64,000 nucleotides of DNA from an uncultured Pelagibacteraceae bacterium (lineage in GTDB: Bacteria; Pseudomonadota; Alphaproteobacteria; Pelagibacterales; Pelagibacteraceae): positions 97,565 through 161,564 of the forward strand of contig CACKBP010000001.1 in NCBI GenBank assembly GCA_902598315.1, read 5' to 3'. The notes beneath the pieces were generated by a model. That model worked only from the letters and a program-made list of their open reading frames with translations, searched no databases and was not told the DNA's origin. The stretch's first letter is position 1. Each line of letters opens with the position of its first letter. Below, piece after piece: positions 1 to 64,000 of the stretch. Made by a program: the position numbers and the translations under genes.

Positions 1-668
1 AGAAACTGAAAGTAGTTTCCTTTGGATATAATAAAAAATCAGATATTTTTCCGCTAAAAGTAAGAAAAAATAATAAAAATACAAATGTATTAGTTAAAAT
101 TAGTAATAAAAAAATAAATTTGACAATTAAAAACCTAAATATTTACAATGTTCTTTCAACCTTAGCTTTATTAAAAGTTTTAAATGTTAATTTAATTCAT
201 GCCTCCAAATACTTCAAAAATATTGAGCCAACAGAAGGAAGAGGCAAAATTTATAAAATCAAAAGATATAATAAAAATTTTAAATTAATCGATGAAAGTT
301 ATAATGCTAATCCATTGTCAGTTAAAAATGCTATCGAAAACTTTAATTTAATAAAAAAAAATAATTTTAAAAAGTACCTGATTCTTGGCGATATGCTAGA
401 GTTAGGCAAAAAATCAGAAATATTACACAAAGATTTATCAAAAGTTATTAACAATTCTGATATAGACAAAGTCTTCGTTAAGGGCATTAAAACCCTAGTT
501 ACATATAAGAATATCAATAAAGGAAAAAGGGGAAATATTTTTCAGCAGGAAGAAGATATAGATTTTAATTTAAAAAATATTATATCTAATAATGACTATT
601 TAATGATCAAAGGATCAAATGCAACTGGATTAAATAATTTTAGCAAAAGGATTATAAAAGGTTATTAA
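1..668 (+). CDS. murF: UDP-N-acetylmuramoyl-tripeptide--D-alanyl-D-alanine ligase, C-terminal part (5' truncated by window edge)
   Basis: Frame open from position 3 to stop at 668; MurF-like DESYNANPxSVKNAIxNF and LGDMLELGxxSxxLH motifs; followed by mraY. Confidence 0.93.
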   Translation, partial: KLKVVSFGYNKKSDIFPLKVRKNNKNTNVLVKISNKKINLTIKNLNIYNVLSTLALLKVLNVNLIHASKYFKNIEPTEGRGKIYKIKRYNKNFKLIDESYNANPLSVKNAIENFNLIKKNNFKKYLILGDMLELGKKSEILHKDLSKVINNSDIDKVFVKGIKTLVTYKNINKGKRGNIFQQEEDIDFNLKNIISNNDYLMIKGSNATGLNNFSKRIIKGY

Positions 669-1753
669 TGCTATTTCACTTTTTCACTTCTTTAATTGAT
701 CAGTACTCTTTTTTTAACGTATTTAAGTATTTAACTTTTAGAACAGGCTTATCTGTAATGACCTCTTTAGTTGTAGTATTTTTAATTGGAGCACCGTTAA
801 TTAAAATTTTTTCTGAAAAAATGATAACTGGTCCAATAAGACAAGATGGTCCAATTGACCATATAGTTAAAAAATCTGGTACTCCTACTATGGGGGGAGT
901 AATAATTATTATCGGCATCATCTCCAGCACACTGTTTTGGGCAGATTTAACAAATATTTACGTCTGGACTTTGATATTTGTGTCTTTGAGTCTTGGTGGT
1001 CTCGGGCTTTTAGATGATATATTAAAAATTAAGCATAAAAATTCTAGTGGGTTAAAATCAAGTTATAAGTTTATAGGTCAATTAGCAGTAGGTTCGATAG
1101 CATTATTTATTTTGATTAACTATTCAAATCATGAATTTTTATTTGAACTATATTTTCCTTTTTTTAAAAATTTGATTCTAAACATGGGATTATTTTTTAT
1201 CCCATTTGGTCTTTTCGTAATTATTGGAGCATCAAATGCAGTGAATCTTACCGACGGCCTTGACGGTCTAGCTACTGTTCCAGTAATGCTTGTAGCTTTG
1301 TCATTCACAATAATTTCTTACGTGGTGGGGAACACCATTTTTTCTGAATATCTACAAATTCAATATATTCCAGATGTTGGAGAACTTTCAATTTTTTGCG
1401 GATCTATTGTTGGGTCCTGCTTAGGTTTTTTGTGGTACAACGCTCCGCCGGCAAAAATTTTTATGGGAGACACGGGGTCTCTATCTTTAGGTGGATCATT
1501 AGCTGCGATAGCAATTATAGTTAAACATGAAATTGTTTTAGCGATTATTGGTGGACTTTTTGTTTTAGAGACAGTCTCAGTAATAATTCAAGTAATATCT
1601 TTCAAATTAACTGGTAAAAGAATATTCAAAATGGCCCCTATACACCATCATTTTGAGCAAAAAGGTTGGGCAGAGTCTACAATCGTTATTCGTTTTTGGA
1701 TTATAGCTATAATTTTAGCTTTAATTGGGTTAGCTACATTAAAACTAAGGTAG
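668..1753 (+). CDS. mraY: phospho-N-acetylmuramoyl-pentapeptide transferase
   Basis: GPIRQDGPxxHxxKxGTPTMGG, NAVNLTDGLDGLA, FMGDTGSL and APIHHHFE motifs. Confidence 0.97.
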   Translation: MLFHFFTSLIDQYSFFNVFKYLTFRTGLSVMTSLVVVFLIGAPLIKIFSEKMITGPIRQDGPIDHIVKKSGTPTMGGVIIIIGIISSTLFWADLTNIYVWTLIFVSLSLGGLGLLDDILKIKHKNSSGLKSSYKFIGQLAVGSIALFILINYSNHEFLFELYFPFFKNLILNMGLFFIPFGLFVIIGASNAVNLTDGLDGLATVPVMLVALSFTIISYVVGNTIFSEYLQIQYIPDVGELSIFCGSIVGSCLGFLWYNAPPAKIFMGDTGSLSLGGSLAAIAIIVKHEIVLAIIGGLFVLETVSVIIQVISFKLTGKRIFKMAPIHHHFEQKGWAESTIVIRFWIIAIILALIGLATLKLR

Positions 1754-1756
1754 TAG

Positions 1757-3043
1757 ATGATCTCTGTTAATAACTTTAAAAAACTTTCTTTCCTAGTTTA
1801 CGGACTTGGAACAACAGGTAAATCAGTTGTAAATTTTTTCAAAAAAAATAAGATTAAAAATTTTCAAGTTTGGGATGATAAAAATAAGAAATTATTTATC
1901 AAAAAGAGACCTAAAAATTTATATAAAGCTTTAAGAGATGTAAATTACGTAATTTTAAGTCCAGGTGTTAGTTTAAAAAAATCAAAGAATAAGAAGATAT
2001 TGACTAAATACGAAAAAAAAATAATTACAGATATAGATTTAATTTTTATTCAAAAAAAATTCTTTAAAAGTATTGTTGTAACAGGTACGAACGGTAAATC
2101 TACAACTTGTAAAATAATCTCGCAGTTGTTGAAAAAAAATAATTACAAAACTTTAATAGGGGGAAATATTGGCACACCAGTTCTTGATCTTAATATCAAA
2201 AAAGATAATTTTTTAGTAATAGAAGCTTCATCTTTTCAGCTGTCACATTCTAAATTTATTAGTCCTGATTATGGAATTTTACTAAATATAACCAATGATC
2301 ATATTGATTGGCATGGGAATATGAAAAATTATATAAATGCAAAATTAAAGATTTTCAAAAATCAGAGACCAAATCAATTTGCATTTGTTGGTAATAATCA
2401 AAAATTTCACTTTAAAAAAAAAAATTTTTTAGGAAGTTTAATTATACCAAACATTCATAGATATCAAAAATTAAAAAGTAAATTAAAGAACCCCTACCTC
2501 AATTCTGAGGTAAATGATGAAAATATGTCTTATGTTTATGAATTATCAAAATTATTAAAATTAAGTAAAAAATCATTTTTAAATTCGTTAAATAATTTTG
2601 CAGGATTACCGCACAGATATGAAATTTTTCTTAAAAAGAAGAATTGTGTATTTATTAATGACTCGAAGGCTACCTCATTTCAAGCAACTCAGTATGCCCT
2701 CAAAAACACCAAAAATATTTATTGGATTGTTGGAGGATTACCGAAAAAAAACGACAAAATAATTCTTAAAAATTTAAAAAAAAACATTATCAAGTCTTAT
2801 ATAATTGGCAAGAATGTTAACTTTTTTAAAAAACAACTTGAAAATCAAGTTGATTACATAATTTCAAAAAATTTAGAGAGTTCTATCGTTCAGATTTTCA
2901 AAGACCTTAAATTTTATAAAAAAAAAAATAATACAATTTTATTAAGCCCAGCATCAGCGTCTTTTGATCAATATTCAAACTTTGAAAAACGAGGGGATGA
3001 ATTTAAAAAATTATGTAATTATTATGCAAGAAAAAATTTTTAA
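1757..3043 (+). CDS. murD: UDP-N-acetylmuramoylalanine--D-glutamate ligase
   Basis: VTGTNGKSTT P-loop, ASSFQLSHSKF, NITNDHIDWHGNMKNY; dcw order. Confidence 0.95.
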   Translation: MISVNNFKKLSFLVYGLGTTGKSVVNFFKKNKIKNFQVWDDKNKKLFIKKRPKNLYKALRDVNYVILSPGVSLKKSKNKKILTKYEKKIITDIDLIFIQKKFFKSIVVTGTNGKSTTCKIISQLLKKNNYKTLIGGNIGTPVLDLNIKKDNFLVIEASSFQLSHSKFISPDYGILLNITNDHIDWHGNMKNYINAKLKIFKNQRPNQFAFVGNNQKFHFKKKNFLGSLIIPNIHRYQKLKSKLKNPYLNSEVNDENMSYVYELSKLLKLSKKSFLNSLNNFAGLPHRYEIFLKKKNCVFINDSKATSFQATQYALKNTKNIYWIVGGLPKKNDKIILKNLKKNIIKSYIIGKNVNFFKKQLENQVDYIISKNLESSIVQIFKDLKFYKKKNNTILLSPASASFDQYSNFEKRGDEFKKLCNYYARKNF

Positions 3044-4151
3044 ACAAAAATTTATTAATTATTGGGATAATATTGATAAAAAAATATTTTCTTGTTTTAT
3101 AATTTTATTTCTTCTAGGATTATTCTTTTCATTTTCATCAACTTCCTCTCTTGCTGGAGAACGTTTGAATAAAGATTATTATTTTTTTTTCTCAAAGCAT
3201 TTGTTTTTTACTTTTATTGCTTTAATAATAATGATTTTAATATCAATTATTGAGACCTCTCTTTTAAAAAAAGCCATTATGCCATTATTTACAATTTCTT
3301 TTATTTTCTTGGCTTTAGTGCCTTTTTTTGGAATTGAAGTAAAAGGCGCGAAAAGATGGTTAGATCTTTATTTTTTTAGATTACAACCAATAGAAATATT
3401 AAAACCTTTTTTTATACTAGTAACCGTCAAAATTTTAACTTTAAAAAATATACAAAATTCACAGATAAAATATTTTTTAAGTTTTTTGTTATTATCGCTT
3501 GTTATAATTCTATTAATTGATCAACCAGATCTTGGTCAGTCTATTTTATTAATAGGTTGTTGGATTGCCACAGTCTTTATTTCAGGAGTGAGCATGATTT
3601 ATTTATTTACCTTCTTCTCAATATTTTTGATCTTTTTAAGTTCTTTGCTTTATCTAATGCCTGAAAAATTTGGTTATATCATTAATCGCTTAATTTCATT
3701 TGTAGATCCAAGTAAAGGAGATAAATTTCAATCTTCCTCAGCCTTGGATGCAATAAAGCTAGGGGGTCTCAAAGGTCAAGGGATGGGAGAGGGAATTTTA
3801 AAGGATAATGTTCCAGAAGCTCATACAGATTATATCATTGCGATAATTTCTGAAGAGTATGGATCAATTATATCTACAATTATTGTATTTATATTTTTAT
3901 ATATTTCATTCAGAATAATAAAGAATTGTTTAAAACTAGATGATCAATTAATAAAAATTTCATTATGTGGCCTTTCTGCATTATTAATTTTTCAAACATT
4001 CATTCACGTTAGTGTTAATACAAATTTGATACCTACCACTGGCATGACGTTGCCTTTTCTTAGTTATGGCGGTTCATCATTAATTGGTAGCGCAATACTT
4101 GCAGGAGTAATTTTGAATTATACAAAAAATAGAAGTTATCTTTATGACTAA
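3024..4151 (+). CDS. ftsW: SEDS-family lipid II polymerase/division protein FtsW (ORF opens at 2964; ATG at 3024 more likely)
   Basis: SEDS motifs KGAKRWLDL, QPDLGQS, EAHTDYIIAIISEEYG, LPFLSYGGSSL; located murD-ftsW-murG. Confidence 0.93.
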   Translation: MQEKIFKQKFINYWDNIDKKIFSCFIILFLLGLFFSFSSTSSLAGERLNKDYYFFFSKHLFFTFIALIIMILISIIETSLLKKAIMPLFTISFIFLALVPFFGIEVKGAKRWLDLYFFRLQPIEILKPFFILVTVKILTLKNIQNSQIKYFLSFLLLSLVIILLIDQPDLGQSILLIGCWIATVFISGVSMIYLFTFFSIFLIFLSSLLYLMPEKFGYIINRLISFVDPSKGDKFQSSSALDAIKLGGLKGQGMGEGILKDNVPEAHTDYIIAIISEEYGSIISTIIVFIFLYISFRIIKNCLKLDDQLIKISLCGLSALLIFQTFIHVSVNTNLIPTTGMTLPFLSYGGSSLIGSAILAGVILNYTKNRSYLYD

Positions 4152-5238
4152 AACAATTAAAGCATTAATTGCTGTTGGCGGAACGGGCGGGCATGTTTTC
4201 CCCGGTTGTAATTTAGCAGACCATTTATCGAAAAATAATTATGATGTCGTAATAACAACAGATAACAGAGGATTTAGATATCTAGAAAAGTTCAAACATT
4301 TAAAAATCTTTAAATTGCCGTCGGCGCCTATAAATACTAAAAACATTCTCACTTTATTTTTTTCATTTTTTTTTATTTTATACTCGATTTTAAGATCATT
4401 ATTATTTTTGTTATTTAATAAACCTTCAATTATCTTTGGGATGGGTGGTTATGCTTCTTTTCCAATTTGTGTAGCTGCTACGATTTTGAGAATTAAATTT
4501 ATAATTTACGAAAACAATCTAATTGTAGGTAAAGCAAATAAGTATTTAATTCCTTTCACAGAAAAGATATTTGTTTCTTTCAAAGAATTAGAAGGTATAC
4601 CCCAAAAATATACTAAAAAAATAATTGAAATAGGAAACATTATAAACAAAGAAATTATATTTCATCAAAAAGAAAAATTTCAGAACGATGACAAAAAACT
4701 AAAGATTCTCATTCTTGGAGGTAGCCAAGCAGCAAAAATATTTGCCGAAACACTTCCCAAAATATTTAGAGACTGCGTAAATCAGGGAGTGTTATTGAAA
4801 GTCTACCAACACTGCTTACCAAGTCAAAATAATAAATTGATGATGTTTTATAAGGAAACGCAAATAGATTTTGAGATATTTAATTTTAGTTACAAACTAG
4901 TTGATTATTTTTCAAAGGTAGATTTAGCAATTACTAGATCTGGCTCATCAATGTTAGCAGAGCTTACTAATGCAAAAGTACCTTTTATATCTGTTCCTTT
5001 ACCGACATCAGCTGATAATCACCAATATAAAAATGCAATTTATTCTCATAAAAAAAATTTGTCATTGATTATCGAGGAAAAAGATTTAAATGATAAATTA
5101 CCTAAGATTATTGGAGAAATTAGTGATGATTCTAACATACTAAAAGATATTAAAAGAAATCAAAGCCAATATTCTGACAAAAATGTCTATGAAAATATAG
5201 ATCAAGAATTAATAAAAATAATCAATGAAAAAAATTAA
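4144..5238 (+). CDS. murG: undecaprenyldiphospho-muramoylpentapeptide beta-N-acetylglucosaminyltransferase
   Basis: AVGGTGGHVFPG N-terminus, GMGGYASFP, ILGGSQAA, SRSGSSMLAEL. Confidence 0.96.
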   Translation: MTKTIKALIAVGGTGGHVFPGCNLADHLSKNNYDVVITTDNRGFRYLEKFKHLKIFKLPSAPINTKNILTLFFSFFFILYSILRSLLFLLFNKPSIIFGMGGYASFPICVAATILRIKFIIYENNLIVGKANKYLIPFTEKIFVSFKELEGIPQKYTKKIIEIGNIINKEIIFHQKEKFQNDDKKLKILILGGSQAAKIFAETLPKIFRDCVNQGVLLKVYQHCLPSQNNKLMMFYKETQIDFEIFNFSYKLVDYFSKVDLAITRSGSSMLAELTNAKVPFISVPLPTSADNHQYKNAIYSHKKNLSLIIEEKDLNDKLPKIIGEISDDSNILKDIKRNQSQYSDKNVYENIDQELIKIINEKN

Positions 5239-6622
5239 TTTAGGTCAAAAAGATGTAATACATTTTGTTGGTATTGGCGGGATTGGTATGAGTGGTTTAG
5301 CTCAAATAATGAAAAATATGGGTTTTAAGATTCAAGGAAGTGATCAAACAAAAAATAAAAACACCATAAGTTGCTCCAAAGCAGGTATTAAGGTTTCTAT
5401 TGGACACTCTAAGAACAACATAAAGAGCTCCACAATATTAGTTCGTTCATCTGCTATTAAAAATAATAATAGTGAAATTAAATATGCGCGAAAGAAAAAA
5501 ATACCAATTTACTCCAGAGCCGATGTATTAGCAGATGTAGTATCACTTAAAAAAAATATAATAATTTCGGGATCTCATGGAAAAACAACTACTACATCAC
5601 TAGTATCTAAAATATTATCAGATCAAAAACTTGATCCAACAATTATTAATGGAGGTGTTATCAATTCTTTTAATAGTAACGCTAAGTTAGGTAAAGGAGA
5701 GTGGGCCATTTTGGAGGCAGACGAGTCAGATGGTAGTTTTCTAAAATTACCAATTAATTATTCTGTCGTGACAAATATAGATTATGAACATTTAGATTTT
5801 TATAAAAATTTTAAAAATCTTGAAAATTCATTTATCAGATTTATAGAGAAAACCCCACTTACTGGTAAATCAATCATATGTATAGATGATAAAAATATAA
5901 AAAAAATATTTAGTAAATTGAAAAACAGGAATATACTTACCTATGGCGAGAGTAGTAAGGCTGATTACAAAGTTTTTAATGTCCGTTTTAAAACTGATTA
6001 TTCAATATTTGATTTAATCTTCAAGGATTTAAAGAAAAAAAATAGAACAATTAAAAATATTCATTTGAAACTTCTTGGCAAACATAATGTTCTAAATGCT
6101 GCAGCGGCTGTGACAGTTTGTTTAAATCTTGGAGTAAATCAAAATATAATAAAAAAATCATTGAAGAAATTTACAGGAGTGCAAAGAAGAATGACAAAGG
6201 TATTTACAAAAAATCAAAACGATTTTTACGACGATTATGCGCATCATCCAACTGAAATTAAATCGATTTTAGAGAGTGTAAAAAATGCTCATAAAGAAAG
6301 AAAAATAATCTCTATTTTTGAGCCACATAGGTATTCTAGGGTCTTATCTCTTAAAGACAAATTTTCGAAATCTTTTTTGAACAGTGATCTTGTTCTACTT
6401 TGTCCATTATATGCAGCCGGTGAAAAAAAAAGCCACAAATTTGATAAAATAAATTTCGCAAAACACATATCTAAATATTCTAAAACTCAAGTAATTATTA
6501 TAAATAATTTCGATGAACTTGGAAATTTTTTAAAGAGCTTTTTAAATAGTAACGAAATAATTATAGGCATGGGAGCCGGATCAATATCAAAATGGATGTC
6601 AGAACTTAAATTGGTAGTATGA
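5225..6622 (+). CDS. murC: UDP-N-acetylmuramate--L-alanine ligase
   Basis: HFVGIGGIGMSGLA, SGSHGKTTTTSL, DDYAHHPTEI. Confidence 0.97.
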   Translation: MKKINLGQKDVIHFVGIGGIGMSGLAQIMKNMGFKIQGSDQTKNKNTISCSKAGIKVSIGHSKNNIKSSTILVRSSAIKNNNSEIKYARKKKIPIYSRADVLADVVSLKKNIIISGSHGKTTTTSLVSKILSDQKLDPTIINGGVINSFNSNAKLGKGEWAILEADESDGSFLKLPINYSVVTNIDYEHLDFYKNFKNLENSFIRFIEKTPLTGKSIICIDDKNIKKIFSKLKNRNILTYGESSKADYKVFNVRFKTDYSIFDLIFKDLKKKNRTIKNIHLKLLGKHNVLNAAAAVTVCLNLGVNQNIIKKSLKKFTGVQRRMTKVFTKNQNDFYDDYAHHPTEIKSILESVKNAHKERKIISIFEPHRYSRVLSLKDKFSKSFLNSDLVLLCPLYAAGEKKSHKFDKINFAKHISKYSKTQVIIINNFDELGNFLKSFLNSNEIIIGMGAGSISKWMSELKLVV

Positions 6623-7527
6623 GTTTAAAAAAAAAAATTGTTAATAATTTTAATAAAAATATTTCTTTAAATACTAAATTATCTAATTACAGTTGGTTTA
6701 ACCTTGGAGGACCAGCTGAGTATTTTTTTAAACCACAAAACAAATCTGAATTATTAGATTTCTTAAAAGAAAATAAAAAAGATAACTTTAAAATTACTGT
6801 CTTAGGAGCAGGGTCAAATACGTTAATTAGAGATAAAGGTATAAAGGGAGTTGTGATTAAGCTTGGTCAAGGTTTTTCCGATGTAAATTTGATTGATAAA
6901 ACTACAATTAATGCAGGCGCAGCTTGCTTAGATAAAAGAGTTTCTAATTTCGCGAAAGACAATGGAATAGGAAATTTTGAATTTCTTTCTTGCATTCCAG
7001 GATCTATTGGTGGAGCTGTGATTATGAATACTGGATGCTATAGTTACGATATTTCAAAAATCTTTGTTTCACTTACAGCTATAGACATTAATAAGTGTGA
7101 AGAGCGGGAAATTAAAAGAGAAAATATACAATTTCACTATAGAGGCACGGACTTACCAGATAACTTAATTGTAACTTCAGTTAAATTAAAAGGTAAACAA
7201 GAACTAAAAGAAATTATTGAAAACAAGCAAAATAGTTTTATAGAGAAAAAAAAATTATCTCAACCAAGTCAAGTTAAAACATGTGGAAGTACTTTTAAAA
7301 ATTTAAACGAAAATCAAAAAGCATGGAAAATAATAAAAGAAAGTGGATGTGACAACTTTGAAGTGGGTGATGCAAATATTTCAAAAAAACATTGTAATTT
7401 TTTTGTTAATAATGGAAATGCAAAATCCTCTGATATAGAGAAACTTATAAATAAAGTTAGAGAAAAAGTGTTTGAAAAAAAAGGGATTAATCTAGAACTA
7501 GAGATTAAAATTATTGGTGAAAAATAA
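6619..7527 (+). CDS. murB: UDP-N-acetylmuramate dehydrogenase
   Basis: YSWFNLGGPAEYF, LGAGSNTLIRD, GIPGSIGGAxxMN-type FAD motifs. Confidence 0.95.
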   Translation: MSLKKKIVNNFNKNISLNTKLSNYSWFNLGGPAEYFFKPQNKSELLDFLKENKKDNFKITVLGAGSNTLIRDKGIKGVVIKLGQGFSDVNLIDKTTINAGAACLDKRVSNFAKDNGIGNFEFLSCIPGSIGGAVIMNTGCYSYDISKIFVSLTAIDINKCEEREIKRENIQFHYRGTDLPDNLIVTSVKLKGKQELKEIIENKQNSFIEKKKLSQPSQVKTCGSTFKNLNENQKAWKIIKESGCDNFEVGDANISKKHCNFFVNNGNAKSSDIEKLINKVREKVFEKKGINLELEIKIIGEK

Positions 7528-8455
7528 AAAATTTAAACATGTTTTAGTTGTACTAGGCGGAACGTCGAACGAGAGATCTGTAAGTCTCGAAAGTGGAAAA
7601 GCGTGTATAAAAGCTCTTAAAAGTTTAAACTATAAAATCTCAACAATTGATCCAAAAAAAAAAAATTTTAATTTAATTGATAAGTCTAAGACTGAAGTAA
7701 TTTTCAACGCTTTGCATGGTAAAAATGGAGAAGATGGATTAGCTCAAAGTTATTTTGAATATTTAAGAATACCGTATACTCATTCTGGTATAATAAGCTC
7801 TTTCAATGCAATGAATAAAGAAATTTCAAAAGAAATTTTTAAAAAAAATAAATTATTAACCCCTAATTATTTTATCATTAATAAAAGAGAATACAATTTT
7901 TCAAAGCTTAATTTATTAATTAGAAAAAAAAATCTTTTATTTCCTATTGTAGTCAAACCAGTAAATGAGGGATCTAGCATAGGAGTAAAAATTGCTAGAA
8001 CTTTAAAAATTTTTAAAAAATCAGTTGAGTCACTTTTAAAAAAATATGATAAATTAATGATTGAAAAGTATATACCGGGTCAGGAAATTCAAGTTGCGGT
8101 TCTTAATGGAAAATCTTTAGGTGCAATTGAACTGGTGCCAAAAAGATTATTCTACGATTACAAAGCAAAGTATACAAAAAAAGCTAAAACAAAACATATA
8201 ATGCCAGCTAGACTAAATAAAAAAAATTATAAAAAAATTTTAAAAATTGCAGAAGACGCTCATTCATCATTAAAATGCAGAGGTGTAAGCAGGTCGGATT
8301 TTAAGTTTTATAAAGGTAAATTTTACCTTCTAGAAATTAACACACAACCGGGTATGACAAGTCTTTCATTAGTACCAGAAATAGCAGCATATAGAGGAAT
8401 AACTTTTCCAAAATTAGTTGAGAAAATCTTATTTGACGCTAGCATTAATAAATGA
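7514..8455 (+). CDS. ddl: D-alanine--D-alanine ligase
   Basis: LGGTSNERSVSLESG, ALHGKNGEDG, VKPVNEGSSIGV, EINTQPGMT. Confidence 0.95.
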   Translation: MVKNKKFKHVLVVLGGTSNERSVSLESGKACIKALKSLNYKISTIDPKKKNFNLIDKSKTEVIFNALHGKNGEDGLAQSYFEYLRIPYTHSGIISSFNAMNKEISKEIFKKNKLLTPNYFIINKREYNFSKLNLLIRKKNLLFPIVVKPVNEGSSIGVKIARTLKIFKKSVESLLKKYDKLMIEKYIPGQEIQVAVLNGKSLGAIELVPKRLFYDYKAKYTKKAKTKHIMPARLNKKNYKKILKIAEDAHSSLKCRGVSRSDFKFYKGKFYLLEINTQPGMTSLSLVPEIAAYRGITFPKLVEKILFDASINK

Positions 8456-9111
8456 AAAAAAGATTCTTAATTGCATTAGCTTTGCTATTGTTTTTAAGCA
8501 CTTATAACATTAATAGTAATTTAAAATTTTTTTTTAAACTAAACATTGAACAAGTAGATATTGAAAACATTTCTCTTTTTGCTGAAAATCAAATAACCCA
8601 GAATCTGAATTTTCTTTATCAAAAAAATCTTATTTTCTTGAATAAAAAAGAAATTGAAGATGTTTTAAAAAAGATAGACTATATAGATAGTTTCGAAATA
8701 AAAAAAATTTATCCTAGAAAAATAATAATAAGAATTTATGAAAAAACTCCCATTGCTATTTTGCATAATAGGAGAGAAAAGTTTTATTATACTGATAAAA
8801 GTGATCTCATAAGTTTTTCAAATATTGAAAAATTTAAAAATTTACCTGTTGTAATAGGAGATAGAGATAATTTCACTTTATTTTATAATTTATTAAAAGA
8901 AATTAATTTTCCTATCTCTGATATTAAAACACTTCGTTACTATAAATCTAAGAGATGGGACCTTGTTACAAAAAAAAATAAAGTGGTAAAATTACCTGTG
9001 GAAAATTATGATAAGAGCTTAAAAAATTTTTTAAGTATTAATCATCAGGATAATTTTGAAATGTATAACACTTTTGATTATCGAATAAATAATCAATTAA
9101 TTTTAAAATAA
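8452..9111 (+). CDS. ftsQ: cell division protein FtsQ (divergent)
   Basis: Position between ddl and ftsA, N-terminal TM segment, POTRA-like KIYPRKIIIRIYEKTPIA. Confidence 0.75.
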   Translation: MKKRFLIALALLLFLSTYNINSNLKFFFKLNIEQVDIENISLFAENQITQNLNFLYQKNLIFLNKKEIEDVLKKIDYIDSFEIKKIYPRKIIIRIYEKTPIAILHNRREKFYYTDKSDLISFSNIEKFKNLPVVIGDRDNFTLFYNLLKEINFPISDIKTLRYYKSKRWDLVTKKNKVVKLPVENYDKSLKNFLSINHQDNFEMYNTFDYRINNQLILK

Positions 9112-9114
9112 TAA

Positions 9115-10308
9115 ATGGAAAATTTTAACTCAACTTTATTCTTAATAATAAATAATAATGATTTTTCCTTCATAGTTGGCAATAAAGATAGCAGAGACAA
9201 GATAATATTACTTTATAATAATACTTCAAAAATAAAGGGATATGTGGATCAAGAATTAATTAATATAGATGAAGCTAGTGCAGATTTAAAAAAAAATATT
9301 TATTTGATTGAACAAAAATTGAAATTAAACTTTAATAATGTAGTGTTAATTTTAAATAACGATAAGTTTACGCAATTAAATCTTTCGGGTTTTAAAAAAT
9401 TAAACGGTTCTCAATTATCTAAAGAAAATATTTCTTATATTTTGAGCTCTTTGAAATCATCAATAAATGAATGCGAAAAAGATAAAACAATACTTCATAT
9501 TTTTAATCCAAACTATCTCTTAGATAAAAAAAAAATGAGTAATTTACCTATTGGTTTATTTGGAGACTTATATGCACAAGAGATATCTTGTTTTTTAATT
9601 AACACAAACTATTTTAAAAATTTAAATAATCTTTTTTTTAGATGTAATTTAAAAATAAAAAAGATTTTTTTAAAGAGCTTTATAGATGGGGTTAATATTA
9701 TTAAAAACAGCAAGATTGAAACTTTTGTTAAATTAATTATAGGATATGAGTCATCAAATTTAATTTACTTTGAAAACTCCGCTCTTAAATATTGCCAAAA
9801 ATTTAAATTTGGATCTAATATAATAATAAAAGATATTGCAAAGGTTACGTCACTTAGTGAAGAGGAGATCAAAAAGATTATCTCTATTTCTGAAATAAAT
9901 AATAAATCTTCAGATCAAGAATTGATTGAGAAAGATCACTTTAAAAATTTAAATTACAGAAAAATAAAAAAAAAATTTCTTTTAGAGATAGCTAATGCGA
10001 GAATAAAAGAATGTTCTGATATAATAATGACTAATAATTTAAGTATAAAAAATTTTATACAGCCTGGTATTCCTATTTTGTTAAAAGTTAAAGATAAAGT
10101 TAGTTACACTTGTTTTAAAGAAAGCTTTGACCTCTATTATTTTGCAAATAAATCGCAAATTGTGATGAATTACGGAGAAAAATCTGATGAAAATACAATT
10201 AATGATGCGTATCAAATTGTCCATTATGGTTGGAAAAAAGAGGCAGTTCCATTCATTCATACCAAAAAGTCTTTATTAGCAAGATTTTTTGATCTTTTGT
10301 TTACGTAA
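9115..10308 (+). CDS. ftsA: FtsA-like cell division protein, highly divergent
   Basis: Position ftsQ-[this]-lpxC; length about 400 aa; C-terminal KKSLLARFFDLLF resembles the FtsA membrane helix; actin-fold nucleotide motifs not recognisable. Confidence 0.65.
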   Translation: MENFNSTLFLIINNNDFSFIVGNKDSRDKIILLYNNTSKIKGYVDQELINIDEASADLKKNIYLIEQKLKLNFNNVVLILNNDKFTQLNLSGFKKLNGSQLSKENISYILSSLKSSINECEKDKTILHIFNPNYLLDKKKMSNLPIGLFGDLYAQEISCFLINTNYFKNLNNLFFRCNLKIKKIFLKSFIDGVNIIKNSKIETFVKLIIGYESSNLIYFENSALKYCQKFKFGSNIIIKDIAKVTSLSEEEIKKIISISEINNKSSDQELIEKDHFKNLNYRKIKKKFLLEIANARIKECSDIIMTNNLSIKNFIQPGIPILLKVKDKVSYTCFKESFDLYYFANKSQIVMNYGEKSDENTINDAYQIVHYGWKKEAVPFIHTKKSLLARFFDLLFT

Positions 10309-10371
10309 GTTGTTATTTTTAGAAACATTAGTTGTTTTAATGACTGTCAAAAATTTAAGTATAAATACCCG

Positions 10372-11298
10372 ATGTTATTAAAATTTCAACAAACTATTGC
10401 TAAACCTATAAGTTTTGAGGGAATATGCTTACACTCTGGTAAAATTTCCACTTTAAGACTATTACCAGGAAATCAAGATCAAGGTATAATTTTTAAAAGA
10501 ACAGACTTTAAAGAAAACAATGTTATAGAAGCTTGTTATAAAAACGTATCATCTGCAAAACTTTGTACTACTTTAGAAAATGATAAAGGTATAAAAGTTT
10601 CAACAGTCGAACATTTATTAGCAGCTTTATATATTGTAGGGATTGATAATTTATTAATAGAAATTAGTAGCGATGAAGTTCCAATACTTGATGGATCATC
10701 GAAAGAATTTGTAAAAATTTTAAAAGATGCCGGCATAAAAAAACAAAATAAAAAAAGAAAATATTTAAAAATTTTAGAGAAAGTAAAATTTACAGATCAA
10801 GAAAGAAGTTTTACAATAGAGCCTAATTCAAGCTTGGAAATAGATTTTGAATTAAATTATAAAAATAATCTAATAGGTAACCAAAGAAATGAAGTTAATT
10901 TTTCTAAAGATAATTTAGATGACATAATTAACTCAAGAACATTTTGTTTATTCCAAGATATAGAAAAAATTAAAAAAAATGGCTTAGCTCAAGGGGGTTC
11001 TCTTGAAAATGCTATAGTTGTTTCAGATGAAAAAATTTTAAATGAAGAAGGGCTGAGAAATACCAAAGAATTCGTAAATCACAAAATATTAGACTGCGCA
11101 GGAGATTTAATCTTATCAGGATATAATATTTTAGGAAAAGTAATTTGCTATAAAGGTGGACATGAGCTTACAAATTTATTCCTAAGAAATCTTATAGATA
11201 ACAATAAACATAGTTTTGAGATTATTGAATTACAAGATAAGGAAATTGAAAGATTTTCACAAAAACTTTACCAATCAAGATTAGCAGTAACAGCATAA
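10372..11298 (+). CDS. lpxC: UDP-3-O-acyl-N-acetylglucosamine deacetylase
   Basis: GICLHSGK, STVEHLLAAL, ILDGSSKEF, FVNHKILDCAGDL. Confidence 0.96.
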   Translation: MLLKFQQTIAKPISFEGICLHSGKISTLRLLPGNQDQGIIFKRTDFKENNVIEACYKNVSSAKLCTTLENDKGIKVSTVEHLLAALYIVGIDNLLIEISSDEVPILDGSSKEFVKILKDAGIKKQNKKRKYLKILEKVKFTDQERSFTIEPNSSLEIDFELNYKNNLIGNQRNEVNFSKDNLDDIINSRTFCLFQDIEKIKKNGLAQGGSLENAIVVSDEKILNEEGLRNTKEFVNHKILDCAGDLILSGYNILGKVICYKGGHELTNLFLRNLIDNNKHSFEIIELQDKEIERFSQKLYQSRLAVTA

Positions 11299-11337
11299 AA
11301 TTTTACCAATTAAGATAAATTTGATAATAATCTAAAA

Positions 11338-15883
<4,546 letters not shown>

Positions 15884-15896
<13 letters not shown>

Positions 15897-17929
15897 TTTA
15901 AAATTCTATTTTTTTTATATCTGTCCCAACCAGGGCTTCTATAATCATCATCAAATTCTATTGAATTATCTTGATTGAATTCAAAGTCTTCACTTACATT
16001 GATACCTACCTCATTCTTCTCAACACTAGAATCTGGTATCTCATTTATAAATCTTGACGGCAAAGTATCAGTCCAATCCCCATGATATGCTCTTTTCATA
16101 GCAAAGGATAAATAAGCTTCTTTCTTGGCTCTCGTAATGCCGACATATGCCAACCTTCTTTCCTCTTCTAAGGCAAAATCACCTTTTTCTTCAAGAGATT
16201 TTTGGTGAGGAAACAGACCCTCTTCCCAACCTGGAAGAAAAACAACATCAAATTCTAATCCTTTGGCTGCATGCATTGTCATCAAATTTATTTTCGCACC
16301 TTCCCACTCTTGATCGATAGAAGTAGCTAAGGCTACATGTTCTAAAAATGTTTGTAAGTTATCATAATCTTGCATTGCTCTTAGTAATTCTTTCAAATTT
16401 TCTAATCTATTTTCATTTTCTAAATCTTTTTTATTTTTTAGCATTGAAGAATATCCAGACTCATCAAGGACTATTTTTAATAAATCATAATGCTTCATAT
16501 TAAGTGAGTCCTTCCGCCATTTATTGATCATATTTATTAATTGATTTAATGAAGTTTTTATTTTAGGTCTAAAATCTCCTTTTTCTAGAATTTTGATAAT
16601 GGAATCTTCAAGACACAACTTATTAGTTTGACCAAAAGTATAAATTTGATTAAGTGTGCTTTCCCCAATTCCTCTTTTTGGAGAGCCAATAACTCTTTCT
16701 AATGCAAGATCATCAAATTTTTGATTTATAATTCTTAGATAAGACACAGCATCTTTTATCTCTGCTCTTTCATAAAATTTTATACCACCTAGCACCCTGT
16801 AACCTATTCCAACTTGAAGAAATCTTTCTTCAAATTCTCTAGTCTGGTAAATTGCTCTAACTAGAATTGATACATTATTCAAAGAATATTTTTTTTTAAT
16901 TTTATTCTCTATTATATCGCTAACACCCTGAGCCTCATCTTTACCAGTCCTATAACAATTAAGCTTAACCAATTCACCCTCGTTTGCAGCTGACCATAAT
17001 TTCTTACCTACTCTATTTGCATTGTTAGAAATCAAATTTGATGCGGTATCTAATATATTTTTTGTAGATCTGTAATTTTGTTCTAACTTAAATACTTTGC
17101 AATTTTTATAAATATGATCAAAAGTTAAAAAATTTTTTATTTCTGCACCTCTCCAGCTATAAATCGACTGATCATCATCTCCAACACAACAAATATTTTG
17201 ATTATCATTCACTAATAAGTTTAACCACCTATTTTGGATAAAATTGGTATCTTGAAACTCATCAACTAAGATATATTTAAATTGGTTTTGGTATATTTCT
17301 TTTATATCTTTATGATCTTCGAATAGTTTTACGCAAAATAATATTAAATCCCCAAAATCAAAGGCATTCAAATCTTTTGTTTTACTTTGATATATTTCGT
17401 AAACTTTTAAGATCGATTTAAGAACTAATCCAGATTTATCTATTTTAACATTATTAGGCAACAAACCTTTATTCTTCCATTGATCAATATGATACATTAT
17501 CAATTGAGGTGAAAATTTTTTTGCATCTAAATCTTCAGCTTTAACAATATTTCTTATAAGTTTCTTTTGATCCTCTGTGTCTAAAATTGTGAAATTACTT
17601 TTATATTCAAGAGCTTCAGCATGTCTACGTAAAATTTTTACACTAATAGAATGAAAAGTTCCCAACCAGGGAATCGCATTGGATGTCCCTTTGATATGTT
17701 GCATTACTCGATTTTGCATTTCTTTTGCCGCCTTATTCGTAAAAGTCACACATAAGATCTGATTTGAAAAAGCTTTTTTTTTATTGATTATATGAATAAG
17801 TCTTGTTGTTAATACTCTAGTTTTACCTGAACCTGCTCCCGCGACAATCAAGTTTGGTCCTTCAGTGCTTAAGACTGCCTCTTTTTGCTCCTTGTTAAGG
17901 TTTTCAATTAATTTATCTATGTTATTCAT
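15884..17929 (-). CDS. uvrD: UvrD/PcrA-type superfamily 1 DNA helicase
   Basis: VAGAGSGKTRVLTTR, DDDQSIYSWRGAE, LEQNYRST, TMHAAKGLEFDVVFLPG. Confidence 0.95.
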
Positions 17930-17972
17930 AAGAAGGAAATTTCATTTATATACCAGTTGCGAAAATAAAAAA

Positions 17973-19376
17973 ATGATAAATAAATTTTACAAAATAATTC
18001 ACAACAAATTTTCTAGATTTTTTAAATTTATTTTTTTTATAAGATATCTTTTATCAATTTTTTTTGTCTCAATAGTACTATTCCTGTCAATACCCCATTT
18101 TTTTGATTATAAAAAAAAAGAGGACTTAATTAAGAACTATCTGGCAAATATTTATGAATTAGAAATTCAAAAAATGGGGGAAATAAAGTTTAGATCATTT
18201 CCAGTCCCACATTATGAGATTTTAAATCTTTTTACAAAAGTACATTCAGAGGAAAGCAATCTTAAAATAAAAAAATTATTGATATACCCTAAATTGACGG
18301 GCATCTATAATTTTAAAAATTTCAAAATAGAAAGAATAAAATTAGAAAATAATGATATGGAAGTAAATTTAGGTGATATGAAGTTTTTACAAAAGTTATT
18401 TTTTAATCCAGAAAAAAAAATGCGCTTTGAAAATTTGAATATTAATATTAAAGATAAAAATAAAGAAATTATTATTTTAAAAAATATTAATTTTAAAAAT
18501 TATGGATATAAAAAAAATAAAATTGATGGATTTGTATTTAACGAAAAATTTAAGGCTAGTCTTCTAGATAATCCAACTATAATAAATTTTAAAATTTTAA
18601 AAACAGGCATCAAGACAAAATTACAAATAACTGAAAAAAATAAAGATTCTTACGTTACTGGAATTTTTGAGGGAAAAATTTTAAATTCTAATTTCAAACT
18701 TAATTTTTTTTACAATAAAAACCTCATAAAATTTGATAAATTTTATTTTCGAGATAAAAAAATCTCATTAGACAGTCAAGGTTATTTACAGCTTAAGCCC
18801 TTTTCTAAAATAAAAATTTCTTCAGAAGTAAATAATATAGATAAAAAAATTTTTAATAAATTAGATATTACTTACTTATTGCAATTTAAAAACCTGATTA
18901 AAAAAATTAACAGTCAAAATGAAATTAACTTTAAATCGAAAATATTTAGCTCAGATCTGATCAATGATTTTTATTTAAAAACTGATTTAGCTTATGGTAG
19001 ATTATTGATTTCAAAAAATTTCTCTATTTCTAAAACCAATTTTATTTGTGAAAGTAATATAAATTTATTAGACCAGTTCCCAATTCTATATTTTGAATGT
19101 TCAATTAAATCTCCCGACAAAAAGGATTTATTAAAAAAATTCGAAATAAATTATAAAACGAAAAATGAAGCACTCAATTTTCTTGTAAATGGAAATCTGA
19201 ATATTAAAAACAACAAAATTAATTTTAATACAATAAAGTTAGAGAATCAGTTTGAAATCAATGCAGAAGACTTGCAATTTTTAAAATCGTCTTTTGAAAA
19301 TATTTTATTTGACGAAAAATTTATAAGAATATTTAATTTATCTAAAATTAAAAAATTTATTTCTGAAATATCTTAG
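17973..19376 (+). CDS. AsmA-like inner-membrane anchored protein (ORF opens at 17865; ATG 17973 more likely)
   Basis: N-terminal TM helix followed by repetitive beta-rich AsmA-type sequence; start at 17973 removes the overlap with uvrD. Confidence 0.6.
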   Translation: MINKFYKIIHNKFSRFFKFIFFIRYLLSIFFVSIVLFLSIPHFFDYKKKEDLIKNYLANIYELEIQKMGEIKFRSFPVPHYEILNLFTKVHSEESNLKIKKLLIYPKLTGIYNFKNFKIERIKLENNDMEVNLGDMKFLQKLFFNPEKKMRFENLNINIKDKNKEIIILKNINFKNYGYKKNKIDGFVFNEKFKASLLDNPTIINFKILKTGIKTKLQITEKNKDSYVTGIFEGKILNSNFKLNFFYNKNLIKFDKFYFRDKKISLDSQGYLQLKPFSKIKISSEVNNIDKKIFNKLDITYLLQFKNLIKKINSQNEINFKSKIFSSDLINDFYLKTDLAYGRLLISKNFSISKTNFICESNINLLDQFPILYFECSIKSPDKKDLLKKFEINYKTKNEALNFLVNGNLNIKNNKINFNTIKLENQFEINAEDLQFLKSSFENILFDEKFIRIFNLSKIKKFISEIS

Positions 19377-19377
19377 T

Positions 19378-20766
19378 CTATTTAGGCTTAGTCATCTTCA
19401 AAGGATTCATGATTTTATCATAATCTTTCTCTTTAATTAAACCCGCTTTTACAACTTCTTGTTTTAAAGTAGTTCCATTTTTGTAAGCTGTTTTTGCAAT
19501 ATTTGCGGCGTTATCATATCCAATTTTAGGAGCTAGCGCAGTTACCAGCATTAAAGAGTTATCTAAGAGATCTTTAATTCTTTTTTTATCAGCTTTGATA
19601 CCTTTAACACAATAAAGTGCAAAAGTTTTTGCTGAGTCACTCATAATCTCGATTGATTGCAATATATTATGTATGATTAGTGGTTTAAAAACGTTTAATT
19701 CAAAATGACCATGTGAACCTGCCATAGTTATTCCGTTATGATTTCCGATTACCTTAACGCATACCATCGTAACTGCCTCGGACTGCGTAGGATTTACCTT
19801 GCCAGGCATAATTGATGATCCAGGTTCGTTAGATGGTAATATAAGTTCACCATAACCAGCTCTAGGACCAGACCCTAGAAATCTTATGTCATTCGCAATT
19901 TTCATTAGACATACAGCAGTAGTATTAAGAGTTCCAGAAAAATTAACAACCTCATCATGAGCGGCTAATGATGCAAACTTATTTTTTGAGGGTTTAAAAG
20001 GTAATTTTGTTAACTTACTAATTTCTCTTATTACCTTTTTATCAAAATTTTTTCTTGTATTTAAACCCGTTCCTACAGCAGTTCCTCCTTGGGCTAAATA
20101 ATAAATTTCTTTAAGAGCAGACTCAATTCTTGATATACAATTTTTTAATTGTGTATGGTATCCAGAAAATTCTTGACCTAATGTCAAAGGAGTTGCGTCT
20201 TGCAAATGGGTTCTCCCAACTTTTACTATTTTGCTAAATGCTTTTGATTTCCTTTTTAATTCTTTTTCTAAGAGTTTTAAAGATGGCAAAAGTTTTTCTC
20301 TAGCTTTTAAAGCTATAGCAATATGCATAGCAGTAGGAAAAACATCATTTGTTGATTGAGACTTGTTAACATGATCGTTAGGGTGAATAGGTTTCTTTAA
20401 TCCCATTTTTCTTCCCATCATTTGAATTGCTCTGTTAGCAATCACCTCATTAACATTCATATTTGTTTGGGTTCCCGACCCAGTTTGCCATACTTTCAAA
20501 GGAAAATGTTTGTCAAGTTTTCCACTAATAACCTCATTAGCTGCTTTAATTATGTATTTACTCAATTTTGGATCAAGGTCTTTATTTTTTGCATTAACTA
20601 CCGCTGCTGCTTTTTTTATTATTGCTATTGAGTGGATAACTAATGGTCTAACTAAAAAATCACCAATATTAAAATATTTATTTGATCTTTCAGTAGACGC
20701 GCCCCAATACTTATCACCAGGCACTTTTATTTTTCCAATGCTGTCAAATTCTATTCTGTATTTCAT
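19378..20766 (-). CDS. fumC: class II fumarate hydratase (start [14 protein letters not shown] opens to 20874)
   Basis: RIExDSxGxxxVPxDxYWGA start and [16 protein letters not shown] signature. Confidence 0.96.
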
Positions 20767-20826
20767 TACTGATTCTTTGATATAATACACTTTAATAAGA
20801 CAATTATAAAACATAAAGGACAAGAA

Positions 20827-21198
20827 ATGAGCAATTTTGAAAGTGTTAGAAAATTCATGAAAACATTTGGTCAAGAAGTAAAAGAAAAAGCTGAATTTCC
20901 AAGCGATAAAATCACTTCTTTAAGATATGATTTAATTAGTGAGGAATTATTAGAGTTAAAAGATGCGATTAATAACAAAGATATAAAAGAGGTCGCAGAT
21001 GCTCTTACCGATATTTTGTATGTAACTTATGGAGCAGGACATGCATTCGGGATCAATTTAGATAAATGTTTTGAAGAAGTTCAAAGTTCAAATATGAGTA
21101 AGTTAGGTGAGGATGGTAAACCAATTTATAATGATAAAGGTAAAGTTATGAAAGGGCCAAACTATTTCAAACCAGACCTAAATAAATTTGTTGCATGA
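20827..21198 (+). CDS. MazG-like/phosphoribosyl-ATP pyrophosphohydrolase-fold protein
   Basis: [33 protein letters not shown] (ExxE...ExxD pattern). Confidence 0.8.
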
Positions 21199-21278
21199 TG
21201 AAAAATAATTATCATTGGATATTACTAGGTATAGCAGCTGGAATAGTTATTTATATGGTAGATAAATATATCTTTTAA
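21198..21278 (+). CDS. 26-aa single-TM microprotein candidate
   Basis: [29 protein letters not shown] overlaps the TGA of the preceding gene (ATGATGA context). Confidence 0.4.
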   Translation: MKNNYHWILLGIAAGIVIYMVDKYIF

Positions 21279-21292
21279 ATTTATTTAATTTA

Positions 21293-21532
21293 ATGAGAAA
21301 ACTTAAACCAAAACCTCATCAATTTTGGGCATGGTGCTCAACTTTAACAATTTTGGCAGGAGCTATTGCGGCAGCTTTAGGATTTTACCCTTTGTACTGT
21401 TATATTTTTCTTTTAGGTAATGGTGGCCTAGCAATCGTGTCCTGGTTGTGGAATGAAAAATCTTTGGTGGCTTTAAACACCGGATTAGCGAGTATTTATC
21501 TAATAGGACTTATTAATCTCTATATCAATTAG
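21293..21532 (+). CDS. small membrane protein, unknown function
   Basis: 79 aa with two or three hydrophobic segments, in a plus-strand run. Confidence 0.6.
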   Translation: MRKLKPKPHQFWAWCSTLTILAGAIAAALGFYPLYCYIFLLGNGGLAIVSWLWNEKSLVALNTGLASIYLIGLINLYIN

Positions 21533-21579
21533 ATAGACGTTTTGTTGCCAGCCGCCAAAAGTTTTAGTTAATATATTGA

Positions 21580-21942
21580 ATGTACGAATTGTTTGCAAAC
21601 CTAACTTTAATTGCACATTTAATTTTTATCTTATTTGTTATTTTTGGTGGATTGCTATTTTTTATTTTTTCAAAAATCATCTACATTCATCTTCCAGCGT
21701 TGTTATGGGGAATTTATATAGAATTTACAAATTCTGTTTGCCCATTAACTTATCTCGAAAATTGGTTTTTGTATAAAGGAGAATTGACAACTTATTCTAA
21801 CGATTTTATTAATAATTATCTTTTTCCAATTATTTACCCTGAGGGCTTAACTGCTGAAATTCAAATATATCTTGGTACATCGCTGATAATTATAAATATT
21901 TTAATTTATGGACTAATGTACAAAAATTTTAAGAAAGAATAA
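21580..21942 (+). CDS. DUF2784-like membrane protein
   Basis: LxxxHxxFIxFVxFGG, NxVCPLTYLEN and C-terminal hydrophobic segment. Confidence 0.7.
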   Translation: MYELFANLTLIAHLIFILFVIFGGLLFFIFSKIIYIHLPALLWGIYIEFTNSVCPLTYLENWFLYKGELTTYSNDFINNYLFPIIYPEGLTAEIQIYLGTSLIIINILIYGLMYKNFKKE

Positions 21943-21945
21943 GGG

Positions 21946-22207
21946 GCGTTCTGTTGCCAGGTGCCCCGGACCCCGTAACTTAATTAAACTAGTTAATTAA
22001 GCTGCAAGTGCAAATTTTTGATTTGCATTTATAAATTAGCCCGTTACGTCGGAACCATCTCGTACGAAAGAACAGCCTTTAGACACCCGTCGATCCTAAT
22101 TCACCCCCGTAAGTTGTAAATGGTGGAGGTGGTGGGTACTGCCCCCACGTCCGTGATGTTTATTACGAAATTCGTTTATCGTCATAGTTGGAAAACCAAC
22201 ACTATTA
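21946..22207 (-). ncRNA. ssrA: transfer-messenger RNA, circularly permuted two-piece type (acceptor piece then coding piece); outer ends approximate
   Basis: Reverse strand: acceptor 3' end ...GTGGGGGCAGTACCCACCACCTCCACCA (22121) precedes 5' GGGGGTGAATTAGGATCGACGGG (22108); acceptor stem GGGGGTG/CACCTCC pairs; tag ORF GCA AAT CAA AAA TTT GCA CTT GCA GCT TAA = ANQKFALAA*. Confidence 0.92.
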
Positions 22208-22247
22208 ATATAAAACTCTTTTGAAGAGATTCAATAATTAATTCAAA

Positions 22248-23195
22248 ATGAAATTGACTAAAGAACAAAAGCAAGAAATTGCAGATCAACAGGCTCAAAA
22301 AAACTCAACTAAAAGAGTAACTTCTCAAGAATTGGAAAAAATTCTTTACGAGGCGCTACCAGTTTTAGATCATGGATTTGTAAGAGTTGTGGATTATATG
22401 GGAGATGATAGTTCAATAGTTCAGTCAGCAAGAGTTTCATACGGAAAGGGCACAAAAAAAGTTTCTACTGATGAGGGTTTAATAAAATATTTAATGAGAC
22501 ACTGGCATTCGACACCTTTTGAAATGTGTGAAATAAAATATCATGTTAAATTGCCAATTTTTATAGCAAGACAATGGATTAGACATAGAACAGCAAATGT
22601 GAATGAATATTCAGCGAGATATTCGATTTTAGATAAAGAATTTTATATACCATCTAAAGACCAACTTTCTGCTCAATCTACCTCAAATAGACAAGGCAGA
22701 GGTGATTTAATAACTGGCGAGCAAGCAGATGAAATTCTCAAAATTTTAAAAGATGATGCAATCAGAACATATGACAATTATGAAAAAATGCTTAATGAAA
22801 GATACGATGGAAGCACGATTGATGAAAGCAAAGCCGGTTTAGCAAGAGAACTTGCAAGGATGAATTTAACTTTAAATTCTTACACTCAGTGGTATTGGAA
22901 AACAGACTTACTAAACTTGCTTAACTTTTTGTTTTTAAGAGCTGATAGTCACGCGCAATATGAAATAAGAGTTTATGCTGAGACAATGCTTGATACTGTA
23001 AAAAAATGGGTTCCAATTACACATGCAGCATTTTTAGATTATAGAGTAGGGGCTGTACACGTTTCTGCTAAAGGAAAAAAAGTTATTCAACTTATGACAA
23101 GAGGCCAAAACATATCTTATGAAAGCTCAGGTTTATCAAAAAGAGAATGGAACGAATTGATGATGTCTTTTGATTTTAAAGAAAAGATGGTTTAA
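22248..23195 (+). CDS. thyX: flavin-dependent thymidylate synthase
   Basis: ThyX motif [19 protein letters not shown]. Confidence 0.96.
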
Positions 23196-23970
23196 TTTTT
23201 TCAGCTATAATCTTAAACAATTTTGAAATTTTATGATCCGGTTTTGAATAAGTTAAAGGTTCTCCGTTATCAGCAGAAGCTCTTAAGTCTAGATTTAAGG
23301 GTAAATGACCCAAAAATTCTTTGTTAAATTCTTTAGCAGTTTTTTTTACACCACCCTCTCCAAAAATTTTGTATTCTTTTCCGTCATCGCCTTCAAAGAT
23401 ACTCATGTTATCTATAAGTCCTAATATTTTTACACCAGTTTTTTCAAACATTTGAATTCCTTTTTTTACGTCTAACAATGCCAGATCTTGAGGTGTAGAA
23501 ACTATTATTGATCCATCTAATTTTACCTCTTGTACAAAAGTTAGTTGAGTATCTCCTGTGCCAGGAGGCATATCAACTATTATTATATCTCTATCTTTCC
23601 ATAGCACTTTTTGGATCATTGTTTTTATTGCACTGATAACCATTGGTCCTCTCCACATCATTGGTGTTTGCTCATCAATCAATAAACCCATAGACATGCA
23701 TTGAGCTCCAAATTTTTCTATAGGAATAATTGTTTTATTATCTTCGCTCTTAGGTTTTTCTTTAATATTTAAAAGTTTTGGTAAAGATGGTCCGTAAACA
23801 TCAGCATCAAGAATTCCAATTTTAAACCCTAATTGTTGTAATGCAAAAGCGAGATTTACTGCTATTGTAGATTTACCAACTCCACCTTTAGCGCTTGAAA
23901 CCATTATAGTAGATCTCGTCCCCTTAATTGGTGATTTTATAAATTGTTTTGGAGGAGGTTTTTGGCTCAT
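23176..23970 (-). CDS. mrp: Mrp/NBP35-type P-loop Fe-S carrier ATPase (short form)
   Basis: [42 protein letters not shown]. Confidence 0.93.
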
Positions 23971-24053
23971 GTTTCAATTTTTTCAAATGTTTTAGACATT
24001 ATAGCGCTCCTTCTTAACTTGTTTTTAGGTTAAAAGTCACTATATAAAGTGTC

Positions 24054-25169
24054 ATGAGTTTTAAAGACAAGATTTTAAACAATCAATCACCGTGGGGGTC
24101 ACCTCCAGAGGGAGATGGAGGAAGAGGCTCGCCGGGCGGTAATGGATCAGGTTCTAGACAAGATCCACCTAGTCTCGATGATATTATAAAAAACTTCCAA
24201 AAAACTATAAATAAGTTTTCAGGTGGAAAATCAGGAGGGTCCAGACCAATAATTATAGGTTTAATAATTGTAGTGCTTCTATATGTTGCAAGTGGTCTTT
24301 ACAGAGTTTTACCAGATGAACAAGGAGTAGTTTTAAGATTTGGCAAATACGTAAATACTACTCAGCCAGGTTTACACTATCACTTCCCAACACCTTTTGA
24401 GAGGGTGTTAACTCCAAAAGTAACTAAAGTTAACAGAGTAGATGTCGGCTTTAGACCAGCAAGTGATACAGGTAGATCATCAGGAGTTGGAAATGTTCCC
24501 GAAGAAAGCCTTATGTTAACTGGTGACGAAAATATAGTAGATATTAACTACTCAGTTTTTTGGGTTATAAAAGATGCCCAAAAATTTTTATTTAATATTC
24601 AAAGTCCAGTAGAAACAGTTAAAGCTGCATCTGAGACAGCAATGAGAGAAGTGATAGCAAAAAATAAAATTCAAAATATTTTAACAGAGGGTAGATCTAA
24701 AATAGAGGTTGAGGTTCAAGAAATAGCTCAGCTAATTTTAGATGAATATGGTTCAGGTATACAGCTAACTCAAGTACAAACACAACAAGCAGACCCACCT
24801 GAACAAGTTATCGATGCATTTAGGGATGTACAAGCAGCTAGAGCAGATAGAGAAAGATCAAAAAACGAGGCGGAAGCGTACGCTAACGATGTTATACCAA
24901 GAGCTCGAGGTGAAGCTGAGCAAGTTTTACAACAAGCAGAAGCATATAAGAAAGAGGTTGTTGCAAAAGCTGAGGGTGAGGCAAGCAGATTTTTAGCAAT
25001 TTACAACGAGTATAAAGATGCAAAACAAGTTACTCAAGAGCGAATGTATTTGGAAACAATGGAAAAAGTTTTAGCAGATATAGATAAAGTAATTATAGAT
25101 AAAGAATCTGGTTCAGGAGTTGTTCCTTATCTACCATTACCTGAATTAAAGAAAGGAAGTAATAATTAA
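24054..25169 (+). CDS. hflK: FtsH protease activity modulator HflK
   Basis: Gly-rich N-terminus, TM, SPFH domain; adjacent hflC. Confidence 0.95.
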   Translation: MSFKDKILNNQSPWGSPPEGDGGRGSPGGNGSGSRQDPPSLDDIIKNFQKTINKFSGGKSGGSRPIIIGLIIVVLLYVASGLYRVLPDEQGVVLRFGKYVNTTQPGLHYHFPTPFERVLTPKVTKVNRVDVGFRPASDTGRSSGVGNVPEESLMLTGDENIVDINYSVFWVIKDAQKFLFNIQSPVETVKAASETAMREVIAKNKIQNILTEGRSKIEVEVQEIAQLILDEYGSGIQLTQVQTQQADPPEQVIDAFRDVQAARADRERSKNEAEAYANDVIPRARGEAEQVLQQAEAYKKEVVAKAEGEASRFLAIYNEYKDAKQVTQERMYLETMEKVLADIDKVIIDKESGSGVVPYLPLPELKKGSNN

Positions 25170-26044
25170 TGAGAGGTGTTAAATTTATAGTTCCGGCAAT
25201 AATTTTAATTGGTGTAGTGTTATTCCAATCATTATTTATTGTGCAAGAAATTAGCCAAGCAATTGTTCTTCAATTTGGTGACCCCAAAAAAATTGTAACT
25301 AAAGCTGGTCTAAACTTTAAATTACCTTTCATCCAAAACGTAGTCTATTTAGATAAAAGAATTTTAAATCTAGATAATGATCCAGAAGAAGTTATTGCTG
25401 CTGATCAAAAAAGATTAATCGTTGATGCCTTTGCAAGATTTAAAATTGTAGATCCTTTAAAGTTTTATATTTCAGTTGGTAATGAAAGAGTTGCGAGATC
25501 TAGGTTGTCTACAATTATTAATTCTAGGATCAGAGGTGTATTAGGTACACAAGAATTGGCAACATTATTATCTACAGATAGAGCGAGACAAATGCAAATA
25601 ATACAATCACAAGTAAATGAGGAAGCAAAGAATTTTGGTATTAACATCGTTGATGTCCGAATAAAGAGGGCTGATTTACCTCCAGCTAACAGTGAGGCGA
25701 TTTATAAAAGAATGCAAACAGAGAGGGAGAGAGAAGCAAAGGAATTTAGAGCACAAGGTGCTGAGATAGCCCAAAAAATCAGATCAACAGCAGACAAAGA
25801 TGTCACTGTAATCTTAGCACAAGCAAATAAGAAATCTGAAATTATGAAAGGTGAAGGTGACGGTCAAAGAAATAAAATTTTTGCTGACGCTTTTGGAAGA
25901 GACCCGCAGTTTTTTGCTTTTTATAGAGCTATGCAAGCATATGAAAAAGCTCTAATTGGAGGTGAGACATCACTCGTTTTATCACCTGATAGCGAATTTT
26001 TTAAGTTTTTTGGTAAGTCTGTGAAGCCTGCTTTAAAAAGGTAA
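25169..26044 (+). CDS. hflC: protease modulator HflC
   Basis: SPFH/HflC sequence with VDARARFKIxDPL-like motif; overlaps hflK stop. Confidence 0.95.
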   Translation: MRGVKFIVPAIILIGVVLFQSLFIVQEISQAIVLQFGDPKKIVTKAGLNFKLPFIQNVVYLDKRILNLDNDPEEVIAADQKRLIVDAFARFKIVDPLKFYISVGNERVARSRLSTIINSRIRGVLGTQELATLLSTDRARQMQIIQSQVNEEAKNFGINIVDVRIKRADLPPANSEAIYKRMQTEREREAKEFRAQGAEIAQKIRSTADKDVTVILAQANKKSEIMKGEGDGQRNKIFADAFGRDPQFFAFYRAMQAYEKALIGGETSLVLSPDSEFFKFFGKSVKPALKR

Positions 26045-26059
26045 GCATTTAAAATATTT

Positions 26060-26245
26060 GTGAACGAGCTCATTATCGCTGTTGGATTAGTTTTTTTTGT
26101 GGAAGGTCTGTTTTTAGCCATTTTCCCGTCAAGAATTAAAAGCATATTAGAATTAGTAAAAAATACGCCTGAGAATAAACTTAGATTGTTAGGAATAGTT
26201 TTTTTAATTATCGGTTTTTTAATAATTTGGTATATAAAAAGTTAG
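26060..26245 (+). CDS. DUF2065 family membrane protein
   Basis: 61 aa, AVGLVFFVEGLFLAIFPSRIK; between hflC and degP. Confidence 0.8.
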   Translation: MNELIIAVGLVFFVEGLFLAIFPSRIKSILELVKNTPENKLRLLGIVFLIIGFLIIWYIKS

Positions 26246-27646
26246 ATGAAATTTGCTAGTAAATTAATATATTTAATAATTTTTTCCTTCTCGTTTGCTA
26301 ATGCAAAACCTGTACCAGAGTCTTTTGCTGATTTAGCAGAAAAATTAATGCCCTCTGTTGTTAATATTTCTACTACTCAAACTGTTAGAACAACCACAAA
26401 CCAATTTCCTTTTCAATTTCCTCCAGGATCACCTTTTGGGGAAATGTTTAAAGATTTTGAGAGACCAACAGAAAGGAAAGCCTCATCTTTAGGTTCTGGT
26501 TTTGTAATAGACGAAGAAGGAATAATTATTACTAATAATCACGTAGTTGCAAATGCAGAAGATATTTTAGTTAGAGTTGGTGAAAAAGAATATGAAGCAA
26601 AAATTATTGGTGCTGATCCATATATGGACATTGCTGTAATAAAAGTAGAAACAAAAGATAAATTTAAACCTGTACCTTTTGGCGATTCTAGTGAAGCGAG
26701 GGTTGGTGATTGGGTTGTTGCCATTGGTAACCCTTTTGGTTTGGGCGGCACTGTAACTTCAGGAATAATCTCTGCAAGAAATAGACAAATTGGATTAACA
26801 AGATATGAGGATTTTATACAAACTGATGCATCAATTAATCAAGGTAACTCAGGTGGACCTTTATTTAATTTAAAGGGTGAAGTAATCGGAATTAATACTG
26901 CGATAATAGCTCCAGGACAATCAGGTTCGATTGGTATTGGTTTTGCTATTCCAGCTAATGCGGCAGCAAATGTTATTGATCAACTGATTAAGTTTGGAGA
27001 AACAAAAAGAGGCTGGTTGGGTGTGAGAATACAAGAGGTAAGCAAAGAAATTGCTGAGGTAGAAAAATTGAAAAAACCTGAGGGGGCGCTAGTAGCAAGT
27101 GTTGGAAAAGGTAGTCCAGCAGAAAAAGCAGGAATTAAAGCGGGAGATATAATTTTAGAATTTGATGGTAAAAGAATTAATACAATGAAAAAACTTCCAA
27201 ATGTCGTAGCTAGTACAGAGGTGGGGAAAAGTGTTGAGCTTAAAATTTGGAGAAGTAAAAGATTAATTTCAAAAAGACTTATTCTTGGAAGACTTGAAAC
27301 TTCTGAGGAATTTAAAGAAACAAAAACCCAAAAAGTAAAAAAAGATATTGATATTGAGAGTTTAAAAATAGCAGTTAGAGAAATTACAGACAAAGATATT
27401 TCTTCGAGAAGTTTAAATAAAAAAATTACAGGAGTAGTAATTACAGACATCTCTAATCGAAGCCCGTTATTAAATTCATTGAGTGTTAATGATATAATTA
27501 TTGAAGTTCAAAAAACTTCTGTAAAAGACTCTGCTGATCTTAAGAGAAAAGTTGAAGGGATCTTTAAGAAAGGTGAAAAAACATTATTATTAACGATTAT
27601 AAACAAAGATAATCGAAGACGATACTTAGGTGTTAAAATAAATTAG
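26246..27646 (+). CDS. degP: periplasmic serine endoprotease DegP/HtrA-like
   Basis: NNHVV, MDIAVIKV, GNSGGPLFN catalytic motifs plus PDZ-like regions; signal peptide. Confidence 0.95.
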   Translation: MKFASKLIYLIIFSFSFANAKPVPESFADLAEKLMPSVVNISTTQTVRTTTNQFPFQFPPGSPFGEMFKDFERPTERKASSLGSGFVIDEEGIIITNNHVVANAEDILVRVGEKEYEAKIIGADPYMDIAVIKVETKDKFKPVPFGDSSEARVGDWVVAIGNPFGLGGTVTSGIISARNRQIGLTRYEDFIQTDASINQGNSGGPLFNLKGEVIGINTAIIAPGQSGSIGIGFAIPANAAANVIDQLIKFGETKRGWLGVRIQEVSKEIAEVEKLKKPEGALVASVGKGSPAEKAGIKAGDIILEFDGKRINTMKKLPNVVASTEVGKSVELKIWRSKRLISKRLILGRLETSEEFKETKTQKVKKDIDIESLKIAVREITDKDISSRSLNKKITGVVITDISNRSPLLNSLSVNDIIIEVQKTSVKDSADLKRKVEGIFKKGEKTLLLTIINKDNRRRYLGVKIN

Positions 27647-27647
27647 T

Positions 27648-28565
27648 TTGTCAAAAAAAATTATTCTCTTAGCCGGTCCAACAGCTTCAGGAAAATCAAA
27701 ATTAGCAATTAGTTTAGCAAAAAAATTGAATGGCGAAATTATTAATGCAGACAGTATGCAAATATTCAAAGAATTTAAAACTTTATCATCTCGTCCTTCA
27801 TCAAGAGATACAAAAAAAATTAAACATCACCTCTATGGAGTAATTTCAGTAAAAAAATATTTTTCTGCAGGGGATTGGCTTAAAAAAGCAAAAAAAAAAA
27901 TTAATTTTTGTTTGAGAAGAAAAAAAGTACCAATAGTTGTGGGAGGCACTGGTCTCTATTTCAATACAATTACCAAAGGCATCAGTAAAATTCCAGATAT
28001 AGATTTAAAAACGAGAAATAAAGTAAGAAATCTGTATAGAAAAATTGGTTTTAAAAAATTTTACAATCTTCTTGTGAAACTTGATCCCAAAATTAAAGGT
28101 AAAATTCTTCCAACTGATTCTCAGAGATTGCAAAGAGCATATGAAGTTAAACTGAAAACAAAAAAATCTATATTTGATTGGTTTTTGAATACAAAATCTG
28201 ATTTTTTAGATTTTGAAATAAAAAAAATATTTGTTGATATTCCCAGGGAGGAATTGTTAAGAAAAATTTCAAATAGAACAGATCTAATGATAAAAAAAAA
28301 GTGTATTAATGAGGTAAAAAAATTTAACAAACTTAAAATTAAAAAAAGTTTATCAGCAAATAAATTAATTGGCGTTCAAGAAATTAATGATTTTTTAAGC
28401 AAATCAATATCATTAGAACAGTGTAAAAACCTGATTAATATAAAGACCAGGCAATACGCCAAAAGACAAAATACATGGGCTAGAGGCCATATGAAGAATT
28501 GGAACATGATTTATTCGAAAAATTTCTCAAATCTTCTAAAAAAAACATTAAAAGTTGTAAGCTAA
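27648..28565 (+). CDS. miaA: tRNA dimethylallyltransferase (TTG start)
   Basis: LAGPTASGKSKLAI, NADSMQIF, VGGTGLYF, RQYAKRQNTW. Confidence 0.95.
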   Translation: MSKKIILLAGPTASGKSKLAISLAKKLNGEIINADSMQIFKEFKTLSSRPSSRDTKKIKHHLYGVISVKKYFSAGDWLKKAKKKINFCLRRKKVPIVVGGTGLYFNTITKGISKIPDIDLKTRNKVRNLYRKIGFKKFYNLLVKLDPKIKGKILPTDSQRLQRAYEVKLKTKKSIFDWFLNTKSDFLDFEIKKIFVDIPREELLRKISNRTDLMIKKKCINEVKKFNKLKIKKSLSANKLIGVQEINDFLSKSISLEQCKNLINIKTRQYAKRQNTWARGHMKNWNMIYSKNFSNLLKKTLKVVS

Positions 28566-28602
28566 AACTTGACGCAATCCATTTCTAGGCTAGATTGTAA
28601 GT

Positions 28603-30368
28603 ATGCCGAAATTATTGAGTGGAGCAGAAATTGTATTTAGAGCACTAGAGGACCAAAAAGTAGAATATATTTTTGGTTACCCCGGAGGTGCAGTTTTACC
28701 AATTTATGATGAATTAAAAAATCACAAATCAATTAAACATATTTTGGCTAGACACGAGCAAGGAGCCGGTCACTCAGCAGAAGGTTATGCACGATCTAGC
28801 GGTAAGCCAGGAGTTCTACTGGTAACATCCGGACCCGGCGCTACTAATGCAGTTACTGCCCTTACAGATGCCTACATGGACTCAATACCCCTTGTTTGTA
28901 TTTCAGGACAAGTGCCTACTCATTTAATTGGAACAGATGCGTTTCAAGAATGTGATACAACCGGAATTACGCGACCATGCACCAAACATAATTGGTTAGT
29001 AAAAGATGTAAACGATCTTTCAAGAGTTTTACATTTAGCTTTCGAGGTAGCTACTACAGGTCGACCCGGACCAGTTTTAGTCGATATTCCAAAAGATATA
29101 CAATTTAAAAAAGGTAAATATAAATTTTTTAAAAATACACTTAAAAAAAAGCTTAACGGAAAAATAACTCATAAAGTTTCTAATTCAGAATTAGATAAAT
29201 TTATTGATCTTATAAAAAAATCATCTAAACCTATTTTTTACACCGGTGGAGGAGTAATAAATTCTGGACCTGAAGCTAGCAAATACTTAAGAGAGTTAGT
29301 TTCATTAACTGGTTTTCCGATAACTTCAACACTACAAGGACTTGGAGCATATCCTGGAGATGATCCACAATTTTTAGGGATGCTTGGCATGCACGGAACT
29401 TATGAAGCTAATAATGCGATGCATGATTGTGATTTAATGATTAATATAGGCGCAAGGTTTGATGATAGAATTACAGGTAAAGTAGATGAATTTTCACCAG
29501 GATCAAAAAAAATTCATGTTGATATCGATCCATCTTCAATTGGAAAAAATATAAAAGTTGATTTAGCTGTTGTTAGCGATGTAACTACACTTTTGAAATC
29601 TTTGATTAAAAGATTTAAAGAAAAAAATAGAAACTTTGTTAATTCTAATAAGCAAAAAACATCCAAATGGTGGGAACAAATAGAAAAATGGAGAGAAAAA
29701 AAATCTTTAAACTTTATTAATAGTGATAAGATAATCAAACCTCAACACGCAGTTCAGAGATTATATGAATTAACAAAAAATCAAGATACGTTTATTACAA
29801 CTGAAGTGGGTCAGCATCAAATGTGGGCAGCTCAACATTATAAATTTAATAAACCAAATAGATGGATGACATCTGGAGGTCTTGGAACGATGGGATATGG
29901 TCTCCCAGCAGCAATCGGAGTTCAAATTGCAAATCCGGGAAAATTAGTTGTTGATATTGCCGGTGAAGCATCTGTTTTGATGACAATGCAAGAAATGTCT
30001 ACAGCGGTTCAATATAGATTACCTATAAAAATATTCATATTAAATAATGAATACATGGGAATGGTGAGACAGTGGCAAGAACTTTTACATGAAAAAAATT
30101 ATTCTGAAAGTTATACAGCTGCATTACCAGATTTTGTAAAGCTAGCTGAGTCCTATGGCTGTGTTGGCATAAGAGCTAAAACACCAAATGAGCTAGATGA
30201 AAAAATTAATGAAATGATTAGGGTTGATAGACCAGTAATTTTTGACTGTGTTGTAGACAAAGCTGAAAATTGTTTTCCAATGATACCTTCAGGTAAGCCA
30301 CATAATCAAATGATCTTAGGGCCTGAGGAAGAAGAAGAAATTTCGGACGAAGGGAAAGTTTTAGTTTA

Positions 30369-30369
<1 letters not shown>
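28603..30369 (+). CDS. ilvB: acetolactate synthase large subunit
   Basis: YxFGYPGGAVLPIYDEL, ThDP motif, TSGGLGTMGYGLPAAIG. Confidence 0.97.
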
Positions 30370-31939
<1,570 letters not shown>

Positions 31940-32042
31940 CCCAATCTGAGTCTAAAACACATAGCTTAACTACATAATTATTTGCAAATTCTAGCTTTGA
32001 TTGTAATATAAGATGCTTTAAATTTTTAAAAATTATTAAGCT

Positions 32043-34650
<2,608 letters not shown>

Positions 34651-34668
34651 TTTATCTTTAACAAATAA

Positions 34669-35511
34669 ATGTCAGTAAGTAGAGATGATTTTAGTATAGC
34701 TTTCCGTTCAGCTCTTCTTCAAAGAGGAGGAGCTCAGAAATTTTCTGTTTTATCTCTTATATTCCTAGCACTAATCATATTTTTTTTAGACATATACGGT
34801 ACAAAATTTACAAAACCAGTCAGAGCTTTTATAAATGATGTTGTTTATCGCGTAACTTACTTAGCTTCAGCACCCACTAGGTTTTTTCCTCAAGTTGGTC
34901 AAAATATTTCTAGTTTTATGGATGTTAGGGAAGAAAATAAGAGATTAAAAGCTTTAGTTGAAAAATACGAGTCCCTCAAGCTCAATGTAGAATTTTTGGC
35001 TGATGAAAATAAAAACTTACAAAAAATTTTAGAAACAGAATATTTTAATCAAAATTTGAGTAATATTGTACTTGCAAAAGTATTAGTGGACAAAAATAGT
35101 CCTTTCTTAAAATCAATTATTATAAATAAAGGTACGCGAACTGGTATCTTAAAAGGCATGCCTGTTACTAAAGATAATTATCTGGTGGGAAGAGTAGTCG
35201 AGACTAACTATTTGTCATCGAGAGTTTTATTGCTTAATGATTTAAACAGTAGAATTCCAGTCACTCTTGATCAAGGAGCCCAAGCTATATTGTCAGGCAG
35301 CGGTTCTAAAAATCCGATATTAGAATATTTACCGGAGGATTATGAAATTATTGAGGATATAAATGTGTTTGCATCTGGAAAAGACGGTATTTTTACACCG
35401 GGCACTCCTGTAGGTAAAACAAATGAAAAGGGCGAAGTAGATTTATTTGTAGATCCCAATCAACTTTCTTTTGTAACTGTGAATAAAAATACCCAGGTTC
35501 AGAGTAAATAA
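34669..35511 (+). CDS. mreC: rod shape-determining protein MreC
   Basis: TM plus coiled coil plus beta domain; between mreB and mreD. Confidence 0.93.
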   Translation: MSVSRDDFSIAFRSALLQRGGAQKFSVLSLIFLALIIFFLDIYGTKFTKPVRAFINDVVYRVTYLASAPTRFFPQVGQNISSFMDVREENKRLKALVEKYESLKLNVEFLADENKNLQKILETEYFNQNLSNIVLAKVLVDKNSPFLKSIIINKGTRTGILKGMPVTKDNYLVGRVVETNYLSSRVLLLNDLNSRIPVTLDQGAQAILSGSGSKNPILEYLPEDYEIIEDINVFASGKDGIFTPGTPVGKTNEKGEVDLFVDPNQLSFVTVNKNTQVQSK

Positions 35512-35512
35512 A

Positions 35513-36025
35513 ATGGCAAAAATTTCAATTATTAATAAAATTTTTAATTCGGGACCTCTTTTATTATTATATTACCTTTGTATTAGTGAAATAGATACTA
35601 ACCTTGAAAAAGTTTTTGAAATTTTTACTTTAAATTTTCAAATTATCTTAATTTATTTTTGGGTTTTAAAAAGACCTGAAATAATGGCCAATGGCCATAT
35701 CTTTGTAGCTGGATTGATTAATGATGTTGTAATGGGTTTTCCTTTAGGAATAAGCTCATTATCTTACTTAATAATGATTTTTTTTGGCACATATGTAAGA
35801 AATAAAAGTGTTAATACAACTATTGCCTCAGATTGGTTCACTTTTTTTATGGCAATGATCTTTTCGAACATACTTTTTTTTACATTAATAAATAATTTTT
35901 CAGAATTATCGTTTTCTTTTGCTAAAATTGGTTACAATATGTTTTTTACTTTGTTTACTTTTCCAATATTTTGGCTGTTATTTAATATCTATCAGATTTC
36001 ATTTATAGGTAGTCGAGATGCTTAA
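35513..36025 (+). CDS. mreD: rod shape-determining protein MreD-like
   Basis: Polytopic small membrane protein in mreC-[x]-mrdA slot, PEIMANGHIFVAGLINDVVMGFPLGISSL. Confidence 0.8.
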   Translation: MAKISIINKIFNSGPLLLLYYLCISEIDTNLEKVFEIFTLNFQIILIYFWVLKRPEIMANGHIFVAGLINDVVMGFPLGISSLSYLIMIFFGTYVRNKSVNTTIASDWFTFFMAMIFSNILFFTLINNFSELSFSFAKIGYNMFFTLFTFPIFWLLFNIYQISFIGSRDA

Positions 36026-37952
36026 CCAAAGTTCTGGTAATACTGTAATTAAATCTAAATTGATTGGAAGACGAATGTTCTTATTAACTGCAGCTAAGGC
36101 TGTTGTAATGATTGGTATAGTCGGTCGATTAGTTTCCTTACAAATAAATGAAAGAACAAAATATAAAACCTTATCTGATAAAAATAGATTTAGGGAGTGG
36201 AAGCTTGCGCCTGAGAGAGGTGTTATTAAAGATTTTTTCAATAAAGAAATTGCATCTAACGAACAGGTTTACCAAGTTCACTTAATTCCAGAAAATTCAA
36301 AGGACATTGAACGCCTGTTTGTGAGACTAAAAACAATTTTAAATATTACAGATAAAAAATTATTCTATCTTAGAAGAGTGATAAAAAAACAAAAACCGTG
36401 GGAACCAATTATCGTATCGGATAATATCACTTGGTCTGAATTTTCCAGATTAAATTTATTTCTTCATGAATTAGAGGGTGTAAAACCAGTGGTTTCAGTA
36501 GCAAGAATGTATCCAGACAATTCTTCAGCGCACATTTTGGGATATGTTTCACAAGTAAGTGCTAAAGACTTAAAAACAAAAAAATACTTAAAAGATTTAC
36601 ACGTTCCAGGTATGAGCGTAGGAAAAACTGGCTTAGAAAGAAAACTAGATAAACAAATAATTGGTGAAATTGGGTTTCAAAGATATGAGGTGAATGCTTT
36701 TGGCAAAAGAATAAAACAAATTCAAATAAATGAAGGTCAAGCTGGAAAAAGTTTTCAAACAACTTTAGACTTTGAGGTCCAGAAATTCACTAGCAACTTA
36801 GTAAAGGATAAGGCAGCAGCAGTTTGCGTTATGGACATTTATAATGGTGATATTGTATCTTTGGTTTCTTCTCCGACTTTTGAGCCTAATCAATTTGTCC
36901 ATGGATTAGATAAAAAATATTGGAATAGTCTAATAAATAATCAAATGAGACCTTTGACTAATAAAGCAATTTCAGGATTGTATCCCCCCGGATCAACAAT
37001 TAAAACTTTAGTAGCGCTAAGTGCTCTTGAAAATGGAATAATAAAACCGTTGGACACTTTTACATGTAAAGGAAAAATAGAACTTTACGGTGAAAAATTT
37101 CACTGTTGGGAAAAAGATGGTCATGGAATAGTAAATTTGAGAAAGGGAATAAAAAGATCTTGTGATGTATATTTTTATGAGGTAGCTAGAAAACTTGGAG
37201 TTGATAGATTATCAGAAACAGCTAAAAGATTTGGTTTAGGTAAGAGAGTTTTGAAAGGTTTTATTGAGGAAAGACCTGGTGTCGTTCCAAATACAAAATG
37301 GAAAAAAAAATTCATAGGTCAAAATTGGTATCTTGGTGAAACTTTACACTCTGGGATAGGTCAAGGTTATTTTCAAAGTACTCCACTACAACTTTGTTTA
37401 ATGACAGCTCAAATAGCTAATGGTGGTTTTGAAATTAAACCTCGAATATTATTTGATAAAAAAAATGATAATTTAAGAGACTATTTAAAACATAAGAATG
37501 AAAATCCAAATGATCCACTCCCAACTGACTTATTAGTATCCAATTTTAATTTAAAACCTTTATTTAAAAATCAGGAGCATATAAACCTAATTAAGGATGC
37601 GATGTTTTCTTCATCTAATGAACCGGGTGGCACATCATACAGACATAGATTTGAAAATAAAAAATTTACATTCGCTGGAAAAACTGGATCATCTCAAATT
37701 AAAAAATTTACTGAAGCTCAAAGAGAAGCTGAGGTTAAACAAGAAAGTCTTCCATACAAAGATAGAGACCATGCATTATTCGTGGCTTTTGCACCCTATA
37801 ATGATCCTAAATATGCAATTAGTGTTTTAGTTGAACATGGAGGTTCTGGAGGAAAAGCGGCAGCACCTATTGCTAAAAAAGTTATTAAAAAAGTTCTCGA
37901 GAGACATGATTTAAGAACAAGAGTAAATAGTTTAATCGGAGAAAATGTATAA
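36018..37952 (+). CDS. mrdA: penicillin-binding protein 2
   Basis: PPGSTIKTLVALSALE (SxxK), KTGSSQ, PERGVIKD. Confidence 0.95.
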   Translation: MLNQSSGNTVIKSKLIGRRMFLLTAAKAVVMIGIVGRLVSLQINERTKYKTLSDKNRFREWKLAPERGVIKDFFNKEIASNEQVYQVHLIPENSKDIERLFVRLKTILNITDKKLFYLRRVIKKQKPWEPIIVSDNITWSEFSRLNLFLHELEGVKPVVSVARMYPDNSSAHILGYVSQVSAKDLKTKKYLKDLHVPGMSVGKTGLERKLDKQIIGEIGFQRYEVNAFGKRIKQIQINEGQAGKSFQTTLDFEVQKFTSNLVKDKAAAVCVMDIYNGDIVSLVSSPTFEPNQFVHGLDKKYWNSLINNQMRPLTNKAISGLYPPGSTIKTLVALSALENGIIKPLDTFTCKGKIELYGEKFHCWEKDGHGIVNLRKGIKRSCDVYFYEVARKLGVDRLSETAKRFGLGKRVLKGFIEERPGVVPNTKWKKKFIGQNWYLGETLHSGIGQGYFQSTPLQLCLMTAQIANGGFEIKPRILFDKKNDNLRDYLKHKNENPNDPLPTDLLVSNFNLKPLFKNQEHINLIKDAMFSSSNEPGGTSYRHRFENKKFTFAGKTGSSQIKKFTEAQREAEVKQESLPYKDRDHALFVAFAPYNDPKYAISVLVEHGGSGGKAAAPIAKKVIKKVLERHDLRTRVNSLIGENV

Positions 37953-39076
37953 TGTATAAATCAAGATCAATACAATCTTCTTTAACTTTAAGAGATAAGA
38001 TATTTTCAATTGACTTCATTCTTGTATTTGCAATTTTAATTTTAGGTCTAATTAGTATTTTAGCAATGTATTCAACAGATGGTGGAGAATTTAAATATCA
38101 CACCCAAAGCCATATAATTAGATTTTCTGTTTTCTTTATAATGTTCTTCGTGATTTCTTTTATTCAAATTAGATTTTGGCATAGTCAGAGTTACATATTT
38201 TATATTTTATTTTTTATTTTATTACTTGGAGTTAAATATTTCGGATTGACCTCATCAGGATCGAAAAGGTGGCTTGATTTATATTTTATGAATTTGCAAC
38301 CCTCTGAATTAATGAAAGTTGGGTTAATTTTATTTCTTTCAAAATATTATCACAGAATATCTATTGAAAATATTAATAAAGTGAGATTTTTATTCTTGCC
38401 AGTTGTTGTTTTAATTGCCCCAATAATTTTAGTAGCAACTCAACCAGATCTTGGAACAGCTCTATTAATCGCTGCTGGAGGTCTAGTTGTTGCGTGGCTT
38501 GCTGGTGTTAGGGTGAAATTTTTTACAATCTCTGCATTAGCATTTATTGCAACCCTTCCAATTGCAATAGCATTTTTAAAACCTTATCAAAAATCAAGAA
38601 TATTAACCTTTCTTAATCCCGAAAGAGATCCGTTAGGTGCTGGTTATCAAATTATACAATCAAAAATTGCTATAGGATCAGGAGGTTTGTTTGGTAAAGG
38701 GTTTTTACAAGGATCTCAAAGTTATTTAGATTATTTGCCTGAAAAACATACTGATTTTATCTTTACTCTATTTTCAGAGGAATTTGGTTTTTTTGGATCG
38801 TTATTTATTTTAATTCTATACGCGATAATTGTCTGGAGAATCGTTCAAATTGGAAATGTTACTAGAAGTAATTTTGGGAAATTGTATTGCTATAGTTTTG
38901 CAACTGCATTTTTTATTTATGTAGTTGTAAATATGATGATGGTTCTTGGGTTATTGCCAATTGTAGGATCCCCTCTACCAATTATGTCTTATGGAGGGTC
39001 ATCTATGATGGCTATTATGCTCGGTTTAGGCATCGCAATGTCTTGTAAGATCTATAAAGATACTCCAGTAAATTAG
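37952..39076 (+). CDS. rodA: rod shape-determining SEDS protein RodA
   Basis: SGSKRWLDLYFMNLQPSE, QPDLGTALL, LPEKHTDFIFTLFSEEFG, MSYGGSS. Confidence 0.96.
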   Translation: MYKSRSIQSSLTLRDKIFSIDFILVFAILILGLISILAMYSTDGGEFKYHTQSHIIRFSVFFIMFFVISFIQIRFWHSQSYIFYILFFILLLGVKYFGLTSSGSKRWLDLYFMNLQPSELMKVGLILFLSKYYHRISIENINKVRFLFLPVVVLIAPIILVATQPDLGTALLIAAGGLVVAWLAGVRVKFFTISALAFIATLPIAIAFLKPYQKSRILTFLNPERDPLGAGYQIIQSKIAIGSGGLFGKGFLQGSQSYLDYLPEKHTDFIFTLFSEEFGFFGSLFILILYAIIVWRIVQIGNVTRSNFGKLYCYSFATAFFIYVVVNMMMVLGLLPIVGSPLPIMSYGGSSMMAIMLGLGIAMSCKIYKDTPVN

Positions 39077-39159
39077 TAAATTTAACCTATTTTGAACAAA
39101 TTTGATTTTATTAAATACTTGTAAATTAAAGTAATAGATGATTAATTTATTTTAAATTT

Positions 39160-39612
39160 ATGTTTGGAGATAAGAAAAAAAAATTAACTGACTCTGAAAG
39201 ATCGTTAATTAGTGAAACAGTCAGCATAGAGGGAACTATAAATAGTTCCGGAGCTATCGATGTTGCAGGCTTAATCAAAGGCCCAGTATATTCTAAAGAG
39301 ATAATTGTTAGAGAAACTGGCTCAATAACCGGAAGCGTTCAAGGAGATCATGTCGAAATTCACGGACACATGGATGGAAAAATTACAGGCCAAGACGTTG
39401 TAATTGGTTCGACAGGTACAGTTAAAGGCGACATTGAATTTGCAAATAATTTAAAAACTGAAAATGGCGCTGATATTGACGGTTACATTAAAAAAAACAA
39501 TAAATCAAAATCCACATTAACAGGTGACTTCTTATTTAAGAAAAAAGATAAAAAAGACTCTTTAGAAACAGAAGAAAGACCTGAAGTTGTAAACAAAGAA
39601 GCTTTAGTCTAA
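39160..39612 (+). CDS. bactofilin family cytoskeletal protein
   Basis: Repeating beta-helix SIEGTINSSGAIDVAGLIKGPVYSKEIIVRETGSITGSVQGDHVEIHG. Confidence 0.9.
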   Translation: MFGDKKKKLTDSERSLISETVSIEGTINSSGAIDVAGLIKGPVYSKEIIVRETGSITGSVQGDHVEIHGHMDGKITGQDVVIGSTGTVKGDIEFANNLKTENGADIDGYIKKNNKSKSTLTGDFLFKKKDKKDSLETEERPEVVNKEALV

Positions 39613-39659
39613 TCTATCGCACTATTATTTTTCAAAACATTGAACTATAATTATTTTTT

Positions 39660-40919
39660 ATGAGTAATTATAAATGCAAATCAGTTGGTATAATTGGTTC
39701 TGGAATACAAGGGGTGTGTATAGGGTTACAACTTGTTAAAAAAGGTATACCTGTTACCTTGTTTGATAGAAATGATCCACTTTCTAATGAATTTAAACCT
39801 GCATCATATGGTAATGCTGGGCACTTTTCACCTTACGCAGTATTACAATTTAATAGACCAGACATATTATACGATGTTCCAAAAATGTTGTTAAGCTCGT
39901 ATGGACCTTTGGCTTTAAAATGGAATTATGTTCCAAAAATGTTTAACTGGTTTCTTAATTATATTAAAAACTGCAATAACAAATCGATGTTACATACCGC
40001 AAAATACATGCATCAAATATTAAATCTATCCATAGATGCATATGAAGAGTTATTTAAAGAAATTGATACAACAAATTTGGTAGAGAAAAAAGGGATTATT
40101 TACATTTGGACAAATAAAAATCTTAAAAGTAGAAAATTAGAGATAAAAGTTCGAGATGATTTAGGAGTTAAACAAAAACTTTTATCAAAAGAGGAGGTTT
40201 TAGATCTAGAGCCCAACCTCAATCCTATCTTCGATTCAGGAGTATTATTTGACTATGCGATGCATGCACGTGATCCGCATGGAATCTTAAAAAATCTCTT
40301 CAAACTTTTTTTAAAGAGTGGAGGAAAGTTTATTCAAACTAATATAAAAAGTTTAAGTCAAACAGAGCCAAATCAAACAAAAATAAAAACTGAAAATGAG
40401 GAATATACTTTTGAAAAATCAGTAATTGCATCTGGAGCTTTTTCAAAAAGATTTACGGATCAATTAGGTGAAAAAATTCCTTTAGACACAGAGCGAGGTT
40501 ATCACGTGCACTTTAAAGGTAAAGATAATTTACTATCTAGACCAGTCATTTTTTTAGATAGAGGTTTTGGAATGACACCGATGAATCAAGGTTTAAGAGC
40601 TGTCGGAACAGTAGAACTTGGAGGACTAAAAAATCCACCATCTAAAAAAAGGGTAGAATATGTCATAAATTGCGCTAAAGAGCTGCTTCCTCAACTTGAA
40701 AGTCATGATGATGAATGGATGGGTTTCAGGCCCACTCTTCCTGATTTTCTTCCTATTCTCGGTCCTTCTCTCAATAATAAAAATATTATCTATGCATTTG
40801 GCCACCAACATTTAGGTTGGACATTAGGAGCTATAACGGGAAAAATCGTATCTGGTATCGTTGCGGGTGAAAAAACAAATCTTGATCTCGCGCCTTATAG
40901 TTCTAAAAGATTTAACTAG
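39660..40919 (+). CDS. FAD-dependent D-amino-acid dehydrogenase-like oxidoreductase (DadA family)
   Basis: GIIGSGIQGVCIGLQLVKKGIPVTLFDR Rossmann motif; C-terminal AFGHQHLGWTLGAITGKIVSGIVAGE. Confidence 0.85.
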   Translation: MSNYKCKSVGIIGSGIQGVCIGLQLVKKGIPVTLFDRNDPLSNEFKPASYGNAGHFSPYAVLQFNRPDILYDVPKMLLSSYGPLALKWNYVPKMFNWFLNYIKNCNNKSMLHTAKYMHQILNLSIDAYEELFKEIDTTNLVEKKGIIYIWTNKNLKSRKLEIKVRDDLGVKQKLLSKEEVLDLEPNLNPIFDSGVLFDYAMHARDPHGILKNLFKLFLKSGGKFIQTNIKSLSQTEPNQTKIKTENEEYTFEKSVIASGAFSKRFTDQLGEKIPLDTERGYHVHFKGKDNLLSRPVIFLDRGFGMTPMNQGLRAVGTVELGGLKNPPSKKRVEYVINCAKELLPQLESHDDEWMGFRPTLPDFLPILGPSLNNKNIIYAFGHQHLGWTLGAITGKIVSGIVAGEKTNLDLAPYSSKRFN

Positions 40920-40926
40920 GTTATAA

Positions 40927-41817
40927 TTGTCAAAAAATTATTTAGCTTATACTTTTCTTACATTCGCTGCTCTATTCTGGTCAGGAAATTTTATCGTTGG
41001 AAAATTTGCAACTTTATTTGAAGTTCCGCCACTTACTCTAAATTTTTTAAGATGGGTCATGGTATGGTTCATATTGATACCTTTCACTATTAAAGAAATT
41101 TTGGCGAAGAAGGATTATATAAAAAAAAACTTTTTTACGATTGGATTAATGGGAATATTGTCAATAAGCACCTTCAACTCAGTAGTTTATTTTGCCTTAA
41201 ACTTTACTCAAGTCATAAATGCTGTTTTAATGTTAGCTGCTATTCCTCCAATGATCATCATTTTTTCATCAATAATGCAGATTGAAAAAACAAATATATT
41301 TCAACTCTCTGGATTATTTTTGTCAATAATTGGAGTTGGAACAATAATTTCAAATGCAGATATTCAAAAAATAATTTCCTTAAGTTTTAATAAGGGAGAT
41401 ATATGGATGCTAGTTTGTGTTTTGAGTTGGTCTCTATATTCAACATTACTTAAAAAAAACAAATTTGAATTATCACAATTTTCTTTAATTCAAATAATGG
41501 TTTCAGTAGGATTAATATTTTTAGTACCGCAATTTCTATATGAACAATCAATCGGGTTAGATATTAAAATTAATAAAGCATCTATCTTTATTTTATTATA
41601 TGTAGTCATCTTTCCTGCAATCGCTGCTTATTATTGTTGGCAGAAAGCAATTGAACTTATAGGGCCAAATAGATCATCGATGTTTATTCAGCTAATGCCT
41701 CTTTTTAGCGCATTATTGGCAATAATAATTTTTAAAGAAAGATTTCAATTCTTTCATTTTATTGGCGCAACTTTTATAATTTCTGGTATTTATTTATCTA
41801 ATAGGAAAATTCAATGA
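40927..41817 (+). CDS. EamA/DMT family transporter
   Basis: Ten hydrophobic segments, two EamA-type repeats. Confidence 0.85.
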   Translation: MSKNYLAYTFLTFAALFWSGNFIVGKFATLFEVPPLTLNFLRWVMVWFILIPFTIKEILAKKDYIKKNFFTIGLMGILSISTFNSVVYFALNFTQVINAVLMLAAIPPMIIIFSSIMQIEKTNIFQLSGLFLSIIGVGTIISNADIQKIISLSFNKGDIWMLVCVLSWSLYSTLLKKNKFELSQFSLIQIMVSVGLIFLVPQFLYEQSIGLDIKINKASIFILLYVVIFPAIAAYYCWQKAIELIGPNRSSMFIQLMPLFSALLAIIIFKERFQFFHFIGATFIISGIYLSNRKIQ

Positions 41818-42764
41818 TTAAAGTTGCAGTGCTAGATGATTATCAAAACGCTTTTGAAGAGATTGTTGATTTAGATAAAACGAAGGATAAATTTGATTTT
41901 AAAATTTTTAACGAAGCTTTCAGTGGTGAAAATGAAGCTATTGAAGCCTTGGAGGAATTTGAAGCATTGTTTATAATGCGAGAAAGAACACCCATCACGA
42001 AAAATTTATTAGAAAATTTACCAAATCTTAAATACATAATGACTTCAGGCATGCGCAATAATTCTATTAATTTAGAAGTGGCGAAAAAAAAAGACATTTT
42101 AGTTTGTGGAACTGAAATAAATTCAAATCCTGCAGCTGAGATCACATGGACTTTGATCTTGGGTCTTTTAAGAAACATTAAACAAGAAATTGATAATATG
42201 TTTCAAGGGTATTGGCAGACTACCATTGGCTCAGAATTAAAAGGTAAAATGTTGGGAGTAATAGGTTTAGGAAAAATTGGAACACAAGTTGCCAAAGTAG
42301 GCAAAGCTTTTGGAATGGAAGTTTGCGCTTGGAGTGAAAATTTAAATTTATCTCATGCGAATGAACTTGGAGTATTACCCATGAGCAAAGAAGATTTACT
42401 TAAAAATTCAGATATAATTTCTATTCATTTAGTTTTAGGCAAAAGATATAAAAATTTAATTACAAAAAAAGAAATAGAAATGATGAAAAAAACAAGTTTT
42501 CTGATCAATACTTCTAGAGGCCCAATTATTAATGAAAAAGATTTAGTTCAAGCTTTAAAAGATGAAAAAATAGCTGGCGCTGGATTAGATGTTTATGATG
42601 AAGAACCTCTTCCACAAGATCATAAGCTAAGATTTCTTCCTAACGCTTTGTTATTACCTCACATTGGTTACGTAACAGCAGAAAATTACTCAAAATTTTA
42701 TTTGCAAATGATTGAAAATTTAGAAAGTTGCCTAAAAAACAAGCCTATAAGGACAATCTCATAG
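41814..42764 (+). CDS. D-2-hydroxyacid dehydrogenase family protein
   Basis: GVIGLGKIGTQVAKVGKAFGMEV, INTSRGPIINEKDLVQAL, GLDVYDEEPLP. Confidence 0.92.
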   Translation: MIKVAVLDDYQNAFEEIVDLDKTKDKFDFKIFNEAFSGENEAIEALEEFEALFIMRERTPITKNLLENLPNLKYIMTSGMRNNSINLEVAKKKDILVCGTEINSNPAAEITWTLILGLLRNIKQEIDNMFQGYWQTTIGSELKGKMLGVIGLGKIGTQVAKVGKAFGMEVCAWSENLNLSHANELGVLPMSKEDLLKNSDIISIHLVLGKRYKNLITKKEIEMMKKTSFLINTSRGPIINEKDLVQALKDEKIAGAGLDVYDEEPLPQDHKLRFLPNALLLPHIGYVTAENYSKFYLQMIENLESCLKNKPIRTIS

Positions 42765-42872
42765 ATAGGCTCTTCCATTATAGGTTGTATTATATAAACT
42801 CATTTTGAGTGATTCGTTTGTTTTATAACAAACAAATCTCTGCTTAAAATAGAGGAACTTATAAAAGGGAGT

Positions 42873-43274
42873 ATGAAAAAAATTTTAGGGCTTTTGCTTG
42901 GACTTACTTTACTGACTGGTTGTGCAGAGTCTTTAGCTCTCTTAGGACCATCCTCCACCGCAGTAACAGGTGGAAATATTGCCCAGTCAGCTTTCTCTTC
43001 TGCAGTTAATTTCGGAGTAAAAAAACAAACCGGAAAAAGCCCGATGGAACATGCAATAGCTTATGCAGAAGAAATAAACCCTCAGAAAAAAAAGGAGCCT
43101 TGTTTATCATTTGCTGAAAAAACCAATTCAGAAATTTGCGCTATTGTGAAAAAGCAATTAAAAATAACAAAATCGAAGATCTTGAATAAATCAAAGGAAA
43201 AATCTATTAAGGATCTTGCTTCATCACTTCAACCTAATATAAATAAAAAATCTAAAATCAAATACCTAGATTAA
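42873..43274 (+). CDS. small lipoprotein, paralog 1 of tandem pair, unknown function
   Basis: Signal peptide with lipobox LLTGC; SD GGGAG upstream; shares ESLALLGP and VKKQTGKxPxEHAIAYAEExNP with next ORF. Confidence 0.8.
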   Translation: MKKILGLLLGLTLLTGCAESLALLGPSSTAVTGGNIAQSAFSSAVNFGVKKQTGKSPMEHAIAYAEEINPQKKKEPCLSFAEKTNSEICAIVKKQLKITKSKILNKSKEKSIKDLASSLQPNINKKSKIKYLD

Positions 43275-43411
43275 CTAATTCAAAAAAAACAGCGTTTTAA
43301 ACTTAAGATCTTAACCACTTTGAGTTGTGTTAATAAAATTAATACACTCACAATTAACTTTTAATTAAAGATGAAGAAGATATATGGGACCAATTAAAAC
43401 AAGTTTTAAAC

Positions 43412-43819
43412 ATGAAAAAGATATTGCTTTTATTATCATTTATTTTCCTGCTGAACGGTTGCGCTGAATCGTTAGCATTACTTGGCCCGGGTGCCTCTAA
43501 TGGAAGATTTGTTCAATCCAGTATAAATTCAGCGATAAGTTATGGTGTCAAAAAACAAACAGGAAAAACTCCTTTAGAACATGCTATTGCTTATGCAGAA
43601 GAAGTAAATCCTGAGAGAAAAAAAGAAACCTGCATTTCTTCTTTTGAAATAACAAGATCTGAAATTTGCACAATTGTTAAAAAACAAATTAAAAATAAAA
43701 GTAATGCTGTGGTAGAAAAGACTACAGATATTGTGAAAGAATTTCCAAAAGGCAGAATTAAAGAAATATCTAAGATCGAAAAGATAGCAAAAAAATCAAT
43801 TATTTATAATAGAAGATAA
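43412..43819 (+). CDS. small lipoprotein, paralog 2 of tandem pair, unknown function
   Basis: Lipobox LLNGC; same conserved blocks as 42873..43274. Confidence 0.8.
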   Translation: MKKILLLLSFIFLLNGCAESLALLGPGASNGRFVQSSINSAISYGVKKQTGKTPLEHAIAYAEEVNPERKKETCISSFEITRSEICTIVKKQIKNKSNAVVEKTTDIVKEFPKGRIKEISKIEKIAKKSIIYNRR

Positions 43820-43841
43820 TTTTAATTTTTTACTTCTAAGA

Positions 43842-43868
43842 TGGTCCCAATATAAATAATTGAGACCA
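43842..43868. terminator. probable bidirectional terminator between lipoprotein 2 and metY
   Basis: TGGTCCCAAT-ATAAATA-ATTGAGACCA, 9 of 10 pairs, T-rich flank on each side. Confidence 0.55.
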
Positions 43869-43881
43869 CCTAATTTATTTT

Positions 43882-45174
43882 TTACGCAGCCAAAGCTTGT
43901 TTGATATCTGCAACAATGTCGTCTGGGTGTTCTATACCAATCGATAATCTTACGTAACCTGGTGTAACACCTGCAGCTAACATTTCTTTTTCAGTTAATT
44001 GACTGTGAGTTGTTGTAGCCGGGTGAATTGCTAAACTCCTAGCATCACCAATATTTGCCACGTGGTAAAGCATTTTTAAGTTATCAATAAACTTAGCTCC
44101 TGCCTCTTTTGTTCCTAGATCCATACCTATTAAAGATCCATAACCACCTTGCATATATTTTTTAGCTCTATCTCTAATTTCACCTTGATAATTAGTTGGA
44201 TAGATAACCTTTTTAACTTTTTTGTGACCATCTAAGAAATTTACAACTTTCTCTGCATTACTACAGTGTTGCTTCATTCTTAAAGCTACAGTTTCCAAAC
44301 CTTGAATGATTTGAAAAGCATTGAAAGGACTTAAAGGAGCACCTAAGTCTCTCAATAAAACCACTCTTGCTCTGATGACAAATGGGATATTAGCCCCAGT
44401 TAATTGTGGAACTGCATCTGCCCATACTGCACCATGATAACTTTGATCTGGTTCATTTAATAGAGGTTGTCTTTTTCTATCTTTAATCCAATCAAAATTT
44501 CCACCATCTACAATTATTCCGCCAATTGAAGTACCATGACCACCAATATATTTTGTCAAAGAGTGCATTACTATTGCAGCTCCATGAGCTAAAGGTTTAC
44601 ATATTACTGGCGAGGCTGTGTTATCGATGATTAAAGGAATACCTTTTTTTCTGCCGATATCAGAAACTTCTTTAATTGGAAAAACACGCAGATAAGGATT
44701 TGGAAGAGTCTCACCGTAATAAGCTCTTGTTTTATCATCAGTCACTTTCTCAAAGTTTTTTGGATCTGCGGGATCTGCAAATCTAACTTCGATACCTTGT
44801 TGTCTTAACGTGTTTTTAAATAAGTTAACTGTACCTCCATATAAATCAGTCGAAGCAACAATATTATCTCCAGCTTGCGCTAAGTTTTGAATACACATTG
44901 CTGAAGCTGCTTGGCCTGATCCCACTGCACATGCTGCTACACCGCCTTCAAGCGCTGCAACTCTTTTTTCTAGTACATCTACAGTTGGGTTCATTATACG
45001 TGTGTAAATGTTACCAAATTCTTTTAGACCAAATAAATTTGCAGCATGTTCTGCATTTTTAAATTGGTAAGAAGTTGTTTGATAAATAGGAACTGCTACT
45101 GCTGTTGTAGTAGGATCAGCTCTATAATCACTACCATGTAAGCCAATAGTTTCCGGATGTTTAAAATCAGCCAT
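43882..45174 (-). CDS. metY: O-acetylhomoserine sulfhydrylase/aminocarboxypropyltransferase
   Basis: PLP Cys/Met metabolism family: HSLTKYIGGHGTSIGGIIVDGG, GSGQAASAMCI; SAM riboswitch leader. Confidence 0.95.
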   Translation of the reverse strand: MADFKHPETIGLHGSDYRADPTTTAVAVPIYQTTSYQFKNAEHAANLFGLKEFGNIYTRIMNPTVDVLEKRVAALEGGVAACAVGSGQAASAMCIQNLAQAGDNIVASTDLYGGTVNLFKNTLRQQGIEVRFADPADPKNFEKVTDDKTRAYYGETLPNPYLRVFPIKEVSDIGRKKGIPLIIDNTASPVICKPLAHGAAIVMHSLTKYIGGHGTSIGGIIVDGGNFDWIKDRKRQPLLNEPDQSYHGAVWADAVPQLTGANIPFVIRARVVLLRDLGAPLSPFNAFQIIQGLETVALRMKQHCSNAEKVVNFLDGHKKVKKVIYPTNYQGEIRDRAKKYMQGGYGSLIGMDLGTKEAGAKFIDNLKMLYHVANIGDARSLAIHPATTTHSQLTEKEMLAAGVTPGYVRLSIGIEHPDDIVADIKQALAA

Positions 45175-45214
45175 TGATTTTCCCCCTTATTGTTTCTCTA
45201 ATCGTTTCGTTCAT
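45167..45214 (-). CDS. candidate 15-codon leader ORF (MNETIRETIRGKING*) overlapping the metY start
   Basis: SD GGAG 4 nt before ATG (45214-45212); stop TGA (45169-45167) lies within ATGGCTGA of metY. Confidence 0.4.
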   Translation of the reverse strand: MNETIRETIRGKING

Positions 45215-45264
45215 TTTTCTCCGTCTTTCTGGAGAAGTATGAACGAAATTTAATTCAGTTCATC

Positions 45265-45325
45265 TTCTCCTTTTTAGTACTTCGGCATATGCCAGGTGTA
45301 CAATATGGTTCAAATACCTGGTTTT
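45265..45325 (-). promoter_or_regulatory. SAM-V riboswitch aptamer
   Basis: Reverse strand ACCAGGTATTTGAACCATATTGTACACCTGGCATATGCCGAAGTACTAAAAAGGAG; CCAGG/CCTGG stem, terminal CTAAAAAGGAG containing an SD; upstream of metY. Confidence 0.82.
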
Positions 45326-45340
45326 ATTTTAGATTGTTCC

Positions 45341-45369
45341 AAAAAAAAACCACCGGCTAAAGCGGTGGT
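45341..45369 (-). terminator. intrinsic terminator of the SAM-II expression platform
   Basis: Reverse strand ACCACCG-CTTTAGC-CGGTGGT followed by TTTTTTT. Confidence 0.88.
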
Positions 45370-45382
45370 CGTATGACTTAAA

Positions 45383-45432
45383 CGCTTTAGCTGGATTTAT
45401 TTAGCGCCCGCAAGTTGTTTTAACTCGGCGCT
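45383..45432 (-). promoter_or_regulatory. SAM-II riboswitch aptamer
   Basis: Reverse strand AGCGCCGAGTTAAAACAACTTGCGGGCGCTAAATAAATCCAGCTAAAGCG resembles the SAM-II core; GCTAAAGCG complementary to CGCTTTAGC in the terminator. Confidence 0.88.
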
Positions 45433-45439
45433 TTCATTG

Positions 45440-45468
45440 ATTATCAATTACAAATAAGCTGATGTCAA
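45440..45468 (-). promoter_or_regulatory. metY promoter, sigma70-type
   Basis: TTGACA (45468-45463), 17-nt spacer, GATAAT (45445-45440); -35 overlaps the stop codon of the upstream VOC gene. Confidence 0.8.
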
Positions 45469-45866
45469 CTATTAATTTTTAGCGTTTTAAGCTCTAAAAT
45501 GTTACCGTGAGGATCCTTAATAAAGAAAGTTTCTTGCTGCTCTTTTTTACCTTCAAATCTTGTGTAGGGTGGATCTAAATATTGAACATTATTTTTTTTA
45601 AGATTTTCTTTAATTTTACCAAATACATCAGGTTCTAAGTGAACTCCAAAATGAGGCACTGGAACTTTTCCCATATCTACATCATGCCTCTCGTTAGGTA
45701 ATTTCATATCAGTTTTATGAAGTGTTAATTCATTTCCCCAAAAATCAACATCTACCCATTTGTCCTCTTCTCGATTGCCTAGTTTGCAGCCTAAAATATC
45801 AGTATAAAATTTAGTTGCAGTTTTTAAATCTCCTGCTGGAACTGCTAAATGAAATGGTCTACTCAT
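45465..45866 (-). CDS. VOC/glyoxalase-superfamily protein
   Basis: FHLAVPAGDLKTATKFYTDILGCKL and IKDPHGNILELK. Confidence 0.9.
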   Translation of the reverse strand: MSRPFHLAVPAGDLKTATKFYTDILGCKLGNREEDKWVDVDFWGNELTLHKTDMKLPNERHDVDMGKVPVPHFGVHLEPDVFGKIKENLKKNNVQYLDPPYTRFEGKKEQQETFFIKDPHGNILELKTLKINS

Positions 45867-45925
45867 GAAAACTTATATATATAATACTTTTAATTTTGCA
45901 AGTAGACATTATATACATATTATAA

Positions 45926-46501
45926 ATGAACGAATACTTAGAATCTATAAAATCAAGGGATCCTGCCGCAAAATCTATTTTGAGTATAATACTCACATAT
46001 CCTGGGGTTAAAGCAGTATTTTTTCATAATTTATCTAATTTTTTTTACAAAGCAGGCTTTGATTTGGTCGCAAGAATTATCTCACAAACAGTAAGATTTT
46101 TCACAGGAATCGAAATTCATCCTGGAGCAAAAATTGGAAAAAATTTATTTATTGACCATGGTATGGGAGTAGTTATTGGTGAAACTTCTGAGATAGGCGA
46201 TAACGTAACTATTTATCAAACAGTAACTCTAGGAGGAAGTTCGCCTAGCATAGATAGCGAAAGACAACGTCATGAAAAAAGACATCCCACAATAGGAAAC
46301 GATGTTGTAATTGGTTCTGGTGCTCAAATAATTGGTCCAATAAAAGTTGGTAATGGCGCAAGAATTGCAGCCAATGCTGTGGTAGTCAAAGATGTAGAAG
46401 ACAACGCTACAATGGTTGGAATACCAGCCAGAGCGGTTAAAGTTGGAAACAAAGGAAGCTTTAGGCCTTATGGAGTTGATGATAAAGTAAAAGATGAGTA
46501 A
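45926..46501 (+). CDS. cysE: serine O-acetyltransferase
   Basis: Left-handed beta-helix: [44 protein letters not shown]. Confidence 0.95.
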
Positions 46502-46868
46502 AAATGATTGGGATCCTGATTTAACGCCGGAACAAAATTATATTTTAAAGCAAGAGGGTACAGAGCCACCTGGAAGTAGCTCTCTGATAAAAGAGCAAAG
46601 AGATGGCTCGTATCATTGTGTAGGGTGTGGCACAAAACTTTTTAGTTCCGATACCAAGTTTGATAGCGGCTCTGGCTGGCCTTCATTTTTTGAGTCTCTA
46701 CCTAACGTTTTTGAGGAAAAGATAGACTTAAACATTGGTTATCCAAGGACTGAGTATCATTGTAAAAAATGTGGAGGTCATCACGGACATTTATTTGATG
46801 ATGGTCCCAAGCCTACCGGAAAACGTTACTGCAATAATGGAGTTTGTCTTTTCTTCAAACCTAAATAA
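46494..46868 (+). CDS. msrB: peptide-methionine (R)-S-oxide reductase, cytosolic-type
   Basis: [44 protein letters not shown]. Confidence 0.95.
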
Positions 46869-46869
46869 A

Positions 46870-47592
46870 ATGTCTTCAGAAAAATCTTTACTTTTGAATT
46901 TTGCAAAAAAACACTCTTTTTTTAAAAAAATTTATTTTTTCTATAATATTTATATAAGGAATTTAAAGTTTCTTTTTAATGGCTCTCAATTTAATGAAGA
47001 CAAAAAAATAAAAAGTTTATTTGAGAATAACTTCAAAGGTAAGTATCTAGATATTGGTTGTTATCATCCAACGAAAGTAAATAACACCTTAAGTCTTTAT
47101 AGAAATGGATGGCATGGAATGAATATTGATTTAAATCACTTTACTATAGAACTATTTAAATATGCTCGGCCTAAAGATATTAATGTATGCGCGGCTTTAT
47201 CTAGCAGGAAAGAAAAAAAAAAATTATATTTTTTAGGAGATTTAGACCCAAAAAATACTTTAGATTTTTATCATATAAAATGGCTTAAGAAATATTTTAA
47301 TGTATTATCTAAAGATATTAAAACTAAAATTATAAAAACTACTAAATTACAAGATCTATTAAATAAGTATAATTTTAAAAAAATAGATTTTTTGAACATC
47401 GACATTGAAGGTCATGAAGCTGAAGTACTAAAGAATTTTAATTTTGATAAATATAGGGTAAAAGTTATATGCATAGAAATACTTGATTACAATAAATCAA
47501 AAAAAAGAAAGATTATTTCTTTTCTAAAAAAAAGAGGTTTTTCATTGAGAAAAAAATTTACTGTTAATTATATTTTTGAAAAAAATAAGTAA
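46870..47592 (+). CDS. FkbM-family methyltransferase (ORF opens at 46735; ATG 46870 more likely)
   Basis: YLDIGCYHPTKVNNTLSLYRNGWHGMNIDL and FLNIDIEGHEAEVLKNFNF. Confidence 0.85.
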   Translation: MSSEKSLLLNFAKKHSFFKKIYFFYNIYIRNLKFLFNGSQFNEDKKIKSLFENNFKGKYLDIGCYHPTKVNNTLSLYRNGWHGMNIDLNHFTIELFKYARPKDINVCAALSSRKEKKKLYFLGDLDPKNTLDFYHIKWLKKYFNVLSKDIKTKIIKTTKLQDLLNKYNFKKIDFLNIDIEGHEAEVLKNFNFDKYRVKVICIEILDYNKSKKRKIISFLKKRGFSLRKKFTVNYIFEKNK

Positions 47593-47720
47593 TATTCACA
47601 AAATTTTATCCACACAATTAAAAGGTTTTTGAATACAACCTCGTGATAAAATAATCTTTTGATTGCCATGTCCTCTAGACCAAGGCAACATAAGTTTGTT
47701 AGATTATCATTTCATCCACC

Positions 47721-48275
47721 ATGAAGAAGCAAATTATTTCCCTACTGATACTACTTTCATTTTCTTCGTCTTACACTTACTCTTCAGAACATTTTTGGAA
47801 ACCTGCAAAAGATGGGGACAAGATTATATTAATTAGACATGCTTTAGCCCCGGGAGGAGGAGATCCGGAAGGATTTAATATTAAAGATTGTAGAACACAA
47901 AGAAATTTAAACGAAATAGGCATCAATCAATCCAAAAAAATTGGCAAACTTTTTGAGGAAAAAAAAATTAAGATTGATCAAGTTTTATCAAGTCAGTGGT
48001 GCAGGTGCAAGGACACTGCTAAATATGCATTTGGTGAATTTAAAGAATTTTCTGCGTTAAACTCTACCTTTAGCCCACCGTTTGATAAAAATGAAAAAAA
48101 ACAAATTAAAGAATTGAAAAGTTTTATAAAAAATTGGGACGGGCAAGGTAAAAATTTAGTTTTAGTGACTCATTATGTTGTCATCTTAGCCATGACTGGA
48201 GAAGCACCTCGTTCTGGAGAATTAATTATTACTGATAAAAACTTTAATGTTTTATCTTCAATCAATACTTTTTAG
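47721..48275 (+). CDS. exported histidine phosphatase-superfamily protein
   Basis: Signal peptide; LIRHALAPGGGDP (RH motif), VLSSQWCRCKDTA, LVTHYVV. Confidence 0.85.
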   Translation: MKKQIISLLILLSFSSSYTYSSEHFWKPAKDGDKIILIRHALAPGGGDPEGFNIKDCRTQRNLNEIGINQSKKIGKLFEEKKIKIDQVLSSQWCRCKDTAKYAFGEFKEFSALNSTFSPPFDKNEKKQIKELKSFIKNWDGQGKNLVLVTHYVVILAMTGEAPRSGELIITDKNFNVLSSINTF

Positions 48276-48616
48276 AAAAAAATTAAATATAAGATTGTTA
48301 ATAAAATCAAATATTCTAATGAGGTCTTAATCCTGATTAACCTACTTTTGTCACTAATTTTTGAATTTATATAAAGTTTTATTCTTGCAAAAGCTATCTG
48401 CACCAAAATGACACTAAGTATTATTCCTAATATTGCGTGGTAAAAACTGAAATTTTTTAGTCCATAAAAACAAGCTGCAATAAAAGTAAACCAAGAAATG
48501 TTTGTTACGAATAAAGTAATTAAAATTCCTGATCCCTTTTTAAAAATACTTTGAGACTTTATAAAGGTGTATGACCACAATAGAGTGAATAAAAAACCTA
48601 TGTATTTAAATATCAT
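48272..48616 (-). CDS. small polytopic membrane protein, unknown function
   Basis: 114 aa with about four hydrophobic segments; divergent from ccdA-like gene. Confidence 0.55.
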   Translation of the reverse strand: MIFKYIGFLFTLLWSYTFIKSQSIFKKGSGILITLFVTNISWFTFIAACFYGLKNFSFYHAILGIILSVILVQIAFARIKLYINSKISDKSRLIRIKTSLEYLILLTILYLIFF

Positions 48617-48642
48617 GAGCCAATATTGTATTTGCGGTAAAG

Positions 48643-49383
48643 TTGAAAGGCAAATATAAAGTAATCATGATCATTAAACTCGCGTTTGCTTTTGGAGCTG
48701 GATTCATAAGTTTTTTTACTCCATGCGTACTTCCGATAATCCCTGGATACATTTCTTATATAACTGGAAAAGATTTAGGAGAAATAGATAAAAACAAATC
48801 AATAGTTTTAACAAAAACTATTCTTTTCTCATTAGGGTTTTCTTTTGTTTTTATAATTCTCGGTGCAGCAGCCTCAGCAATCGGAAACGTATTGCTTTTT
48901 TTTTCGAATGAACTTCGAATTGTCGCTGGTTTAATTATAATTATTTTTTCTTTACAAATGTTAGGTTTTTTAAATTTCTCCTTTTTAAATGCTGAAAAAA
49001 GATTTGAAACATCTTCAAATTATAAAGATAATTATGCTTTCCCTTTTGTAGTTGGAGCAGCATTTGCATTTGGTTGGACACCATGTATTGGTCCAGTGTT
49101 AGGTTCAATCATTGCTTTATCAGCAACCGAAGCAACAATCAGTAAAGGAATTTTGTTATTGTCATTTTACTCTCTTGGACTAGCTATACCATTTATATTA
49201 TCTGGTTATTATATGAGTAGATTTTTAAACACTAAAAAAGGTTTTGGTAAATACTACGGCACAATCACAAAAACCGGTGGAGCTATTCTTTTAGCCACGG
49301 GTATTTTAATTACAACTAACTATATACAAGTGATAAGCTATTATATTTTGACGAGCTTTCCTATTCTCGCTAAGCTTGGCTAA
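48643..49383 (+). CDS. ccdA: CcdA/DsbD-type cytochrome c biogenesis transmembrane protein
   Basis: FGAGFISFFTPCVLPIIPGYISYITG and GWTPCIGPVLGSI. Confidence 0.93.
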   Translation: MKGKYKVIMIIKLAFAFGAGFISFFTPCVLPIIPGYISYITGKDLGEIDKNKSIVLTKTILFSLGFSFVFIILGAAASAIGNVLLFFSNELRIVAGLIIIIFSLQMLGFLNFSFLNAEKRFETSSNYKDNYAFPFVVGAAFAFGWTPCIGPVLGSIIALSATEATISKGILLLSFYSLGLAIPFILSGYYMSRFLNTKKGFGKYYGTITKTGGAILLATGILITTNYIQVISYYILTSFPILAKLG

Positions 49384-50291
49384 TGAGTGAAATTTGTGTT
49401 CTAGGTATATTTGTTGCAGACATAAGTTTTTCTGGTTCCAAAATTCCATCAATCGGTGAAACAATATTAGGAACAAAATATAATGTGGGACCAGGAGGCA
49501 AAGGAAGCAACCAAGCAATATGTATTGCTAGATTAGGAGGAAAAGTAAATTTTTTTTCTAAAATTGGTAAAGACACTTATGGTAAATTAGCTTTAGAGAC
49601 TTTCAAAAAAAATAATATTGATACAAAACACATAATTCAAAACGAAAATCTTCAAACAGGTGTCGCAGGTATTTTAGTTGACAAAAATTCCGGTAAAAAT
49701 GCTATAAATGTAATTACAGGTGCACCATCTACACTGACACTAGAAGATCTTAAAGATCAAATTAATCTAATAAAAAAATCAAAAATATTTCTCACCCAAC
49801 TAGAAGTGCCATTAGATGTAACATTACATTGCCTTAAAGTAGCAAAAGAAAACAAAGTCTTAACTATTTTAAATCCTGCTCCAGCATCCAAGCTATCAAA
49901 TGAATTTTTCAAGAATATTGATTTTTTCACACCTAATGAAACCGAGGCAGAATTCTATACAGGTGTTAAAATTGCTAATGAAGAAGATGCAAAAGTGGCC
50001 TCACAAAAATTGCTTCAACTAGGAATGAAAAAAATAATAATAACACTTGGCGAAAAAGGTCTTTTTTATTCTGATGGAAATGAGGATATATATTTAAAAG
50101 CTAACACGGTTAAAGCTTTAGATACCACCGGAGCAGGCGACGCTTTTAACGGAGGTTTGGCCTTTGGATTATCTTTGGGAAAACCGATAAAAGAATGCTT
50201 AGAATTAGCAAATAAAGTTGCTGGAATTTCTACAACAAAGCTTGGCGCTGGGGATGCTATGCCATTTACAAAAGATCTAAAACTCTTTTAA
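49383..50291 (+). CDS. PfkB-family sugar kinase (ribokinase-like)
   Basis: GPGGKGSNQAICIARLGG and DTTGAGDAFNGGLAFGL. Confidence 0.92.
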   Translation: MSEICVLGIFVADISFSGSKIPSIGETILGTKYNVGPGGKGSNQAICIARLGGKVNFFSKIGKDTYGKLALETFKKNNIDTKHIIQNENLQTGVAGILVDKNSGKNAINVITGAPSTLTLEDLKDQINLIKKSKIFLTQLEVPLDVTLHCLKVAKENKVLTILNPAPASKLSNEFFKNIDFFTPNETEAEFYTGVKIANEEDAKVASQKLLQLGMKKIIITLGEKGLFYSDGNEDIYLKANTVKALDTTGAGDAFNGGLAFGLSLGKPIKECLELANKVAGISTTKLGAGDAMPFTKDLKLF

Positions 50292-51392
50292 AAGTTTTTC
50301 TGCTATTACTCTGTTACCTTCAGCGTTAAAATGAACATCATTCCAAAAATAATACTTTTTATAAACCTCTAGGTAAGAGGTTCTCTTTTTTTCTTCAAAA
50401 AAATAGGGAAAAAAGTTTATAAATTTAGTACATTTTTTTTCACAGAAACTTCTCCATATATTTACATGTTTAGAATTTTCATCGTTAAATTCCAATTGTT
50501 GTGGCCAAGGATAGACCGCTAAACTCAATTTAATATTATTTTTTTTTAATAACTCATAAAGCTTGTTCATAGCAAATATCATTTCATCTTGAGTTTTAGT
50601 AATGGAGCCTTGATAACCATCTAACTCTCCATCAGATTTATAAGTCCACATAGCTTTTTTGCTTGCTCTTTCATTAAATATTGGCTTTTCGCTATTTGAA
50701 GGCGGCACTTCTTTATTCAACCTACTGTTCATTTTGATTACAAACATGTAATAGTTTGTTAAAGGAAAATTATACCTTAAAAATTTTCTTCTTTTTAAAT
50801 TTTTTTCTTTTGCTTTTCTTTCTGAAATTGAAAAATCATCATTTAATTTATAAAATGTATTGTCATCAAACACATCACTTATGTCTATAAAAACTATAAT
50901 ATGTTTAAACTTATAATCATTATCTAATAAATATTTTACTTTTGATAAATATATATTTGGAGCATATGAAGTGACTCCTAGATTAGCTACAGATATATTT
51001 TTTTTATCTTCAAATATTCCCACAAAAGTGTTTTCATAATTTAGCGATACACCTTCAACAAAAGAGTCTCCTAAAAAAGCAATTTCAAAATTTTTATCTC
51101 TTTCAAAACCACACTTATATTTAAAACCGTGATTATCTGTGCAAAGAGTATAAAAATTATCAAAACTAGGGGTTTTGTCATATCTTATATTTTCTCTCAA
51201 TGTGTGATGATAAAATTTATGGTCAATTCTAATTAACCTCTCATAAAAATTAGTTTTTGATAAATATGGATCTAGACCTTTTAAAATTAGTTTCCCCAAA
51301 AAAAAATCTATTAAGAGGGAAAGGGAAAAAGTTATAAAGATTACAATTATAAACAATTTAATTGTATTAGTAATTTTTTTGACTAATAACAT
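50277..51392 (-). CDS. SGNH-hydrolase-like membrane-anchored protein
   Basis: N-terminal TM; IAFLGDSFVEGVS (GDS block) and C-terminal WNDVHFNAEGNRVIA (DxxH block). Confidence 0.75.
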   Translation of the reverse strand: MLLVKKITNTIKLFIIVIFITFSLSLLIDFFLGKLILKGLDPYLSKTNFYERLIRIDHKFYHHTLRENIRYDKTPSFDNFYTLCTDNHGFKYKCGFERDKNFEIAFLGDSFVEGVSLNYENTFVGIFEDKKNISVANLGVTSYAPNIYLSKVKYLLDNDYKFKHIIVFIDISDVFDDNTFYKLNDDFSISERKAKEKNLKRRKFLRYNFPLTNYYMFVIKMNSRLNKEVPPSNSEKPIFNERASKKAMWTYKSDGELDGYQGSITKTQDEMIFAMNKLYELLKKNNIKLSLAVYPWPQQLEFNDENSKHVNIWRSFCEKKCTKFINFFPYFFEEKKRTSYLEVYKKYYFWNDVHFNAEGNRVIAEKLLKEF

Positions 51393-51399
51393 TTCACTA

Positions 51400-51852
51400 C
51401 TACTCTGGTTTAAATATTAGACATAGACCATTGCTACAAAATCTTTTTCCATTTGCACCTGGGCCGTCATTAAATACATGCCCATGATGAGCTCCACACT
51501 TAGCACAATGATATTCAGTTCTTACCATACCAAATTTGTAATCGATTTTTGTTTTGAAAGCTCCAGGCAAAGCCTCAGAAAAAGATGGCCAACCTGTACC
51601 ACTGTCGAATTTACTGGTAGAAGCAAAAAGTTTATTTCCACAATTAGCACAATGATAAAAACCCCTCCTATTTTCTCTTAGTAAATCACTAGAAAAAGGT
51701 CTTTCTGTTCCCTCATTGAACATTATTTCTTTTTGTTTTTTTGTAAGGTTTTTATTGATAATTTTATTTGTATTAGCAAATAGTGAGTTTAAAGGAAGAA
51801 TAAAAGAAGAAAAAATTGTTAAGCTTAAATATTTTAAAAAATTTCTCCTCAT
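51400..51852 (-). CDS. msrB: peptide-methionine (R)-S-oxide reductase with N-terminal signal (exported)
   Basis: MRRNFLKYLSLTIFSSFILPLNSLFANT signal; MsrB motifs YHCANCGNKLF, RFCSNGLCLIF. Confidence 0.93.
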   Translation of the reverse strand: MRRNFLKYLSLTIFSSFILPLNSLFANTNKIINKNLTKKQKEIMFNEGTERPFSSDLLRENRRGFYHCANCGNKLFASTSKFDSGTGWPSFSEALPGAFKTKIDYKFGMVRTEYHCAKCGAHHGHVFNDGPGANGKRFCSNGLCLIFKPE

Positions 51853-52109
51853 TCTCCTTTTAAAATTTTATCTAATTCACCGTTTCTGTTCGCTTCCTGA
51901 AGTTTATCATTACCACCAATGTAATGATCACCAATAAAAATTTGAGGAATAGTTCTTACGCCATTGGTTCTTTGTAACATTTCTTTTGCGTTAGCTGGAT
52001 CTGCCCAAATATCTATTTCCTCTACCTCAACATTTTTTGTTTTTAATAACGCTTTAGCTGCTGCACAAAATGAGCAAGGATTGCCAGTATACATTGTGAC
52101 TTTTTTCAT
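51849..52109 (-). CDS. grxC: glutaredoxin 3
   Basis: YTGNPCSFCAAAKALL, RTIPQIFIGDHYIGGNDKL. Confidence 0.93.
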   Translation of the reverse strand: MKKVTMYTGNPCSFCAAAKALLKTKNVEVEEIDIWADPANAKEMLQRTNGVRTIPQIFIGDHYIGGNDKLQEANRNGELDKILKGE

Positions 52110-52111
52110 AA

Positions 52112-52408
52112 TTAATATATATCAGTTAATTTAATTTTTTCTCTAAGTTTTTTTCTACCTAACTGAAACTTTTTCCTGTGTTTAATGCTAGTATTGTGTA
52201 CTCTTTTCCTCCACAAACGGAAGGAGCCTGGTTTTAAATTTTTCCGCATTATTTTAATTACTTGTGACTCATTCTTTCCAGTTTTTTCTTTTATTTCTTC
52301 AAAAGTAATTCTATCTGCCCAAGCAGCCCAAATAATCCAATTATCATCCTTTTCTTTAGGCTCAGGGTTTTTAACTCTTGTTTGAGGGATAAAACTTTTT
52401 TTCTTCAT
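52112..52408 (-). CDS. TIGR03643/DUF2805 family protein
   Basis: WIIWAAWADRITFEEIKEKTGKNESQVIKIMRKNLKPGSFRLWRKRV. Confidence 0.85.
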   Translation of the reverse strand: MKKKSFIPQTRVKNPEPKEKDDNWIIWAAWADRITFEEIKEKTGKNESQVIKIMRKNLKPGSFRLWRKRVHNTSIKHRKKFQLGRKKLREKIKLTDIY

Positions 52409-52421
52409 AAATTTATATATA

Positions 52422-53048
52422 GTGACTAATCAAATGTTTCCAACAGACTATATAATATTTTTACAAATCATTTTATTTTTATTTATTTCTCCAGGTCCGC
52501 CTAGGGTTGTCATAGTTTCACACACATTGAATTATGGATTAAATAGATCTGTTTGGACTGCTTTGGGAGATATATCTGCAAATACCATCCAAGCTATTTT
52601 AGTAGTTTTTTTAATTGGTTCTTTTTTAAGCGATAACCCACAAGTCCTTTACTATTTAAAATGGGCGGGAATATTTTATATAATTTATTTAGCCTATGAC
52701 ACTTTTAATTCTAAAATAAAAAGTTTTAGTTCTAAAAATCAAAATTTAAAATCACCACTATCATTTTATAAAGATGGATTATTAGTTGCTGGCTTAAGTC
52801 CTAAAGCTCTTTTATTTTTTGGAACAATTTTTCCCACTTTTATTAATTTCGGATCAAATATTATTTCACAGTTTTTAATATTATTAATTACATACGTGGT
52901 TTTAGATTTTTTAACGTTAATGATTTATGGATTAGCAGCTGAAAAAATTTCTGTATGGTTAAGAAGCAAACCAAAGCTATTAAATACAATTTCTGCGTGT
53001 GTTCTTTTAATTTTAGCAGTTTACATTGCTGCGACACAGAATTTTTAA
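52422..53048 (+). CDS. LysE/RhtB-family translocator
   Basis: SPGPPRVVIVSHTLNYGLNRSVWTALGDISAN and GLSPKALLFFGTIFPTFI. Confidence 0.9.
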   Translation: MTNQMFPTDYIIFLQIILFLFISPGPPRVVIVSHTLNYGLNRSVWTALGDISANTIQAILVVFLIGSFLSDNPQVLYYLKWAGIFYIIYLAYDTFNSKIKSFSSKNQNLKSPLSFYKDGLLVAGLSPKALLFFGTIFPTFINFGSNIISQFLILLITYVVLDFLTLMIYGLAAEKISVWLRSKPKLLNTISACVLLILAVYIAATQNF

Positions 53049-53133
53049 TCAATTCTAACTGTTGTCAAAATCTCTATTTCTTGTTTTAATTATTTAATTT
53101 TTAATTAATTAATTAATAACAAGAAGGGAAATA

Positions 53134-54375
53134 ATGAATAAAATAGCAAAACTATTTGTTACATTTATTTCAGCAATAACTTTAGCACTTGTTTCTTTTA
53201 CTTCTTCTTTTGCAAAAGTAGAAGGCGAATACATTGTGTTAGGTTCTGCAATATCTCTTACAGGTAAATACTCTTCAAATGGAGTTCATACTCAAAATGG
53301 TTATAACATGGCCGTTGACAGAATTAACAAAATGGGTGGAGTAGAAGTACAAGGTAAGAAATACAAGTTTGAGATCATTTACTATGATGATGAGTCAAAC
53401 CCAAAAAGAGCCGCTCAGTTAGCTGAAAGACTAATTAAACAAGATGGCGTTCATTACATGCTTGGACCATACAGTTCAGGTCTAACGAAAGCCATTGCAC
53501 CAGTAACCGAGAAATATAAAATTCCTATGGTTGAAGCGAATGGTGCATCTAGATCTTTATTTACTAAAGGATATAAATATTTGTTCGCGGTGTTATCACC
53601 AGCTAACCAATACCTTGAAGTAGCTATCGATTTAGCGGTAGAAAAAAACGGTGGTAAAGGAGTAAAAATTGCTCAAGCATTTGAACAAGATGCTTTCTCT
53701 CAAGACGTGAGACTTGGTATTTTAGATGCAGCGAAAAGAACTGGATCTGAGATAATCATCGATGACAAACTACCAAAAGAACTTAACGATATGGCAGCTA
53801 CATTGGCTAAAGTAAAAGCTGTTAAGCCAGATGTGCTTGTTGTATCAGGTCACACAAAAGGTGCACTAACTGCAATCAGACAAATTTCTGAAATGAAAGT
53901 TGATGTTCCTATGTTAGCGATGACACACTGTGATGCTGCAAAACTTTCTAAACAACACGGAAAGAAATCAGAATTCGCATTGTGTGCTTCTCAGTGGCAC
54001 AAAAATTTATCTTACAAAGATAAATTCTTTGGCTCTGGTAAGAAATACGCTAAAGACTTCCAAAAAGAATTTGGATATGACCCGCCATATCAATCAGCAG
54101 AGTCTTCTGCAGCATTGTTAGTTTTTAAAGATGCGTTCGAGAGAGCAAATTCTTTTGATAGAGATGCAGTTAGAGATGCGCTAGTTGATACAGAAATGCA
54201 AACTTTCTATGGAAACATTAAATTTGGACCTGGTGGCCAAAACGTTGCTAAGCCAATGATCTTGTTCCAAGTAAGATGTAAAGGCGATGATTGTGAGAAT
54301 AGAGTAGTGGCTCCTACAAAATGGGCTTCTGATAAATTCTATCATCCAATCCCGAAATGGTCTGAAAGAAGCTAA
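53134..54375 (+). CDS. branched-chain amino-acid/amide-type ABC transporter substrate-binding protein (HAAT family)
   Basis: Signal peptide; SAISLTGKYSSNGVHTQNGYNMAVDRIN; followed by LivHMGF-like genes. Confidence 0.92.
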   Translation: MNKIAKLFVTFISAITLALVSFTSSFAKVEGEYIVLGSAISLTGKYSSNGVHTQNGYNMAVDRINKMGGVEVQGKKYKFEIIYYDDESNPKRAAQLAERLIKQDGVHYMLGPYSSGLTKAIAPVTEKYKIPMVEANGASRSLFTKGYKYLFAVLSPANQYLEVAIDLAVEKNGGKGVKIAQAFEQDAFSQDVRLGILDAAKRTGSEIIIDDKLPKELNDMAATLAKVKAVKPDVLVVSGHTKGALTAIRQISEMKVDVPMLAMTHCDAAKLSKQHGKKSEFALCASQWHKNLSYKDKFFGSGKKYAKDFQKEFGYDPPYQSAESSAALLVFKDAFERANSFDRDAVRDALVDTEMQTFYGNIKFGPGGQNVAKPMILFQVRCKGDDCENRVVAPTKWASDKFYHPIPKWSERS

Positions 54376-54393
54376 TAACTTCTGAATAATTTG

Positions 54394-54424
54394 AAAAGCC
54401 CCTAGTTTTCTAGGGGCTTTTCTT
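54394..54424 (+). terminator. intrinsic terminator after the ABC substrate-binding protein gene
   Basis: AAAAGCCCCTAG-TTTT-CTAGGGGCTTTT perfect 12-bp stem followed by T-rich run. Confidence 0.92.
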
Positions 54425-54443
54425 TTATAAGTTTTAAAATTTT

Positions 54444-55337
54444 ATGGACTTTCTTATTTTTAAAGCTCCAATGTTAATGGTCCAAGCATCATTGGACGGA
54501 ATCCTTTTAGGTATTTTATTTGCATTGATTGCATACGGAATGGCTCTCCAATGGGGTGTGATGAATATAATTAACATTGCGCAAGGTGATTTAGTAATTC
54601 TTGGAGGTTATATTGCATACACCATATACCTTTGGGGAATTCATCCAGCTTGGGGAGTTATTATTTCTCCAATTTTAATGTTTTTTGTTGGATGGGGACT
54701 TTATAAACTTGTAATTAATAAAGTTGTAGACAGAGACTTATTTATTTCCATTTTAGCAACTTTTGGAATAGCTATTGTTTTCCAACAATTAATGAATTTT
54801 ATTTTCGGTGCAGATGTGGTTGTAGCACAATCTGAATACGGAACAACAATGTTATTTGATAACTCGGTTACTTTACCTAATTCAAAAATATTCTCTGCTT
54901 TTATAAGTGTTTTATACGCAATCGCTCTAGTTATATACATGAAGAAATCTAAACTTGGACGAGCAATTAGAGCTACAGCACAAAATGCAAGAGCTGCAAA
55001 AATTTTAGGTGTAGATACAGAGAAAGTTTATGCAGCAACGTTTGGAATTAACGCTGCATTATGTGGAATTGCAGGAGCTTTAATTTCAATCACTCTTACC
55101 CTTCATCCATATGTTGGGCTTCCTTACACTGTTAGATCTTTCATGATAGTTATTGTTGCAGGTCTCGGAAACTTACCTGCGGTAGCAGTTTCAGGGATGG
55201 GGTTAGGTCTTTTTGAGGAATTTGCTGATTATATTTTAGGAACAGAATTTAGAATAGGAGCAGTATTTTTACTCTTAGTCTTAATATTAGTTTACAGAAG
55301 ATTTAAACTTTCGAAAAAAAGGGAATATTTGAAATAA
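54444..55337 (+). CDS. livH: HAAT-family ABC transporter permease (LivH-like)
   Basis: GMALQWGVMNIINIAQGDLVILGGYIAY. Confidence 0.9.
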   Translation: MDFLIFKAPMLMVQASLDGILLGILFALIAYGMALQWGVMNIINIAQGDLVILGGYIAYTIYLWGIHPAWGVIISPILMFFVGWGLYKLVINKVVDRDLFISILATFGIAIVFQQLMNFIFGADVVVAQSEYGTTMLFDNSVTLPNSKIFSAFISVLYAIALVIYMKKSKLGRAIRATAQNARAAKILGVDTEKVYAATFGINAALCGIAGALISITLTLHPYVGLPYTVRSFMIVIVAGLGNLPAVAVSGMGLGLFEEFADYILGTEFRIGAVFLLLVLILVYRRFKLSKKREYLK

Positions 55338-56402
55338 ATGGATAAAGTAAAACAAAAGGATTTAATTTTATACTCAGGTCTAATTATTTTAGGTTTAGCC
55401 GCACCTTATTTATTTTCTGCTTTTAAAGTTCAACTTACATATCTTTGTGTTCTGATTGTTCTAGCAATGACTTGGAACTTACAAGGTGGAGAGATGGGCT
55501 ACAACACTTTTGGAAATATCCTCTTCTATGGTTTAGGAATGTACCTTACAGCCTCAGTTCAAGTAGGAATGTTTTTCCCATTGGCTGAGTGGACTGAAAG
55601 TGGCGGAGAAAAAACATTTGTTCACACAACTGCACAATATTTTCAAGGAATAGGTGTCGGATTATTAGTTTCAGCAATTGTCCCAGCTGTTATTGCTGGC
55701 GCTATAGGTTACGCTATTTTAGGATTGAGAGGCCATTACTTTGCTATCTGCACTTTAGGTTTGGGTATCGCGGCAGGTGAAATTGCTGGCGGAATAGAAA
55801 TTATTGGAGCTGGTCAAGGTTTCACAACACCACCTTTTCCTGCTGAAATAGTTGACACAGAAGCTAGAGGAAAATTTTTCTACTTTTTAAGTTTCGCATT
55901 ACTAGTGGGAACATTTATTTTTGTTAAATACATTTACGGTTCTAGATTTAGATTAATTTTAAATGCAATTAGAGATAATGAGGATAAAGCGGAAGCTATG
56001 GGTATCCAAACTATGAAATATAAAATTGTAGGTTGGATGTGCTCAGCCTTCTTCTGTGGTCTTGCAGGCGGAATTATGGGTGGATTAATTGGATATATAG
56101 ACTCAACCGATGTTGCATTTGATGGAAGAGAGATGGGAGTATTTATGGTTCTCATGGCAATACTTGGCGGTAAAGGAACTTTGTGGGGACCAGTAATTGG
56201 TGCAACTTTATTCCATTTTTTCAAAGAAGGACTTTGGACGTTAATATTAGGCTGGCAATATGTTGCGCTAGGAGTTTTAATTGTTGTAATCGTAGTTTAT
56301 TTCCCAGAAGGATTAATGGGTTGGTTGCGAGAAAAATATCCTGAAAGATTTGGTGAAGTGATAGATGAAAAAGATCGTAAAGCACAAGTGGAATTAAAAT
56401 GA
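55338..56402 (+). CDS. livM: HAAT-family ABC transporter permease (LivM-like)
   Basis: MTWNLQGGEMGYNTFGNILFYGLG and RLILNAIRDNEDKAEAMGI. Confidence 0.9.
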   Translation: MDKVKQKDLILYSGLIILGLAAPYLFSAFKVQLTYLCVLIVLAMTWNLQGGEMGYNTFGNILFYGLGMYLTASVQVGMFFPLAEWTESGGEKTFVHTTAQYFQGIGVGLLVSAIVPAVIAGAIGYAILGLRGHYFAICTLGLGIAAGEIAGGIEIIGAGQGFTTPPFPAEIVDTEARGKFFYFLSFALLVGTFIFVKYIYGSRFRLILNAIRDNEDKAEAMGIQTMKYKIVGWMCSAFFCGLAGGIMGGLIGYIDSTDVAFDGREMGVFMVLMAILGGKGTLWGPVIGATLFHFFKEGLWTLILGWQYVALGVLIVVIVVYFPEGLMGWLREKYPERFGEVIDEKDRKAQVELK

Positions 56403-57133
56403 GCATATTACAGGTTAAAAATGTAAGTAAATCTTTCGGCGGTGTTCAAGCTAACGTAGATATTTCTGTTTCGGTAGAACAGGGATCTATAGTTGGCTTA
56501 ATAGGACCTAATGGTTCAGGTAAAACTACTTTATTTAATTCTATTGTTGGAACTCATCCGATTGATAAAGGATCAATAGTTTTTGATAATACAGAAGTTT
56601 CTGAAATGCCTGTGCCAGCAGTCGCTAAACTTGGTTTGTTAAGAACTTTTCAACAAACAAGAATTTATTCAAAACTTAACTGCGTAGAGAATATGCTAAT
56701 AAGTCACAAAGCTAGTGACTCAGGATTTATTTTTGCAAAAGTACCTGCTGAACTTACTGAAAAAGCAGAAAATATTTTAAACTTTGTAGGTCTTTATCAA
56801 AAAAGAAATTTGAGAGCAGGTGATTTATCATTTGGGCAACAAAAATTATTAGAATTAGCAATGGCTTTGATGAATGAGCCTAAAATGCTTTTATTAGACG
56901 AGCCTACAGCTGGAATTAATCCAACTTTAATTAACGGAATTATAGATAGATTAATTAAAATAAATAAAGATTATGGAATTACTTTATTAGTCATAGAGCA
57001 CAATATGAAAGTAATTATGAGTTTAGCACAAAAAATTTTCTGTTTAGCCCATGGTAAAATGCTAGCAGAGGGTTCTCCAGATCAAATTAAAAACGATAAG
57101 CGAGTAGTTGATGCTTATTTAGGAGCGCAGTAA
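56399..57133 (+). CDS. livG: HAAT-family ABC transporter ATP-binding protein (LivG-like)
   Basis: GLIGPNGSGKTTLFN, LSFGQQKLLELAMAL, LLLDEPTAGINP. Confidence 0.93.
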   Translation: MSILQVKNVSKSFGGVQANVDISVSVEQGSIVGLIGPNGSGKTTLFNSIVGTHPIDKGSIVFDNTEVSEMPVPAVAKLGLLRTFQQTRIYSKLNCVENMLISHKASDSGFIFAKVPAELTEKAENILNFVGLYQKRNLRAGDLSFGQQKLLELAMALMNEPKMLLLDEPTAGINPTLINGIIDRLIKINKDYGITLLVIEHNMKVIMSLAQKIFCLAHGKMLAEGSPDQIKNDKRVVDAYLGAQ

Positions 57134-57918
57134 TGGCAAATCAATATGATGTTTTAGGTAAAGCACCTGGTTTAGAAGACTTAAATAAATTATCTCCAAG
57201 TGATGTTCATCTAACCATAAGAGGCTTAAATGCTGGCTATGGAAAAATGGAGATACTTCATAATTTTGACTTAACAGTAAGTAAGGCTCAATCCTTATGT
57301 TTAATAGGACCTAACGGTGCGGGAAAGTCTACAATACTTCATTCTATTTATGGTTTTACAAATATTTTTGACGGAAAAATTGAATTAGAAGGAAATGAAA
57401 TTACGACATTAACTCCTGCACAGAAACTTAGCAAAGTGGGCATAGCTTATATCTTACAAGATAACTCAGTATTTCCTGATATGACAGTTGAGGAAAATCT
57501 TTTAATGGGTGGATACATTAAAGATAAACAAGACGAGGCTTATGAAGAAGCTGAAAGAATTTTTCAAAAATATGAGAGATTAAGAAATAGAAGAAATCAA
57601 CCTGCAAAAGTTTTATCAGGTGGCGAGAGAAGATTATTAGAAATTTCAAGAGCGTTAGTTATGAAACCATCAGTTTTATTAGTAGATGAACCATCAATAG
57701 GTTTGGAACCAAAATATATAAATATGGTTTTTGAAATTTTAGAAGATCTTCAAAAAGCAGAGAAGAAAACGATAATACTCGTAGAACAAAACGCAAAAAA
57801 AGGTTTAGAGTTTGCAGATATAGGGTACGTTTTAGTATCAGGCCAAACAGCTATTGCAGGAAAAGGGGATGATCTTTTAAAAAATCCAGACGTAGGAAGA
57901 TTATTCCTTGGTGGATGA
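57133..57918 (+). CDS. livF: HAAT-family ABC transporter ATP-binding protein (LivF-like)
   Basis: LIGPNGAGKSTILHSI, LSGGERRLLEISRAL, LLVDEPSIGLEP. Confidence 0.93.
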   Translation: MANQYDVLGKAPGLEDLNKLSPSDVHLTIRGLNAGYGKMEILHNFDLTVSKAQSLCLIGPNGAGKSTILHSIYGFTNIFDGKIELEGNEITTLTPAQKLSKVGIAYILQDNSVFPDMTVEENLLMGGYIKDKQDEAYEEAERIFQKYERLRNRRNQPAKVLSGGERRLLEISRALVMKPSVLLVDEPSIGLEPKYINMVFEILEDLQKAEKKTIILVEQNAKKGLEFADIGYVLVSGQTAIAGKGDDLLKNPDVGRLFLGG

Positions 57919-58619
57919 TTAACTCACAAGCTTTCTTCACAGGTTTAAAATCTTTAAAAGGTGCAAGAAGTCCAGCGTTACCTTTGGCGGCATGTTTTGT
58001 TGCTTTAGGAGCTTTGCTTAAAGATGCTGGATTTAACATTCAACAAAGCGCAGCCTCAAGTTTTTTTACATACGCATTACCGGGTCAGTTAGTAATGGCG
58101 GAGTCATTATTATTAGGCGCATCTATTGTAAATATTTTTTTAGCAGTTTGGCTAGTTAATTTTAGACTTTACCCAATGACAGTTTCTTTATTTCCTTTAC
58201 TTGAGCATAAATCACAACCTAAATGGAAATATTATTTGTCTTGTCACTTTCTTGCAGTCTCATCGTGGTTAATCGCTAAAGACACCTACAAAAAGATTAA
58301 TGCAAAATATCGAATAGATTTTTGGATAGGTATTGGCACGGGAACTTGGTTAACAGCTGTTCTAATGACAGTTATTGGTTACCTAGCAGCAGATCTTTTA
58401 AATAAAGAAATGTTAATTGGATTGGCGATTGTAAATCCAATTTATTTTTTTTGTATGATGATAGGTGCCATGAAAAACATAGCCATATCTATTTCGGTAA
58501 TTTTAGGAACAACTTTAGGACCAGTTATTTATTTATTTTCTACTGAGTGGTCATTATTATTTGCTGGATTGATAGCAGGGACGGTTGCTTATTTATTTGG
58601 AGAAAAAGATGGTAAGTAG
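57915..58619 (+). CDS. azlC: AzlC-family branched-chain amino-acid permease
   Basis: GLKSLKGARSPALPLAACFVALGALLKDAGF; paired with AzlD. Confidence 0.88.
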   Translation: MINSQAFFTGLKSLKGARSPALPLAACFVALGALLKDAGFNIQQSAASSFFTYALPGQLVMAESLLLGASIVNIFLAVWLVNFRLYPMTVSLFPLLEHKSQPKWKYYLSCHFLAVSSWLIAKDTYKKINAKYRIDFWIGIGTGTWLTAVLMTVIGYLAADLLNKEMLIGLAIVNPIYFFCMMIGAMKNIAISISVILGTTLGPVIYLFSTEWSLLFAGLIAGTVAYLFGEKDGK

Positions 58620-58935
58620 TCAAATTATAATTTTTGCCATAATAGCAACTTCAATTGCTACATATATATCTAGATTCATGGGAGCACTTACCTCAGAAAA
58701 AGTTAGTGTAAAATCAAAAATTTTTAAATGGTTTAATTGTGTTGCTTATTCAACCTTGGCTGCATTACTTGGAAGAATGATAATATTTCCTGCTGGAGTT
58801 TTAGCTGAGTCAGAGCTTACAATTAGACTAATAGTATTCCTTACTTGCATTGCAATATTTATAATATCTAAAAAAAACTTAGTAATACCCACGGTTACTT
58901 CTGCGATTTTACTAAGCTTTTTGACTAACATTTGA
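58585..58935 (+). CDS. azlD: AzlD-family transport protein (start may be 58612, ATGGTAAGTAG)
   Basis: Small protein with about four TM, ATYISRFMGALTSE, WFNCVAYSTLAALLGRMIIFPAG; overlaps azlC. Confidence 0.82.
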   Translation: MLIYLEKKMVSSQIIIFAIIATSIATYISRFMGALTSEKVSVKSKIFKWFNCVAYSTLAALLGRMIIFPAGVLAESELTIRLIVFLTCIAIFIISKKNLVIPTVTSAILLSFLTNI

Positions 58936-58954
58936 TTTATGGTAAAATTACAAA

Positions 58955-59011
58955 ATGGAACCAATACTAGCAATTTTTATTGTTTTGTGGATTATGGGCA
59001 CTATTGATTAA
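58955..59011 (+). CDS. 18-aa hydrophobic microprotein candidate
   Basis: MEPILAIFIVLWIMGTID* with TAA immediately followed by the ATG at 59012. Confidence 0.35.
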   Translation: MEPILAIFIVLWIMGTID

Positions 59012-59908
59012 ATGAGCTTTTCATTATCATATCATAATAATTCGAAGAGAGTTCGAGTAATTAAGTTAAACGAAAGTGATCTTGATAGGTTGATTTTTCC
59101 TTTTAAAAAACATTCAATTTTATCTTTAGAATATAAACCTTTTTCTAGATTCAGTTTGGCAAAAAGCTTAGATGAGGTATTTCAAAATAAGTTAAGTAAA
59201 ACTCTAAACGATATTCTTAATGACCGTAATACAGGAACTGCAATTGTTGAACCCGACATAAAGAATAAAAAATTTGATAAAGATTTTTTAGTCAAGCTCT
59301 CCACAGGTCTTGCCTATCTAATTGGCAAACCTAACTTTGACTCCATGACAGGTAAATACTATGCAAGATTTCATGTAAAGCATCAAGATAGTAGTGATTC
59401 TTACCTTAGAAAAGCTTACACAAATTTAGATCTTCACACTGACGGAACTTACGTTAAAGAGAAAACTGATTGGATTATAATGACAAAAATGGAAGAACAG
59501 AATGTCGGTGGAGGAGAAAGTGTAATTTTACATTTAGATGATTGGGAACATTTGGAAGATTTAAGTAATGATCCTGTGGGTCAAGAAGATTTCGTATGGG
59601 GATCACCTAAAAGTAAAAATGTTGATTATAAAGTTGAACATCCAGTATTTTCAAAAGATAAAAACGGCAAGCCAATTATTTCCTATATTGATCAATTTCC
59701 TGAACCAAAAAATATGAAACAAGGTTTGTTTTTACAGAAACTATCAGATTCTTTAGAACAAAGTAAAAATAAAATAAGCTTTCCGCTACCTGTTGGATCG
59801 ACAATTTTCTCAAATAACTATTTTTGGTTGCATGGAAGAAAAGCTTTTAAGGAGCATTCTGGGTTATCAAGAGAGTTACTTAGAATAAGAGGAACTTTTT
59901 TTCATTAA
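59012..59908 (+). CDS. glaH: CsiD/GlaH-like glutarate 2-hydroxylase (2-oxoglutarate/Fe(II) dioxygenase)
   Basis: LEYKPFSRFSLAK, LIGKPNFDSMTGKYYARFHVKHQDSSDSYLRKAY, LHTDGTYVKEKTD (HxD), EEQNVGGGESVILHLDDWEHL, YIDQFPEPKN; close to E. coli CsiD as I recall it. Confidence 0.9.
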   Translation: MSFSLSYHNNSKRVRVIKLNESDLDRLIFPFKKHSILSLEYKPFSRFSLAKSLDEVFQNKLSKTLNDILNDRNTGTAIVEPDIKNKKFDKDFLVKLSTGLAYLIGKPNFDSMTGKYYARFHVKHQDSSDSYLRKAYTNLDLHTDGTYVKEKTDWIIMTKMEEQNVGGGESVILHLDDWEHLEDLSNDPVGQEDFVWGSPKSKNVDYKVEHPVFSKDKNGKPIISYIDQFPEPKNMKQGLFLQKLSDSLEQSKNKISFPLPVGSTIFSNNYFWLHGRKAFKEHSGLSRELLRIRGTFFH

Positions 59909-59974
59909 TACACAGTTGACTCTGGATTAGTTATTTATTTTAATGTGAATAATTAATAAACACAGGGGGAAATA

Positions 59975-60967
59975 ATGTTTAATAAGTTCAAAAAACTTAT
60001 CAGCTTAGTTTTCGCGGCTGTTCTTTTAACTTCAGTTTCAAATACTTCTTTCGCAGCTGACAAATTACACTTTGTAATTGGCGGTGGCGCTGGTGGTGGT
60101 TGGGATGGAACTGCTAGAGGAACTGGTGAAGCTTTAACTAAAGCTGGTTTTTTAAATAGCGCATCATTTGAAAATATGTCAGGTGGTGGTGGAGGAAAAG
60201 CTTTATCATATATGATAAATACGAAACCTTCAGATACGATTTTAGTTCAATCAACTCCATTGGTTCTTAGATCAATAACTAGACACTCTGGTTATGTAGA
60301 TAAGAAGAACGCAGCAAAGGTTACATCTTACAAAGATGTAGTACCAATAGCTGGTGTAATTGGTGATTACGGTGCAATTGTTGCAGCTAAAAACTCACCA
60401 TACAATTCTTGGAAAGATGTAGTTGCTGCTTACAAAGCAAATCCTAAGTCGGTAAAAATGGCTGGCGGATCTGTTAGAGGAAGTATGGACCATTTAATTG
60501 GTGCTTTGGCATTTAAAGAAGCTGGTGCTAATCCAAATGATGTTGTTTACATTCCTTACGATGCAGGTGGTAAAGCATTAGCAGGACTTTTATCTGGTGA
60601 AACTCAAATTCTTTCTACTGGTTTGGGAGAAGTAATGGGAGCAAGAGATCAAGTGAAAATTCTTGGTATTACAGCACCCAAAAGAGTTGCTGATGCTCCT
60701 GATGTTCCAACTTTAAAAGAGCAAGGAACAAATGCAATCTTTGTAAATTGGAGAGGTTTCTTTGGCCCTCCAGGTATGAGTGACGGTGAGAGAAAGAAAA
60801 TTGCTAAAATGTTAGGCGATGTTCAAAAAACACCTGAATGGGAAGCTGTCAGAAAAAGAAATGCTTGGGTAAATATTTATAACCCAGATAAAAAATTCGT
60901 TAAATTTTTAGAAAAGCAAACAGTTGAGATGACTGGTTTGTTAAAAAATTTAGGCGTAATTAAATAA
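59975..60967 (+). CDS. tripartite tricarboxylate transporter substrate-binding protein (TctC family)
   Basis: Signal peptide; HFVIGGGAGGGWDGTARGTGEAL; followed by TctB and TctA. Confidence 0.93.
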   Translation: MFNKFKKLISLVFAAVLLTSVSNTSFAADKLHFVIGGGAGGGWDGTARGTGEALTKAGFLNSASFENMSGGGGGKALSYMINTKPSDTILVQSTPLVLRSITRHSGYVDKKNAAKVTSYKDVVPIAGVIGDYGAIVAAKNSPYNSWKDVVAAYKANPKSVKMAGGSVRGSMDHLIGALAFKEAGANPNDVVYIPYDAGGKALAGLLSGETQILSTGLGEVMGARDQVKILGITAPKRVADAPDVPTLKEQGTNAIFVNWRGFFGPPGMSDGERKKIAKMLGDVQKTPEWEAVRKRNAWVNIYNPDKKFVKFLEKQTVEMTGLLKNLGVIK

Positions 60968-60977
60968 ATAGTTAAGG

Positions 60978-61027
60978 AAAGAGCAGTGAAAATAAGTCCT
61001 TCAAAGATTATTTCACTGCTCTTTTTT
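60978..61027 (+). terminator. terminator-like hairpin overlapping the tctB start codon
   Basis: AAAGAGCAGTGAAAATAA...TTATTTCACTGCTCTTT (17 bp, one bulged A) followed by TTT; GTG start of tctB lies in the 5' arm. Confidence 0.7.
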
Positions 61028-61456
61028 ACTTTTTCAGGTTTTTATCTTTATACAGCGCATCAAATTCAAGTTTTTACTTTTGATGAAAATGCAGCGTTCA
61101 ACGCAAAAACATTTCCAATTTATTTAGGCTATGCAGGTTTAATATTTTCAGCGCTTTATGTTATTTTGCCAGAAACAAAACCTTCAAATGTAGATTTAAC
61201 AGTTTTAGATTATAAAAAAACAATTACGTTAGTTATACTTATGGTTTTGTATGGGCTGACAATTTTAAGAGTAGGATATTTTTTATCAACTTCAATTTTT
61301 TTAGTATTATCTTATATTGTTTTAGGTGAGAGAAAATGGATATGGATATTTCTTTTATCATTTCCTTTTGTAGCAATATTTATGTATCTCTTACACGGAC
61401 TATTAAATATTTATCTTCGTGACCCATTTTTACAATTTATTGGAGTTATGGGATGA
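60986..61456 (+). CDS. tripartite tricarboxylate transporter small membrane subunit (TctB family; GTG start)
   Basis: Four-TM small protein between tctC and tctA. Confidence 0.88.
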   Translation: MKISPSKIISLLFFTFSGFYLYTAHQIQVFTFDENAAFNAKTFPIYLGYAGLIFSALYVILPETKPSNVDLTVLDYKKTITLVILMVLYGLTILRVGYFLSTSIFLVLSYIVLGERKWIWIFLLSFPFVAIFMYLLHGLLNIYLRDPFLQFIGVMG

Positions 61457-62970
61457 TTGAAGGAATACTCATCGGATTAGAAACAGCTTTTTCATTAAAA
61501 AATTTAATGATGGTTATGATTGGTTGTTTTGCTGGAACAATAATTGGAATGCTGCCAGGTTTAGGACCAATGACTGCCATAGCATTAATGATACCTATCA
61601 CTTATGGTTTTGAACCGTCAACAGGTTTAATTCTAATGGCAGGTGTTTATTATGGTGCAGTTTTTGGAGGATCTACATCTTCAATATTAATTAATGCACC
61701 AGGAATACCAGGAACGGTAGCAACATCATTCGACGGCTACCCGATGGCACAACAAGGAAAAGCAGGGAAAGCTCTAGCTATAGCAGCGTATAGTTCTTTT
61801 GCTGGAGGAACCATTGCAGCAATTTTTTTATTAATAGCTGCGCCAAGTTTGTCAAAAGTGAGTTTAGCTTTTAGGTCACCAGATTATTTTGGTTTAATGA
61901 TTTTGGGATTAACTGCAGTTTCGGCTTTTTCAGCAAAAGGTCATTTTTTAAAAGCTATGATGATGGTAGTCCTAGGATTAATGTTAGCAAGTGTGGGTCA
62001 AGATACTTTATCTGATATTCCAAGATTTACATTTAATAATATGAATTTATCTGACGGTATAAGCTTTGTCTTAGTCGTAATGGCAACATTTGCAATGAGT
62101 GAAGCTTTAACAATAATATTTAAAGCTAACGATCCTACAAGAGTAGCTAAACAAATTTCTTTATCACAATTAGGTTCAATTAAATTAGACAAAGAAGAAA
62201 CAAAAAAAATGGTTACAACAATTCCAAGGTCTTCAGTTTTAGGTTTCATTATCGGTGTTTTACCTGGTGCAGGATCTACTATCGCATCTTTTTTAGCATA
62301 TGGGATGGAAAGAAATTTTGTTAATGATGATGAAAAACAAAAATTTGGCAAGGGAAGTGTCAACGGACTTGCAGCGCCCGAAACTGCTAACAATGCTGCT
62401 TGCTCAGGTTCCTTTGTTCCTTTGCTTACGTTAGGCATTCCTGGTAGCGGAACAACGGCTGTAATGCTTGGAGCTTTACTTGGTTTTGGGATACAACCTG
62501 GTCCAAGATTATATCAAACTAATCCTGAAATATTTTGGTCAGTTATAATGTCAATGTACATTGGTATGGTTATTCTTTTAATTCTCAATTTACCATTGAT
62601 TCCTTATATAGCCAGAGTTTTAGCAACTCCTAGAACTTTTTTAATTCCATTAATTTTATTTTTTTCAGTAACAGGAATATATCTAATGTCTTTCAATAAC
62701 TTTGATATTTATATGATGATCGGTATCGCTTTAGTAGCAACTATTCTTAGACTATATGATTTTCCTATGCCCCCTTTAATTCTAGCTTTTGTTTTAGGAG
62801 GATTAATGGAAGAAAATTTAAGAAGATCTTTATTAATAAGTGACGGCTCTTGGTCATTTCTGTGGGATAGACCTTTAACTTTAATCATAATGATAACAAT
62901 ATTTTTTATTGTTGGATGGCAGGTTTACAAAAGCTTCTTAAAAAAAAGTTCTAAATTGTTGCAAAAATAG
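61453..62970 (+). CDS. tripartite tricarboxylate transporter large membrane subunit (TctA family)
   Basis: GTIIGMLPGLGPMTAIALMIPITYG, YYGAVFGGSTSSILINAPG, GIPGSGTTAVMLGAL. Confidence 0.96.
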   Translation: MIEGILIGLETAFSLKNLMMVMIGCFAGTIIGMLPGLGPMTAIALMIPITYGFEPSTGLILMAGVYYGAVFGGSTSSILINAPGIPGTVATSFDGYPMAQQGKAGKALAIAAYSSFAGGTIAAIFLLIAAPSLSKVSLAFRSPDYFGLMILGLTAVSAFSAKGHFLKAMMMVVLGLMLASVGQDTLSDIPRFTFNNMNLSDGISFVLVVMATFAMSEALTIIFKANDPTRVAKQISLSQLGSIKLDKEETKKMVTTIPRSSVLGFIIGVLPGAGSTIASFLAYGMERNFVNDDEKQKFGKGSVNGLAAPETANNAACSGSFVPLLTLGIPGSGTTAVMLGALLGFGIQPGPRLYQTNPEIFWSVIMSMYIGMVILLILNLPLIPYIARVLATPRTFLIPLILFFSVTGIYLMSFNNFDIYMMIGIALVATILRLYDFPMPPLILAFVLGGLMEENLRRSLLISDGSWSFLWDRPLTLIIMITIFFIVGWQVYKSFLKKSSKLLQK

Positions 62971-63108
62971 CACATAAATATACCAAAAAAACCCTAATTT
63001 ATTGAATTTTTTAAATCGTAGGTTGAGCAATGATGTTTAAAAACCTGGATTTTATTGCGGAATCGTTTAATAGATAGTTATTATTAATATTAATATAAGA
63101 GAGTAAAA

Positions 63109-63756
63109 ATGAAAAGATTTTTAACAATAGCATTATCTTTTTTATTTGTTTCCTTTCAAGCTGCAAAAGCTGAAATGGGGATTGGTATTACTGGAGCACT
63201 TCACATGTTGGATGCATCAGGTACTGAGACAACAAGATCAAGCAATGAAAAAAATAATGGCACACACTCAGAAGACGTACTTGTGCCAGAAGTTTTTATT
63301 GAAGCTATATCAGACAACGGTATGACAGTAGGTCTTTCATACATCCCAACTAGAGACATGGGAAGTAAGTCTAGAACAGACTCAAACGCAGCCGGTGATT
63401 CAGGTACTTATAAAGCTCAAGCAGAGTTTGATAATGTAGTTCAATTGTATCTCGATTTTCCATTAACGGAAGTCGCAGGTTATCCTCTTCATGGTAAACT
63501 AGGTCTACAACACGCTACTTTAGTAACGTTAGAGTCTTTGAACTCAGGATCAACGTATCCTAACGAAGATCTTTATGGTTTAACTTTAGGTCTAGGAACT
63601 AAAGGAGACTTGCCTGGTGGTTTATACTACAAGGCAGAAGTTACCTACACTCACTTTGATACGTACTCAGCTAATGCTGCTGATGCTAACGGAAACAAAG
63701 TTGAAGCTGATATAGAAGATATTTCTGGTAAGCTTTCAGTTGGTTACAAATTCTAA
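63109..63756 (+). CDS. outer-membrane beta-barrel protein, unknown function
   Basis: Signal peptide ending AKAE; alternating beta strands; C-terminal LSVGYKF (terminal aromatic). Confidence 0.75.
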   Translation: MKRFLTIALSFLFVSFQAAKAEMGIGITGALHMLDASGTETTRSSNEKNNGTHSEDVLVPEVFIEAISDNGMTVGLSYIPTRDMGSKSRTDSNAAGDSGTYKAQAEFDNVVQLYLDFPLTEVAGYPLHGKLGLQHATLVTLESLNSGSTYPNEDLYGLTLGLGTKGDLPGGLYYKAEVTYTHFDTYSANAADANGNKVEADIEDISGKLSVGYKF

Positions 63757-63782
63757 AGATATTTAGCTAAATATAAAATATT

Positions 63783-63813
63783 AAAACCCGGGAACCTTGT
63801 TCTCGGGTTTTTT
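63783..63813. terminator. bidirectional intrinsic terminator
   Basis: AAAACCCGGGAAC-CTT-GTTCTCGGGTTTT followed by T run; between convergent genes. Confidence 0.88.
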
Positions 63814-64000
63814 TATAATCGGACATATTTTTTTTCTTTATCAACAGACCAATCTTTAGTTCCGTTGGCCACTATAAATAAAAATCCACCAGCTAAACCT
63901 ATATTTTTAAGAAATGAAATGAATTGCACTTGATCTGAAAAGTTGAAATGAAATATAAAAGCAGTCATTAAACAGAAAATTGCAAGAATACATGCAGCTA
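63813..64000 (-). CDS. DoxX-family membrane protein, C-terminal part (truncated by window edge)
   Basis: Reverse-strand translation AACILAIFCLMTAFIFHFNFSDQVQFISFLKNIGLAGGFLFIVANGTKDWSVDKEKKYVRL*. Confidence 0.8.
   Translation of the reverse strand, partial: AACILAIFCLMTAFIFHFNFSDQVQFISFLKNIGLAGGFLFIVANGTKDWSVDKEKKYVRL

Follow-up and report, generated by a model that had tools for sequence, protein, structure and literature searches.

A SAM-V riboswitch with a predicted relayed translational output upstream of metY in a SAR11 genome

The metY leader of this Pelagibacteraceae contig is best read, with a probability of roughly 70%, as a SAM-V riboswitch that acts on translation through a relay: the Shine-Dalgarno sequence carried by the aptamer (SD1) would serve as an anti-anti-SD and not as the ribosome-binding site of the gene. 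Computation finds two hairpins of near-equal energy (H1 and H2), constraint on the three arms that form them, a leader ORF that overlaps the start of metY, and the exclusion of SD1 as the SD of metY. From these we infer the toggling of H1 and H2 by SAM in vivo, the folding order and the dependence of metY on leader-ORF translation. Without SAM, an anti-SD strand (the anti-strand) would pair with SD1 once transcribed, forming H1, and the downstream SD2 and AUG2 would emerge free. Ribosomes would then translate the leader ORF, end at a UGA lying over the metY AUG and continue into metY. Once SAM is bound, helix P2a of the aptamer would hold the GG of SD1 and leave the anti-strand for SD2 and AUG2; the resulting closed H2 would turn off both the leader ORF and metY.

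Architecture of the leader

All features of the leader lie on the minus strand; positions are those of the window, the whole stretch of 64,000 nucleotides analysed. In the direction of transcription the order is a promoter-like site, a SAM-II-like element, a terminator, SAM-V, SD1, the anti-strand, SD2/AUG2, the leader ORF and metY. The regulated gene, metY (43882-45174), encodes O-acetylhomoserine sulfhydrylase (PF01053, 394 bits; TIGR01326, 574.8 bits). The sigma-70-like promoter (TTGACA-17-GATAAT, 45440-45468) matches 11 of 12 positions in a consensus scan. The putative SAM-II-like aptamer (45383-45431) was recognised by visual comparison with the SAM-II motif as the upstream half of a SAM-II/SAM-V tandem, an arrangement already known (PMC9481103). 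The Rfam SAM-II model finds no match in the window even at E 1, nor does it match in four related loci, an HTCC1062-like tandem included. An intrinsic terminator, located by a terminator scan and by its sequence, lies between the SAM-II-like element and SAM-V (about 45341-45370). Its CGCTTTAGC is complementary to GCTAAAGCG in the SAM-II-like element, and the latter may act as an antiterminator.

The predicted SAM-V aptamer (RF01826, 45264-45328) scores 72.7 bits against a curated gathering score of 41, and the covariance-model match covers the whole aptamer (positions 1-66). Its P2a dinucleotide is CC, which could pair with the GG of SD1; in the published SAM-V structure the P2a helix would hold this GG (PMC6061858). 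The sequences quoted for the metY leader in the original prediction are all exact, and each sits in its place on the minus strand.

SAM-V loci in SAR11 genomes

A total of 237 SAM-V loci, that of the window included, were drawn from SAR11 whole genomes, and a gene was assigned to 233 of them; the sample is non-random, and its fractions do not represent natural frequencies. In direct leaders the GGAG of the aptamer is the SD of the gene, 8-13 nt from the start codon, while relay leaders resemble that of the window. Among the loci with an assigned gene, metY is preceded by 109 direct and 69 relay leaders, the latter reducing to 62 distinct sequences. Relay leaders also precede bhmT (25 by script, 26 with the addition of L188, which the script misread owing to an upstream in-frame ATG) and a MetE-like gene (3, the identity of the gene resting on weak NCBIfam matches), so that about 29 with different arm sequences occur beyond metY. 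Leaders of mmuM are direct only. One locus, L050, is a duplicate of L165 whose assignment to osmC was wrong. Since both forms, direct and relay, occur upstream of the same gene within a single genus, a direct comparison of the two is possible.

On the metY tree, relay status requires at least two changes: 68 relay leaders fall together, with weak support, and L007 is separate. Since this tree implies no more than one or two origins of the metY relay, the 62 leaders do not constitute 62 independent tests. All 97 relay leaders tallied have CC as the P2a dinucleotide, and 107 of the 109 direct metY leaders have CU; ancestry is partly responsible for this contrast, and CC also occurs in direct leaders of bhmT.

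Two loci stand apart from the usual gene contexts. In L054 (1501-1660) SAM-V and an SD1/anti-strand hairpin are followed by none of the usual genes, the next ORF being on the opposite strand. In L235 a weak SAM-V-like match (34.3 bits, under the cut-off) occurs before a secreted rhodanese-like reading frame.

SD1 and its distance from metY

SD1 (45270-45267) is located 96 nt upstream of the metY start, and a TAA lies in the metY frame 15 nt upstream of that start. Because of this stop, SD1 is not the SD of metY itself. The published SAM-V model, in which SAM hides an SD1 that serves the downstream gene as its ribosome-binding site, is backed by a structure (PMC6061858) and suits the direct leaders with their closely spaced GGAG. 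However, it would leave the constraint on the anti-strand unexplained, and the other relay leaders checked have a similar barrier, with in-frame stops separating SD1 from the gene. Barring processing of the transcript, simple occlusion is therefore ruled out for metY in this leader, and we regard it as very unlikely; the original claim that this leader does more than occlude an SD is borne out by the stop codon.

It had also been noted that SD1 runs into a Met-Asn-stop mini-ORF. This is present in the window, but only one other of the 62 leaders shares it, so that a role for the mini-ORF is unsupported. A longer reading of the same region would make SD1 a real SD: without SAM, an ORF1 starting at ATG1 would be translated through the anti-strand, melting H2, with re-initiation at AUG2 (AUGA overlap) and then at metY. 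Such a relay of ribosomes would give regulation of the same sign, and the ORF1 UGA stop overlaps AUG2 in 42 of the 62 distinct leaders. However, ORF1 has only two codons in the window, and the frame from ATG1 to AUG2 departs from the majority in 16 of the 62 leaders, compared with none for the leader ORF that opens at AUG2. ORF1 was rejected as conserved coding sequence on these grounds. The spacing between SD1 and ATG1 (3 nt) is also poor, and H1 would hide SD1. Translation of ORF1 is thus an improbable basis for the switch, and SD1 is better read as a decoy that acts by pairing.

Two mutually exclusive hairpins

The anti-strand (TTTCGTTCATACTTCTCC, 45231-45248; core CGTTCATACTTCTCC, 45245-45231) can form either the 3' arm of H1 or the 5' arm of H2. 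Hairpin H1 (45231-45270, -19.9 kcal/mol), the proposed ON state, consists of 13 bp and a 3-bp loop extension. Its 5' arm, GGAGAAGATGAAC (45258-45270), identified by folding, is the proposed decoy SD or anti-anti-SD and is embedded in the aptamer. Hairpin H2 (45205-45248, -19.9 kcal/mol), the proposed OFF state, encloses SD2 and AUG2. The SD2 and AUG2 arm (GGAGAAAAATGAACGAAA, 45205-45222), recognised from folding and from tree-based change counts, contains the string GGAGAAAAATGAACG (45222-45208), in which SD2 begins at 45222 and AUG2 at 45214. The original prediction that the anti-strand can pair either way stands, as both stems are present, but H2 is longer than the 6 + 7 bp then described: it has 6 + 10 bp flanking a 2x2 mismatch (UUUCGUUCAU/AUGAACGAAA), the extension arising from pairing of UUUC upstream of the anti-strand with the GAAA that follows AUGAAC.

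About 15 positions of the anti-strand are common to both hairpins, making them mutually exclusive. One strand is thus complementary both to an upstream element and to an SD, with exclusive pairings, as in an anti-SD/anti-anti-SD system. None of 2000 dinucleotide shuffles of the spacer was as stable as H1 or H2 (means of -6.6 and -6.1). In folds of the window the unpaired fraction of SD2 is 0-2% as long as H2 is formed, and blocking the SD2 arm restores H1. Folding was by the nearest-neighbour model, the energies of which ignore the pseudoknot.

As strong stems containing GC that follow a riboswitch, H1 and H2 might also suggest transcription termination. Neither is followed by a U-run, however, and the only terminator found by the scan (45370-45348) lies upstream of SAM-V, making such a function hardly conceivable for either stem. 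Opposite-strand Rfam matches that cover the hairpin all fall below gathering scores.

The balance between the hairpins is maintained across the 62 distinct metY leaders, where H1 averages -18.7 and H2 -18.8, a difference of -0.08 +/- 0.96 kcal/mol. When the GG of SD1 is blocked, a computational stand-in for SAM that concerns energies only, the mean for H1 becomes -11.2 and H2 is the more stable structure in 62 of 62. Before bhmT the picture depends on the group. In the g1 group, H2 falls between free and GG-blocked H1 in 13 of 15 leaders. In g4, H1 is about -25 to -27 and H2 -10 to -13; with H1 so much stronger, any switching there would need kinetic control, not thermodynamics alone. A general rule that H2 lies between the two states of H1 is broken by L113, L149, L165, L167, L169 and L187, in a check that left out L199 and L200.

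Constraint and covariation

Changes per site were counted for the metY relay leaders on a tree derived from flanking sequence. The counts are low for the SD1 arm (0.31), the core of the anti-strand (0.80) and the SD2 arm (1.00) in comparison with the loops (5.1 and 7.0) and the remainder of the leader ORF (4.2), and the most variable position of the anti-strand is its unpaired one. As the anti-strand is neither an SD nor coding sequence for metY, its constraint points to pairing.

The arms are nearly invariant within metY leaders, where there are no compensatory double changes, only one-sided and mostly wobble-compatible ones, and evidence of covariation consequently rests on comparison between families. 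In 11 of 12 such comparisons with the window, 5-10 H1 pairs are changed on both sides; in L153, a near relative of the window, one pair is. The H1 duplex has z scores of -3.2 to -5.9 in 13 of 13 representatives. For H2 the scores are -7.0 in the window, -4.0 in L153, -3.1 in L165, -3.0 in L007 and -2.4 in both L026 and L169; in duplex shuffles H2 is not significant in the remaining seven representatives (L146, L167, L187, L188, L196, L199 and L200). With seven of 13 weak or absent, H2 was rejected as a general feature of relay leaders. It is clear in metY and in the g1 MetE-like gene, and is probably also present in g1 bhmT; several of the other leaders before bhmT and the MetE-like gene give it weak statistics. 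The conservation proposed for both stems holds for H1, with two-sided differences between families, and for H2 within the metY class, where the changes are wobble-compatible. In L196, L199 and L200 about 130-140 nt separate SAM-V from bhmT, and the SD1/anti-strand hairpin has another sequence.

The leader ORF and the start of metY

The leader ORF (MNETIRETIRGKING*, 45167-45214) comprises 15 codons from AUG2, and its stop overlaps the start of metY (ATGGCTGA). It remains open, with an unchanged register, in 62 of 62 distinct leaders, and the AUGNNUGA overlap is likewise present in all of them without a frameshift, in agreement with the overlap as originally described. Two leader ORFs carry a 3-nt deletion, and the offset of the UGA over the metY start is constant. 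An SD, a stop overlapping the gene start and a conserved frame together mark it as a uORF. All 69 relay leaders have T as the last base of metY codon 2 and GAT as codon 3, while direct leaders differ; the positions that form the TGA are invariant even as metY codon 2 varies.

The peptide itself appears free to vary. Its changes are 85 nonsynonymous and 39 synonymous, and purifying selection on it is unsupported. Among these 124 changes no stop arose in the leader ORF where about 2.5 were expected, which is weak evidence. A peptide attenuator was also rejected, as the peptide is neither conserved nor methionine-rich, most examples having only the start Met.

The gene has its own SD, GGGGG (45182-45186), which precedes the metY AUG by 7 nt and for which the models predict an unpaired fraction of about 40-50%. 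This could allow metY to start independently, the hairpins controlling only the leader ORF or the stability of the mRNA, for instance through exposure of an RNase site. Against this stand the conserved stop/start overlap with its invariant TGA and a hairpin (AAAATCA-ATGGC-TGATTTT, 45163-45181), recognised by eye and in window folds, that holds the metY AUG in its loop. In the bhmT relay leaders, moreover, SD2 is directly at the gene start, so that the output there is the gene itself. Independent initiation at metY is on this evidence unlikely. Translational coupling through the leader ORF would fit the start hairpin, the partly paired GGGGG and the conserved overlap, although hairpin and stop codon constrain the same bases, so that the two are inseparable here. 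Coupling may be incomplete, since in the models the GGGGG is partly accessible.

Comparison with known systems

The metY leader of the window shares its aptamer, ligand class, gene, translational mode and OFF response to SAM with the direct-type Pelagibacter metY SAM-V (RF01826), but here the GGAG is remote from the gene and pairs with the anti-strand. SAM-V has been published as a direct control of access to the ribosome-binding site, in studies of short aptamer RNAs and of the HTCC1062 bhmT tandem (PMC11508383, PMC9481103), the layout of which matches that of the window. The HTCC1062 bhmT leader is represented by L165, which matches the antisense oligo sites of the 2024 study of this tandem. 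It has an SD1/anti-strand hairpin, and bhmT begins 73 nt after SD1 (positions 160 for SD1 and 233 for the bhmT AUG in the numbering of that study). BhmT rises under sulfur limitation in HTCC1062 (PMC5069961); as its leader is of the relay type, the relay logic has the right sign. Affinities for SAM measured by ITC were 0.5 and 4.4 uM for the bhmT and metY aptamers (PMC6061858), and values of 120 and 15 uM are quoted in PMC5069961. A competing anti-strand might contribute to this difference between studies, if the longer RNAs contained it.

In the btuB platform of E. coli (PMC11162775) the ON state likewise depends on pairing of an anti-SD with an anti-anti-SD, which frees the SD. In the window, by comparison, the anti-anti-SD is an SD-like sequence inside the SAM-V consensus and a true SD in sister leaders. 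The ppe2 B12 riboswitch of M. tuberculosis (PMC11260477) similarly acts on a uORF that ends over the start of the gene, and translation continues into the gene by termination-reinitiation. This system differs in ligand and aptamer, its overlap is AUGA rather than AUGNNUGA, and its coupling is experimental where ours is predicted. In the published descriptions of SAM-V and of the bhmT tandem covered here, Poiata 2009 excepted, no mention of the downstream relay was found; within that scope the combination of an anti-SD/anti-anti-SD relay with a coupled uORF on SAM-V is new, each part being known elsewhere.

On balance we favour the broader view that these leaders represent a second, widespread SAR11 expression platform for SAM-V. 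A decoy SD would relay to a distant SD through different arms before metY, bhmT and the MetE-like gene; for metY the switch would be poised within about 1 kcal/mol, and a coupled leader ORF would carry its signal to the gene. The bhmT leader of HTCC1062 on which published work was done would belong to this platform, and its direct-occlusion model would need revision. Many SAR11 leaders, the studied bhmT one among them, would then depart from the published model, in which SAM-V is a minimal switch covering the SD of the gene. A clamp of 2 bp on the decoy would choose between two strong hairpins, and a streamlined genome would have made a two-step riboswitch from the direct-occlusion type by re-using an SD as an anti-anti-SD. 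Such a compact and nearly isoenergetic natural switch would lend itself to tests of kinetic control.

Other features of the window

Two adjoining, similar small ORFs resembling lipoproteins (GCAESLALLGP...) occur on the plus strand at 42873-43274 and 43412-43819. A permuted alphaproteobacterial tmRNA is located on the minus strand at 21939-22238.
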